DNA from: Geodermatophilus sabuli
GTDB lineage: Bacteria > Actinomycetota > Actinomycetes > Mycobacteriales > Geodermatophilaceae
Length of the DNA: 64,000 nucleotides
Reading direction: 5' to 3'
Assembly (NCBI RefSeq): GCF_900215145.1
Contig: NZ_OBDO01000002.1
Coordinates: 310,001 to 374,000, forward strand
Of this stretch, positions 1 to 64,000 are shown piece after piece (the first letter of the stretch is position 1; every line of letters begins with the position of its first letter). The position numbers and the translations under genes are program-made. The notes below the pieces were generated by a model that was given only the letters and a program-made list of their open reading frames with translations, made no database searches and was not told where the DNA came from.

Positions 1-703
1 CGTCCGCCGGTACGTCCGCTCCCCGCGGACCGACGACGCCTATCTCGACATCTCCTTCGACCTCTCGGCGTCCGGGCCCAGCGCGGACTCCATGCCCGGC
101 TACGGCTGGGCCTTCGGCATGGGCGACGGCACGAGCAACGTCGGGTACGGGCTGCTCGACCGCCGCCGCGGCACGGGGGCCGAGCCGCGCGCCGTGCTGC
201 GCGAGTGGCTGGCGACGCTCCCGCCGGAGTGGCAGTTCGGGGAGGAGCACGCGGTGACCCCGCTGCGCGGCGCCGGCCTCCCCATGGCGCTGCACCGGCG
301 GCCGGCCTACACCCGCGGGCTGCTGCTGACCGGGGACGCCGCCGGCACGATCAACCCGTTCAACGGCGAGGGCATCAGCTACGCGCTGGAGACCGGCGCC
401 ATGGCCGCCGAGGCCGCGACCGAGGGCCTGGCCCGGCCGGAGGGCCCGGCCCGTGAGGGGGCGCTGCGCCGGTACCCGGCCCGGCTGCGCGAGGAGTACG
501 GCCGCCACCACCGGCTGGGCCTGGCCTTCCTCGCGCTGCTCGACCGCCCCGAGCTGGTGCGCTTCGCCACCGCGCACGGCCTCGGGCGGCCGGCGATGGT
601 CAACGCGGCGCTGCGGCTGATGGGCAACCTCTCCGACGGCCGGGACGGCGACCGCTTCGACCGCGTCGTCGCCGTCCTCACCCGACTCGCCCCGGCGGTC
701 TGA
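1..703 (+). CDS. Geranylgeranyl reductase family protein, 3' part (menaquinone reductase-like)
   Basis: The reading frame is open from base 2, so the N-terminal FAD-binding Rossmann part lies outside the window; about 233 C-terminal residues are seen. A TGDAAGTINPFNGEGISYALETG stretch, split here as TGDAAGTINPF then GEGISYALETG, is the FAD-binding C-terminal motif of the geranylgeranyl reductase/PHBH-like flavoproteins. Family members reduce isoprenoid double bonds; mycobacterial MenJ saturates one unit of the menaquinone tail. Placement directly before nuoA-N and a polyprenyl diphosphate synthase supports a menaquinone role here. Which isoprenoid it reduces cannot be decided from this fragment. 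The stop is followed by a 98-bp gap with palindromes and the likely nuo promoter. Confidence 0.85.
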   Translation, partial: VRRYVRSPRTDDAYLDISFDLSASGPSADSMPGYGWAFGMGDGTSNVGYGLLDRRRGTGAEPRAVLREWLATLPPEWQFGEEHAVTPLRGAGLPMALHRRPAYTRGLLLTGDAAGTINPFNGEGISYALETGAMAAEAATEGLARPEGPAREGALRRYPARLREEYGRHHRLGLAFLALLDRPELVRFATAHGLGRPAMVNAALRLMGNLSDGRDGDRFDRVVAVLTRLAPAV

Positions 704-736
704 CCGATGACCGCCATCACGCCCCGCCGTCATGCC

Positions 737-794
737 GACACGTCGTGTCCACGATCACCCCTTGCCATGACCGTGATCTCGATCACCGTAGGGT
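737..794 (+). promoter_or_regulatory. Candidate nuo operon promoter with two palindromes
   Basis: TAGGGT at 789-794 matches the actinobacterial TANNNT -10 box and ends seven bases before the nuoA ATG at 802, so the transcript could be leaderless. ATGACC at 767-772 could be a weak -35 (16-bp spacer). Two perfect inverted repeats sit here: GACACG-T-CGTGTC at 737-749 and GTGATC-TC-GATCAC at 773-786; the second lies between the -35 and -10. Such a position is typical of repressor sites. The regulator is unknown. Confidence 0.45.
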
Positions 795-801
795 GCCGCT
801 G

Positions 802-1164
802 ATGCTCTCGACCTACGTCCCGATCGTCGGGCTGTTCGCGCTGGCCGCGGCGTTCGCGCTGTTCTCGGTCACGGTCGCGCCGTTCGTCGGGCCACGCCGC
901 CACAACCAGGCCAAGCTCGCCGCCTACGAGTGCGGCATCGAGCCGGTGGACCAGCCGCTCACCGGCGGCCGGTTCCCGGTCAAGTACTACCTCGTCGCGA
1001 TGTTGTTCATCGTCTTCGACATCGAGATCGTCTTCCTCTACCCCTGGGCCGTGGCCAACGACGCGCTCGGCGTCTTCGGGCTGGTCGAGATGGTCGTGTT
1101 CATCGGCACCGTCTTCATCGCGTACGCCTACGTCTGGCGCCGCGGCGGGCTCGACTGGGACTGA
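802..1164 (+). CDS. nuoA: NADH-quinone oxidoreductase subunit A
   Basis: A 120-residue membrane subunit of proton-pumping complex I, next to the quinone tunnel. Three hydrophobic helices are visible, at about residues 5-28, 60-82 and 88-110. The conserved loop AAYECGIEP between helices 1 and 2 and the KYYLVAMLFIVFDIE stretch are diagnostic. The ATG at 802 gives the normal family length; an upstream GTG at 745 would add 19 residues with no membrane or family character. First gene of the 14-gene nuo operon. Confidence 0.95.
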   Translation: MLSTYVPIVGLFALAAAFALFSVTVAPFVGPRRHNQAKLAAYECGIEPVDQPLTGGRFPVKYYLVAMLFIVFDIEIVFLYPWAVANDALGVFGLVEMVVFIGTVFIAYAYVWRRGGLDWD

Positions 1165-1176
1165 CAGGAGCAAGCC

Positions 1177-1857
1177 ATGGGACTCGAGGAGAAGCTGCCG
1201 AGCGGCGTCCTGCTGACCACGGTGGAGAAGCTGGTCAACTGGACCCGCAAGTCATCGCTGTGGCCGGCGACGTTCGGCCTGGCCTGCTGCGCGATCGAGA
1301 TGATGGCCACCGGCGCCGGCCGCTACGACCTGGCCCGCTTCGGTATGGAGGTCTTCCGCGCCTCACCCCGGCAGGCGGACCTCATGATCGTGGCCGGGCG
1401 GGTCAGCCAGAAGATGGCGCCGGTCCTGCGGCAGATCTACGACCAGATGCCGGAGCCGCGCTGGGTGCTGGCGATGGGCGTGTGCGCCAGCTCCGGCGGG
1501 ATGTTCAACAACTACGCGATCGTGCAGGGCGTCGACCACATCGTGCCCGTGGACATGTACCTGCCCGGGTGCCCGCCGCGGCCGGAGATGCTCACCGACG
1601 CCATCCTCAAGCTGCACTACAAGATCATGAACGAGCCGCTCGGCCCGAAGCGGGCGCGGCAGCTGGCCGAGGCCCGCGCCGACGGCACGGCACCGGACCC
1701 GCTGGTCGAGATGCCGTCGACGGTGCGCGTGGACAAGGCCGCCCGCGAGGCCTACGAGCGGGCCGCCGCCGAACGGCGCACCGGGCAGTTCGCCATCGAG
1801 CAGCGGGGCGGCAACGCCGTCCTGCTGCCGGAGCCCTCGGTCCGGAGCCCCCGATGA
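1177..1857 (+). CDS. nuoB: NADH-quinone oxidoreductase subunit B
   Basis: A 226-residue peripheral subunit that carries cluster N2, the last iron-sulfur cluster before quinone. All four ligands are present: Cys37 and Cys38 (LACCAIEMM), Cys103 ([10 protein letters not shown]) and Cys132 ([10 protein letters not shown]). A ribosome binding site, acaggagc, precedes the ATG by a few bases. The last 45 residues are a charged, Ala-rich tail beyond the conserved core, common in actinobacteria. It lies 12 bp behind nuoA. Confidence 0.96.
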
Positions 1858-1960
1858 GGGCCGCGAACACGACCGGCGAGCGAGCATCGCCGCGGGCTGG
1901 GGGCACCTCCCGCTCGCGGGGGACAGCGACCGAGGAGCGGAACGAACTCGGAGTGGAGCC

Positions 1961-2713
1961 ATGAGCGACGACGGCGGCGTGCCGGCCCGGCCGGGCAGCG
2001 GCGAGGCCGGCTACGGCGAGAGCGCGGCACCCAGCGGCGGCTTCCGCAAGGGCGCGTTCGGCGTCTCCGGCAGCGGCGACACCTCCGGCTTCGGCGGGCT
2101 GGTGCGCATCGAGCCCGGCGGCGCGGTGGCGCTGCACTCGACCGACCGTCCCTACGGCGGCTACTTCGACGAGGTCACCGACGCGCTCATCGAGGCGGTC
2201 GGCCAGGCGACCTACGACGCCGCCGTGCAGCGGGTGCTGGTCGACCGCGGCGAGATCACCTACTTCGTGACCCGCGAGCACCTGCTCACGTTGGTGCAGG
2301 CCCTCCGGGACGACGAGGCGCTGCGCTTCGAGCTGTGCAGCAGCGTCTCCGGGGTCGACTACCTCGACAGCGGCGGCCCCGCGGCGACCTCCGACCGTCC
2401 CCGGCTGCACGTCGTCTACCACCTGACGTCGATGACCTACCGGCGGCGCATCCGGCTGGAGGTCGCGGTGACCGCCGAGGACCCGCACGTCCCGTCGGTC
2501 GTCCCCCTCTACCCGACGGCGGACTGGCACGAGCGGGAGACGTGGGACATGTTCGGCGTGGTCTTCGACGGCCACCCGGCGCTGACCCGGATCCTCATGC
2601 CCGACGACTGGGACGGCCATCCCCAGCGCAAGGACTACCCGCTCGGCGGCGTCCCGGTCGAGTACCACGACGCCACCATCCCGCCCCCCGACACCCGCAG
2701 GGCCTACCGATGA
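1961..2713 (+). CDS. nuoC: NADH-quinone oxidoreductase subunit C
   Basis: A 250-residue 30-kDa-type subunit of the connecting fragment of complex I. The C-terminal signature is clear: [18 protein letters not shown], then [20 protein letters not shown]. The first 60 residues are Gly-rich and variable. The ATG follows ggagtggagcc. The 103-bp nuoB-nuoC spacer is longer than others in the operon, very GC-rich and able to fold (ccgcg at about 1890 with cgcgg near 1917); it resembles a dispersed spacer but has no second copy here. It is a separate gene from nuoD, not a fusion. Confidence 0.95.
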
Positions 2714-2723
2714 GGGGCCGACG

Positions 2724-4046
2724 ATGAGCACCACGTACGACCCCTATGCCGGCTCGCGGGAGACCACCGAGGGCCGCGTCTACACCGTCACCGGCGGCGA
2801 CTGGGACCAGACCCTCGGCACCGAGGCGTACGGCGAGGAGCGCCTCGTCGTCAACATGGGCCCGCAGCACCCCTCCACGCACGGCGTGCTGCGGCTGGTG
2901 CTCGATCTCGAGGGCGAGACGGTCACCAAGGCGCGGGTGGTCATCGGCTACCTGCACACCGGGATCGAGAAGAACACCGAGTACCGCAACTGGGTCCAGG
3001 GCACGACCTTCGTGACGCGGATGGACTACCTGTCCCCGCTGTTCAACGAGGCCGGCTACTCCATGTCCGTCGAGAAGCTGCTCGGCATCGAGGTCCCGCA
3101 GCGCGCACAGACCATCCGCGTGCTGGTGATGGAGCTCAACCGGATCGCCTCGCACCTGGTCGCGCTGGCCACCTTCGGCATGGAGATGGGCGCGCTCACC
3201 GGCATGACCAACGGCTTCCGGGAGCGGGAGCTGGTCCTCGACCTGCTCGAGGAGATCACCGGCCTGCGGATGAACCACGCCTACATCCGCCCCGGCGGCC
3301 TGGCGCAGGACCTCCCCGAGGGCGTGGTCGAGCACATCCGCGAGTTCCTGGAGTTCATGCCGGCGCGGGTGGCCGACTTCCACAAGCTGCTCACCGGCCA
3401 GCCGATCTGGCAGGCCCGCCTCAAGGACGCCGGCTACCTCGACGTCACCGGCTGCGTGGCGCTCGGCGTCACCGGCCCGGTCCTGCGCGCCGCCGGGCTG
3501 CCGTGGGACCTCCGCAAGGTGGAGCCCTACCTGGGCTACGAGACGTACGACTTCGAGGTGCCGACCACCGACACCTGCGACGCGTGGGGCCGCTACCTGG
3601 TCCGCATGGCCGAGATCACCGAGTCGATGAAGATCGTCGAGCAGGCGCTCGACCGCCTGGAGCCCGGGCCGGTCATGGTGCAGGACAAGAAGATCGCCTG
3701 GCCCGCGCAGCTGTCCCTCGGGCCCGACGGCATGGGCAACTCCCTCGAGCACGTCAAGCACATCATGGGCCAGTCGATGGAGGCCCTGATCCACCACTTC
3801 AAACTGGTCACCGAGGGGTTCCGGGTGCCGGCCGGTCAGGTCTACGTGCCGCTCGAGTCCCCCCGCGGCGAGCTCGGTTACCACGTGGTCAGCGACGGCG
3901 GCACCCGGCCGTGGCGGGTCCACGTGCGTGACCCCAGCTTCGTGAACCTGCAGGCCACGGCGGCGATGAGCGAGGGCGGCATGATCGCCGACGTCATCGC
4001 CGCGATCGCCTCGCTCGACCCGGTGATGGGAGGTGTCGACCGATGA
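2724..4046 (+). CDS. nuoD: NADH-quinone oxidoreductase subunit D
   Basis: A 440-residue 49-kDa-type subunit that forms the quinone-binding pocket with NuoB. Recognised by [13 protein letters not shown] near the N-terminus (residues about 46-58), YLHTGIEKN, the [10 protein letters not shown] loop and the C-terminal [12 protein letters not shown] and RVRDPSF-like end (here [11 protein letters not shown]). Length is typical. The start ATG lies 10 bp behind nuoC, and the stop overlaps nuoE by four bases (ATGA), indicating translational coupling. Confidence 0.96.
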
Positions 4047-5104
4047 GCGCACTCCCAGGGAGTGCCGAGGGGACGGCGGTCACCGGGCTCGACTCGAGCC
4101 CGGTCGACGCGAGCCCCGAGACGCTGGCGGAGCTGCCGCCGTTGACCGAGCAGACCCGGCTCGAAGCGCGGGAGATCATCGCCCGCTACCCGCAGCCGCG
4201 GTCGGCTCTGCTGCCGATGCTGCACCTGGTGCAGAGCTACCAGGGCTACGTCTCACCCGAGGGCGTGGCGCTGTGCGCGGAGGAGCTCGGCCTCACCAAG
4301 GCCGAGGTCGGCGCGGTCGCGACCTTCTACACGATGTACAAGCGGCGTCCCACCGGCCGGCACCTCGTCAGCGTCTGCACCAACACGCTGTGCAGCGTGC
4401 TCGGCGGGCAGCGGATCTTCGACGCGCTCGCCGCGGACCTCGGCGTCCACCACGACGAGACCGCTCCCGACGGCTCGATCACCCTCGAGCACGCCGAGTG
4501 CCTGGCCGCCTGCGACTACGCGCCGGTGGTGACCGTCGACTACGAGTTCTACGACCAGCAGGACGTCGACAGCGCCCGGACGCTCGTCGCGGCCCTGCGG
4601 CGCGGGGAGAAGCCGCATCCCACCCGCGGCGCCCCGCTCACCGACTTCCGCGGCGTCTCGCGCCAGCTGGCCGGGTTCGACCAGTACGGCGACGAGGCCA
4701 CCCGGCGCGCCGCCATCGACGCCGAGGGCGCGATCGAGCCGACGCTGGCCGGCCTGCGGCTGGCCGCCGAGCGCGGCGAGGCCGCCCCGCCGATGCCCGG
4801 GCCCGGGCCCGGGCAGCCGTCCGCCGACACCGGCGAGCCGCGCGAGACCGTGCGGCCCTCCGGCCGCACCGGGGAGACGCCGGGGGAGGAGGCCGCCGAC
4901 GCCCGCGTCGCCGCCGCCGACACCCCGGCCGAGCGGGCCGGCGCCGAGCAGACCCATCCCGACAAGGGAGCCGAGTACGGGCAGCCGCGGGGCCGGCAGC
5001 GGGCCGGCACCGAGAACCCGCCGGCCACCGAGCCCGCCACCGGCACCACGCCTCCCACCTCGCCCAGCCCGAATCCACCGCGAGCCCAGAACCAGGAGGC
5101 CTGA
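4043..5104 (+). CDS. nuoE: NADH-quinone oxidoreductase subunit E with a long disordered tail
   Basis: The 24-kDa-type subunit of the NADH module, binding [2Fe-2S] cluster N1a through Cys112, Cys117, Cys153 and Cys157 (VCTNTLC and [10 protein letters not shown]). The thioredoxin-like core ends near residue 235. What follows, to residue 353, is Pro, Glu, Ala, Gly and Thr-rich with no hydrophobic core. Family members are usually 160-250 residues, so the tail is an unusual extension. It overlaps nuoD by ATGA. AGGAGG inside the last codons serves nuoF. Confidence 0.94.
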
Positions 5105-5106
5105 CC

Positions 5107-6435
5107 GTGCCTCTCGCCCCCGTGCTGACGTCCCGCTGGGCCGAGCCGCAGTCCTGGCGGCTGTCCACCTACGAGCGGCTCGACGGCTACACCGCCCTGC
5201 GCACCGCACTGGGCATGAGCCCGGACGAGCTGGTCTCGCTGGTCAAGGACTCCGGCCTGCGCGGCCGCGGCGGCGCCGGCTTCCCGACCGGCATGAAGTG
5301 GAGCTTCATCCCGCAGCCCAAGCCGGGGGAGACGCGGACCGGGCCGGCCGCGATGCCCAAGTACCTCGTGGTCAACGCCGACGAGGGGGAGCCTGGCACC
5401 TGCAAGGACCTCCCGCTGATGATGGCCGACCCGCACTCGCTCATCGAGGGCGTGGTGATCGCGGCGTACGCGATCCGCTCGGAGCTGGCGGTCATCTACG
5501 TCCGTGGGGAGGCGGTGCACGCCCACCGCCGGCTGGTCGACGCCGTCCGGGAGGCCTACGCCGCCGGCTACCTGGGCACCGACATCCTGGGCTCGGGCTA
5601 CGACCTCGAGCTGGTCGTGCACGCCGGTGCGGGCGCCTACATCTGCGGCGAGGAGACCGCGCTGCTGGACTCCCTGGAGGGCTACCGGGGCCAGCCGCGG
5701 CTCAAGCCCCCGTTCCCCGCAGTCGCCGGCCTCTACGGCGCCCCCACGGTGATCAACAACGTGGAGACCCTGGCCAGCGTGCCGTTCGTCGTCCGGGGTG
5801 GTTCGGACTGGTTCAAGGAGTTCGGCCCGGAGAAGTCCCCGGGTCCGAAGATCTACTCCCTGTCGGGTCGCGTCGTCCGCCCCGGCCAGTACGAGGCGCC
5901 CATGGGGACGACGATGCGCGAGCTGCTGGAGATGGCCGGCGGCGTCCGCCCCGGGCACCAGCTGAAGTTCTGGACGCCGGGCGGCTCCTCGACGCCGTAC
6001 TTCACCCCCGAGCACCTCGACGTCCCGCTGGACTTCGACTCGGTGGCGGCCGCGGGCTCCATGCTCGGGACCACGGCGCTCATGGTCTTCGACGAGACCG
6101 ACTCGATCGTCGAGGCCACCCTGCGGTTCACCGAGTTCTACGCCCACGAGAGCTGCGGCAAGTGCACCCCGTGCCGGGAGGGCACCTACTGGCTGGTCCA
6201 GATCCTCGACCGGCTCGTCCACGGCCGGGGGACGGCGGCCGACCTCGACCTGCTGACCGACACCTGCGACAACATCCTGGGCCGCTCGTTCTGCGCCCTG
6301 GGTGACGGCGCCACGAGCTGCATCTCCAGCTCGCTGAAGTACTTCCGCGACGACTACGTCGCGCTGCTGCCGCCGGAGGAACAGGCCCGCCTGGGCCGCA
6401 GCCTCCGGCTCGAGCCCGTAGGAGTGGCCTCGTGA
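5107..6435 (+). CDS. nuoF: NADH-quinone oxidoreductase subunit F
   Basis: A 442-residue 51-kDa-type subunit that oxidises NADH with FMN and holds cluster N3. The FMN/NADH loop GRGGAGFPTGMKW lies at about residues 52-64, the GAGAYICGEETALL motif follows, and N3 ligands are Cys350, Cys353, Cys356 (ESCGKCTPCREG) and Cys396. The frame stays open far upstream through nuoE, but GTG 5107 sits eight bases after AGGAGG, starts just behind the nuoE stop and gives the family length. Its stop codon is the first three bases of a 79-bp repeat. Confidence 0.95.
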   Translation: MPLAPVLTSRWAEPQSWRLSTYERLDGYTALRTALGMSPDELVSLVKDSGLRGRGGAGFPTGMKWSFIPQPKPGETRTGPAAMPKYLVVNADEGEPGTCKDLPLMMADPHSLIEGVVIAAYAIRSELAVIYVRGEAVHAHRRLVDAVREAYAAGYLGTDILGSGYDLELVVHAGAGAYICGEETALLDSLEGYRGQPRLKPPFPAVAGLYGAPTVINNVETLASVPFVVRGGSDWFKEFGPEKSPGPKIYSLSGRVVRPGQYEAPMGTTMRELLEMAGGVRPGHQLKFWTPGGSSTPYFTPEHLDVPLDFDSVAAAGSMLGTTALMVFDETDSIVEATLRFTEFYAHESCGKCTPCREGTYWLVQILDRLVHGRGTAADLDLLTDTCDNILGRSFCALGDGATSCISSSLKYFRDDYVALLPPEEQARLGRSLRLEPVGVAS

Positions 6436-6511
6436 CCGAGTTCGCAGGGTCGCGCAGAGACACAGCACGCCACGGCACTGGCCCGACGAGCGCCAGTGAG
6501 GAGGACCAGTG
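6433..6511 (+). repeat. 79-bp stop-to-start repeat, copy 1 (nuoF-nuoG)
   Basis: Starts with the nuoF TGA and ends with the nuoG GTG, 79 bases in all. It shares the core ccgacgagcgccag followed by YGAGGAG with copies at 11087-11165, 11985-12063 and 56761-56839, all the same length. The core ends in GAGGAG, which is the ribosome binding site of the next gene. This is the most diverged of the four (cagtgaggag in place of cagcgaggag). Confidence 0.85.
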
Positions 6512-8965
6512 ACGACCCCTCAGCCGGCCGCGGCCGCCGTCCCGGCGGTACCCGGCCCGCACACGCCCCCCGACGCCGTGCACTGCGTCATCGACGGGTT
6601 CGACGTCGCGGTGCCCAAGGGGACGTTGATCATCCGAGCCGCCGAGCAGATCGGCGTCCAGATCCCGCGGTTCTGCGACCACCCGCTGCTGGAGCCCGTC
6701 GGTGCCTGCCGGCAGTGCCTCGTGGAGGTGGAGGGCCAGCGCAAGCCGGTGGCCTCCTGCACCATGCCGGTCACCGACGGGATGGTGGTGAAGACCCAGC
6801 TCACCAGCCCGGTCGCCGACAAGGCGCAGCAGGGCACGATGGAGCTGCTGCTCATCAACCACCCGCTGGACTGCCCGGTCTGCGACAAGGGTGGCGAGTG
6901 CCCCCTGCAGAACCAGGCGATGAGCAACGGCCGCGCCGAGAGCCGGTTCGTCGACGTCAAGCGGACCTACCCCAAGCCCCTGCCCATCAGCAGCGAGGTC
7001 CTGCTCGACCGGGAGCGCTGCGTCCTCTGCGCCCGGTGCACCCGGTTCTCCCAGCAGGTCGCCGGCGACCCGTTCATCGAGCTGTTCGAGCGGGGCGCCC
7101 TGGAGCAGGTGGCGATCTACGAGGACGAGCCGTTCTCCTCCTACTTCTCCGGCAACACCACCCAGATCTGCCCGGTCGGCGCGCTCACCAGCGCCCAGTA
7201 CCGGTTCCGCTCCCGCCCGTTCGACCTGCGCAGCGAGCCCAGCGTCTGCGAGCACTGCGCATCCGGCTGCGCCCAGCGCACCGACTACCGCCGCGGGAAG
7301 GTGCTGCGCCGACTGGCCGGGGAGGACCCGGCGGTCAACGAGGAGTGGAACTGCGACAAGGGCCGCTGGGCCTTCCGCTACGCCACCGCCAACGAGCGGC
7401 TCACCACCCCGCTGGTCCGGCGGGACGGCGTGCTGCAGCCGGCGTCCTGGCCCGAGGCGTGGGCCGCGGCAGCCGAGGGGCTGCGCGCCGCGCGCGAGGC
7501 CGGCGGCGTCGGCGTCCTGCCCGGTGGGCGGCTGACGGTCGAGGACGCCTACGCCTACGCCAAGTTCGCCCGCGTCGCGCTCGGCACCAACGACGTCGAC
7601 GCCCGCGCCCGAGCGCACTCGGCCGAGGAGTTGGCCTTCCTCGCCGCACACGTCGCCGGCACGGGTCCGTTCAACGGGGCGGTCACCTACGCCGACCTCA
7701 CCGACGCCTCCGCGGTCCTGCTCGCCGGCTTCGAGCCCGAGGAGGAGTCGCCGATCGTCTTCCTGCGGTTGCGCCGGGCCGTGCGCACCCGGCAGCTGCC
7801 GGTCTTCGACCTCGCCCCCTTCGTCACCCGCGCCGCCGAGAAGCTGCAGGCCACGGTGCTCACCACGCTGCCCGGCACCGAGGCCCGCTCGCTGGCCGCG
7901 CTCGCCGAGGGCACCTGGGGTGGTCCCGCGGTGGAGGCGCTGCGGCGGCCGGGCGCCGTCGTCCTGGCCGGTGAGCGGCTGGCCGAGGTGCCCGGCGCGT
8001 TCTCCGCGCTGGCCGCCCTCGCCCGGGCGACCGGCGTCCGCGTGGCCTGGGTGCCGCGGCGGGCCGGGGAGCGCGGCGCGGTGGAGGCCGGCGCGCTGCC
8101 GACCCTGCTCCCTGGCGGCCGTCCGGTCTCCGATGCCGGCGCCCGCGCCCAGGTCGCCGCCGCCTGGGGCGTCGCCGAGCTGCCCGCCACCCCGGGCCGG
8201 GACACCACCGGCATCCTCGCGGCGGTCACCCACGGAGACCTCGCGGGCCTGCTGGTCGGCGGCGTCGACGTCGCCGACCTGCCCGACCCACGGCTGGCCG
8301 CGGCTGCCCTCGCCGACGCGCAGTTCGTGGTCAGTCTGGAGATGTTCCCGAGCGCGGTGACCGAGCACGCCGACGTCGTCCTGCCGGTGGCGGCGGCTCC
8401 CGAGAAGGCCGGCGGCTACCTGGACTGGGAGGGGCGGCTGCGTCCCTTCGACGCCACCCTGCACGGCACCGGACAGCTGCCCGACGGCCGGGTGCTGCAG
8501 GGCCTGGCCGACGAGCTGGACGTCGACCTGCGGCTGCCCGCTCCCGAGGTGGCTCGCGCCGAGCTGGCCGCCCTGGGCGTCGTCGCCGAGCGGCCGGACG
8601 TCGTCGGCCTGGACGTCACGCCGCCGGACGACCCGCCGCTGGCCGAGGACGAGGCGGTGCTCGCCTCGTGGCGGCAGCTGCTCGACGTCGGCACCCTGCA
8701 GCGCGACGAGCCGGAGCTCGCCGGCACCGCGCGCCCGCCGGTCGCCCGCCTCGGCAAGGACGCCGCCCGGCGGCTGGGTCTGGCCGACGGCGACCGCGTG
8801 ACCGTGTGCGGTGCGATGGGGGATGTCAGCCTGCCGGTGCAGGTCACCGAGATGCCCGACCAGGTGGTCTGGCTGCCGATGCGCGCACCGGGCAGCGAGG
8901 TCCGGACCCGGCTCGGTACCCCGCCCGGTGGCGTCGTCCGGCTCGTGGCCGGGGGTGCACAGTGA
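6509..8965 (+). CDS. nuoG: NADH-quinone oxidoreductase subunit G
   Basis: An 818-residue 75-kDa-type subunit with the iron-sulfur wire. Visible ligands: [2Fe-2S] Cys56, Cys67, Cys70, Cys84; N4/N5-type His118, Cys122, Cys125, Cys131 and Cys171, Cys174, Cys177, Cys221; and an extra set Cys247, Cys250, Cys254, Cys282 that matches the N7 cluster found only in some bacteria. The molybdopterin-oxidoreductase-like part from about residue 290 onward is diverged and has no sign of a cofactor. The GTG start is set by the GAGGAGG of the upstream 79-bp repeat. GTGA overlap with nuoH. Confidence 0.95.
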
Positions 8966-10449
8966 CCCTCCCCGGGCTGGACGTGCTGGCCGCGCCCGAC
9001 CAGCCGACGCTGGAGGACTTCGGCAGCGACGTCTGGTGGATCGTCCTCATCAAGATCGTCGGTGTCTTCGCCGCCCTCGTGCTGCTGACCCTGTTCGCGA
9101 TCGTCTTCGAGCGCAAGGTCGTCGCGCGGATGCAGCAGCGGATCGGCCCCAACCGGGTGGGCCCCCGTGGCTACCTGCAGAGCCTCGCCGACGGGCTGAA
9201 GCTGGCGTTCAAGGAAGACATCATGCCGGCGCTCGCGGACAAGCCGGTCTACTTCCTGGCCCCGGTCATCGCCGCGATCCCGGCGTTCCTCGCGTTCTCG
9301 GTCATCCCGCTCGGCCCGACGGTGAGCATCTTCGGCGAGCGGACGCCGCTGCAGCTCACCGACGCCCCCATCGGCGTGCTGGTCGTGCTCGCCTGCTCGG
9401 CGATGGGCGTCTACGGCATCGTGCTGGCCGGCTGGGCGTCCGGCTCCACCTACCCGCTGCTGGGCAGCCTGCGCAGCGCCGCGCAGATGGTCAGCTACGA
9501 GATCGCGATGGGACTGTCGATCGTCGCGGTCTTCCTCTACGCGGGCTCGATGTCGACGTCGGAGATCGTCGCGGCGCAGGCCGACGGCAACCCGGTCTCC
9601 TTCTTCGGCCTGGAGTTCACCGGACCCAGCTGGTACGCGGTCCTGCTGCCGGTCTCCTTCGTCATCTACGCCATCGCGGTGGTCGGCGAGACCAACCGCG
9701 CGCCGTTCGACCTCCCCGAGGCCGAGAGCGAGCTGGTCGGCGGGTTCCACACCGAGTACTCGTCGCTGAAGTTCGCGCTGTTCTTCCTCGCCGAGTACAT
9801 CAACATGGTCACCGTCTCGGCCCTGGCCGCGACCCTGTTCCTCGGCGGCTGGCGGGCCCCGTGGCCGATCTCGATCTGGGACGGCGCCAACACCGGCTGG
9901 TGGCCGCTGCTGTGGTTCTTCCTCAAGGTCGTCGTCGCGCTGTTCGTGTTCATCTGGCTACGCGGCACGCTGCCCCGCCTCCGCTACGACCAGTTCATGC
10001 GGTTCGGCTGGAAGGTGCTGGTGCCGACGGCGCTGGTCTGGATCCTCGCCGTCGCCACCATGCGCACCGTCGCCCGTGAGGCCGACCTCTCCACCGGCCA
10101 GGTGGCCCTGTTCGTCGGCGTCCCGATCGCCCTGCTCGTGCTCGCCGGGCTGCTGGTCGCCAGCCGGGCGGCGAACCGGGAGACCCGGATCGCCGCGACC
10201 AAGGCCGCGGCCGGCTCGATCCACCCGACCGACGCCGAGCCGGAGGTCCTGCCGCCGGCTGGGCCGCGCCGCCGGTCGGCCCAGCGCCCCGGGCCGAGCC
10301 GCGCCGAGGGCGGCTTCCCGATCCCGCCCATGGACCTGAAGGTGCCGCCGTCGCCGCGCCTTCGCGGCCGGGAGCCCGTCCCCGCCGGTGGCGTGGTCAG
10401 CACCGGACGACGCGGCGCCGCCACCAGCCAGGAGGACGACGATGTCTGA
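8962..10449 (+). CDS. nuoH: NADH-quinone oxidoreductase subunit H
   Basis: A 495-residue membrane subunit that links the quinone site to the proton channels. Hallmarks: [19 protein letters not shown] in the first cytoplasmic loop, [19 protein letters not shown], and eight or more hydrophobic helices. The GTG overlaps the nuoG stop (GTGA); the frame is open further upstream inside nuoG but that part has no NuoH character. The last 80 residues after the final helix are Pro, Arg and Ala-rich, a cytoplasmic extension seen in actinobacteria. Confidence 0.95.
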
Positions 10450-11089
10450 CCGCAACCCGCCCGCCGAGGGCGAGGAGAAGGGGCTGGCGCAGGCCTCCCG
10501 CGGCGAGCTCGCCCGCCGCGATCGCGACGCCGGTCCCGTCAAGCGGTCCAGCTGGCTGCCCGGCCCCGGGCAGGGCTTCGGGGTCACCTTCGCGCAGATC
10601 TTCCGCAAGGTGACCACCGAGGAGTACCCCGAGGTCCCGAAGGTGACCAAGCCGCGCTACCACGGCCGGCACGTGCTCAACCGGCACCCGGACGGGCTGG
10701 AGAAGTGCGTCGGCTGTGAGCTGTGCGCCTGGGCCTGCCCCGCCGACGCCATCTACGTGGAGGGCGGCGACAACACCGAGGACGCGCGCTACTCACCCGG
10801 TGAGCGGTACGGGCGGATCTACCAGATCAACTACCTGCGCTGCATCTTCTGCGGGCTGTGCATCGAGGCCTGCCCGACCCGCTCGCTGACCATGAGCAAC
10901 GACTTCGAGCTCGCCGACGACAACCGCCGCGACCTCATCTACACCAAGGAGCAGCTGATGGCCCCCCTGCTGCCCGGCATGGAGGCCCCGCCGCACCCCA
11001 TGCGCCTCGGGGACGACGAGAAGGACTACTACGTGCGGACGCCGGACCCCACCTCGCCGGCCGAGCCCGTCGCGGAGGAGCGGACGTGA
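10442..11089 (+). CDS. nuoI: NADH-quinone oxidoreductase subunit I
   Basis: A 215-residue 8Fe ferredoxin-like subunit with clusters N6a and N6b. Ligands are Cys89, Cys92, Cys95, Cys99 ([12 protein letters not shown]) and Cys134, Cys137, Cys140, Cys144 ([12 protein letters not shown]). ATG 10442 overlaps the end of nuoH by eight bases and follows AGGAGG at 10429-10434, so it is preferred over an in-frame ATG at 10388 inside nuoH. The stop TGA opens copy 2 of the 79-bp repeat. Confidence 0.95.
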
Positions 11090-11165
11090 CCGAGCTCGCG
11101 AGGTCACGCAGGGACACAGCAACGCGGGGCACAGACCCGACGAGCGCCAGCGAGGAGGAGCGGTG
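11087..11165 (+). repeat. 79-bp stop-to-start repeat, copy 2 (nuoI-nuoJ)
   Basis: Runs from the nuoI TGA to the nuoJ GTG, exactly 79 bases. The core ccgacgagcgccagcgag is identical to copies 3 and 4, and the first half (tgaccgag, cgcag, gacacagca) is closest to copy 1. GAGGAGGAG supplies the nuoJ ribosome binding site. Read in the nuoI frame after the stop it would encode a peptide ending TSASEE, the same tail that copy 4 gives to RplD. Confidence 0.87.
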
Positions 11166-11987
11166 AACCCGGACGTCGTCATCGGCACCGGCGAGGCCGT
11201 CGTCTTCTGGGTGCTCGGGCCGATCGCCCTCGCCGGGGCCCTCGGCATGGTGCTGTCCCGCAACGCCGTCCACTCGGCCCTGTGGCTGGTCAACACGATG
11301 CTGGCGTTGGGCGTCTTCTACGTCGTCCAGGAGGCGCCGTTCCTCGGCGCGGTGCAGATCATCGTCTACACCGGCGCGATCATGATCCTCTTCCTGTTCG
11401 TCCTCATGCTCGTCGGCCGGGACTCCTCCGACTCGGTGGTCGAGACCCTCCGCGGGCAGCGGGTGGCCGCGATCCTGCTGGGCATCGGCTTCGCCGGGCT
11501 GGTCGGCGCGGGCGTCGCCCGGGCCACCCAGGACCTCCCGGTCACCGGGCTGGCGGCGGTGCAGGGCGGGGAGAACAGCAACATCGAGGCGATCGCCGCG
11601 CTCATCTTCACCCGCTACCTGCTGGCCTTCGAGGTGACCAGCGCGCTGCTGATCACCGCCGCGGTCGGCGCCATGGTGCTGGCCCACATCGAGCGCGAGC
11701 CCGGCACCCGGCCCACCCAGAAGGAGCTCTCCCGCGCCCGGTTCCTCACCGACCGGCCGCAGACCCTGCCCGGCCCCGGCGTGTACGCCCGGGCCAACTC
11801 GGTCGCCGCACCGGCCCTGCTCCCCGACGGCCGGGTCGCCGAGGACAGCTTCGCCACCGGGATCGACCCCCAGGAGGTCGACCAGATGCCGCGTCCCACC
11901 GGCCGGGCCGAGCTGGGCAGCCCCGACGCGGCGCTCGGCACCCTGGACCCGGCACCCAGCGACATCCCGGGGGGACGGGACAGGTGA
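11163..11987 (+). CDS. nuoJ: NADH-quinone oxidoreductase subunit J
   Basis: A 274-residue membrane subunit of the proton-pumping arm. Five hydrophobic helices lie in residues 8-175; the conserved third-helix region [20 protein letters not shown] is visible at about 61-80. The last 90 residues are hydrophilic and Pro-rich, an actinobacterial extension. The GTG start is fixed by the repeat-borne GAGGAGGAG. The stop TGA begins repeat copy 3. Confidence 0.94.
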
Positions 11988-12063
11988 GCGAGCGGGCGAG
12001 CTCACCGATGAGCACAGCAGCGCCGCGAACGCGGCCGACGAGCGCCAGCGAGGAGGACTCGTG
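11985..12063 (+). repeat. 79-bp stop-to-start repeat, copy 3 (nuoJ-nuoK)
   Basis: Runs from the nuoJ TGA to the nuoK GTG, 79 bases. It shares gcacagcagcgccg and cgcggccgacgagcgccag with copy 4 in rplD, so copies 3 and 4 form one subtype and copies 1 and 2 another. GAGGAG lies a few bases before the nuoK start. Confidence 0.87.
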
Positions 12064-12360
12064 AGCCTGACCCACTACCTGGTGCTCGCGGCGATCCTGT
12101 TCACCATCGGCGCGGTCGGCGTCCTCGTGCGGCGCAACGCCATCGTCGTCTTCATGTGCATCGAGCTGATGCTCAACTCGGTGAACCTGACGCTGGTCAC
12201 CTTCGCCCGGGCCAGCGGCACCCTCGACGGCCAGATCATGGCGTTCTTCGTCATGGTCGTCGCCGCCGCGGAGGTCGTCGTCGGCCTCGCGATCATCATG
12301 TCGATCTACCGGACCCGCCGGTCGGCGTCGGTCGACGACGCCAACCTGCTCAAGTACTGA
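12061..12360 (+). CDS. nuoK: NADH-quinone oxidoreductase subunit K
   Basis: A 99-residue subunit with three membrane helices, homologous to Mrp antiporter MnhC. The helix-2 motif [13 protein letters not shown] contains the conserved Glu of the proton path; a second acidic residue lies in helix 3 ([12 protein letters not shown]). Length is exactly that of the family. Its GTG start and ribosome binding site are provided by repeat copy 3; nuoL follows 16 bp downstream. Confidence 0.95.
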
Positions 12361-12376
12361 GAACGGGGATCCGGGG

Positions 12377-14272
12377 ATGGACACCGTGCCCGCCGACGGG
12401 CTGCTCGCCGCCTCCTGGCTGCTGATCGCGCTGCCGCTGGCCGGCGCCGCCGTGCTGCTGCTCGGCGGCCGGCGCACCGACCGCTGGGGCCACCTGCTCG
12501 GCACGGGCACGGTGGTCGCCGCCTTCGTGCTCGGCCTGCTCTGCACGTTCGCCCTCGACGGGCGGCAGGTGGACGTCGACCTGTTCACCTTCGCCGCCAC
12601 CGGCTCGCTCGACGTGCAGGCCGGGCTGCTGTACGACCCGCTGTCGGCGGTGTTCGTCCTGCTGATCACCGGCGTGGGCGCGCTGATCCACGTCTACTCG
12701 ATCGGCTACATGGCGCACGACCCGCGGCGCCGCCGGTTCTTCGCCTACCTCAACCTCTTCATCGCGGCGATGCTGCTGCTGGTCCTCGCCGACAACTTCG
12801 TGGCCCTCTACGTGGGCTGGGAGGGCGTGGGCCTGGCCTCCTACCTGCTCATCGCCTTCTGGCACGAGCGCCCGTCGGCGGCGACCGCCGCGAAGAAGGC
12901 GTTCATCATGAACCGGGTCGGTGACGTCGGGCTGGCGCTGGCCATCTTCGTGATGTTCGCCCAGCTCGGCACGGTCACCTTCGAGGGCGTCTTCGGGTCG
13001 GTCGGCGTGCTCGCCGGCGGCACGGTCACCGCGATCGGCCTGCTGCTGCTCCTGGGCGCCTGCGGCAAGTCCGGCCAGTTCCCGCTGCAGGCGTGGCTCC
13101 CCGACGCGATGGAGGGCCCGACCCCGGTCTCGGCGCTCATCCACGCCGCGACGATGGTCACCGCCGGCGTGTACCTCATCGCCCGCAGCGCCCCGATCTA
13201 CGACCAGACACCGACTGCGCGTGCCGTCGTCCTGGCCGTCGGCGCGGTCACGCTGATGATCGGGGCGATCGCCGGCTGCGCCCAGGACGACATCAAGAAG
13301 GTGCTGGCCTACTCCACGGTCAGCCAGATCGGCTACATGTTCCTGGCCGTCGGCCTCGGCCCGGCCGGCTACGTGGCGGCGCTGGCGCACCTGCTCACCC
13401 ACGGTTTCTTCAAGGCCGGGCTGTTCCTCGGCGCCGGCTCGGTCATGCACGCCATGAACGACTCGGTGGACATGCGCCGCTACGGCGGGCTGGCCTCGAA
13501 GATGAAGGTCACCTTCGTGACCTTCGGGCTGGGCTACCTGGCGCTGATCGGCTTCCCGTTCCTGTCCGGCTTCTACAGCAAGGACGCGATCATCGAGGCC
13601 GCGTTCGACCGGGGCGACGGCTGGGGCTACGTGCTGGGCGCGGTCGCCATCCTCGCCGCCGGGCTGACCGCCTTCTACATGACCCGGCTGATGCTCCTGA
13701 CCTTCGGCGGTCGCCCGAGGTGGGAGGACGGCGTCCACCCGCACGAGTCGCCGTCGGTCATGACCGTGCCGATGATCGTGCTCGCCGTCGGGTCGGTGCT
13801 CGCCGGCTTCCTGCTGGTCGTCGCCTTCCCGCTCGAGGAGTGGCTGGCGCCGGTGTTCGGGGAACCGGAGGGGGCCGAGCACGTGGTCGCTCCGCTGGTG
13901 GTCAGCGTGCTGGTGACCCTCGTGATGGTGCTCGGCGCCGGCACGGCCTGGCTGTTCGTCGGCCGCCGCGAGGTGCCGCTGACCGCGCCGGTGCGGGTGT
14001 CGCCGGTGGTCCGTGCCGCCCGCCGCGCGCTGTACGCCGACACGGTCAACGAGTCCCTGTTCATGCGGCCGGGGCAGTGGCTGACCCGCGCGCTGGTGTT
14101 CGTCGACAACCGCGGGGTGGACGGCGCGGTGAACGGGCTGGCCGCCACGCTGGGTGGCTCGTCGTCGCGGCTGGGCCGTGCCCAGACCGGTTTCGTCCGC
14201 TCCTACGCCCTCTCGATGCTCGGCGGCGCCGTCGTCGTCGCCGGGGCGCTGCTGGCGGTGACGGCCGGATGA
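12377..14272 (+). CDS. nuoL: NADH-quinone oxidoreductase subunit L
   Basis: A 631-residue antiporter-like proton channel at the far end of the membrane arm. It has about 16 hydrophobic segments. Conserved antiporter features include [15 protein letters not shown] (acidic residue of helix 5), [31 protein letters not shown] split as [19 protein letters not shown] and [12 protein letters not shown], and a long C-terminal lateral helix region. The start ATG lies 16 bp behind nuoK after ggatccgggg. Confidence 0.95.
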
Positions 14273-14303
14273 GCAGGCCGACTTCGGATCGAGAGGCGCT
14301 GTC

Positions 14304-15929
14304 GTGAACGACTTCCCGTTCCTGCTCACCATGATCGCCGTCCCGGCGGTGGGCGCCGCGGTGGTCGCCGCGCTGCCCCGGGGCCGCGACGTCCTGGCCA
14401 AGCAGGTCGCCCTCGGCGTGAGCGCGCTGGTGTTCCTGCTCGCCGTGCTGGCGACGATCGCGTTCGACGCCGGTGGCGACCGGTTCCAGCTGACCACCTC
14501 GGTGTCCTGGATCCCGGACTTCGGCGTCGACTTCGCCCTCGGCGTCGACGGCATCGCGCTGGTGATGCTGCTGCTCATCGGCGTCCTCGTGCCGGTGGTC
14601 GTCGTCGCCTCGTGGCGCGACACCCCGCCCGCCAACCGGTCGATGAGCACCTTCTTCGCCTGGCTGCTGCTGCTCGAGGCGATGATGGTCGGCGTCTTCG
14701 CCGCGACCGACGTCTTCCTCTTCTACGTCTTCTTCGAGGCGATGCTCGTCCCGATGTACTTCCTGATCGGCAGCTTCGGCGGACCGCGACGGCAGTACGC
14801 GGCGGTCAAGTTCTTCCTCTACAGCCTGGTCGGCGGCCTGGTCATGCTCGCCGCCGTCATCGGCCTGTACGTGGTGAGCAGCAGCGAGCTGGGGGAGGGC
14901 ACCTTCGCCTTCGACGCGCTGCGCCAGATCGAGATCGACCCGGGCGTGCAGAAGCTGCTCTTCCTCGGGTTCTTCGTCGCCTTCGCGATCAAGGCGCCGC
15001 TGGTGCCGTTCCACACCTGGCTGCCCGACTCCGGTGCCGAGGCACCCATCGGCGGCGCGGTGCTGCTCGTCGGCGTCCTGGACAAGGTCGGCACCTTCGG
15101 CTTCATCCGCTACTGCCTGCCGCTGTTCCCCGACGCCTCCCGCGACCTCGCGCCGTTCGTGCTGGTGCTCGCCGTCGCCGGCATCCTCTACGCGGCCCTG
15201 CTGGCGATGGGACAGTCCGACCTCAAGCGCTGGGTGTCCTACACGTCGATCGCGCACTTCGGTTACATCGCGCTGGGCATCTTCGCCTTCACCACGGAGG
15301 CCGGCACCGGAGCGGTGCTGTACATGGTCAACCACGGCATCGCGACCGGACTGCTGTTCCTCATCGTCGGCATGCTGATCGCCCGCGGCGGCTCCCGGCA
15401 GATCGCCGACTACGGGGGGATCGCCGCGCAGGCCCCCAAGCTGGCCGGCGCGTTCCTCATCGCCTGCCTGGCCGCGCTCGCGCTGCCCGGCACCAACAGC
15501 TTCGTCAGCGAACTGCTCGTCCTGATCGGGTCGTTCCCGTCCGTGCCGGTGTTCACGATCCTGGCGACGGCCGGGATCATCCTGGCCGCGCTGTACTCGC
15601 TGCTGGTCTACCAGCGCACGATGCACGGCCCGCCGCGTGGCGTGCTGCTGGAGGCCGGCACCGGGCCCACCCCCGCCGAGCCGGTCGGCGGCAGCGGCAC
15701 GGCCACCGTGACCGCGCCGGCGCCCGCGGCGGCGCGGCTGCGGGTGCGGGACCTGTCCCGGCGGGAGCTGGCCGTCGCCGGGCCGATGGTCGCGCTGATC
15801 ATCGCGCTGGGCGTCTACCCGCAGCCGCTCATCGACCTCATCGAGCCGGCCGTCGCCGCCACGATGAGCGACATCGGAGCCGACCCCGCCGGCGTGCAGC
15901 CGGCCACCGACACCGAGGGGACCGACTGA
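14304..15929 (+). CDS. nuoM: NADH-quinone oxidoreductase subunit M
   Basis: A 541-residue antiporter-like membrane subunit. FEAMLVPMYFLIGSFGG carries the key Glu, KAPLVPFHTWLPDSGAEAP is the subunit M signature, and about 14 helices are visible. A 35-residue Pro/Ala-rich loop near residues 450-485 precedes the last helix and is not part of the usual core. GTG 14304 follows gagaggcgct. The stop TGA overlaps the nuoN ATG (TGATG). Confidence 0.95.
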   Translation: MNDFPFLLTMIAVPAVGAAVVAALPRGRDVLAKQVALGVSALVFLLAVLATIAFDAGGDRFQLTTSVSWIPDFGVDFALGVDGIALVMLLLIGVLVPVVVVASWRDTPPANRSMSTFFAWLLLLEAMMVGVFAATDVFLFYVFFEAMLVPMYFLIGSFGGPRRQYAAVKFFLYSLVGGLVMLAAVIGLYVVSSSELGEGTFAFDALRQIEIDPGVQKLLFLGFFVAFAIKAPLVPFHTWLPDSGAEAPIGGAVLLVGVLDKVGTFGFIRYCLPLFPDASRDLAPFVLVLAVAGILYAALLAMGQSDLKRWVSYTSIAHFGYIALGIFAFTTEAGTGAVLYMVNHGIATGLLFLIVGMLIARGGSRQIADYGGIAAQAPKLAGAFLIACLAALALPGTNSFVSELLVLIGSFPSVPVFTILATAGIILAALYSLLVYQRTMHGPPRGVLLEAGTGPTPAEPVGGSGTATVTAPAPAAARLRVRDLSRRELAVAGPMVALIIALGVYPQPLIDLIEPAVAATMSDIGADPAGVQPATDTEGTD

Positions 15930-17491
15930 TGCTCAGCGCGGCGGACGCGATCACGGCCCCGAGCCTGTCCCTGGGCGCCCTGGCGCCGCTGCTGGTCGTC
16001 TTCGGCGCCGCCTGCATCGGTGTCCTCGTGGAGGCCTTCGGCCCGCGGGAGCGCCGGCACGCGGTCCAGGTGGCCGTGGCGCTGGTCGGCACGGTCGGCG
16101 GCCTGGTCACCACCCTCCTCCTGGTCGGCGAACGGCAGGTCACCGCGGGCGGAGCGCTCGCCGTCGACGGCGCCTCGGTCTTCCTGATGGCCACCATCGC
16201 CGGGCTCGGGGCGCTGTCGGTCCTGCTGTTCGCCGAGCGCTCGCTGGACCCGGCGCGTTCGGCGTTCGTCGCCGCCGCCGCGGTGCCCGCCGGCAGCCCG
16301 CGCGACCGCGAACTGCTGACCGCCCACCGGGTGCAGACCGAGGTCTACCCCCTGGCGACCTTCGCCATCGGCGGCATGATGCTGTTCGTCGCGGCCAACG
16401 ACCTGCTCATCATGTTCGTCGCGCTCGAGGTGCTCAGCCTCCCGCTGTACCTGATCAGCGGCCTGGCCCGGCGCCGGCGGTTGCTGTCGCAGGAGGCGGC
16501 GGTCAAGTACTTCCTCCTGGGCTCCTTCGCCTCGGCGTTCTTCCTCTACGGACTGGCGCTGGTCTACGGCGCCACCGGCAGCGTCCGGCTCGCCGACATC
16601 CGCACCGCGTCCGCCGCCGGCGGCACCGACGTGCTGCTGGTGCTCGGGCTGGGCCTGCTGTTCGTCGGCCTCATGTTCAAGGCCAGCGTCGCGCCGTTCC
16701 ACGCCTGGACACCGGACGTGTACCAGGGTGCGCCGACGCCGGTCACCGCCTTCATGGCCGCCTGCACCAAGGTCGCCGCCTTCGGGGCCATCCTGCGGCT
16801 GCTCTACGTGGCCTTCGGCACCAGCGAGTGGACCTGGCGGCCGCTGGTGTACGGCATCGCCATCGTCTCCATGGTGGTCGGGGCGGTCCTCGGCCTCACC
16901 CAGACCGACATCAAGCGGATGCTCGCCTACTCCTCCATCGCGCACGCCGGCTTCCTGCTCACCGGCGTCATCGGCTACGGCGGCGGCGCGGACGGGCAGG
17001 GCACCGGGCTCGGCGGCACGATGTTCTACCTGCTGGCCTACGGGCTCACCACCCTCGGCGCCTTCGCCGTCGTCACCCTCCTCCGCGACGGTGACGGCGA
17101 GGCCACCCACCTGTCGAAGTGGGCGGGGCTGGCCCGGCGGTCGCCGCTGACCGCGGCCGTCATGGGCCTGTTCCTGCTCGCGCTCGCCGGCATCCCGCTC
17201 ACCAGCGGCTTCACCGGCAAGTTCGCCGTCTTCCGGCCGGCCATCGACGACGGCGCGTGGCCGCTGGTGGTGGTGGCGCTGCTGGCCAGTGCGGTGGCGG
17301 CGTTCTTCTACCTGCGGGTGCTCGTGCTCATGTACTTCAGCGAGCCCGCCGCGGACGGGCCCACGGTCGGCGTGCCGGGTCTGCCCACGACGATCGTGCT
17401 CGCGGTGACCGTCACCGCCACCGTCGTGCTGGGCGTCGTCCCCGGGGCGGTGCTCGACCTCGCCGAGCAGGCGGCTAGATTCGTCGGTTGA
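15929..17491 (+). CDS. nuoN: NADH-quinone oxidoreductase subunit N
   Basis: A 520-residue antiporter-like membrane subunit, the third proton channel. Landmarks: FVALEVLSLPLYLISG (acidic residue of helix 5), FKASVAPFHAWTPDVYQGAPTPVTAF and the LAYSSIAHAGFLL helix. ATG 15929 overlaps the nuoM stop by one base; the frame is open upstream through nuoM but that region is a shadow. Its own stop overlaps the next gene in the same TGATG manner, tying quinone side-chain synthesis to the operon. Confidence 0.94.
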   Translation: MLSAADAITAPSLSLGALAPLLVVFGAACIGVLVEAFGPRERRHAVQVAVALVGTVGGLVTTLLLVGERQVTAGGALAVDGASVFLMATIAGLGALSVLLFAERSLDPARSAFVAAAAVPAGSPRDRELLTAHRVQTEVYPLATFAIGGMMLFVAANDLLIMFVALEVLSLPLYLISGLARRRRLLSQEAAVKYFLLGSFASAFFLYGLALVYGATGSVRLADIRTASAAGGTDVLLVLGLGLLFVGLMFKASVAPFHAWTPDVYQGAPTPVTAFMAACTKVAAFGAILRLLYVAFGTSEWTWRPLVYGIAIVSMVVGAVLGLTQTDIKRMLAYSSIAHAGFLLTGVIGYGGGADGQGTGLGGTMFYLLAYGLTTLGAFAVVTLLRDGDGEATHLSKWAGLARRSPLTAAVMGLFLLALAGIPLTSGFTGKFAVFRPAIDDGAWPLVVVALLASAVAAFFYLRVLVLMYFSEPAADGPTVGVPGLPTTIVLAVTVTATVVLGVVPGAVLDLAEQAARFVG

Positions 17492-18549
17492 TGACCGGAG
17501 CCAGCGCCGCCGTCGACGGGGACACCCCGGCCGAGACCTGGCAGCGGATCTCGACCCCTGCCTCGACGATCGGGCCGTGGCTGCCCGAGGGGGACCTCGG
17601 CGTCCGCCTCGCCGACGGCCTGGCACGGGTGGAGGCGACGCTGCTGGAGGCCGTGGACAGTGACCACGACTTCGTCTCCCAGGCCGCCGGGCACCTCGTC
17701 GCCGCGGGCGGCAAGCGGTTCCGGCCCCTGCTGGCGCTGCTCGCCGCCGAGCTGGGCGACCCACACGCCCCGGGGGTCACCGAGGCCGCCGTCGTCTGCG
17801 AGCTCACCCACCTGGCCACGCTGTACCACGACGACGTCATGGACGAGGCCGCCGTCCGGCGTGGGGCGCCGAGTGCCAACAGCCGGTGGTCCAACAGCAT
17901 CGCCATCCTCACCGGCGACTTCCTCTTCGCCCGGGCCTCCGACCTGCTCGCCGACCTCGGTCCGGAGGCGGTGCGCATCCAGGCCCGCACCTTCGAGCGG
18001 CTGGTCACCGGCCAGATCCTGGAGACCGTCGGCCCCCGTCCCGGCGCCGACCCGGTCGCCCACCACCTGCAGGTGCTGGCGGACAAGACCGGCTCGCTGG
18101 TCGCGACCTCGGCGCGGTTCGGTGCCTCCTTCGCCGGGGTGGGGGAGGAACTGGTGGCCGCGCTGACCGCCTTCGCCGAGGAGGTCGGGGTGGCCTTCCA
18201 GCTCTCCGACGACCTGCTCGACATCGTCAGCCGGGACGGCGCCTCCGGGAAGTCGCCGGGTACCGACCTGCGCGAGGGCATCGTCACGCTCCCCGCGCTG
18301 TTCGCGCTGGCCGGCGAGGACCCCGCCGAGCAGCGGCTGCGGGAGCTGGTCGCCCGTCCGCTCCCCGACGACGGCGAGCACGCCGAGGCGCTGGGTCTGC
18401 TGCGGTCGTCGGCGTCCCTGGACCGGGCCACCGGCGTCCTGCGCGAGTACGCCGACCGGGCACGCGCCCGCCTCGCGGCGGTCCCCGAGGGGCCGGTCCG
18501 GGAGGCGCTCGCCGCGCTGTGCGAGTACGTCGTCACGCGCACAAGCTGA
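17491..18549 (+). CDS. Polyprenyl diphosphate synthase (menaquinone side chain)
   Basis: A 352-residue trans-isoprenyl diphosphate synthase. Both aspartate-rich motifs are intact: DDVMD at 114-118 for the allylic substrate and DDLLD at 240-244 for IPP, plus GGKRFRPLL near residue 71. It elongates farnesyl or geranylgeranyl diphosphate with IPP units. Coupling to nuoN by TGATG and the menaquinone reductase-like gene at the window start argue for menaquinone tail synthesis (heptaprenyl to nonaprenyl, length not predictable here). A TTG one codon upstream is a less likely start. Confidence 0.9.
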   Translation: MTGASAAVDGDTPAETWQRISTPASTIGPWLPEGDLGVRLADGLARVEATLLEAVDSDHDFVSQAAGHLVAAGGKRFRPLLALLAAELGDPHAPGVTEAAVVCELTHLATLYHDDVMDEAAVRRGAPSANSRWSNSIAILTGDFLFARASDLLADLGPEAVRIQARTFERLVTGQILETVGPRPGADPVAHHLQVLADKTGSLVATSARFGASFAGVGEELVAALTAFAEEVGVAFQLSDDLLDIVSRDGASGKSPGTDLREGIVTLPALFALAGEDPAEQRLRELVARPLPDDGEHAEALGLLRSSASLDRATGVLREYADRARARLAAVPEGPVREALAALCEYVVTRTS

Positions 18550-18571
18550 GCGGGGACGGCATGCTGGGCGG

Positions 18572-19777
18572 GTGCGCGCCCGCCTGACCTGCCTGATCGC
18601 CGCCGTGGCACTGCTGGGTGCCTGCAGTGGCGACGGCGAGGTCTCACCCCCCGGGGCCACGCGGACGCCGTCGTCGGGCATCGTCGCCCCCACGACGACG
18701 ACCGCGCCGCCGGCCGTGGCCCCCGCCCTCGACGTCGCGGTGCTGGCCGACGACCTCGACCACCCCTGGGACGTCGCCCAGGCGCCCGACGGCACCCTCC
18801 TCGTCGACGAGCGCGGTGGCGGCCTCACCGCCGTCCTCCCCGACGGCACGGTGCAGGACGTCGCGGCCGACTTCGGCGACCTCTTCGCGACGGGGGAGAC
18901 CGGTCTCATGGGCCTGGTGCTCGACCCGGCGTTCCAGCAGAACCGGCGCTTCTACACCTGCCAGGGGCGGCAGGACGGCGGAGGCCGCTCGATCGCCGTG
19001 GTCGCCTGGACCGTCGACCCGGCGTGGCGCACGGCCACCCGCGTCGCCGACCCGCTGCTGGGGGGCATCCCGGTCAACGAGCGCTCGGGTCGGCACGGGG
19101 GCTGCCGGCTGCGCTTCGACCCCACCGGCGCGATGCTCGTGGGCACCGGGGACAACGCCGTGTCGGAGAACCCGCAGGACCTCGGCACCCTCGCCGGCAA
19201 GGTGCTCCGCATCGACGCCGCCACCGGCGCGCCCGCGGCCGGCAACCCGTTCGCTGATCGCTCCGGCGTCGCCGCGTACCTGTGGACCTACGGGCACCGC
19301 AACGTGCAGGGGCTGGCGGTGCGCCCCGGGGGCGGCGAGGTCTTCGCCGCCGAGCAGGGCACCGCCGTGGACGACGAGGTGACCCTGCTGGAGTCCGGCG
19401 GCAACGGTGGTTACCGGCCGGGGCCCGGCTACGACGAGCGGGTGCCGATGACCGACCCCGCGCTGCCCGACGTCCTGCCGGCCACCTGGGCCTCGGGGGA
19501 CCCCACCATCGCCACGTGCGGCGTCACCTTCCTCGAGGGCAGCCAGTGGCAGGCCTACGAGGGGCTGCTCCTCATCGGCGTCCTCAAGGACCGCGGGGTG
19601 CTGGCGCTGCGCGTGGCCGACGACGGCGCGCTGCTCGAGCAGTTCCGGCTGCCGGAGCTGGAGGGCCGGTACGGGCGCATCCGCACCGTTCAGCAGGGCG
19701 TCGACGGCGCCCTGTACGTCACCACGGACAACGGTGACGACGCAGACCAGCTACTGCGGGTCACGCCCCGCCCCTGA
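18572..19777 (+). CDS. Glucose/sorbosone dehydrogenase family lipoprotein
   Basis: A 401-residue exported protein. The N-terminus has a lipobox, LLGAC with Cys at residue 18, so it is probably lipid-anchored outside the membrane. The rest is a beta-propeller of the soluble PQQ-dependent sugar dehydrogenase type: DHPWDVAQAPDGTLLVDER, GETGLMGLVLDP, GRHGGCRLRFDPTGAMLVGTGD, and YLWTYGHRNVQGLAVRP with the conserved HRN. Family members oxidise aldoses such as glucose or related sugars; the substrate here is unknown. The GTG start lies 22 bp behind the polyprenyl synthase. Confidence 0.82.
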   Translation: MRARLTCLIAAVALLGACSGDGEVSPPGATRTPSSGIVAPTTTTAPPAVAPALDVAVLADDLDHPWDVAQAPDGTLLVDERGGGLTAVLPDGTVQDVAADFGDLFATGETGLMGLVLDPAFQQNRRFYTCQGRQDGGGRSIAVVAWTVDPAWRTATRVADPLLGGIPVNERSGRHGGCRLRFDPTGAMLVGTGDNAVSENPQDLGTLAGKVLRIDAATGAPAAGNPFADRSGVAAYLWTYGHRNVQGLAVRPGGGEVFAAEQGTAVDDEVTLLESGGNGGYRPGPGYDERVPMTDPALPDVLPATWASGDPTIATCGVTFLEGSQWQAYEGLLLIGVLKDRGVLALRVADDGALLEQFRLPELEGRYGRIRTVQQGVDGALYVTTDNGDDADQLLRVTPRP

Positions 19778-19899
19778 GCTACCACGGAACTGCGGGATTT
19801 TTCTTTGCGGTCTTGTGACGGAACTCCCCGTCTCGGAAGGGTCGCGGGGGTCCGAAGAGACGGCCGCACCGCCGCGGCCCATGTGGAGGGGGATCTCCC

Positions 19900-20406
19900 A
19901 TGCAGCACCGTTCACGCCTGCTTCTCGTCGTACCGGCCGCTACGGCGCTGGTCTTCACCGGCATCTCGCCCGCCCTGGCGGGTGGTGGCGACGGCCACCA
20001 CGACGACGACGCCTGGGCCAAGGTCGTCGACATCAACGACGAGGCCGAACTCGGGGACGACGGCGACGAGCTCGACGTCACGTTCACGTACGAGTGCGAC
20101 GACGACGATGACGAGTACGACATCAGCGCCGACGTGACCGCCAAGAACCGCCACGAGGACATCCGCTACGAGGGGGACAAGGCCCTCGACTGCAACGGCG
20201 AGGAGAACGAGATCACCGTCACGCTGGAGAAGAAGGACGAGGCCGCCGAGGAGGGTGACTGGGTCAAGGTGACGGTGACCATCAACGACGACGACGACGA
20301 GCTCGCCGAAGAGTCCGAGTGGGTCGAGGTCGTCGATGACGACAACGGCGACGACAAGGACAACGGCGACGACGACAAGGACGACGACAAGGGCAAGGGC
20401 CACTGA
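19900..20406 (+). CDS. Secreted aspartate-rich protein of unknown function
   Basis: A 168-residue protein not assigned to any family I recognise. It has a clear signal peptide (MQHRSRLLLVVPAATALVF, cleavage likely after SPALA near residue 26). The mature part is extremely acidic, with Asp runs (DDDDD near 66-70; DDDD near 128), two Cys (about residues 65 and 95) that could pair, and a C-terminal tail of Asp, Lys, Asn and Gly repeats ending DKGKGH. An Asp-rich calcium- or metal-binding surface protein is possible but only inferred. The upstream 120 bp is comparatively AT-rich (ggatttttctttg at 19794) and may hold its promoter. Monocistronic, with a strong terminator. Confidence 0.72.
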   Translation: MQHRSRLLLVVPAATALVFTGISPALAGGGDGHHDDDAWAKVVDINDEAELGDDGDELDVTFTYECDDDDDEYDISADVTAKNRHEDIRYEGDKALDCNGEENEITVTLEKKDEAAEEGDWVKVTVTINDDDDELAEESEWVEVVDDDNGDDKDNGDDDKDDDKGKGH

Positions 20407-20447
20407 CCCCACTGGAGGTCCCCGGCACTGAGGCCGGGAGGCACGGA

Positions 20448-20480
20448 GGGCGCCCGGGAACGACTCGTTCCCGGGCGCCC
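20448..20480. terminator. Bidirectional terminator hairpin
   Basis: A perfect 16-bp stem, gggcgcccgggaacga at 20448-20463 and its complement at 20465-20480, with a minimal loop, between the convergent Asp-rich gene (+) and korB (-). No T run follows, as usual for actinobacterial terminators. Confidence 0.85.
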
Positions 20481-20501
20481 TTCGGCGTCGTCAGGCCTGG
20501 C

Positions 20502-21589
20502 TCAGGCGGAGACGGTCCAGGTGTCGCTGCCGGCCAGGATCGCGTCCAGGTCGCCAGGCGACGTCGTCCGGGCGTCCTTGATCTGGTCGGCCATCATCCG
20601 GTCGTAGGTCGGCTTCTGCACCGCGCGGAACACGCCCATGGGGGTGTACCGGAGGTCCTGGCTGGCCAGCCGGGACAGCGCGAAGGCATAGGACGGGTCC
20701 TGCCGGGTGACGTCGTGGACGACGATGTCGGCCGCGTCCACCTGGTTGGTCTCGGCGATGCGCAGCCCGCCGAACTCGTCCCGGACCACACACGAGGCGC
20801 CGTCGGGGCCGAAGACCAGCGGCTTGCCGTGCTCCAGGGGGATCGACCACTGCGTGCCGGTGGTCGGGTCCTTGAGCAGGTCGAAGGCGCCGTCGTTGAA
20901 GATGTTGCAGTTCTGGTAGATCTCCACCAGCGAGGTGCCCTGGTGCTCGGCGGCCTGCCGCAGCACCTCGGTGAGGCCCTTGCGGTCGGAGTCCATCGCG
21001 CGGCCCACGAAGGTGGCGTCGGCGCCGAGCGCCAGCGACACCGGGTTGAACGGGTGGTCCAGCGAGCCCATCGGGGTGGACTTGGTGATCTTGCCGACCT
21101 CGCTGGTGGGCGAGTACTGACCCTTGGTGAGCCCGTAGATCCGGTTGTTGAACAGCAGGATCGTCAGGTTCACGTTGCGGCGCAGCGTGTGGATCAGGTG
21201 GTTGCCGCCGATCGACAGCGCGTCGCCGTCCCCGGTGACCACCCAGACCGACAGGTCCGGGCGCGAGGCGGCCAGGCCGGTGGCGATCGCCGGCGCGCGG
21301 CCGTGGATCGAGTGCATCCCGTAGGTGTTCATGTAGTACGGGAAACGCGAGGAGCACCCGATGCCGGAGACGATGACCATGTCCTCGCGGGCGATGCCGA
21401 GGCTGGGCAGGAAGCTCTGGACCGCGTTGAGGATGACGTAGTCACCGCACCCGGGGCACCAGCGCACCTCCTGGTCGGTCTTCATGTCCTTGGCCTTGAG
21501 GACGGTCTGCTTCTCGCCCTGGGTGGCGACCGAGGCCGCGATCGCGTCGGCGATCGGGCCTTCGGCGGGCATGCCGAGGTCGACGGTGG

Positions 21590-21593
<4 letters not shown>
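20502..21593 (-). CDS. korB: 2-oxoacid:ferredoxin oxidoreductase, beta subunit
   Basis: A 363-residue thiamine-diphosphate subunit. The WCPGCGDY motif near residue 47 and the TPP site GDGDALSIGGNH followed by NNRIYGLTKGQ are typical of KorB. With KorA it oxidatively decarboxylates 2-oxoglutarate (or another 2-oxoacid) to the CoA thioester while reducing ferredoxin. ATG at 21593 overlaps the korA stop (ATGA); the longer open frame extending into korA is a shadow. Beta subunits of this actinobacterial type are normally 350-375 residues. Confidence 0.92.
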
Positions 21594-23539
<1,946 letters not shown>

Positions 23540-23704
23540 CAGTGGTGTACCTCCACCGGCCGAGATTACGTGGCTGAGTTCTCGCGGGCCCGTGACGCGA
23601 GCCACAGTCGCACCTGCCGGGCGGCCCGGCACCAGTGTGCGCAACCTCTGCGCGCGGGAGGGCATTCCGTGAGCGCGGTCGCACGCCATCGCCAGGCAGG
23701 AGGG

Positions 23705-23742
23705 ACGGGTCACGGGGGGAACGACGCCCCCCGGTGACCCGT
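23705..23742 (+). promoter_or_regulatory. Hairpin in the htpX leader
   Basis: acgggtcacggggg at 23705-23718 pairs with cccccggtgacccgt at 23728-23742 with one bulged base and a short loop. It ends ten bases before the htpX GTG, between the divergent korA and htpX genes, so it is not a terminator of a known upstream gene. It directly abuts the G-rich ribosome binding region. Confidence 0.5.
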
Positions 23743-23752
23743 TGGTGGGGTC

Positions 23753-24625
23753 GTGCAGCGCTGGAGCAACGGACTGAAGACCGCGGTGCTCCTCGGTCTC
23801 ATGGGTGGGCTGATCCTGGCCGCCGGCGCGCTGATCGGCGGCCGGAGCGGCTTGCTGATCGCCCTGGTGATCGCCCTCGCGGTGAACGGCTACGCCTACG
23901 TCAACAGCGACAAGCTCGCCCTGCGCGCCATGCGGGCCTTCCCGGTGACCGAGACCCAGGCCCCGGCGCTGTACGCGATCGTCCGTGAGCTGGCCACCGA
24001 GGCCCGCCAGCCGATGCCCCGCCTGTACGTGAGCCCCACCGACCAGCCCAACGCCTTCGCGACCGGGCGCAACCCGCGCAATGCGGCCGTCTGCGTCACC
24101 CAGGGGATCCTGGAGCTGCTCGACCGGCGGCAGTTGCGCGCGGTGCTCGCCCACGAGCTCTCCCACGTCTACAACCGCGACATCCTGATCAGTTCGGTCG
24201 CCGGCGCGATGGCGACGGTGATCACCTACCTCGCGCACATGGCGATGTTCGCGTCCCTGTTCGGCGGCCGGTCCGACGACGACCGGGGCGGTGGGAACGC
24301 CCTCGGCAGCCTCCTCCTGGTGTTCCTCGGTCCGCTCGCCGCGGGCCTGGTGCAGATGGCGGTCAGCCGGAGCCGGGAGTACCAGGCCGACGCCTCCGGG
24401 GCGGCGCTGTCGCGGGACCCGCTGGCCCTCGCTGACGCGCTGCGCCGCATCGAGCGGGGAGCGACCGCCCGCCCGTTGCCGCAGGAGGACCGCCTGGTGA
24501 CCCAGAGCCACCTCATGATCGCGAACCCGTTCCGGGGGCAGGGGCTGGCCACGCTGTTCGCCACCCACCCGCCCATGCCGCAACGGATCGCCCGGTTGGA
24601 GCAGATGGCCCGGGAGCTCGAGTGA
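23753..24625 (+). CDS. htpX: Membrane zinc metalloprotease HtpX
   Basis: A 290-residue M48 peptidase of the inner membrane, which degrades misfolded membrane proteins with the active site in the cytoplasm. Two N-terminal helices (about 10-55), the zinc motif HELSH at 134-138 with HVYNRD following, two further helices near 155-205, and [14 protein letters not shown] that holds the third zinc ligand Glu. [14 protein letters not shown] is also conserved. Length matches the family. The GTG start is preceded by tggtgggg and a strong hairpin. Confidence 0.93.
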
Positions 24626-24626
24626 G

Positions 24627-24683
24627 GCGCCCGTCCAGTGGCTCTCCCCCGTGAGCTCACGGGGTGAGCCCCTGGACGGGCGC
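24627..24683. terminator. Very long palindromic terminator after htpX
   Basis: gcgcccgtccag and following bases at 24627-24655 pair almost perfectly with 24656-24683, centred on gtgagctcac. The stem is about 28 bp with one mismatch and one bulge. It begins one base after the htpX stop. The 3' arm resembles the 3' arm of the hairpin repeat at 37803-37823 (tgggcccctggacggg). Confidence 0.75.
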
Positions 24684-25039
24684 GGGCTCGGCGGTGGCCG
24701 CCGACTGGACTCCGGGTGCCCGACTGCTCGCGGTGACCGGTGCGCTGCCCTGTGGCACGGGACCCCACGACGTGCTCGACCGGGTGCGGCGCGCTGAAGC
24801 CGAATGGCACCGTCGTCGTCTCGGAGCTGCCCTACCCGGACTCGCCGCAGGCTCATCGCGAACACCCGGTCTACAAGATGTTGGCAGGAGTGCAGCTGCA
24901 CGAGGCGCTCGTCGGCTGCGGCATGATCACGCAGGGTGAACTCGCCGACCTGTTGACGGGCGCCCGGTTCGCCGGTGTGCGGGTGGCTCAGCAGTCCGCG
25001 CCGACGCGCCTGGTCATGCTGGGCGAGAAGCCGAGCTGA
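24664..25039 (+). pseudogene. Broken methyltransferase remnant
   Basis: Two frames together give the C-terminal part of a SAM-dependent (O-)methyltransferase. The first frame reads GALPCGTGPHDVLDRVRRA and then loses sense; the second, from about 24793, continues LKPNGTVVVSELPYPDSPQ, HPVYKMLAGVQLHEALVGCG and ends RLVMLGEKPS at 25039. Restoring two bases at gcgcgctgaag (near 24790) joins them. The N-terminal SAM-binding half is absent and its place is taken by the htpX terminator. This looks like a decayed 5'-truncated, frameshifted gene. The next 292 bp (25040-25331) show no gene, hairpin or repeat that I can support. Confidence 0.65.
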
Positions 25040-25331
25040 CCTCGGCCCGACCTGTCGATCGAGCCTCCCCGCCGATGCGGTGCCTCGCTCCCTGATGCGG
25101 CGGCGTACACCGGCGGCTGGACCCGACGGTCAGCGGGCCGGCGGCCACGAGGACCGCGTCCCGCCTCCCCCGGAGCGACTCTGCCGACGGCCGGGCAGTG
25201 GCCGACTCGACACGGCCGACGCCCGCACGCGCCCCGGTCGGCGACCCGATGGCCATCGAGCTGGCCGCTTCTGCGGAACCAGTGCGGGCCGAGGCGCGTG
25301 ACGACGCGCTGGCCTGCGGCCTCGTCTCCGG

Positions 25332-25823
25332 TCAGCGGTAGTTGTCGAACTGCAGGGCGACGTCGAGGTCCTTGCTCTTCAGCAGCTGCTGCACCGCCTG
25401 CAGGTCGTCCCGCTTCTTGCCGCTGACCCGCAGCTGGTCACCCTGGATCTGGGCCTGGACGCCCTTGGGGCCCTCGTCGCGGATGATCTTCGCGATCTGC
25501 TTGGCCTTGTCCGACTCGATGCCCTGCTTGATGCGGGCGGAGATCCGGTACGACTTCCCCGAGGACTGCGGCTCGTCGGCATCCAGGGACTTCAGCGAGA
25601 TGCCCCGCTTGACGAGCTTGTCCTTGAAGACGTCGAGCGCGGCGGTGACGCGCTCCTCGGTGTCGGCGCTGAGGGTCACGCCCTCCTCGCCGGCCCAGGC
25701 GATCGAGGCGTTCGTGCCGCGGAAGTCGAACCGCTGGGCGAGCTCCTTGGCCGCCTGGTTGAGCGCGTTGTCGACCTCCTGGCGGTCGACCTTGCTCACC
25801 ACGTCGAAGGACGAGTCGGCCAT
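25332..25823 (-). CDS. YajQ family nucleotide-binding protein
   Basis: A 163-residue protein of the YajQ/DUF520 family, recognised by the start [32 protein letters not shown] and the end [12 protein letters not shown]. Family members have two ferredoxin-like domains; some bind cyclic di-GMP and act with transcription factors, others bind GTP/ATP or RNA. gagaggag precedes the ATG. A c-di-GMP-type GGDEF-EAL protein lies 1.3 kb away, which makes a signalling link possible but not shown. Confidence 0.93.
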
Positions 25824-25925
25824 CTGGGTACTCCTCTCGGTGCGTCACCCGGTCCGCAGGGGCCCGGGGGGACACCGGACGGACCGGGTGACGGCGTCTT
25901 GTACGCTCTCTCCCCGTACCACCAC

Positions 25926-26007
25926 GGCGGGTTGCCCGAGTGGCCAATGGGAGCGGACTGTAAATCCGTCGGCTTAGCCTACGAAGGTTCGAATCCTTCA
26001 CCCGCCA
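25926..26007 (+). tRNA. tRNA-Tyr (anticodon GTA)
   Basis: An 82-base class II tRNA with a long variable arm. Acceptor stem ggcgggt pairs with acccgcc, anticodon GTA at 25960-25962 in loop ctgtaaa, T arm ggttcgaatcc. The 3' CCA is not encoded. TACGCT at 25902-25907 is a plausible -10 box. Confidence 0.96.
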
Positions 26008-26017
26008 CAGGTACGAG

Positions 26018-26051
26018 GAGGGCCCCGACCTCAGCTGAGGTCGGGGCCCTC
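26018..26051. terminator. Bidirectional terminator, perfect palindrome
   Basis: A 34-base perfect palindrome (gagggccccgacctcag and its complement, no loop beyond agct) between tRNA-Tyr (+) and the convergent membrane protein gene (-). Confidence 0.85.
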
Positions 26052-26066
26052 TGCCGTTCCCGGCCC

Positions 26067-26498
26067 TCAGGGCAGTGTCGGGGCCCGGGCGCTGGCGACC
26101 GCGGTGCGCTCGAGCGGCTGCCCGCCCAGGAACAGCCAGCCGAAGGCGATCTCCACGTGTCGCGTGCAGGTCACCGTGACCTCCGCACCGTCGGTCTCGG
26201 CGGCCCAGGCGTCCAGCCGGGTGTCGCCGTCGGCGAGCTGGTCGACGATCGCCGCACCCGCGCCCGCGCGGGTCAGTGGCAGCGTCTCGCCGACCCCGAT
26301 GGCGTACAGGGTGGCCTCGTCGGTCGCGTTCGCCGCGGCCAGGGCCGCGCCGTCGCACACCGCCTGCACCTCCTGCTGCTCGAGGAAGGCATCGGAGGCG
26401 GCGACCGCGCCGAAGGCCATCAGTGCGGCGACCAGCCAGCACACCAGCACCAGGGGCAGCGTCGAGCCGCGCTCGGAACTCCGGTCGTCCTGTCGCAC
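26067..26498 (-). CDS. TadE/TadG-like (Rv3654c-type) membrane protein
   Basis: About 143 residues from GTG 26498. The start ERGSTLPLVLVCWLVAALM with a single N-terminal helix (about residues 11-33), then QEVQAVCDGAALAAANA, is the layout of helicase/secretion-neighbourhood TadE- or TadG-like proteins of actinobacterial Flp pilus loci: a prepilin-like helix followed by an aqueous domain. TACGCT on the minus strand ends six bases before the GTG, so the message may be leaderless. No other pilus gene is in the window, so it looks orphaned or at a locus edge. A longer in-frame ORF to 26627 has no family character. Confidence 0.68.
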   Translation of the reverse strand: MRQDDRSSERGSTLPLVLVCWLVAALMAFGAVAASDAFLEQQEVQAVCDGAALAAANATDEATLYAIGVGETLPLTRAGAGAAIVDQLADGDTRLDAWAAETDGAEVTVTCTRHVEIAFGWLFLGGQPLERTAVASARAPTLP

Positions 26499-26677
26499 GC
26501 CGGCAGCGTAGAGAGCCCGCCCCCTCGTCCCCTGCCTGTGGGCCGACCTGTGGACAGCTGTGGACGGCCGCGTCGGTGCGCCGGTGGAGGCGCTGGTGCC
26601 CTGTGGATTGCGTCGGTCGTGCCGCATGGGATCCCGGCTGTACCGTCCGCATCACCCGTCCCGGCGATCACGCGAAT

Positions 26678-26772
26678 GGGTGACGGTCAGGTACGTCGGA
26701 TCACTCTGTGTGACGGCATGACGGTTCGTCACACCGTCGTGATCTTCCGTGCTTGTCCCGATCGGGTGACGG
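26678..26772. promoter_or_regulatory. TGACGG repeats and an inverted repeat upstream of the microprotein
   Basis: TGACGG occurs at 26681-26686, 26711-26716, 26719-26724 and 26767-26772 on the plus strand. TGTGACG at 26709-26715 and CGTCACA at 26727-26733 form a perfect 7-bp inverted repeat with an 11-bp spacer, the shape of a dimeric regulator site. This 375-bp region (26499-26873) lies between the divergent TadG-like gene and the GSKWSR microprotein and is otherwise gene-free. Confidence 0.5.
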
Positions 26773-26873
26773 GCAGCAATGTCTCGGGCGCGGTCCGTAC
26801 CGAACGACGCTCTGCCCCCGCGCCTGGGTGACTGCCGCACGGTCGAGCAGTTCTTCATGCCTGAGGAGGCGTC

Positions 26874-26963
26874 ATGAACACGCAGCGTGGGTCGAAGTGG
26901 AGCCGGGGTTCCAAGTGGAGCCGGGGGTCGAAGTGGAGCCGGGGCTCCAAGTGGAGCCGTTGA
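26874..26963 (+). CDS. GSKWSR tandem-repeat microprotein
   Basis: A 29-residue ORF, MNTQR followed by four perfect copies of Gly-Ser-Lys-Trp-Ser-Arg. A strong ribosome binding site, gaggagg, lies seven bases before the ATG. The DNA unit is 18 bp, but Ser and Gly codons vary (tcg/tcc, ggg/ggt/ggc) without changing the peptide; tcg and tcc alternate, suggesting a 36-bp duplication. The peptide is very basic (four Lys, five Arg, no acid) and carries four Trp at six-residue spacing. I recognise no family. An 11-bp hairpin follows, and an integral membrane GGDEF-EAL gene starts 131 bp downstream. Possible roles (secreted or membrane-active peptide, nucleic-acid binder, leader peptide) are open. 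Confidence 0.7.
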   Translation: MNTQRGSKWSRGSKWSRGSKWSRGSKWSR

Positions 26964-26984
26964 CGCTCCGGTAGCGGTGTGCCA

Positions 26985-27017
26985 GGGCAGCCGGCCTCGC
27001 CCCAGAGCCGGCTGCCC
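26985..27017 (+). terminator. Terminator or attenuator after the microprotein
   Basis: gggcagccggc at 26985-26995 pairs perfectly with gccggctgccc at 27007-27017 across an 11-base loop, followed by cccttcggg. It separates the microprotein from the GGDEF-EAL gene. Confidence 0.7.
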
Positions 27018-27094
27018 CCTTCGGGTTGGGTCCGTTCCCGGGCGTGTGTCCCGCTGTTAGCCTCGGCGCGCTCTCCTCCCCTCCCAGAATCCGG

Positions 27095-29644
27095 GTGACG
27101 TTGGCCAGTCCCGAGGCGCACGTGCCGTTGCCGCGCTCCGCTGCGCCCCTGCACCCGTGGGTCATCGCGACAGCCGGGGTCCTGCTCGCCCTCATCACGG
27201 CCGTCCTCGTGTTCCCGGGGACGAGCACGTCGCTGGAGCCCCTGCCGTTCCTGGTCGTGACCGCCGCGTTCTTCGTCACCGAGACCGTGTCGCTGCACGT
27301 GGAGTTCCGGCGCCAGACCTGGTCCTGGTCGGTGAGCGAGCTCGCCCTCACCATCGCGCTGGTCGAGGTGGGCGGGATCTGGGCCGCGGTGGCCCGCGCG
27401 CTCGGCCTCGGGCTCAGCCTCGCCGTCCAGCGCTACGCCCCGGCCAAGGCCGTGTTCAACATGGCGGTGGCCATCGTCGAGGTCGCCGTCGCCGTCGTCG
27501 TCCTGCAGGCGCTGCCCTTCGACGGGATCGACGACCCGATCAGCTGGCTCTACCTCCTCGTCGCCGTCTTCGCCGCCGACGTCGTCGGCACACCCCTCGT
27601 GGTCGGTGCCATCCGGCTAAGCGGGGGCAACCCCAGTCGCCGGCTGTGGCAGGAGCTCCTGCTGCCGATCGCCGTCGTCGGGCCCTTCGCCGTGTCCGTC
27701 GCGGTCGTCGCGATGATGCTGACCCGGCAGACCGGCTGGGCGGCGGTGCTCATCGTGCCCGCGGCCGTGGCCGTCATCGTCCTGTTCCGGCGGTTCGCGA
27801 GGGTGGCCGGCGAGGGGCACCGACTGCAGCGCGTGTACGAGTTCGCCCGCCGCGTCGAGCAGGTCGGGTCCGACGAGGACGGCACCCTGCGCATCGTCGA
27901 GGCGGTCAAGGAGCTGCTCAACGCCGACCGCGTCGCCCTGTGGCTGCCGCCCTACCTCGACGAGGAGCCCCGGCTGGTGGTCGCCACCGAGGACGGGCGC
28001 GCCTGGTACGACGGGCCCGGTGACCCGGACGACCTCATCCGGCGGCGGGCGACGGACGGCTCCGTCGACGGGCCGGTCCTGGTGTCGCTCGCCCGCGCGA
28101 CGGAGGCCGAGGCCGCAGCCCTGGCCCGCCGGGACGCCGAGGACCTGCTGGCCGCCCCCGTGGCCACCGCCGCGGGGGAGCCGGGGTACCTCGAGATCTG
28201 CGACCGGCGCAGCGACGCCCTCTCCTTCGCCGACGGTGACCGGTCCGCGCTGGACTCGATGCTCACCCACATCAACGCCGCGATCCGGCAGCAGCAGCTG
28301 CTCAGCCAGATCCGCTACGACGCCGACCACGACCGCCTCACCGGCCTGCCCAACCGGCAGCGGCTGGCCGTGGAGATCGACCAGCTGCTGGGCGCCGACC
28401 CGGTCGCCGGCCGCGCCGGGCTGATCCTCGCCGCGCTCGACAACTACACCGAGGTCACCGACACCCTCGGGCACGCGGCCAGCGACGAGCTGCTGCTCGT
28501 GACCGCCGGCCTGCTGCGCGAGCACGCGCCGCCGCAGGCGCTCGTGGCCCGGATGGAGGGCGAGCAGTTCGCCGTCCTGCTGCCCGGCCTGTCGCTGGCG
28601 GCCACCGAGCGCGCCGCGCGGCGGCTGCGGGAGGCCACCTCCACCCGTGCCCGGGTGGCCGGTCTCGACCTGGAGGTGACGCTGTCCATCGGCGTCGCCG
28701 CCGCCCCGGTCCACGGCACCGACGCCGGCACGCTCATGCAGCGGGCGGACGTCGCCCTGCTGGCCGGCGCCGGCTCCAGCGGCGTGGCCAGCTATCACCC
28801 GGTGCTCGACCAGCAGAGCCTGCGCCGCCTGCAGCTGGGCACCGAGCTGGAGTCGGCGATGGTCGAGGGCCAGATCAGCGTGGTGTTCCAGCCGATCATC
28901 GACGCCCGGACCTCCGACATCGTCTCGGTGGAGACGCTGGTCCGCTGGGCGCACCCGCGCTACGGCGCCATCGCGCCCGACGACTTCATCCACCTCGCCG
29001 AGCAGATCGGCCGCATCGGCCCGCTCACCGACCACGTCCTGGACCTGGCCCTGGCCCGCTGCCGCAAGTGGCTGGACCAGGACATCGCGCTGTCGGTCGC
29101 GGTGAACCTCTCCGCCCGCTGTCTCGGCGAGCCCGACCTGGTCGACCGTGTCCGGCGCGCGCTGCGGCGGCACGGCGTCCCGGGGGAGCTGCTCACCCTG
29201 GAGCTCACCGAGGGCAGCGTCGTCGACGACTCCGTCCGCAGCAGCACCGTCCTCGCCGACCTGCACGCCCTGGGGCTGCGACTGTCGATGGACGACTTCG
29301 GCACGGGCTACTCGTCGTTGTCCCAGCTGCGGCAGCTGCCGATCGACGAGGTGAAGATCGACAAGTCCTTCGTGCTGGGGATGTCCACCAGCCAGGGAGA
29401 GTCCTTCATCGCCCGCTCGATCATCGAGCTGGCGCACAACCTGGGCCTGCGGGTCGTCGCCGAGGGTGTCGAGGACGAGCTGACCCGCAACCTCCTGGCC
29501 GAGATGGGCTGCGACAAGCTGCAGGGCTTCCTGGTCAGCCGGCCGCTGCCCGACGACCGGCTGGAGAGCTGGATCCTGGCCCGCACCGGCGTCCGCTCGG
29601 CGATCCCCGGGACGCCGCACCGGCGGCTGTTCGTCCGCACCTGA
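27095..29644 (+). CDS. Membrane protein with degenerate GGDEF and EAL domains
   Basis: About 849 residues from GTG 27095 (TTG 27026 and GTG 27122 are alternatives). Seven hydrophobic helices span roughly residues 15-235, followed by a GAF-like segment (about 250-400), a GGDEF domain and an EAL domain. The GGDEF signature is E488-GEQF, so cyclase activity is unlikely, though LTGLPNR remains. In the EAL domain the signature is E613-TLVRW; the catalytic Glu stays, and DDFGTGYSS (D733, D734), VKIDKSF and AEGVED (E790) are intact, so c-di-GMP hydrolysis is plausible. TAGCCT at 27058-27063 may be its -10. Inferred role: c-di-GMP turnover under control of a membrane sensor. Confidence 0.88.
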   Translation: MTLASPEAHVPLPRSAAPLHPWVIATAGVLLALITAVLVFPGTSTSLEPLPFLVVTAAFFVTETVSLHVEFRRQTWSWSVSELALTIALVEVGGIWAAVARALGLGLSLAVQRYAPAKAVFNMAVAIVEVAVAVVVLQALPFDGIDDPISWLYLLVAVFAADVVGTPLVVGAIRLSGGNPSRRLWQELLLPIAVVGPFAVSVAVVAMMLTRQTGWAAVLIVPAAVAVIVLFRRFARVAGEGHRLQRVYEFARRVEQVGSDEDGTLRIVEAVKELLNADRVALWLPPYLDEEPRLVVATEDGRAWYDGPGDPDDLIRRRATDGSVDGPVLVSLARATEAEAAALARRDAEDLLAAPVATAAGEPGYLEICDRRSDALSFADGDRSALDSMLTHINAAIRQQQLLSQIRYDADHDRLTGLPNRQRLAVEIDQLLGADPVAGRAGLILAALDNYTEVTDTLGHAASDELLLVTAGLLREHAPPQALVARMEGEQFAVLLPGLSLAATERAARRLREATSTRARVAGLDLEVTLSIGVAAAPVHGTDAGTLMQRADVALLAGAGSSGVASYHPVLDQQSLRRLQLGTELESAMVEGQISVVFQPIIDARTSDIVSVETLVRWAHPRYGAIAPDDFIHLAEQIGRIGPLTDHVLDLALARCRKWLDQDIALSVAVNLSARCLGEPDLVDRVRRALRRHGVPGELLTLELTEGSVVDDSVRSSTVLADLHALGLRLSMDDFGTGYSSLSQLRQLPIDEVKIDKSFVLGMSTSQGESFIARSIIELAHNLGLRVVAEGVEDELTRNLLAEMGCDKLQGFLVSRPLPDDRLESWILARTGVRSAIPGTPHRRLFVRT

Positions 29645-29713
29645 CGCCCCCCGGGACCCCCTGCGACGGACCCCGGCAGGCGTCAGGTACAGTTCTCCAC
29701 GGCTTCGGCCACC

Positions 29714-29786
29714 GCCCCTTTAGCTCAGTCGGCAGAGCGTCTCCATGGTAAGGAGAAGGTCTACGGTTCGATTCCGTAAAGGGGCT
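29714..29786 (+). tRNA. tRNA-Thr (anticodon GGT)
   Basis: 73 bases. Acceptor gcccctt pairs with aaggggc, D arm gctcagtcggcagagc, anticodon GGT at 29747-29749 in loop atggtaa with stem tctcc/ggaga. No encoded CCA. TACAGT at 29688-29693 is a plausible -10 box. Confidence 0.96.
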
Positions 29787-29831
29787 CCGACCAACCGGTC
29801 CTGTCGCGAGACCGGGCCGCACGGTCCTCCC

Positions 29832-29905
29832 GGCGGTGTAGCTCAGCCAGGCAGAGCAAGCGGCTCATAATCGCTGTGTCACCGGTTCAAATCCGGTCAC
29901 CGCTA
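29832..29905 (+). tRNA. tRNA-Met (anticodon CAT), elongator type
   Basis: 74 bases. Acceptor ggcggtg pairs with caccgct (first pair G-U, not the mismatch of initiator tRNA), anticodon CAT at 29856-29858 in loop ctcataa. The tRNA-Thr, tRNA-Met, rpmG order is conserved in actinobacteria and supports elongator Met rather than lysidine-modified Ile. Confidence 0.92.
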
Positions 29906-29909
29906 CTCT

Positions 29910-29938
29910 CGACGGACCCCGCATCCCGGGGTCCGTCG
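29910..29938 (+). terminator. Terminator after tRNA-Met
   Basis: cgacggaccccg at 29910-29921 pairs with cggggtccgtcg at 29927-29938 across a five-base loop. Perfect 12-bp stem. Confidence 0.75.
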
Positions 29939-30003
29939 TCGTGTGGGCGTCGTTCACACGCCGGGCCCGGCAGGCCCGTCCGACAAGGCTAGGAGACACT
30001 CCC

Positions 30004-30168
30004 GTGGCAGCCACCGACATCCGTCCGAAGATCACCCTGGCGTGCCAGGAGTGCAAGAACCGCAACTACATCACCCGCAAGAACCGGCGGAACGACCCGG
30101 ACCGGCTCGAGCTGAAGAAGTACTGCCCGAAGGACCGCAAGCACACGATTCACCGTGAGACGCGCTGA
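30004..30168 (+). CDS. rpmG: 50S ribosomal protein L33 (bL33)
   Basis: 54 residues, start GTG 30004 behind aggagacact. [36 protein letters not shown] is the bL33 fold, seen here as [17 protein letters not shown] and [17 protein letters not shown]. Zinc-type L33 has two CXXC pairs; here Cys14, Cys17 and Cys41 remain, but the fourth position is Asp44 (CPKD), so zinc binding is probably weakened or lost. The last codons and stop are part of a tandem duplication that continues downstream. Next to tRNA-Met and hadAB-like genes, as in other actinobacteria. Confidence 0.95.
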
Positions 30169-30231
30169 CGCGGTCTCTGCCACCGCAGAGACGCGCTGAC
30201 GCGGTCCCTGCCACCGCAGAGACACGCTGAC
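30157..30231 (+). repeat. 31-bp tandem repeat copied from the end of rpmG
   Basis: Two full units, 30157-30187 and 30188-30218, plus 13 bases of a third. Each unit starts gagacgcgctgac; in the first this is the final Glu-Thr-Arg codons and stop of rpmG. The units differ at one base. gtctctgc and gcagagac within adjacent units form an 8-bp hairpin at 30174-30193, which could act as a terminator. Confidence 0.85.
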
Positions 30232-30259
30232 CTGACGGTCCACGCAGGAGGGCGGGAGC

Positions 30260-30706
30260 ATGGCGCTTGATCCGACACTGGTCGGGCGCAGCTACCCGCC
30301 CTCTGCCGTCTACGAGGTCGGCCGCGAGAAGATCGCCGAGTTCGCCGCCGCCATCGGCGAGTCGAGCCCGGTGCACCGCGACGCCGACGCCGCCCGCGCC
30401 GCCGGCCACCCCGACGTCATCGCCCCGCCCACCTTCGCCATCGTGCTGACGCTCTCGGCAGCCGGTGTCGTCGTGGAGGACCCGGACGTCGACCTCGACT
30501 ACGGCCGTGTCGTGCACGGCGAGCAGCGGTTCACCCACCACCGCGCCATCCGCGCCGGGGACCGTCTCATCGCCACGCCCACCATCGAGGCCGTGCGCAG
30601 CGTCGCGGGCAACGACCTGCTCACCACGCGGGTCGACGTCGCCACCGAGGACGGCGAGCCGGTCTGCTCGGCGACGTCCATGCTCGTCGCGAGGGGGGCG
30701 GGATGA
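30260..30706 (+). CDS. (3R)-hydroxyacyl-ACP dehydratase subunit HadA-like
   Basis: A 148-residue hot-dog-fold protein of the FAS1-like/MaoC N-terminal dehydratase family. Features: VGRSYPPSAVYEVGREKIAEFA, PVHRDADAA, and IAPPTFAIVLT. It lacks the catalytic Asp-X4-His of MaoC and would be the substrate-binding partner of the next gene, as HadA is for HadB in mycobacteria. Overlap with the next gene by ATGA supports a heterodimer. Without mycolic acids (inferred for this lineage) its substrates may be other acyl chains. Confidence 0.85.
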   Translation: MALDPTLVGRSYPPSAVYEVGREKIAEFAAAIGESSPVHRDADAARAAGHPDVIAPPTFAIVLTLSAAGVVVEDPDVDLDYGRVVHGEQRFTHHRAIRAGDRLIATPTIEAVRSVAGNDLLTTRVDVATEDGEPVCSATSMLVARGAG

Positions 30707-31131
30707 CAGCCACCGTGCGGGCCGCCGACGTCGCGGTCGGGACCGAGCTCCCCGAGCAGACCCACCGCGTCACCCGGGCCGACCTGGTCCGCTACGCCGG
30801 CGCCTCCGGGGACTTCAACCCCATCCACTGGAACGACCGGGTGGCCACCGAGGTCGGCCTGCCCGGGGTCATCGCCCACGGGATGCTCACCATGGCCCTG
30901 GCCGCCCGCGCCGTCACCGCCTGGATCGGGGACCCGGGCGCGCTCGTCGAGTACCACGTCCGGTTCGGCCGTCCGGTCGTCGTGCCCGACGACGACACCG
31001 GCGCGGAGGTCGTCGTCCGCGGCAAGGTGGGCGCGCTGGACGACGACGGCCGGGCCCGCATCGACCTCACCGTCACCAGCGGCGGCGAGAAGGTCCTCTC
31101 CCTGGCCCGCGCAACCGTCCGCCTGGCGTGA
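30703..31131 (+). CDS. (3R)-hydroxyacyl-ACP dehydratase catalytic subunit, HadB/MaoC-like
   Basis: A 142-residue MaoC-type hot-dog protein with the hydratase motif GDFNPIHWND; Asp37 and His42 are the predicted catalytic pair. VIAHGMLTMALAARAV and VEYHVRFGRPV complete the family pattern. It would dehydrate 3-hydroxyacyl thioesters with the HadA-like partner encoded just upstream (ATGA overlap). The stop overlaps the next GTG (GTGA), so three genes are coupled. Confidence 0.88.
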   Translation: MTATVRAADVAVGTELPEQTHRVTRADLVRYAGASGDFNPIHWNDRVATEVGLPGVIAHGMLTMALAARAVTAWIGDPGALVEYHVRFGRPVVVPDDDTGAEVVVRGKVGALDDDGRARIDLTVTSGGEKVLSLARATVRLA

Positions 31132-32567
31132 CCGCCCGGCGTCGCGCCGTCCTGGCTGTCGCGGCGCTGCTGCTCGTGCCCGGCTGCGGGACGTCCTTCG
31201 CCGACACCGTCGCCGCCGAGGCGCGGGCGTCCGCGGACGCCGGTCGCGGGGTCCCGCCGGGAGACCCGGCCGAGGGCGACTGTGCCGAGCGGGCCGCCCC
31301 GGACCCGGACCGGCCCCGGGTCGGCCTCGACTTCCGTCTCGACGACGACCTGCGCACCGTGACGGGCACCGAGACCGTCGTCTTCACCGCGGACCGGGCG
31401 ACGGTTGAACTGGTCTTCCGGCTCGTGCCCAACGCCCCCGGCGCGGCCGCGGAGGGCAACCGCCTCACCGTGGACGCCGTCCGGGGCGAGGACGTCGCCG
31501 GCAGCGGCTACGAGGACGGGCAGGCCGACGGCCCCGGCGGGCTCTACGTCATCCGCCTGGAGCGGGAGCTCGAGGCCGGCGACGAGACCCAGGTGGCGCT
31601 GGACTTCACGCTGCTGCTGGGGAGCGGCGGCTTCGAGCGGGTCGGCACGGCCGAGGGCGTGTCCTGGTGGGCCAGTGGTGCGCCGCTGCTCGCCCGGGAG
31701 CCGGGTGTCGGCTGGGCGCGGGACCCGTTCGTCGGCATCCTCGGCGAGACGGCCACCAGCCCGGTGGCCGACACCCACATCCGGGTCTCCGCACCGGCGG
31801 CGCTCACCGTGCTGATGACCGGCGACCAGGACGAGCCCTCGGCCGTCCGGGACGGCCGGCGCACCTGGACCGCCACCGAACCGGTGGCCCGAGACGTGAG
31901 CGTCGCGGTGGGGGAGTTCGCCACCGCCACCACGACCACCCCGGGCGGCGTCCGGGTGACCACCGGCGTGCTGCCCGACGCGGGGATGCCCGCGGACGGG
32001 CTGGCCGACTGGACGGTCGAGGCGATCGGCGACCTGGCGGAGCGGTTCGGCGCCTTCCCCTACCGCACGCTGACCGTGCCGCTGCTGCCCGACCGCGGCG
32101 GCGGGATCGAGTACCCGAGCTCCATCCTCCTGGCCGGCGCGGACCAGCTGGTCCTGCTGCACGAGGTGGCGCACATGTGGTTCTACGGGATGGTCGGCGA
32201 CTCCCAGTTCCGCGACCCGTGGCTCGACGAGGCGTTCGCCAGCTACGCCGAGTCGGTGGGCTTCCCGCCCGGCGACGTGGCGCAGCAGCTGGCGCTGCCC
32301 GGGGACGTCGGTGCCGCCATGGACCAGTTCTCGGAGTCCGGACAGTACTTCGAGCAGGTCTACGGCAAGGGTGCCGCCGCCCTGCTCACCGCCCGTGACG
32401 CCGCCGGCCCCCGGGCCTTCGACGCCGCCGTCCGTTGCTACGTCGACGCCAACGCCTGGACGATCGCCACCCCCGACGACGTCGCCCGGGCGCTGGCCGA
32501 CCTGCCCGCGGCGCTGGACGTGCTCGTCGACGCCGGCGCCCTGCGGCCCGAGGACCTGCCCGGCTGA
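31128..32567 (+). CDS. M1-family metallopeptidase-like lipoprotein
   Basis: About 479 residues from GTG 31128, which overlaps the hadB-like stop. The N-terminus VAALLLVPGC is a lipobox (Cys at about 20). The catalytic core has H345-EVAH349, with the third zinc ligand E368 in WLDEAFASYAES, and GGGIEYPSS standing for the GAMEN-type exopeptidase loop. The preceding beta-rich region (residues 60-280) matches the M1 N-terminal domain. It probably trims peptides outside the cell. The protein is much shorter than PepN-type enzymes and lacks their C-terminal helical domain. The frame open upstream of 31128 overlaps hadB and is a shadow. Confidence 0.85.
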   Translation: MTARRRAVLAVAALLLVPGCGTSFADTVAAEARASADAGRGVPPGDPAEGDCAERAAPDPDRPRVGLDFRLDDDLRTVTGTETVVFTADRATVELVFRLVPNAPGAAAEGNRLTVDAVRGEDVAGSGYEDGQADGPGGLYVIRLERELEAGDETQVALDFTLLLGSGGFERVGTAEGVSWWASGAPLLAREPGVGWARDPFVGILGETATSPVADTHIRVSAPAALTVLMTGDQDEPSAVRDGRRTWTATEPVARDVSVAVGEFATATTTTPGGVRVTTGVLPDAGMPADGLADWTVEAIGDLAERFGAFPYRTLTVPLLPDRGGGIEYPSSILLAGADQLVLLHEVAHMWFYGMVGDSQFRDPWLDEAFASYAESVGFPPGDVAQQLALPGDVGAAMDQFSESGQYFEQVYGKGAAALLTARDAAGPRAFDAAVRCYVDANAWTIATPDDVARALADLPAALDVLVDAGALRPEDLPG

Positions 32568-32598
32568 GACCCCCTGCGCGATCCCGCCGCGGCCCCGC

Positions 32599-33855
32599 TC
32601 AGCCCGCCTGGCCGAGCAGACGCTGCATGCGGCTGACGCCCTCGACGAGGTCGTCGTCCCCGAGCGCGTAGGACATCCGCAGGTAGCCGGGGGTGCCGAA
32701 CGCCTCCCCCGGGACGACGGCGACCTCGGCCTCCTCGAGGATGATCTCGGCCAGCTCGACGCTGTTGCTCGCCGTCCGGCCGGCGATCTCGCGCCCGAGC
32801 AGCGCCTTCACCGACGGGTAGACGTAGAAGGCGCCCTGTGGCTCGGGGCAGGCGACCCCCGGGATCTCGCGCAGCATCGAGACGATCGTCCGGCGGCGGC
32901 GGTCGAAGGCCGCCTTCATCGTCCCCACGGCGGACAGGTCGCCGGTCAGTGCGGCGATGGCGGCCGCCTGCGACACGTTGGCCACGTTGGACGTGGCGTG
33001 CGACTGCAGGTTGGTGGCGGCCTTGACGACGTCCGCCGGACCGACGATCCAGCCCACCCGCCAGCCGGTCATGGCGTAGGTCTTGGCCACGCCGTTGACG
33101 ACGACGCACGTGTCGGCGAGCTCGGGGACCAGCACGGGCATGGACGGCGCGGTCGCCCCGTCGTAGGTGAGGTGCTCGTAGATCTCGTCGGTGAGCACCC
33201 AGATCCCGTTGTCCACCGCCCAGCGCCCGATCTCCTCGACCACCTCCGGCGGGTACACCGCCCCGGTCGGGTTGGACGGGGAGCAGAACAGCAGCACCTT
33301 GGTGCGCGGCGTCCGCGCCGCCTCCAGCTGCGCCACCGAGACGAGGTAGCCGCTCTCCTCGTCGGCGACGACCGGCACCGGGACGCCGCCGGCCAGCGCG
33401 ATGGCCTCCGGGTAGGTCGTCCAGTACGGGGCGGGCAGCAGCACCTCGTCGCCCGGGTCGAGCATCGTGGCGAAGGCCTCGTAGACCGCCTGCTTGCCGC
33501 CGTTGGTGACCAGGACGTTGGCCGGGGTCACCTGCAGGCCGGAGTCGCGCGCGGTCTTCGCGACGATCGCCTCCTTGAGGGCCGGCAGCCCGCCCGCCGG
33601 GGTGTACCGGTGCATCGCCGGCTGCGAGCACGCGGCGACCGCGGCCGCGACGACGTAGTCCGGCGTCGGGAAGTCCGGCTCGCCCGCGCCGAAGCCGATC
33701 ACCGGCTTGCCGGCGGCCTTGAGCGCCTTTGCCTTGGCGTCGACCGCGAGCGTCGCCGACTCGGCGATCGCGGCGATGCGGCGGGAGATGCGCCGCTGGA
33801 CGGGCGGCAGCTCGGTGGACGGGGCAGCGGGCTCCGAGGAGGAGACGGCGGTCAT
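32599..33855 (-). CDS. Pyridoxal-phosphate aminotransferase, aspartate type
   Basis: A 418-residue class I aminotransferase. PLP-binding Lys258 lies in [20 protein letters not shown] at 195-198, DEIYEHL at 223-229 and the [10 protein letters not shown] substrate loop are typical of the aspartate (and prephenate) aminotransferase subgroup I-beta. The first 20 residues are a Ser/Pro-rich extension. In actinobacteria this gene is usually annotated aspC and often lies close to secE-nusG, as here. Convergent with the M1 peptidase gene; only 31 bp separate them. Confidence 0.9.
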
Positions 33856-33867
33856 GTGCTCATCGTG

Positions 33868-34512
33868 TCAAAGCGCGGCGTCCGGGGTCGCCCCCGATCC
33901 CGGTTGCCGCGGGCGCAGCCGCACGTGCGCGACCGAGGGGGAGGGCGCGTACTCCACGCACGTCCAGCCGCTGAGGGCGTCGCCGAGGTCGTCGAACAGC
34001 CGCTCGCCCCCGCCCAGCAGCACGGGGACGACGGCCACGTGCAGCTCGTCGACCAGTCCCGCGCGCAGGTACTGGCGCACCGTGGCCATCCCACCACCGA
34101 GGCGCACGGCCCGCCCAGCGGCGGCATCCCGGGCGCGGGCCAGGGCGGCCTCGATGCCGTCGGTGACGAAGTGGAAGGTGGTGCCCCCGGCCATCTCCAG
34201 CGACGGGCGCGGGTGGTGGGTCAGCACGAACACGTCGTGGTGGAACGGCGGGTCCTCGCCCCACCACCCGCGCCAGGACGCGTCCGGCCACGGGCCGCGG
34301 ACCGGGCCGAACATGTTGCGTCCCATGATCGTCGCGCCCACGCCGTCCACCCCCGCCGCCACGAACCGCTCGTCGACAGGGGTGCGGTCCCCGAAGATCC
34401 ACTCGTGCAGCAGCTCGCCGCCGACGCCGAGGGGGTTCTCGGTGGTCTGGTCCGGGCCGGCGCCGTAGCCGTCCAGCGACACGGACAGGTTGTGCACTCG
34501 CAGCTCGGTCAT
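33868..34512 (-). CDS. RibD C-terminal/dihydrofolate reductase-like protein
   Basis: A 214-residue reductase-fold protein: VHNLSVSLDGYGAG at the start, GATIMGRNMFGPVRGPW (NADPH region), VRLGGGMATVRQYLRAGLVDELHVAVVPVLLGGGERLF, split here as VRLGGGMATVRQYLRAG and DELHVAVVPVLLGGG. These proteins resemble the RibD reductase domain and are annotated as DHFR family; true substrates are mostly unknown. The stop lies 13 bp before the aminotransferase start, so they may be cotranscribed. Confidence 0.88.
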   Translation of the reverse strand: MTELRVHNLSVSLDGYGAGPDQTTENPLGVGGELLHEWIFGDRTPVDERFVAAGVDGVGATIMGRNMFGPVRGPWPDASWRGWWGEDPPFHHDVFVLTHHPRPSLEMAGGTTFHFVTDGIEAALARARDAAAGRAVRLGGGMATVRQYLRAGLVDELHVAVVPVLLGGGERLFDDLGDALSGWTCVEYAPSPSVAHVRLRPRQPGSGATPDAAL

Positions 34513-34698
34513 GCTGGGGAGGACCGCCCGCCGGCGCCGGACTCATCGCCCGCGACGCCCCGGTCCGGAGCAGGTTGGCTGCCGGTCCCGGCGGTCCCGT
34601 ACACTCGCTGTCCTGGGGCAGTTGACCCCGCCACCGGCGTGCCCCGGATCCCCCTACGGGGCTCGGAGCCCGGCTGTGGTGGGTAGGCGGTCCCGGAC

Positions 34699-34751
34699 GG
34701 CTCCGTCCCGGGTCCCACCCCGAGTCCGCGAAGGGTGGGAGGAGGGGGTCC
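34699..34751 (-). repeat. GC-rich hairpin repeat, inverted copy before tRNA-Trp
   Basis: ctccgtcccgggtcccaccc and agggtgggaggaggggg flank the loop cgagtccgcg. It matches the reverse complement of the copy at 62402-62450 (ggccccgtcccgggtcccaccctgag in part). It ends five bases before tRNA-Trp. TACACT at 34600-34605 upstream may be the tRNA promoter -10. Confidence 0.7.
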
Positions 34752-34755
34752 CCAA

Positions 34756-34828
<73 letters not shown>

Positions 34829-34928
34829 CCCGTGCCGCCGGCTCCGCGCCGGCGACGTGCACGACCAGTACGACACCCGACCGACGGCCCGAGAGCAGCG
34901 GCCACCACCACGAGGCGAGCGAGGCCCA

Positions 34929-35474
34929 GTGAGCGACGAGAAGCCGGGACGCGAGGACGACCCTCGCGCCGCCTCCGACGCCGAGCTGACCGACGAACAG
35001 CTCGACCGCGAGGCTCCGGGGGTCGACGACGCCACCGAGCTCGAAGCCGCCGAGGACGAGCTGGCCGCCGAGGCCCAGGCCGACGAGGACAAGGTCGTCG
35101 CCACGCCGGCGCGGCGCCGTGGTGGCCGGATCACCGCCGGCGACGACGACGAGGACGACGAGTCGACTGCGCGGACCCGGCGTGCGGCTCGCGAGCGGGC
35201 CTCCACCCGGCCCGCCGGCCGGGCCACCGAGGGGGCCGGCACGCGGTCCCGGGCGGCCGCGGAGCGGGCGCGCGCGGAGGAGATCCGGCAGAAGCGCAGC
35301 ATCGGCCGGTTCCTGCGCGAGGTCGTCGCCGAGCTGCGCAAGGTCATCTGGCCGGGCCGGCGCGAGCTGATCACCTACACGACCGTCGTCATCGTCTTCG
35401 TGGCCTTCATGGTCGCGCTGGTCGCCGGCCTGGACCTCCTCTTCGCCAAGGGCGTGCTCGCCGTCTTCGGCTGA
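34929..35474 (+). CDS. secE: Preprotein translocase subunit SecE with long acidic N-terminus
   Basis: 181 residues from GTG 34929. Only the last 65 match Sec[21 protein letters not shown], the amphipathic hinge, and one membrane helix ([21 protein letters not shown]). The first 115 residues are a charged, Glu/Asp/Ala-rich then Arg-rich extension, normal in actinobacteria but long. The product clamps SecY in the SecYEG channel. GTG 34857 in the same frame is possible, but 34929 follows gcgagcgagg and starts with the more usual MSDE-type N-terminus. Confidence 0.9.
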
Positions 35475-35514
35475 GCCCACCCGCGCCTGCACCACCGACA
35501 AGGAAGAGATCCCC

Positions 35515-36396
35515 GTGACCGACCCCCGCGAGCCCTTCGACACCGACAGCGCCGTCGAGGCCATCGACCTCGACGACGCCCGCTTCGACGTCCGTGGCAG
35601 TGCGGACCTGGAGACCGGTGCGGGCGAGACCGGCGCCGCCGAGGGCTCCACCGACACCGCCGACCAGGACGCCCTGACCGGTGTGGCCGACGCGACCCCC
35701 GAGGTCGAGGACGGCGACGTCGACAGCCTGGTCAGCGACCCGCTGACCGCCCCTGCGGCCGACTCCGACGTCGCGGAGGCCGACGAGGACGAGGACCCGG
35801 TCGAGGCGCTGCGCAAGGCCCTGCGGATCGCCCCCGGCGACTGGTACGTCGTGCACTCCTACGCCGGCTACGAGAACAAGGTGAAGACCAACCTCGAGTC
35901 CCGCATCCAGTCGCTGGACATGGAGGACTTCATCTACCAGATCGAGGTGCCCACCGAGGAGGTCACCGAGATCAAGAACGGCAAGCGCACCCAGGTCAAC
36001 CGCAAGGTGTTCCCCGGGTACCTGCTGGTGCGCATGGAGCTCAACGACGAGTCCTGGGGCGCGGTGCGCAACACCCCGGGCGTGACCGGCTTCGTGGGCG
36101 CCACCTCGCGGCCCTCGCCGCTCACCCTGGACGAGGTCGTCAAGATCCTCGCCCCGGCCACCACCCAGCCGGCCGCCAAGGCGACCGAGACGACGACCAC
36201 GGCCGCCGCCGCGCCGACCGCCGTGGTGGACTTCGAGGTCGGCGAGTCGGTCACGGTCATGGACGGGCCGTTCGCCACGCTCCCCGCCACGATCAACGAG
36301 ATCAACGCCGAGCAGCAGAAGCTGCAGGTGCTCGTCTCGATCTTCGGCCGGGAGACGCCGGTCGAGCTCTCGTTCAACCAGGTCCAGAAGATCTGA
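35515..36396 (+). CDS. nusG: Transcription termination/antitermination factor NusG
   Basis: 293 residues. The NGN domain starts at about residue 107 ([20 protein letters not shown]) with [30 protein letters not shown], split as [16 protein letters not shown] and [12 protein letters not shown], and the KOW domain at the C-terminus reads [19 protein letters not shown]. About 100 N-terminal residues are very acidic and low in complexity. A Thr/Ala-rich linker (about 220-240) between the domains is longer than usual. It binds RNA polymerase and couples it to Rho or the ribosome. GTG start behind aaggaagagatcccc. Confidence 0.94.
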
Positions 36397-36400
36397 AGGA

Positions 36401-36472
36401 GGTCCCTGTCGCCCCCCACCGCTCGCACGCTCGCGGTGGGACCCGGCGGCAGGGCCGTTCCATCCCGTCACG
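36401..36472 (+). repeat. GC-rich hairpin repeat (nusG-rplK)
   Basis: ccctgtcgccccccaccgc at 36404-36422 pairs with gcggtgggacccggcggcaggg at 36433-36454 around the loop tcgcacgctc. It is followed by gggccgttccatcccgtca, 16 of 19 bases as in the tails of the copies at 37827 and 62472. Confidence 0.75.
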
Positions 36473-36484
36473 AAGAAGGAAGTC

Positions 36485-36913
36485 ATGCCCCCCAGGAAGC
36501 GGTTGACCGCGGTCATCAAGCTCCAGATCAACGCCGGTGCGGCCACCCCCGCCCCGCCCGTCGGTCCGGCGCTCGGCCAGCACGGCGTCAACATCATGGA
36601 GTTCTGCAAGGCCTACAACGCCGCCACGGAGTCGCAGCGCGGCAACGTGGTCCCGGTCGAGATCTCCGTCTACGAGGACCGCTCGTTCACCTTCGTCACC
36701 AAGACCCCTCCGGCGGCGCGCATGCTGCTCAAGGCGGCCGGCGTGGAGAAGGGCTCCGGCGAGCCGCACAAGACCAAGGTCGCCACCGTGACGCGTGACC
36801 AGGTCCGCGAGATCGCCCAGACCAAGATGGCCGACCTCAACGCCAACTCCCTCGACGAGGCCGAGAAGATCATCGCCGGCACCGCCCGGTCGATGGGCAT
36901 CACCGTCCAGTAA
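36485..36913 (+). CDS. rplK: 50S ribosomal protein L11 (uL11)
   Basis: 142 residues, typical length. [30 protein letters not shown] (seen as [20 protein letters not shown] and NIMEFC) is the uL11 N-terminal signature, and [20 protein letters not shown] the RNA-binding C-terminal domain. It forms the GTPase-associated centre with 23S rRNA. ATG behind gaagaaggaagtc. Confidence 0.97.
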
Positions 36914-37048
36914 GAGGGATGCGCCGCCGGTCCGGCGGCGTTGCACCACCGGGTCCGGCACGGACCCGTACAGCACTCGTGGGAGGGCCTGCGCCAGGCC
37001 CGCGCACCACGCGACTCCCGGCCGCGCGCCGGGGGAGAGGACCCACCC

Positions 37049-37768
37049 ATGGCGAAGCACGGCAAGAAGTTCCGCGAGGCGGCCGCGAAGGTCGACCGCG
37101 AGACCCTGTACTCCCCGCTGCAGGCGGCGACCCTGGCCAAGGAGACGTCGCCGACGTCCTACGACGCCACCGTCGAGGTCGCCATGCGCCTGGGCGTGGA
37201 CCCCCGCAAGGCCGACCAGATGGTCCGCGGCACGGTCAACCTGCCCCACGGCACCGGCAAGACCGCCCGCGTCATCGTCTTCGCGACCGGCGACAAGGCC
37301 GCCGAGGCCGAGGCCGCCGGCGCTGACGTCGTCGGCTCCGACGACCTGATCGAGCGCATCCAGGGCGGCTTCCTGGACTTCGACGCGGCGATCGCGACCC
37401 CTGACCAGATGGCCAAGGTCGGCCGGATCGCCCGCATCCTCGGCCCCCGTGGCCTGATGCCGAACCCGAAGACCGGCACCGTGACCCCCGACGTCACCAA
37501 GGCCGTCAACGACATCAAGGGCGGGAAGATCAACTTCCGCGTCGACAAGCAGGCCAACCTGCACCTGGTCATCGGCAAGACGTCCTTCGACGAGACCAAG
37601 CTGGTGGAGAACTACGCCGCGGCGCTCGACGAGGTCCTCCGGGCGAAGCCCTCGGCCGCCAAGGGCCGGTACCTCAAGAAGGTCACCGTCTCCACGACCA
37701 TGGGCCCGGGCATCCCGGTCGACCCGAACCGCACCCGCAACCTCACGGTGGACGAGCCCACCACCTGA
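37049..37768 (+). CDS. rplA: 50S ribosomal protein L1 (uL1)
   Basis: 239 residues from ATG 37049 behind gggggagagg. Signatures: [25 protein letters not shown] split as [19 protein letters not shown], and [18 protein letters not shown]. It forms the L1 stalk and is the usual autogenous repressor of the rplKA message. The 135-bp rplK-rplA spacer contains an imperfect fold (gggagggcctgcgcc with ggcccgcgcaccacgcgactccc). Confidence 0.97.
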
Positions 37769-37771
37769 GAG

Positions 37772-37845
37772 GGGACCCCGTCGTCCCCACCCCGCGCAGG
37801 CCCGGGGTGGGCCCCTGGACGGGACCGGGCCGCTCCAGCACGTCG
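37772..37845 (+). repeat. GC-rich hairpin repeat (rplA-rplJ)
   Basis: cccgtcgtccccaccccg at 37777-37794 pairs with cggggtgggcccctggacggg at 37803-37823. The tail gggccgctccagcacgtc at 37827-37844 is identical over 18 bases to 62472-62489 behind the rpsN-rpsH copy. Confidence 0.78.
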
Positions 37846-37847
37846 CC

Positions 37848-37881
37848 AGGGGCCTCGCAGCGCACGTCGCTGCGGGGCCCT
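37848..37881 (+). terminator. Terminator of rplKA
   Basis: aggggcctcgcagcg at 37848-37862 pairs with cgctgcggggccct at 37868-37881, one bulge and one G-U pair. It lies before the likely rplJ promoter. Confidence 0.65.
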
Positions 37882-37930
37882 CGGCGTCCCTGCGTGACGA
37901 CGGCGACAGCGGCGCCCCCGCGGCATGGCG

Positions 37931-38070
37931 TATGCTCATCGGCGTTCCCCCCAAGACCGCAGGTCGTCGCACGTCCGCGTGCGATCGAAGGTCCCGCAGA
38001 TGCCGGGCGGCCCGCGCAGGAGGACGGTTCGATCGTCGGGCGCCCTGCGCCCGCCCCTCGCCCCGTGCGC
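37931..38070 (+). ncRNA. L10 leader of the rplJL message, with upstream -10 box
   Basis: TATGCT at 37931-37936 is a good -10 box. The following leader holds the elements of the actinobacterial L10 leader: agaccgcaggtcgtcgca, then ggtcccgcagatgccgg, then cgcgcaggagg near 38013-38025. In other bacteria this RNA binds the L10-L12 complex and represses rplJL. Exact ends were judged by eye. The rest of the spacer to 38160 is GC-rich leader. Confidence 0.68.
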
Positions 38071-38160
38071 CCTGCGCCGGGGCGTTCCTCGTCTCCGGGG
38101 CCGTTGATCGCCCGTCGTCGCGCACCGGCCGGTGGTCGCCCGACAGACGAGAGGAGGCCC

Positions 38161-38796
38161 ATGCCCACGCAGGCGAAGGCCGTGGTGATCGACGAGATCA
38201 CCCAGCGGTTCCAGTCGTCCAGCGCGGCGGTGCTCACCGAGTACCGCGGGCTGACCGTGGCCCAGCTGACCCAGCTGCGCCGATCCCTCGGTGAGGGCAG
38301 CAGCTACGCCGTCGTCAAGAACACCCTGACGAAGCGGGCCGCGGAGCAGGTCGGTTTCGCCGACCTCGCCCCGCTGCTCAACGGGCCCACCGCGATCGCC
38401 TTCATCGAGGGCGACCCGGTGAACGCGGCCAAGGCCATCCGTGACTTCGCGCGCGCCAACCCGCTGCTCGTCGTCAAGGGTGGTGTGGTCGAGGGCCGCA
38501 CGGTCGGCGCCGCCGAGGTCACCGCCCTCGCCGACGTCGAGCCCCGTGAGGTGCTCCTGGCCAAGCTGGCCGGCGCGATGAAGGGCAACCTCAGCAAGGC
38601 CGCGGGCCTGTTCCAGGCCCCGCTGTCGCAGGTCGCCCGTCTGGCCGCCGCGCTGCAGGAGAAGAAGCCCGCCGAGGACGCTCCTGCCGCGGCCGACCAG
38701 GCCGCCGACGCGACTGCTGCTGACACCACCGACACGGCCGCCCAGGCCACCGATGACACCGCTGTCGCCGCGGACGCCGCGGCCAGCACCGACTGA
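38161..38796 (+). CDS. rplJ: 50S ribosomal protein L10 (uL10)
   Basis: 211 residues from ATG 38161 behind gagaggaggccc. [20 protein letters not shown] and [15 protein letters not shown] mark the rRNA-binding domain; the long helix for L7/L12 binding ends near residue 175. The last 35 residues are an Ala/Asp/Thr-rich acidic tail. An upstream in-frame extension overlaps the L10 leader and is not coding. It anchors the L7/L12 stalk and is the expected repressor of its own operon. Confidence 0.95.
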
Positions 38797-38812
38797 CCCA
38801 GAAGGAGAGATC

Positions 38813-39205
38813 ATGGCCAAGCTGTCCACCACGGAGCTGCTCGACGCGTTCAAGGAGATGACGCTGCTCGAGCTGTCCGACTTCGTGAAGCAGTTCGAGG
38901 AGACCTTCGAGGTCACCGCTGCTGCCCCCGTCGCCGTCGCGGCCGCCCCGGCCGCCGGTGGTGGCGACGGCGGTGCCCCCGCCGCCGAGGAGCAGGACGA
39001 GTTCGACGTCATCCTCGAGAGCGCCGGCGACAAGAAGATCCAGGTCATCAAGGAGGTGCGCGGCCTGACCTCGCTCGGCCTCAAGGAGGCCAAGGACCTG
39101 GTCGACGGCGCGCCGAAGCCGGTCCTGGAGAAGGTCGCCAAGGACGCTGCCGAGAAGGCCAAGGCCGCCCTCGAGGGCGCGGGCGCCACCGTCACCGTCA
39201 AGTGA
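38813..39205 (+). CDS. rplL: 50S ribosomal protein L7/L12 (bL12)
   Basis: 130 residues from ATG 38813 behind gaaggagaga. N-terminal dimerisation domain ([20 protein letters not shown]), an Ala/Gly hinge (residues 37-60), and the factor-binding C-terminal domain ([28 protein letters not shown] split as [19 protein letters not shown] and DLVDGAPK). Recruits translation GTPases to the ribosome. Confidence 0.97.
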
Positions 39206-39213
39206 CCCGGTGT

Positions 39214-39331
39214 CCGGCGGAGTCGCCGCCGGGCAGGTCACGCGGCGCGTGACCCCCTCCCCGGCCTGACCCGGGGGAGCACCACCTCGCACGACCCGCA
39301 GGGGCCGTCCTCCACCAGGGGGGCGGCCCCT
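39214..39331 (+). terminator. Series of hairpins ending the rplJL unit
   Basis: Three stems: ccggcgg/ccgccgg at about 39216-39233; ggtcacgc/gcgtgacc at 39238-39256, loop ggc; aggggccg/cggcccct at 39300-39331. None has a T run. The gap 39206-39762 otherwise contains only the rpoB promoter and leader. Confidence 0.55.
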
Positions 39332-39531
39332 CCGGCGTCCCCGGGGCCGGTGCCGTCGCGCCCGCGCCGCGGGCCGCGGCCCGCGCGATCACCGCCACGG
39401 TCCCCGGCGTGGCTGTACCCACCGAGTCGCCGGGCTGGCATCATGGCCGTGTCGTCGAGGCGCGGCCCGCACCCGCCGGGACGGCTGCTCCTTCCCGGGG
39501 TGTGTGCCTGGTCGCTACCGGCCCCCCGACG

Positions 39532-39560
39532 TGGACAGCCTGCCCGGGAAGGGGTAGGGT
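39532..39560 (+). promoter_or_regulatory. Candidate rpoB promoter
   Basis: TGGACA at 39532-39537 and TAGGGT at 39555-39560 with a 17-bp spacer, a good sigma-70-type promoter. It would give a leader of about 195 bases before the rpoB start. Confidence 0.6.
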
Positions 39561-39762
39561 TCTCTGTTGCGCTGCCCCCTGACTGCTCACCCGCCGAGAC
39601 GGGTCACGTGGGGTGCCCGGGGGAACCCTCCCCGGGCGCCCGCCGACCCTCCGTTCCGGCCGTTCAGCAGCCCAGACGGACAGCCCCGCCATTACCGACG
39701 ACGACCCAGGACGACCCAGCACCCACCGCCCGCACGTCGTGAGGTCCTTGGAAGGACGCATC

Positions 39763-43272
<3,510 letters not shown>

Positions 43273-43279
43273 GAAAGGA

Positions 43280-43344
43280 CCCCCTCCGGGATCCCCTTCG
43301 CAAGCTCAGGGGATCCCGGAGGGGGCCTTCCAGCCAAGACATCG
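43280..43344 (+). repeat. GC-rich hairpin repeat (rpoB-rpoC), perfect 17-bp stem
   Basis: ccccctccgggatcccc at 43280-43296 and its exact complement at 43309-43325 enclose the 12-base loop ttcgcaagctca. The loop cgcaagctca is shared with the rpsN-rpsH copy. The tail gggccttccagccaagac is a diverged form of the repeat tail. It begins eight bases after the rpoB stop. Confidence 0.8.
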
Positions 43345-43385
43345 GATAAGAGTCCAGTAACGAGCCCCGGAAAGGGGTCATCACT

Positions 43386-47288
<3,903 letters not shown>

Positions 47289-47303
47289 TCTCCGGTAGTG
47301 CAT

Positions 47304-47343
47304 GACAGGGCCCCGCGGACCGTCAGGTCCGCGGGGCCCTGTC
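47304..47343 (+). terminator. rpoBC terminator
   Basis: gacagggccccgcggacc at 47304-47321 pairs perfectly with 47326-47343 across the loop gtca. It also faces the convergent LLM gene. Confidence 0.87.
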
Positions 47344-47454
47344 GTGTCACGTGACCGAGCCATGATCAGGCGGGGCGCCAGCCCTCATCAGGCGGCTGAG
47401 GGCGTCCGTCGAGGGCACGTGACGGAACCCGGCTGCTCCCTCAGGGCAGGGTGC

Positions 47455-48498
47455 TCAGCGGTCCGTGATGCGGCGCATCGTCTCCACCGTGCGGAGCCGG
47501 CTCTCCCGGCTGTCGTCGAGGGGCTGCAGCATCAGGGTGGTCACCCCGGCCTCGCGGAAGGCGGCGACGCGCTCGGCCACGTACGACTCCGGTCCGATCA
47601 GAGAGGTGGCGCGGACCAGCTCCTCGGGCACCGCCGCCGCGGCCTCGTCCTTCTTGCCGTCGAGGTACAGGTCCTGGATGGTCCGGGCCTCGTCCTCGTA
47701 GCCGTAGCGCCGGGCGAGGTCGTTGTAGAAGTTCTTGCCGCGGGCGCCCATCCCGCCGATGTAGAGCGCGAGTGACGGCCGCACGAGGTCGAGCATGCCC
47801 TCGGCGTCGTCCCCGATCGCCACGGGCACACCGGTCACCACCTGCAGCTCGCCCAGCGCGGCGTCGCGCTTGGCCCTACCCGTGGCCAGGGACTGGCCCC
47901 ACACCGACGCCGCCTTCTCCGGCACGAAGAAGATCGGCTCCCACGCCTCGGCGATCTCGGCAGCCAGCTCGACGTTCTTGGGGCCGAGGGCGGCGAGCAG
48001 CACGGGGATGCGTTCGCGAACCGGCGTGTTGATCAGCTTCAGCGGCTTGCCGAGACCGGTGCCCTGCTCGGGCGGGAGCGGGATGGTGTACTTCGGCCCC
48101 TCGTGCGCCAGCCGCTCACGGCGCCACACCTGCCGGCAGATCTCCACGATCTCGCGGGTGCGCTGCAGCGGAGCGTCGTAGGGGACGCCGTGCCAGCCCT
48201 CGATGACCTGCGGGCCGGAGGCGCCCAGCCCGAGGGTGAAGCGGCCACCGGAGACGAAGTCCAGCCCGGCCGCCGTCATCGCGGTCAGCGCCGGCGTGCG
48301 GCTGTAGATGGGGAAGATGCCGCTCATGAGCTCGAGTCGCTCGGTGACCGCGGCCAGGTAGCCGAGCTGGCTCACCGCGTCGAAGGTGTAGACCTCCGCC
48401 ACCATCGCCAGGTCGAGGCCGGCGGACTCGAGGTCACGGATCTCCGCGGCGGTCTCGCGGAACCCCCCGCTGTAGCTGGCCTGGATGCCGATGCGCAC
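47455..48498 (-). CDS. LLM class F420-dependent oxidoreductase
   Basis: About 347 residues of the luciferase-like TIM-barrel family: MRIGIQASYSGGF start, ELMSGIFPIYSRTPALTAMTAAGLD (here as SGIFPIYSRTPALTAMTA), GRFTLGLGASGPQVIEGWHG, and the C-terminal EAGVTTLMLQPLDDSRE. Actinobacterial members use coenzyme F420 rather than FMN; the substrate is unknown. The GTG at 48498 is chosen over 48504 because gaggag at 48506-48511 is only a base or two from the latter. Confidence 0.87.
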   Translation of the reverse strand: MRIGIQASYSGGFRETAAEIRDLESAGLDLAMVAEVYTFDAVSQLGYLAAVTERLELMSGIFPIYSRTPALTAMTAAGLDFVSGGRFTLGLGASGPQVIEGWHGVPYDAPLQRTREIVEICRQVWRRERLAHEGPKYTIPLPPEQGTGLGKPLKLINTPVRERIPVLLAALGPKNVELAAEIAEAWEPIFFVPEKAASVWGQSLATGRAKRDAALGELQVVTGVPVAIGDDAEGMLDLVRPSLALYIGGMGARGKNFYNDLARRYGYEDEARTIQDLYLDGKKDEAAAAVPEELVRATSLIGPESYVAERVAAFREAGVTTLMLQPLDDSRESRLRTVETMRRITDR

Positions 48499-48569
48499 GT
48501 GCACTCCTCAGGTCGGCGGCACCCCGGTGGCGCCGGCACGACCGTATCGGCACGTACGGCCCCCTCCAG

Positions 48570-48616
48570 GGCCCCGGCCCGGGTCCGGCCCCGAGCCTGC
48601 GAGGGGGACGGGGTCC
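48570..48616 (-). repeat. Diverged GC-rich hairpin repeat, inverted copy
   Basis: ggccccggcccgggtccggc, loop cgagcctgcga, then gggggacggggtcc. Same order and ends as the reverse complement of the 62402-62450 copy, with more changes. It lies between the small protein gene and the LLM gene on the minus strand. Confidence 0.5.
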
Positions 48617-48648
48617 TCCCACGAGGGTCGGGGAGGCGGGGTGTTCCT

Positions 48649-48864
48649 TCAGAGGGCGCGGACCACCCCGACGACCTCGGTGACCACGCGGACGCCGTCG
48701 ACGTCCCCTGGGACGCGGCTGGCCACACCCGGGTCCGCGAGGTCGACCTTCACCACGTAGCCGCTGTCACGCCGGGCGAGCCCGACGCCGACCACGCCCG
48801 GGACGGTGGCCAGCCGGGCGCTGAGGGCGCTCTTGGCGGCTCGGGCGGAGGCGCGGTCAGTCAT
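48649..48864 (-). CDS. Small protein resembling the N-terminal domain of the adjacent protease
   Basis: 71 residues from ATG 48864. No family recognised by itself. It shares the sequence LSARLA (residues 14-19) and the ending VVGVVRAL with the first 84 residues of the upstream trypsin-like protease (LSARLA at 13-18; VIGAVRAL at 77-84), with a similar beta/alpha pattern between (VGVGLARRDSGYVVKVDL). It looks like a free-standing copy of the protease propeptide-like domain. Stand-alone propeptide homologues can inhibit or chaperone their protease, so that is the main hypothesis. Lies 116 bp downstream of the protease on the same strand. Confidence 0.7.
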   Translation of the reverse strand: MTDRASARAAKSALSARLATVPGVVGVGLARRDSGYVVKVDLADPGVASRVPGDVDGVRVVTEVVGVVRAL

Positions 48865-48980
48865 GCTACCCATGGTGCCCCCGAACCCCCGAACACGACA
48901 GCCCCTGACCGGTCGTACGGCGGCGGCCCACAGGCAGGGTCCCGCATCGAACCGGCGCGTGGCGGGGCAGGGGCCTCCTT

Positions 48981-49943
48981 CTACGAGGCGACCCATTGCA
49001 GTTCGAGCAGTTCCAGGACCGTGCTCAGCGGGTTGGCGAACGTGACACCGCCGCCGTTGCGGCCCCCGGTCTCGCTGCCCGCGAAGAGCAGGCCCAGCGG
49101 TGCGCGGTCCGAGCTGCGCCAGATGACCGAGCCGCTGTCCCCGCCGTCGCTGAAGCTGCCGCTGAGCCCCTCGATCTCCACCTGGTCGTCGAAGACGTGC
49201 ACGCCTCGGTCGTACTGCACGCTCACGCCGTCCACCTCCACGGCGGTGATCCGGCCGATGGTGTGCGCCGTCGTGCGGCCCACCTTCTCGACCTGCTCGT
49301 CCGGGTCGACGTCGTCCATCGCGGGCACCTCGCCCTCCAGCGGGCCGCCGGGGAGCCGGCCGGGTTCGACGGGGACCTCGGGGTCCAGCGCGGCGACCGC
49401 GGCGTCGACGAGGTTGGCCCGACCGTCCTCGCGGAACCGGACGAAGGCGGCGAGGGTGGCGACCCGGTCGGCGTCGCGGCCGCCGTCCGCCGGCCCGGGC
49501 TGGAGGACCGCGTCCCCGACGGCGGCCGAGTCCGTGGCCGCGAGGACGTGGTTGTTCGACAGCAGGCCGAGCCGGCCGTCCACGCGCACGAAGCCGCCCA
49601 GCGTGCCAGCGCTGACTGTCGAGTGGGCCACCGACAGCCCAGGGTGCAGCGGCCGGGTGCGGCGCTGGAGCTCGCCCGGGGTGGGGGAGGACAGCGCCCG
49701 CACCGCGCCGATCACCCGGACGTCCACCTCCTCCAGCACGGCGTCGTCCAGGCCGTTGAGCAGGAGGTCGGCGTCGTCCTTGGCGGTGACGCGGATGGCC
49801 AGGTGGGCCCGGCCGGGGCCGATGGGTGCCAGGCCGAGCGCCGGGCGGGCCCAACCGGCCAGGGCGCTGGCGCTGACCGGACCTGCCTCGGCCAGGCGAG
49901 CCGACAGATGGGCCTTGAGCTCGCGGGCGAGGTCGACGTGCAC
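48981..49943 (-). CDS. Trypsin-like serine protease (Nal1-like)
   Basis: 320 residues with a chymotrypsin-fold triad: His132 (LLSNNHVLAA), Asp180 (ANLVDAAVAAL) and Ser270 (FSDGGDSGSVIW). Residues 1-85 form an N-terminal alpha/beta domain without the triad. No signal peptide is visible, so it is probably cytoplasmic, as for similar bacterial S1-like proteins found beside mobile or stress genes. GTG start behind ggaggatccc. Substrates are unknown. Confidence 0.82.
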   Translation of the reverse strand: MHVDLARELKAHLSARLAEAGPVSASALAGWARPALGLAPIGPGRAHLAIRVTAKDDADLLLNGLDDAVLEEVDVRVIGAVRALSSPTPGELQRRTRPLHPGLSVAHSTVSAGTLGGFVRVDGRLGLLSNNHVLAATDSAAVGDAVLQPGPADGGRDADRVATLAAFVRFREDGRANLVDAAVAALDPEVPVEPGRLPGGPLEGEVPAMDDVDPDEQVEKVGRTTAHTIGRITAVEVDGVSVQYDRGVHVFDDQVEIEGLSGSFSDGGDSGSVIWRSSDRAPLGLLFAGSETGGRNGGGVTFANPLSTVLELLELQWVAS

Positions 49944-50221
49944 GGGATCCTCCGGTGGCGTTCGGTGGGCGTCCTGCCACCGACGGTAGGGCCGGGGTAC
50001 GACAGTCGCGCGTCGGTCGCCATCGGCCCAGCCGGGGTGGGTGTCGGAGCGTGCGGAGCACCTCTCCGACGCGGCGTGACCGGTACAGTCGCGCCACCGC
50101 CGGGCCGCCGGTCGGGTCCGTCCGCCGCGGGAACACCCCCGGTCGGTGCGGCGTTCACCCTGCCGTACGACCCCGGCGGGTGGGCTGACCCACCGCCTGT
50201 CGACATGTGGCGGACCCGGCT

Positions 50222-50250
50222 TTGACCGCGTCCGAGCACGCGGGTATCGT
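50222..50250 (+). promoter_or_regulatory. rpsL (str operon) promoter
   Basis: TTGACC at 50222-50227 and TATCGT at 50245-50250, spacer 17 bp, the best sigma-70-type promoter in the window. It gives a leader of about 250 bases before rpsL. The region 49944-50509 has no gene; a second TANNNT box (TACAGT, 50084-50089) and a small hairpin, ggtggg/cccacc near 50180, are the only other features seen. Confidence 0.7.
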
Positions 50251-50509
50251 GGTCAGCCGTGCCCAGGGTGCCCTGGGCCTGCTCCCGTTCGCGGTGCGCC
50301 TGCCGGTAGGTGGTGGCGCCGAGTCGCGGGGGGCGACCGATCCGGTTCCAAACGCCGGCCGGTCCTGGGAAGGGCGACACGCCCGACCGCGGGGACCGGT
50401 GGTGGACCACGGCCGGCACCGGGTACGACCCCAGCAGGACCGGCACCCAGGCACAGCAGAGCACCGTCCACAAGCACGACCCAGCGCAGGTAGGAGATCC
50501 AGGCCACCC

Positions 50510-50884
50510 ATGCCCACGATCAACCAGCTGGTCCGCAAGGGCCGCGAGGACAAGGTCGAGAAGACCAAGACCCCGGCGCTGAAGGGCTCCCCTCAGCGTC
50601 GTGGCGTGTGCACCCGCGTGTACACGACGACGCCGAAGAAGCCCAACTCGGCGCTGCGCAAGGTCGCTCGCGTGCGTCTCACGAGTGGCATCGAGGTGAC
50701 CGCCTACATCCCGGGCGTCGGCCACAACCTGCAGGAGCACTCGATGGTGCTCGTGCGCGGCGGCCGCGTGAAGGACCTCCCCGGCGTGCGTTACAAGATC
50801 ATCCGCGGCTCGCTCGACACCCAGGGTGTCCGCAACCGCAAGCAGGCTCGCAGCCGGTACGGCGCGAAGAAGGAGAAGAGCTGA
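50510..50884 (+). CDS. rpsL: 30S ribosomal protein S12 (uS12)
   Basis: 124 residues from ATG 50510. [19 protein letters not shown] and [13 protein letters not shown] have the wild-type lysines where streptomycin resistance mutations arise, so sensitivity is expected. Upstream in-frame sequence is leader, not protein. First gene of rpsL-rpsG-fusA-tuf; rpsG starts two bases after the stop. Confidence 0.97.
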
Positions 50885-50885
50885 C

Positions 50886-51356
50886 ATGCCGCGCAAGGGC
50901 CCTGCACCGCGCCGCCCCCTGGTCGCCGACCCGGTGTACCAGTCGCCGCTGGTGACCCAGCTGGTGAACAAGGTTCTCGTCGACGGCAAGCGCTCGGTCG
51001 CCGAGTCGATCGTCTACGGCGCCCTCGAGGGCTGCCGGACGAAGACCGACACCGACCCGGTCGTCACGCTCAAGCGGGCGCTGGACAACGTCAAGCCCGC
51101 CCTCGAGGTCCGCAGCCGCCGCGTCGGTGGTGCGACCTACCAGGTCCCGGTCGAGGTCCGTGCCTCACGGAGCACCACGCTGGGCCTGCGCTGGCTGATC
51201 CAGTACAGCCGCGCTCGTCGTGAGAAGACGATGACCGAGCGCCTGATGAACGAGCTCCTCGACGCCAGCAACGGCCTCGGTGCCGCGGTGAAGCGCCGCG
51301 AGGACACGCACAAGATGGCCGAGTCGAACAAGGCCTTCGCGCACTACCGCTGGTAA
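50886..51356 (+). CDS. rpsG: 30S ribosomal protein S7 (uS7)
   Basis: 156 residues from ATG 50886. [18 protein letters not shown] and [21 protein letters not shown] ends are typical of uS7, which nucleates the 30S head. The next gene starts after a 103-bp spacer with a hairpin. Confidence 0.97.
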
Positions 51357-51362
51357 GTGCGA

Positions 51363-51390
51363 CCGCGGCTGGCTCCGCCAGCCCCCGCGG
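51363..51390 (+). terminator. Intercistronic hairpin, rpsG-fusA
   Basis: ccgcggctggc pairs with gccag and ccgcgg (three bulged C), loop tcc. It sits just behind rpsG and could tune read-through into fusA or protect mRNA ends; not clearly a terminator. Confidence 0.45.
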
Positions 51391-51459
51391 CCGGCGGGTA
51401 GTCCGGGCCACCCCCTGGACACCGCACGCGGACTGCGAACCAAAGAGGAGACGAGACAG

Positions 51460-53559
<2,100 letters not shown>

Positions 53560-53562
53560 CCT

Positions 53563-53589
53563 GCCGGGTGGGGGTACACCCCGCCCGGC
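53563..53589 (+). terminator. Intercistronic hairpin, fusA-tuf
   Basis: gccgggtgggg at 53563-53573 pairs with ccccgcccggc at 53579-53589 with one G-U pair. It begins four bases after the fusA stop and may attenuate or protect the message. Confidence 0.5.
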
Positions 53590-53650
53590 CCCCCAGCCAG
53601 CCCACCCCAGAGTTCGCGCACGACTGCGACACCACGAGGAGAGGAACCCA

Positions 53651-54844
53651 GTGGCCAAGGCCAAGTTCGAGCGGACCAAGCCGCACGTCAACATCGGCAC
53701 CATCGGGCACATCGACCACGGCAAGACCACGCTGACCGCGGCGATCACCAAGGTGCTGCACGACAAGTACCCGGACCTCAACGAGGCGTCCGCCTTCGAC
53801 TCGATCGACAAGGCGCCCGAGGAGAAGGCCCGTGGCATCACGATCTCGATCGCGCACGTCGAGTACCAGACCGAGAGCCGGCACTACGCGCACGTCGACT
53901 GCCCCGGTCACGCCGACTACATCAAGAACATGATCACCGGTGCGGCGCAGATGGACGGCGCCATCCTGGTGGTCGCGGCGACCGACGGTCCGATGCCGCA
54001 GACCAAGGAGCACGTCCTCCTGGCCCGTCAGGTCGGCGTCCCCTACATCGTCGTGGCGCTCAACAAGGCCGACATGGTCGACGACGAGGAGATCCTCGAG
54101 CTCGTCGAGCTCGAGGTGCGCGAGCTGCTCAGCGAGTACGAGTTCCCGGGCGACGACGTCCCCGTGGTCCGCGTCTCGGCGCTGAAGGCCCTCGAGGGCG
54201 ACGCCGAGTGGGGCAACAAGCTCATGGAGCTCATGGACGCGGTCGACTCCGCGATCCCCGAGCCGCTGCGTGAGATCGACAAGCCCTTCCTCATGCCCGT
54301 CGAGGACGTCTTCACCATCACCGGCCGCGGCACCGTCGTGACCGGTCGTGTGGAGCGTGGCATCGTCAAGGTGTCCGAGGAGATCGAGATCGTCGGCATC
54401 CGTCCGAGCTCGACCAAGACGACCGTCACCGGCGTCGAGATGTTCCGCAAGCTGCTCGACCAGGGCCAGGCCGGCGACAACGTCGGGCTGCTGCTGCGCG
54501 GCATCAAGCGCGAGGACGTCGAGCGCGGCCAGGTCGTGGTGAAGCCGGGTTCCATCACCCCGCACACCAACTTCGAGGCCTCGGTCTTCATCCTCTCGAA
54601 GGACGAGGGCGGCCGTCACACGCCGTTCTTCAACAACTACCGTCCCCAGTTCTACTTCCGGACGACGGACGTGACGGGTGTGGTGACCCTGCCCGCCGGC
54701 ACCGAGATGGTCATGCCGGGCGACAACACCGACATGACGGTCGAGCTGATCCAGCCGATCGCCATGGAGGAGGGCCTGAAGTTCGCCATCCGTGAGGGTG
54801 GCCGGACGGTCGGCGCTGGTCGCGTCACCAAGATCATCAAGTAA
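53651..54844 (+). CDS. tuf: Elongation factor Tu
   Basis: 397 residues from GTG 53651 behind gaggagaggaaccca. G1 [10 protein letters not shown]3 [13 protein letters not shown]4 NKADMVDD; domain [21 protein letters not shown]-terminus [11 protein letters not shown]. Delivers aminoacyl-tRNA to the ribosome. Only copy in the window. An upstream in-frame extension overlaps fusA and is a shadow. Confidence 0.98.
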
Positions 54845-54852
54845 CACCCCGG

Positions 54853-54884
54853 ACGGGCGGCGGCCGACTGCGGCCGCCGCCCGT
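54853..54884 (+). terminator. Terminator of the str operon
   Basis: acgggcggcggccg at 54853-54866 and its perfect complement at 54871-54884, loop actg, ten bases after the tuf stop. The following 110 bases to rpsJ should hold the S10 operon promoter; TTCGGA at 54933 and TAGTAC at 54957 are weak candidates. Confidence 0.83.
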
Positions 54885-54993
54885 TCCTGGGCGGGGAACC
54901 GCCCATCCCGCTGGGGCCTGACCGGATCACGGTTCGGACCACCCGGCGTTCCCAGCTAGTACAGACACCGATCGGCAGGAGCAGAAGACAGCG

Positions 54994-55299
54994 ATGGCGG
55001 GACAGAAGATCCGCATCCGGCTGAAGGCCTACGACCACGAGGCGATCGACGCCTCGGCGCGGCGCATCGTCGAGACGGTGACCAAGACCGGTGCGCGCGT
55101 CGTCGGCCCGGTGCCGCTGCCGACGGAGAAGAACGTGTACTGCGTCATCCGGTCCCCGCACAAGTACAAGGACTCGCGGGAGCACTTCGAGATGCGTACG
55201 CACAAGCGGCTCATCGACATCCTCGACCCGACGCCGAAGACGGTCGACGCGCTCATGCGCATCGACCTGCCGGCTTCGGTCGACGTCAACATCCAGTAA
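54994..55299 (+). CDS. rpsJ: 30S ribosomal protein S10 (uS10)
   Basis: 101 residues. [20 protein letters not shown] and [20 protein letters not shown] are diagnostic; also a NusB partner in antitermination. First gene of the S10 operon, ATG behind caggagcagaagacagcg. Confidence 0.98.
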
Positions 55300-55314
55300 G
55301 GGCAGTCAGCAGAC

Positions 55315-55980
55315 ATGGCGAGCACATTCCGTGGTCTCCTCGGCGAGAAGCTGGGCATGACCCAGGTCTTCGACGAGAACAACCGCATCGTGCCGGTGAC
55401 CGTCGTCAAGGCGGGTCCGTGTGTGGTGACCCAGGTGCGCACCCCCGAGGTCGACGGCTACTCCGCCGTCCAGCTCGGATTCGGTGAGATCGACCCGCGC
55501 AAGGTGAACAGGCCCGAGGGTGGGCACTTCGCCAAGGCGGGCGTCACGCCGCGCCGGCACCTGGTGGAACTGCGCACCGCGGACGCCTCGAGCTACACGG
55601 TCGGCCAGGAGCTGACCGCCGAGGTCCTCGACGGCGTCGCGAAGGTCGACGTCATCGGCACCAGCAAGGGCAAGGGCACCGCCGGCGTCATGAAGCGTCA
55701 CGGCTTCAAGGGCCTCGGCGCGGCGCACGGCACCCAGCGCAAGCACCGGTCGCCCGGTTCCATCGGCGGGGCCTCGACCCCCGGCCGCGTCTTCAAGGGC
55801 CTGCGCATGGCCGGCCGCATGGGCGCGGTGAAGACGACGACCCTGTCGCTCAACGTGCACAAGGTGGACGCCGAGCGCGGGCTGCTGCTGATCAAGGGCG
55901 CGATCCCGGGCCCGAAGGGCGGGCTCGTGCTCGTCCGGTCGGCCGTCAAGGGCGGCCCCGTGGGGAGTGACAACCAGTGA
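55315..55980 (+). CDS. rplC: 50S ribosomal protein L3 (uL3)
   Basis: 221 residues. [33 protein letters not shown] and [19 protein letters not shown] with GRMG are the uL3 signatures near the peptidyl transferase centre. Fifteen bases behind rpsJ; GTGA overlap with rplD. Confidence 0.97.
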
Positions 55981-56840
55981 CCCAGTCCACCGAGACCCGG
56001 ACCGACCGTGAGGTCGACGTCCGGACCCCGGCGGGGGAGACCGCCGGCAGCGTGACGCTGCCCGGTGAGCTCTTCGACGCGTCGGCCAACGTCTCGCTCA
56101 TGCACCAGGTCGTGGTGGCCCAGCTGGCCGCCGCTCGCCAGGGCACGCACGCGACCAAGACCCGCGGTCAGGTCAGCGGCGGTGGCGCCAAGCCGTACCG
56201 GCAGAAGGGCACCGGCCGCGCCCGCCAGGGCTCGACCCGCGCTCCGCAGTTCGAGGGCGGTGGCACCGTCCACGGGCCGCAGCCCCGCGACTACACCCAA
56301 CGGACCCCCAAGAAGATGAAGGCCGCCGCCCTCCGCGGTGCCCTCTCCGACCGGGCCCGTGAGAACCGCGTGCACGTGGTGAGCACCTTCGTCGACGGGG
56401 ACGCCCCGAAGACGAAGGCCGCGCTGGCCACCCTCGAGGCGATCACCTCCGCCAAGCGGGTCCTGGTCGTCCTCGACCACGACGACGTCCTCAACTGGGT
56501 GAGCCTGCGCAACGTGCCGCAGGTGCACCTGATCGAGGCCGGGCAGCTCAACACCTACGACGTGCTGGTCTCCGACGAGGTGGTCTTCACCGAGACCGCC
56601 CTCGCCGAGTTCGTGGCCGGTCCGACGTCCGGCAAGCGCCGTGGGGTGGAGAAGCCCGACCTCACGACGCCCGACGTCCCCGGCGCCATCCCGTCGATCC
56701 AGCCGGCCCAGGGCACCACCGACCTGGACCTCGACAGCGACACCACCGAGGAGAAGCCGGCGAGCGAGCTCGCGAGCTCGCCCGAGGGCACAGCAGCGCC
56801 GCTCACGCGGCCGACGAGCGCCAGCGAGGAGACCAAGTGA
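55977..56840 (+). CDS. rplD: 50S ribosomal protein L4 (uL4) with repeat-derived tail
   Basis: 287 residues, about 65 more than usual. The core has [33 protein letters not shown] (seen as [20 protein letters not shown]) and ends near residue 222 (GPTSGKRRG). The rest is Pro/Asp/Glu/Thr-rich; its last 26 residues, ending [11 protein letters not shown], are encoded by copy 4 of the 79-bp repeat. L4 lines the exit tunnel and in some bacteria represses the S10 operon. GTG start overlaps rplC, GTGA overlap with rplW. Confidence 0.95.
56761..56839 (+). repeat. 79-bp repeat, copy 4, coding for the RplD C-terminus
   Basis: Same length and core as copies 1-3, ending in the rplW GTG. Here the first base is C, not T, and the upstream gene reads through the whole element, stopping only at the TGA that overlaps rplW. 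cgagcgagctcgcgagctcg at its start is itself palindromic. The GAGGAG of the core serves rplW (gaggagaccaagtg). Confidence 0.87.
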
Positions 56841-57136
56841 GCGTCCGCGACCCCCGGGACGTCCTGCTGTCCCCGGTCATCTCGGAGAAGAGCTACGGGC
56901 TGCTGGACGACAACCAGTACACGTTCATCGTGCTGCCCGAGGCCAACAAGACGCAGATCAAGATCGCGGTCGAGCAGATCTTCAACGTGAAGGTGCTCGG
57001 CGTGAACACGATCAACCGCCAGGGCAAGCGCAAGCGGGCCAAGGGTGGGATGGGCAAGCGGAAGGACACCAAGCGCGCCATCGTGTCCCTCGCCCCCGGC
57101 GACCGCATCGAGATCTTCGGTGGTCCCGGCGCCTGA
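56837..57136 (+). CDS. rplW: 50S ribosomal protein L23 (uL23)
   Basis: 99 residues. [23 protein letters not shown] and [16 protein letters not shown] are typical; the protein sits at the tunnel exit and docks trigger factor and SRP. GTG overlaps the rplD stop; its ribosome binding site is provided by the 79-bp repeat. Confidence 0.96.
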
Positions 57137-57179
57137 GCGCCGGGACCGTTCGGACCAGAGATAGAGGACTGAGTCAGCA

Positions 57180-58013
57180 ATGGCTATCCGCAAGTACAAG
57201 CCGACGACGCCGGGCCGCCGCGGCTCCAGCGTCGCCGACTTCGCCGAGGTCACCCGCGACCATCCCGAGAAGTCGCTGGTCCGACCGCTGCACGGTCGCG
57301 GCGGGCGCAACGTCCACGGGAAGGTCACGGCGCGACACCAGGGCGGCGGGCACAAGCGTGCCTACCGGGTGATCGACTTCCGCCGGGCCGACAAGGACGG
57401 CGTGCCGGCCAAGGTCGCGCACATCGAGTACGACCCCAACCGCACCTCGCGCATCGCGCTGCTGCACTTCGCCGACGGCGAGAAGCGGTACATCATCGCG
57501 CCGGCCCGCCTGAAGCAGGGTGACACGGTGGAGTGCGGCCCCGCGGCCGACATCAAGCCGGGCAACAACCTGCCGCTGCGGAACATCCCGGTGGGCACCG
57601 TGGTTCATGCCATCGAGCTCCGTCCCGGTGGCGGCGCGAAGATCGCCCGCTCGGCCGGTACCAGCGTCCAGCTGGTCGCCCGTGAGGGCCGTCTCGCGCA
57701 GCTGCGCATGCCGTCGGGCGAGATCCGCAACGTCGACGTCCGCTGCCGCGCGACCGTCGGCGAGGTGGGCAACGCCGAGCAGTCGAACATCAACTGGGGC
57801 AAGGCCGGCCGCATGCGGTGGAAGGGCAAGCGCCCGACCGTCCGTGGTGTCGCCATGAACCCGGTGGACCACCCGCACGGCGGTGGTGAGGGCAAGACCT
57901 CCGGTGGTCGCCACCCGGTGAACCCGAAGGGCAAGCCGGAGGGCCGGACGCGCAAGCGGAAGGCCAGTGACGCCCTGATCGTGCGCCGCCGGCGCACCAA
58001 CAAGAAGCGCTGA
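57180..58013 (+). CDS. rplB: 50S ribosomal protein L2 (uL2)
   Basis: 277 residues. [17 protein letters not shown] start, [15 protein letters not shown] and the [21 protein letters not shown] segment ([18 protein letters not shown]) near the peptidyl transferase centre, with the essential His. ATG behind agaggactgagtcagca. Confidence 0.98.
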
Positions 58014-58036
58014 GCGGGTAGAGGAGTCCGACAGAC

Positions 58037-58318
<282 letters not shown>

Positions 58319-58338
58319 CCAGGTAGAGAGAGATTCCA

Positions 58339-58806
58339 ATGACTTCCCAGGTGGGACAGGAGACGCCGGTCGCCCGGGCCACGGCCCGGTTCGTCCGCGT
58401 CACCCCCATGAAGGCACGCCGGGTGGTGGACCTCATCCGCTACCTGCCGACCGACGAGGCCCTGGCGCTGCTGCGGTTCGCCCCGCAGGCCGCCAGTGAG
58501 CCGGTGCTCAAGGTGGTGGCCAGCGCCGTCGCGAACGCCGAGCACAACCTGCGGCTGGACCCGGCCGCCCTGGTCGTGAGCGCCGCGTACGTCGACGAGG
58601 GCCCGACGCTCAAGCGGATCCGTCCGCGGGCGCAGGGCCGTGCGTTCCGCATCAACAAGCGGACCTCGCACATCACCGTCGAGGTCGCGGAGGTGACCGC
58701 CAGCGACGAGCTCGCCGGCAAGTCGCGCACCGCTCGCCGCCGTACCGGCCAGTCCGGCCCGGCCACCCAGCAGCAGAAGAGCAACACGAGGGGAGGGACC
58801 CGCTAG
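58339..58806 (+). CDS. rplV: 50S ribosomal protein L22 (uL22)
   Basis: 155 residues. [39 protein letters not shown] and [18 protein letters not shown] (the loop lining the exit tunnel and macrolide site). A 35-residue basic Gln/Thr-rich tail follows the core. TAGTG overlap with rpsC. Confidence 0.97.
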
Positions 58807-59720
58807 TGGGTCAGAAGGTCAACCCGCACGGGTTCCGGCTCGGCATCACCACCGACTACAAGTCCCGGTGGTACGCCGACAAGCTCTACAAGGACTACGT
58901 CAAGGAAGACGTCGCCATCCGCAAGCTCATGTCCAAGGGCATGGAGCGGGCCGGCATCTCCAAGGTCGAGATCGAGCGCACCCGTGACCGGGTCCGCGTC
59001 GACATCCACACCGCCCGGCCGGGCATCGTCATCGGCCGTCGCGGTGCGGAGGCCGACCGCATCCGCGGCGAGCTCGAGAAGCTCACCGGCAAGCAGGTGC
59101 AGCTGAACATCCTCGAGGTGAAGAACCCCGAGTCGGACGCGCAGCTGGTCGCCCAGGGCGTCGCCGAGCAGCTCTCCAGCCGGGTGAGCTTCCGTCGCGC
59201 CATGCGCAAGGCCATGCAGTCGGCCCAGCGCAGCCCGCAGGTCAAGGGCATCCGAGTGCAGTGCTCCGGGCGCCTCGGCGGCACCGAGATGAGCCGGTCG
59301 GAGTTCTACCGCGAGGGTCGCGTGCCGCTGCACACGCTCCGCGCGAACATCGACTACGGCATCTACGAGGCCCGCACCACCTTCGGCCGCATCGGCGTGA
59401 AGGTGTGGATCTACAAGGGCGACGTCAGCGGCTCGCGTGCCGAGCGTGAGGCCCTCGAGGCCCTCGCCGCCCGTCAGCAGCGCCGCGAGCGCGCCCAGCG
59501 TCCGCAGCGCCGGTCCGGGTCCTCCGGCACCACCGCCGGTGGCACCGAGGCCGGCCGCGCAGCGGCCGAGTCGACGACCGGGCCGGCCGTGGACACCACC
59601 GACGCCGTCGTGGCACAGACCTCCGGCGAGATCGCGCCGGAGCAGACCGTCGCCGAGGCGGCCGGCCCCGAGGCCACCGCTGCCGCGGAGACGACGGCCA
59701 CCGAGAACACGGAGGGCTGA
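58806..59720 (+). CDS. rpsC: 30S ribosomal protein S3 (uS3) with long acidic tail
   Basis: 304 residues. KH domain with [21 protein letters not shown] (seen as [20 protein letters not shown]) and the C-terminal [25 protein letters not shown] ([20 protein letters not shown]). The conserved core ends near residue 215; the remaining 90 residues are Ala, Glu, Thr and Gly-rich. GTG start overlaps the rplV stop by one base. Confidence 0.96.
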
Positions 59721-59723
59721 CAC

Positions 59724-60140
59724 GTGCTGATCCCACGGCGCGTCAAGCACCGCAAGCAGCACCACCCGAGCCGTTCGGGTCGTGCCAAGGGCGGCACCGA
59801 GATCAACTTCGGTGAGTACGCCATCCAGGCCCTCGAGCCGGCGTACGTGACCAACCGGCAGATCGAGTCCGCTCGTATCGCCATGACCCGGCACATCCGT
59901 CGTGGCGGGAAGGTCTGGATCTCCATCTACCCGGACCGCCCCCTCACCAAGAAGCCCGCCGAGACCCGCATGGGTTCCGGTAAGGGCTCGCCCGAGTGGT
60001 GGGTCGCCAACGTCAAGCCGGGCCGGATCATGTTCGAGCTGTCCGGTGTCGCCGAGCCCGTGGCCCGCGAGGCCATGCGCCGCGCGATCCACAAGCTGCC
60101 GATGAAGTGCCGTTTCATCACTCGTGAAGGAGAGGCGTGA
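59724..60140 (+). CDS. rplP: 50S ribosomal protein L16 (uL16)
   Basis: 138 residues. [19 protein letters not shown] and [20 protein letters not shown] are diagnostic. Binds between the central protuberance and the A site. GTG start three bases behind rpsC; TGATG overlap with rpmC. Confidence 0.97.
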
Positions 60141-60373
60141 TGGCCGCCGGTCTGACCGCTCCCGAGCTGCGCGAGCTCTCTGCTGACGAGCTCGCCTCGC
60201 GGCTGCGCGAGTCGAAGGAAGAACTGTTCAACCTGCGGTTCCAGGTGGCCACCGGTCAGCTGGACAACAACAGGCGGCTGCAGACCGTCCGCCGCGACAT
60301 CGCCCGGATCTACACGATCATGCGCGAGCGCGAGCTGGGTCTCTCGGTCGCCCCGAACGAGGGTGTGGCATGA
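60140..60373 (+). CDS. rpmC: 50S ribosomal protein L29 (uL29)
   Basis: 77 residues from ATG 60140 (GTG one codon earlier is possible). [30 protein letters not shown] and [16 protein letters not shown] are typical. Overlaps rplP (TGATG) and rpsQ (ATGA). Confidence 0.95.
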
Positions 60374-60663
60374 GCGAGACGCAGACGACTGCGACCGGCC
60401 CCGGCCTCCCCGGCCGCGGCTACCGCAAGGTCCGCGAGGGCCTCGTGGTCAGCGACAAGATGGACAAGACGATCGTCGTCGAGGTCGAGGACCGCGTGAA
60501 GCACGGCCTCTACGGCAAGGTCATCCGTCGCACCAGCAAGCTGAAGGCCCACGACGAGCAGGAGGTCGCCGGCATCGGCGACCGCGTGCAGATCATGGAG
60601 ACCCGGCCGACGTCGGCCACCAAGCGGTGGCGGCTGGTCGAGGTCGTCGAGAAGGCCAAGTAG
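60370..60663 (+). CDS. rpsQ: 30S ribosomal protein S17 (uS17)
   Basis: 97 residues. [22 protein letters not shown] and [27 protein letters not shown] mark uS17 (seen as [19 protein letters not shown]). Last gene of the S10 unit: a 223-bp spacer with hairpins follows. Confidence 0.97.
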
Positions 60664-60780
60664 GTCCTGCGGGGCCCGGGCGGGCCTCGTGAGACGTGGC
60701 CCTCCGGGGCTGGTCCAGGAGCAGGTACTCTGGACGACTGGCGCGCCCCACGGGTGCGCGCCCATCCCGGTACTCGTGCT

Positions 60781-60862
60781 CGGACGCACCGGCGGCAGAA
60801 CGCTGCCGGTGCGTCCGCACGTGGGTATCGGACAGCCGGTTCACCGTTCCGGCCCGGCTGTC
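60781..60862 (+). promoter_or_regulatory. Two hairpins between rpsQ and rplN
   Basis: cggacgcaccggcggc at 60781-60796 pairs with gctgccggtgcgtccg at 60802-60817 (one G-U); gacagccgg at 60831-60839 pairs with ccggctgtc at 60854-60862. TACTCT at 60726-60731 fits a -10 box upstream. The spacer probably ends the S10 unit and starts the spc unit; whether the hairpins regulate or terminate is unclear. Confidence 0.55.
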
Positions 60863-60886
60863 ACCACTGAGATTTGGGAGTAGGAC

Positions 60887-61255
60887 GTGATCCAGCAGGA
60901 GTCGCGACTGCGGGTCGCCGACAACACCGGTGCAAAGGAGATCCTCTGCATCCGGGTGCTCGGCGGATCCGGGCGACGCTACGCGGGCATCGGCGACATC
61001 ATCGTCGCCACCGTGAAGGACGCGCTGCCGGGTGCCGGCGTCAAGCGGGGCGACGTGGTCAAGGCCGTCGTCGTCCGCACGGTCAAGGAGCGTCGTCGTC
61101 CGGACGGCTCCTACATCCGCTTCGACGAGAACGCCGCGGTCATCATCCGCGACAGCGGCGACCCGCGCGGTACGCGCATCTTCGGCCCGGTCGGCCGCGA
61201 GCTGCGTGACAAGCGCTTCATGCGGATCATCTCGCTCGCCCCGGAGGTGCTGTGA
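60887..61255 (+). CDS. rplN: 50S ribosomal protein L14 (uL14)
   Basis: 122 residues. [20 protein letters not shown] and [22 protein letters not shown] are diagnostic; forms intersubunit bridges. GTG start behind ttgggagtaggac. First gene of the spc unit. Confidence 0.98.
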
Positions 61256-61257
61256 TC

Positions 61258-61593
61258 ATGGCGGACAAGACGCCGTCGATGAAGGTGAAGAAGGGCGACA
61301 CCGTCGTCGTGCTGTCCGGCAAGGACAAGGGCGCCAAGGGCCGGGTCATCGCTGCCTACCCGAAGCTGCAGAAGGTCCTCGTCGAGGGCGTGGGCCGGGT
61401 CAAGAAGCACACCCGGATCAGCTCCAACCAGCGTGGTGCCCAGTCGGGCGGGATCGTCACGCAGGAGGCTCCCATCCACGTGAGCAACGTGATGGTGATC
61501 GACTCCGAGGACAAGCCGACCCGGGTCGGTTACCGCAAGGACGAGGAAGGCCGCAGCATCCGGGTCTCGCGGCGCACCGGTAAGGACCTCTGA
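61258..61593 (+). CDS. rplX: 50S ribosomal protein L24 (uL24)
   Basis: 111 residues from ATG 61258, ten bases after ggaggt; GTG 61252 would overlap rpl[27 protein letters not shown] is the KOW motif region ([15 protein letters not shown]). Assembly initiator of the 50S subunit. Confidence 0.96.
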
Positions 61594-61598
61594 CGGCC

Positions 61599-62183
61599 AT
61601 GAGCGCACCCACCCGTGAGCTGCCCCGCATGCTCGCCCACTACCGCGAGCAGATCGCCCCGGCGCTGCAGTCGGAGTTCAACTACGACAACGTCATGCAG
61701 ATCCCGCGGCTGACGAAGATCGTCGTCAACATGGGCGTCGGCGAGGCGACCCGTGACGCGAAGCTGATGGACGGCGCGGTCCGTGACCTCACCGCCATCA
61801 CCGGCCAGAAGCCGGCCGTCGTCCGCGCCCGCAAGTCCATCGCGCAGTTCAAGCTCCGCGAGGGCATGCCGATCGGCGCGAAGGTCACCCTGCGCGGTGA
61901 CCGCATGTGGGAGTTCCTGGACCGGCTGCTGTCGCTGGCCCTGCCCCGCATCCGTGACTTCCGCGGGCTCAACTCGCAGCAGTTCGACGGTCACGGCAAC
62001 TACACGTTCGGCCTGACCGAGCAGTCGATGTTCCGCGAGATCGACGTCGACAAGATCGACCGTCCCCGCGGTATGGACATCACGCTGGTCACCACCGCCA
62101 CGAACGACGAGGAGGGTCGCGAGCTCCTCCGCCTGCTGGGCTTCCCGTTCGCCGGCTCGCCCGTCGTGACCACCACCCGCTGA
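61599..62183 (+). CDS. rplE: 50S ribosomal protein L5 (uL5)
   Basis: 194 residues. [41 protein letters not shown] ([20 protein letters not shown]) and FPEI-type end replaced by [19 protein letters not shown] are typical. Binds 5S rRNA. Five bases behind rplX. Confidence 0.97.
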
Positions 62184-62205
62184 GCCGGGGCGAGGAGACA
62201 CTCAG

Positions 62206-62391
62206 ATGGCCAAGAAGGCGCTGATCAACAAGGCGGCCCGCAAGCCGAAGTTCGCGGTCCGCGGGTACACCCGCTGCCAGCGGTGCGGTCGCCCGCACTC
62301 GGTGTTCCGCAAGTTCGGCCTGTGCCGGATCTGCCTCCGGGAGATGGCCCACGCGGGCGAGCTCCCGGGCGTGCGCAAGTCCAGCTGGTGA
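62206..62391 (+). CDS. rpsN: 30S ribosomal protein S14 type Z (uS14, zinc-binding)
   Basis: 61 residues with both zinc pairs, Cys24/Cys27 and Cys40/Cys43 ([20 protein letters not shown]). This short C+ form in the spc operon is the housekeeping S14 of actinobacteria; a zinc-free form, if present, would be elsewhere. ATG behind cgaggagacactcag. Confidence 0.97.
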
Positions 62392-62401
62392 AGTAAGAGG
62401 A

Positions 62402-62490
62402 CCCCGTCCTCCCCACCCTCCGCAAGCTCAGGGTGGGACCCGGGACGGGGCCATACGGTGGCCCTGCAGCGGGGCCGCTCCAGCACGTCA
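62402..62490 (+). repeat. GC-rich hairpin repeat (rpsN-rpsH)
   Basis: ccccgtcctccccaccct at 62402-62419 pairs with agggtgggacccgggacgggg at 62430-62450 around ccgcaagctc, with an internal bulge. The tail gggccgctccagcacgtc at 62472-62489 is identical to that behind rplA. It splits the spc operon with a 176-bp spacer (62392-62567). Confidence 0.8.
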
Positions 62491-62567
62491 CCAATCGAGC
62501 ACCACCGATCGCCGAGAGGCCCACGCGTACAGCGTGAGGAACCGCGGCGAGAGAGGCACCACACCCC

Positions 62568-62978
62568 ATGACGATGACCGACCCGATCGCGGACATGCTC
62601 ACGCGGATCCGGAACGCCAACCAGGCGTACCACGACTCCACGACCATGCCGTCGTCGAAGTTGAAGACGCACATCGCCGAGATCCTCCAGCAGGAGGGCT
62701 ACATCGCCGGCTGGACCGTCAACGAGGTCGAGAAGGACGGCACCACCCGCAAGGAGCTGGTCGTCGACCTCAAGTACGGCCCCAACCGTGAGCGGAGCAT
62801 CGCCGGCGTCCGGCGCGTCTCCAAGCCCGGTCTGCGGGTGTACGCCAAGTCCACCGCACTGCCCAAGGTGCTCGGCGGCCTCGGGGTGGCCATCATCTCC
62901 ACCTCGACCGGGCTGCTCACCGACCGGCAGGCGAACAAGAAGGGCGTGGGTGGGGAAGTCCTCGCCTACGTCTGGTAA
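62568..62978 (+). CDS. rpsH: 30S ribosomal protein S8 (uS8)
   Basis: 136 residues. [20 protein letters not shown] start and [26 protein letters not shown] end are diagnostic. S8 organises the 16S central domain and represses the spc operon in enterobacteria. Confidence 0.98.
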
Positions 62979-62990
62979 GGGAGCGAGCAG

Positions 62991-63530
62991 ATGTCACGGA
63001 TCGGACGACTCCCGATTCCCGTGCCCGGTGGCGTGGACGTCGCGGTCGACGGTCGGACGGTCAGCGTGAAGGGCCCCAAGGGCTCGCTGACCCACACCGT
63101 CGCAGCGCCCATCACCGTCGAGCGCGGCGAGGACGGCACGCTGAGCGTGCAGCGCCCCAACGACGAGCGGGAGAGCCGGGCCCTGCACGGGCTGTCGCGC
63201 ACCCTGATCGCCAACATGATCACCGGCGTGACCGAGGGGTACACCAAGACCCTCGAGATCGTCGGCGTCGGTTACCGCGTCGCGGCCAAGGGCTCGGACC
63301 TCGAGTTCGCCCTCGGGTACAGCCACCCGGTGCCGGTGAAGGCCCCGGAGGGCATCACCTTCACCGTCGAGTCCCCGACCCGCCTGCGGGTGACCGGCAT
63401 CGACAAGCAGCAGGTGGGCCAGGTCGCGGCCAACATCCGCAAGCTGCGCCGCCCCGACCCGTACAAGGGCAAGGGCGTGCGCTACCAGGGTGAGGTCGTC
63501 AAGCGCAAGGTCGGGAAGACGGGTAAGTGA
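62991..63530 (+). CDS. rplF: 50S ribosomal protein L6 (uL6)
   Basis: 179 residues. [30 protein letters not shown]-type [14 protein letters not shown], and [20 protein letters not shown] are typical. ATG 12 bp behind rpsH; TGATG overlap with rplR. Confidence 0.98.
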
Positions 63531-63940
63531 TGGCACAGACCGAGAAGGCGGCCGCTCGGGTGCACAAGCCCGTCGGCACCGACATCAGCACCGCACGGCG
63601 GGTCTCCCGCCTGCGCCGGCACAACCGGCTGCGCAAGCGGGTCTCGGGCACGCCGGAGCGTCCGCGCCTGGTGGTCCACCGCAGCTCGCGGCACATCCAC
63701 GTCCAGGTGGTCGACGACACCGTCGGCCGTACCCTGGTCAGCGCCTCGACGCTGGACCCGAGCCTGCGCGCCGCCGAGGGGGACAAGTCCACCCTGGCCC
63801 GCCAGGTGGGGGCCCTCGTCGCCGAGCGTGCCAAGGCCGCCGGGATCGCGGCGGTCGTCTTCGACCGCGGCGGCAACCGGTACCACGGCCGCATCGCGGC
63901 GCTGGCGGACGGCGCCCGCGAGGGCGGGCTGGACTTCTGA
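63530..63940 (+). CDS. rplR: 50S ribosomal protein L18 (uL18)
   Basis: 136 residues from ATG 63530, overlapping the rplF stop. [37 protein letters not shown] ([18 protein letters not shown]) and [21 protein letters not shown]-type end ([19 protein letters not shown]) bind 5S rRNA. The stop overlaps the ATG of a tiny ORF. Confidence 0.97.
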
Positions 63941-63981
63941 TGAGCTACACCGCGAACGAGCAGATCGAGAGGGACGTCTGA
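63940..63981 (+). CDS. 13-codon ORF coupled between rplR and rpsE
   Basis: [13 protein letters not shown]. Its ATG overlaps the rplR stop and its stop overlaps the rpsE ATG, both as TGATG. The gagaggga that should serve rpsE lies inside it. It may be a real coupling mini-cistron that hands ribosomes from rplR to rpsE, or simply an accident of spacing. No family known to me. Confidence 0.4.
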   Translation: MSYTANEQIERDV

Positions 63982-64000
63982 TGCCAGGACCACAGCGACG
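63981..64000 (+). CDS. rpsE: 30S ribosomal protein S5 (uS5), first codons
   Basis: Only MPGPQRR is inside the window. Position after rplR and the MPGPQRRG-type start of actinobacterial uS5 support the call. ATG behind gagagggacgtctg. Confidence 0.85.

Follow-up and report, generated by a model that had tools for sequence, protein, structure and literature searches.

The window, by which we mean the whole 64,000-nucleotide stretch of Geodermatophilus sabuli DNA analysed here, contains on its plus strand a 29-codon open reading frame (26874-26963, from the ATG at 26874 to the end of the stop codon) for a Trp-repeat microprotein, MNTQR(GSKWSR)x4. An earlier note, made from the sequence alone, had described four perfect repeats after five lead residues, with gaggagg in front of the ATG. 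The ORF indeed reads this way and the Shine-Dalgarno sequence GAGGAGG lies at 26863-26869. The proposed net charge of about +9 is +9 (four Lys and five Arg), and the Gly and Ser codons differ from repeat to repeat, as had been stated. The array was detected by TRF with periods of 18 and 36, and the search of its own 5.5-Mb genome with the microprotein gave an E value of 5.5e-8. The ORF is not a chance product. No signal peptide could be recognised in the window microprotein, and no Pfam or NCBIfam family matches it, in agreement with the undescribed tandem-repeat family that had been postulated. A comparison of 22 members of the family with Pfam and NCBIfam yielded three families only, each in a single member, with a best E value of 0.092.

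Both neighbours had been named correctly. A TadE/G-like Tad protein is encoded on the minus strand (26067-26627), 246 nt from the microprotein; this conserved upstream neighbour served as a control gene. On the plus strand follows a membrane GGDEF-EAL protein (27095-29644), for which the GTG at 27095 was chosen as the start in place of the TTG at 27026 of the mechanical ORF, so that the membrane domain begins 131 nt from the microprotein. The protein comprises a hypervariable membrane domain that takes up about residues 1-240, then a linker that matches GAF weakly, a GGDEF domain and an EAL domain. The membrane domain belongs to no Pfam family; its predicted fold may resemble that of the S-component of ECF transporters, the best E value in Foldseek being 0.022. 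Since the GGDEF motif is degenerate and reads EGEQF, and the EAL domain (Pfam E 4.3e-69) has intact catalytic motifs (ETL, NLSA, ELTE, DDFG, KIDKSF, AEGVE, QG), the protein is probably a c-di-GMP phosphodiesterase. Only a minority of membrane GGDEF-EAL proteins have a known signal. The seven neighbouring ORFs scanned with Pfam comprise a pyruvate ferredoxin oxidoreductase, a DUF520 protein, Tad, the GGDEF-EAL protein, an M1 peptidase and two proteins without a family; no exporter, modifying enzyme or maturase was found among them.

The regulatory region and the transcription unit

The region preceding the ORF had been called operator-like in the earlier note. Its part next to the ORF can now be resolved into a conserved stretch that resembles a promoter and a 5' UTR in which two hairpins are supported, which together are the most conserved DNA of the unit. 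The promoter-like stretch (26753-26782, plus strand) contains a -35 element TTGTCC (26753-26758), an 18-nt spacer with a conserved GGGTGACGGG and a -10 element CAATGT (26777-26782). In an alignment of 22 species, CTTG is invariant, as are positions 2 (A) and 6 (T) of the -10 element, and the stretch presumably serves as the promoter of the microprotein. Further upstream, at 26640-26750, several GTGAC/GTCAC half-sites are found that differ among species and constitute a possible operator; in relatives they are palindromic, for example GTCACCCGTATCGGTGAC in locus L022.

Hairpin 1 (26787-26824) is formed by pairing of GGCGCGG (26787-26793) with CCGCGCC (26818-26824) around a highly conserved 24-nt loop, and hairpin 2 (26830-26852) by pairing of GACTGC (26830-26835) with GCAGTT (26847-26852) around a variable loop. 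In an alignment of 104 sequences that had been fitted to the structure model, 94.6% of the cells of hairpin 1 are paired, with changes on both sides in two of seven pairs, and 88.4% of those of hairpin 2, with changes on both sides in four of six pairs. Taken together on this fitted alignment, the two hairpins show covariation: 91.6% of the cells are paired compared with 87.7% in shuffles, and both partners have changed in 6 pairs compared with a shuffled mean of 2.5. The Shine-Dalgarno region ATGCCTGAGGAGGCGTCATGA (26857-26877) is kept in the majority of the 22 sequences from the genus. It also reads as a putative six-codon ORF, MPEEAS*, that overlaps the start of the microprotein by ATGA; this ORF is not kept in all genera, and in locus L016 it continues in frame into the microprotein. 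A search of Rfam over 26750-26960 revealed no match at E values up to 1. A known riboswitch was rejected; the sole match, c-di-GMP-II-GCG, is sub-threshold (28.1 versus 47.9 bits), lies inside the Tad ORF and was taken as chance.

The ORF is followed, as had been noted, by a hairpin with an 11-bp stem (26985-27017), in which GGGCAGCCGGC (26985-26995) pairs with GCCGGCTGCCC (27007-27017) to form a terminator-like structure. The best hairpin after the ORF in relatives has a mean MFE of -31.4 kcal/mol compared with -22.2 kcal/mol when each locus is shuffled once (n=101). An extended -10-like element, TGTTAGCCT (27055-27063), is read as the GGDEF-EAL gene's own promoter; TGNTA[AG]CCT precedes this gene in 76 of 101 loci and is absent in 21 of the 22 loci of genus g9 (Modestobacter). 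The set of 101 used for both counts omits L137, with 24 nt after the ORF, and includes two second-copy leaders. Because a strong hairpin after the ORF is followed by a -10-like element of the next gene, the microprotein most likely forms a separate short transcription unit. The same arrangement bears on the proposal that the microprotein is a cis-acting leader peptide, or its transcript a dual-function RNA, acting on the GGDEF-EAL gene through attenuation or at the level of translation. The conserved, structured 5' UTR and the constant position upstream of the gene would suit such a role, yet the terminator-like hairpin and the second promoter-like element separate the two genes in most loci, and the selection and co-variation described below make it very unlikely. 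A Trp attenuator leader peptide was also considered and rejected: the next gene encodes a GGDEF-EAL protein and not Trp biosynthesis, and the hairpin and the promoter-like element lie in between.

Spread of the family and selection on the repeat unit

A search with the 29-residue peptide at E<=1 gave matches in all 26 genus genomes, only a part of which were true. Reading of the loci revealed 22 genuine short ORFs behind a common leader in 22 genus genomes, including that of the window, and a homologous ORF with a GTG start at a 23rd genus locus, so that relatives do carry the homologs implied by the family of the earlier note. A covariance model built on the 138-nt leader, comprising promoter and 5' UTR, found the leader in 26 of 26 genomes of the genus (Geodermatophilus species) and in 101 of 112 Geodermatophilaceae genomes, in nine of 12 genera. 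The leader is more conserved than the microprotein ORF. The 104 leader matches lie in 100 loci, four of them being second copies. All 100 primary leaders are followed by a microprotein ORF of 18-42 residues with R-x-x-[KRSM]-W-x, which in 99 starts at the ATG or GTG of the model and in L094 is shifted by one base. Two to five tandem copies of the unit occur in 98 of the primary loci (97 arrays and L094); the two without an intact array have a single Trp (L158) or one broken repeat (L135). The four second copies, L094, L158 and L135 were omitted from the unit statistics and the co-variation sets. A GGDEF-EAL gene on the same strand, for which the earlier note had advised looking, follows 103 of the 104 leader matches, the exception being L137, which ends 93 nt after the start codon. 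One genome missed by the leader model (G067) contains two GGDEF-EAL paralogs, each with its own microprotein, and the units of the two differ. Second leader copies are located on minus strands 0.5-2 kb upstream of the main leader (L108:3246-3378, L127:4715-4853, L116:5101-5224); those of L108 and L127 precede ORFs of 70 and 77 residues with a basic start and hydrophobic segments, and no Trp-repeat ORF.

Homologs outside the family Geodermatophilaceae were looked for and rejected. Model R1, applied with strict filters to 298 genomes of the order, matched 51 genomes, all of the own family. The leader pattern occurred in 72 stretches of genome contigs, 71 of which are titled Geodermatophilus, Blastococcus, Modestobacter, Klenkia or Geodermatophilaceae; the remaining one, titled 'UNVERIFIED_ORG: Bacillus sp. 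AZ43', apparently corresponds to the own-family contig G055:C12. HMM A4 matched 23 of 394 genomes of the class, two of them own-family. The ten HMM A4 loci read outside the family were mostly frames inside long ORFs; L250 (25 residues) and L252 (56 residues) are short open frames, a scan of L247 gave nothing, and none of the ten has a GGDEF-EAL gene within 3 kb. A looser microprotein criterion has matches among control segments, too (5 of 818 and 4 of 1448). A published description of the microprotein family, the membrane domain or the Trp-repeat/GGDEF-EAL association was not found among open-licence papers.

Repeats within one ORF are mostly the same in protein and not in DNA. Adjacent units in 97 arrays differ by 294 synonymous and 22 nonsynonymous changes (pN/pS 0.022), which bears out the peptide-level selection suspected in the earlier note, whereas the unit has a pN/pS of 1.08 between species of one genus. 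Neutral homogenisation of the repeats is ruled out, as synonymous sites differ more between repeats than between species (pS 0.377 versus 0.291) while the amino acids are nearly identical; a chance or low-complexity artefact is ruled out by the homologs, the conservation of the leader and pN/pS. In the last unit of each array, position 1 is Arg and position 5 Trp in 97 of 97, and position 4 is Lys or Arg in 94; the variable positions 2, 3 and 6 give rise to 62 different units among the 97 arrays. These sequence comparisons argue strongly for translation of the peptide and for a constraint on each repeat to match its fellows, the choice of the unit being free. They provide a clear example of repeats held identical inside a gene yet free to differ among species. 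That amino acids are what selection keeps between repeats argues against the cis-acting leader. In Modestobacter (e.g., L161, L112), an additional Trp stands two positions ahead of the conserved Trp (W-K/R-W) in 21 of 22 microproteins.

The pattern of conserved residues also calls to mind the precursor of a ribosomally made modified peptide (RiPP), whether or not it acts as a signal. The Trp-x-Arg three-residue cyclophane is one modification type of ribosomally made peptides, and the microprotein combines invariant Trp and Arg in W-x-R spacing with a short polar N-terminal stretch and tandem cores. We consider this identity unlikely: the seven ORFs scanned include no maturase, NCBIfam holds no precursor model for the window peptide, and many arrays stop at W-x, where the final Arg is absent.

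Co-variation of the repeat unit and the membrane domain

Co-variation was examined in 75 loci with more than 650 residues of the GGDEF-EAL protein and in the window, hence in 76 species, 72 of which yielded Tad. Mean distances over the 76 species are 0.54 for the membrane domain, 0.26 for the linker and 0.136 for the catalytic part. In partial Mantel tests, the values of which may be inflated by shared phylogeny, unit distance was associated with membrane-domain distance after control for linker and catalytic part (r 0.265, p 0.001; p 0.002 when permuted within genera), and no association was found with the linker or the catalytic domain in the 76 species. Before membrane control, Tad showed r 0.105 (p 0.029; 0.18 when permuted within genera) and the leader r 0.10 (p 0.018; 0.08 when permuted within genera); Tad fell to r 0.057 (p 0.13) once the membrane domain was controlled. 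The membrane-unit correlation persisted with Tad (0.261) or the leader (0.253) as the control, and the latter value speaks against a leader acting in cis. By position, the association is highest at position 2 (r 0.29), lower at position 3 (r 0.117), little at position 4 (r 0.069) and none at position 6 (r 0.027).

Near-sister pairs reveal the same trend. Membrane identity is 0.90 in same-unit pairs (n=9) and 0.59 in different-unit pairs (n=27) at 98% catalytic identity in both, in a set in which species recur among pairs and window pairs were left out. One natural pair of near-sister alleles, with the units RGWRWS and RNWKWG, is separated by a catalytic distance of 0.005. When 25 disjoint pairs were formed, the median membrane difference was 7% in the same-unit pairs, which are few (5), versus 42% in the different-unit pairs (20; p 1.3e-4), with equally conserved catalytic domains; one of the five same-unit pairs differs by 0.30. 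An average membrane difference of 0.61 is seen in two same-unit pairs whose catalytic domains are distant. The divergence covers the whole membrane domain and drops near residue 240. As a caution, if the membrane domain evolved rapidly from some other cause, it would record recent divergence more finely than the control genes do. Unit and membrane domain together offer the picture of a specificity cassette, and the possible link to c-di-GMP suggested in the earlier note gains support from the conserved synteny and from this co-variation.

Compensatory changes inside the cell might yield a similar pattern, with the unexported peptide as an obligate partner, or else an inhibitor, of the GGDEF-EAL protein, in which case the co-variation would not reflect self-recognition. 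Small regulators of this kind are the MgrB- and SafA-type proteins. The lack of a visible signal peptide, the likely promoter and terminator of its own, and the strict pairing with the GGDEF-EAL gene together with the co-variation would all fit; however, a private partner leaves unexplained the 62 units and a membrane divergence of 40% at about 98% catalytic identity, and related sensors have Trp-repeat partners on S8 proteases or after a signal-peptide-like start. An intracellular regulator is therefore given a minor share of the probability. Matched alleles occur in toxin-immunity pairs as well, and a net charge of +3 to +9 across the family and the Trp/Arg content would befit a cationic, Trp-rich toxin or bacteriocin to which the membrane domain confers matched immunity. 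Fusion of the partner to a probable phosphodiesterase and its S-component-like predicted fold point to a ligand-binding and not an immunity design, and this explanation is most improbable.

Related Trp-repeat systems and the proposed mechanism

Homologous GGDEF-EAL genes in other actinobacterial families were traced at 29 loci outside the window's genome, 7 of which were not relocated; 11 further matches without a locus were excluded. Ten of the 22 classed genes sit after a Trp-repeat ORF, including L259 and L260, which were scored 'none' by the script and relabelled by eye, 11 lack an upstream Trp-repeat, and for one the DNA upstream is too short. At least eight of the ten upstream ORFs are S8 proteases, and in L260 and L261 the Trp-repeat follows a signal-peptide-like start, as judged by eye. 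S8 subtilases (Pfam) with Trp-repeat tails lie directly upstream of membrane GGDEF-EAL genes in L263, L267, L273, L275, L278, L279, L282, L284, L285 and L297, from several actinobacterial families. Like the microprotein, they are encoded upstream of a homologous GGDEF-EAL gene and carry uniform Trp arrays (pN/pS 0.005). They differ in the period of 5 (WSGxx) instead of 6 and in being long proteins with a protease domain; the microprotein has neither a protease domain nor a signal peptide. No published description of this arrangement was found among open-licence papers. In a tree from which L261 was missing since it is too short, the microprotein-linked receptors form one clade; two label changes were reported because L257 and L158, which are the same gene, had been labelled apart.

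Based on these observations, we favor as the more probable reading that the microprotein is a genetically encoded ligand matched to the membrane domain of the GGDEF-EAL protein, or gives rise to such a ligand, with self-recognition as the likely purpose. The microprotein would be made from its own short transcript, and its Arg-x-x-Lys/Arg-Trp-x units, which are identical, would bind to the S-component-like membrane domain, either within the microprotein or after cleavage into hexapeptides, and thereby alter the activity of the attached c-di-GMP phosphodiesterase. Since the proposed ligand and the membrane domain co-vary as a matched allele flanked by conserved sequence, self-recognition or cell-density sensing would be the most likely role of the pair, by analogy with ComX/ComP and AgrD/AgrC. 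The arrangement may have originated from an older one, with a related GGDEF-EAL sensor encoded downstream of a secreted Trp-repeat protein that in many cases formed the tail of an S8 protease. The weak point of the ligand model is export, since the microprotein has no signal peptide. Among the functions offered in the earlier note, the best fit is with a secreted signal or a precursor peptide, and the analysis gave no support for contact with nucleic acids.

More tentatively, and with somewhat less than even confidence, the whole may be regarded as a new class of actinobacterial self-recognition system in which a leaderless microprotein yields identical Trp hexapeptides as a species or strain code, read by a matched S-component-like membrane domain fused to a phosphodiesterase, as the reduced descendant of a secreted Trp-repeat/S8-protease and GGDEF-EAL system. 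If true, kin identity would set a second messenger in one step, and peptide-based recognition would be linked to c-di-GMP in Actinobacteria with no kinase cascade. Sequence alone provides a candidate for the ligand, a receptor domain matched to it and natural alleles by the dozen, which makes ligand specificity directly testable, and the analysis brings out an association of Trp-repeats, S8 proteases and GGDEF-EAL genes in further families of Actinobacteria.

The principle of a peptide matched to its receptor is already known; no part of the present system matches a known family of such systems. LapD/LapG consists of a membrane GGDEF-EAL receptor and a periplasmic protease, and as there, a degenerate GGDEF-EAL membrane protein is paired with a putatively extracytoplasmic protein; the LapD model, however, matches far under its cutoff (146 versus 1020 bits) and covers the GGDEF-EAL part only. 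In ComQXPA of Bacillus, according to one account (PMC4008528), the small and extremely variable gene of the peptide ComX, in which Trp is the constant residue, adjoins that of the receptor ComP, which has a variable polytopic N-terminal domain and a conserved cytoplasmic part, and pherotypes exist. Likewise, the variable microprotein gene adjoins the gene of a putative receptor with a hypervariable membrane domain, and the alleles co-vary. The microprotein, unlike ComX, is a tandem hexapeptide array without a Pfam match, and the receptor output is GGDEF-EAL. Because no ComQ-like prenyltransferase occurs among the seven neighbouring ORFs scanned and there is no histidine kinase, the system, judged by analogy, would work like ComX/ComP and is not a member of ComQXPA. 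The closing comparison is with the peptide pheromone systems of the AgrD/AgrC type of Firmicutes, in which ligand and membrane sensor form a specificity cassette between conserved flanks. The actinobacterial system differs from these in its host, in lacking a histidine kinase and in that the neighbours scanned include no protease like AgrB, and resembles them in the cassette of putative ligand and membrane sensor set between conserved flanks.
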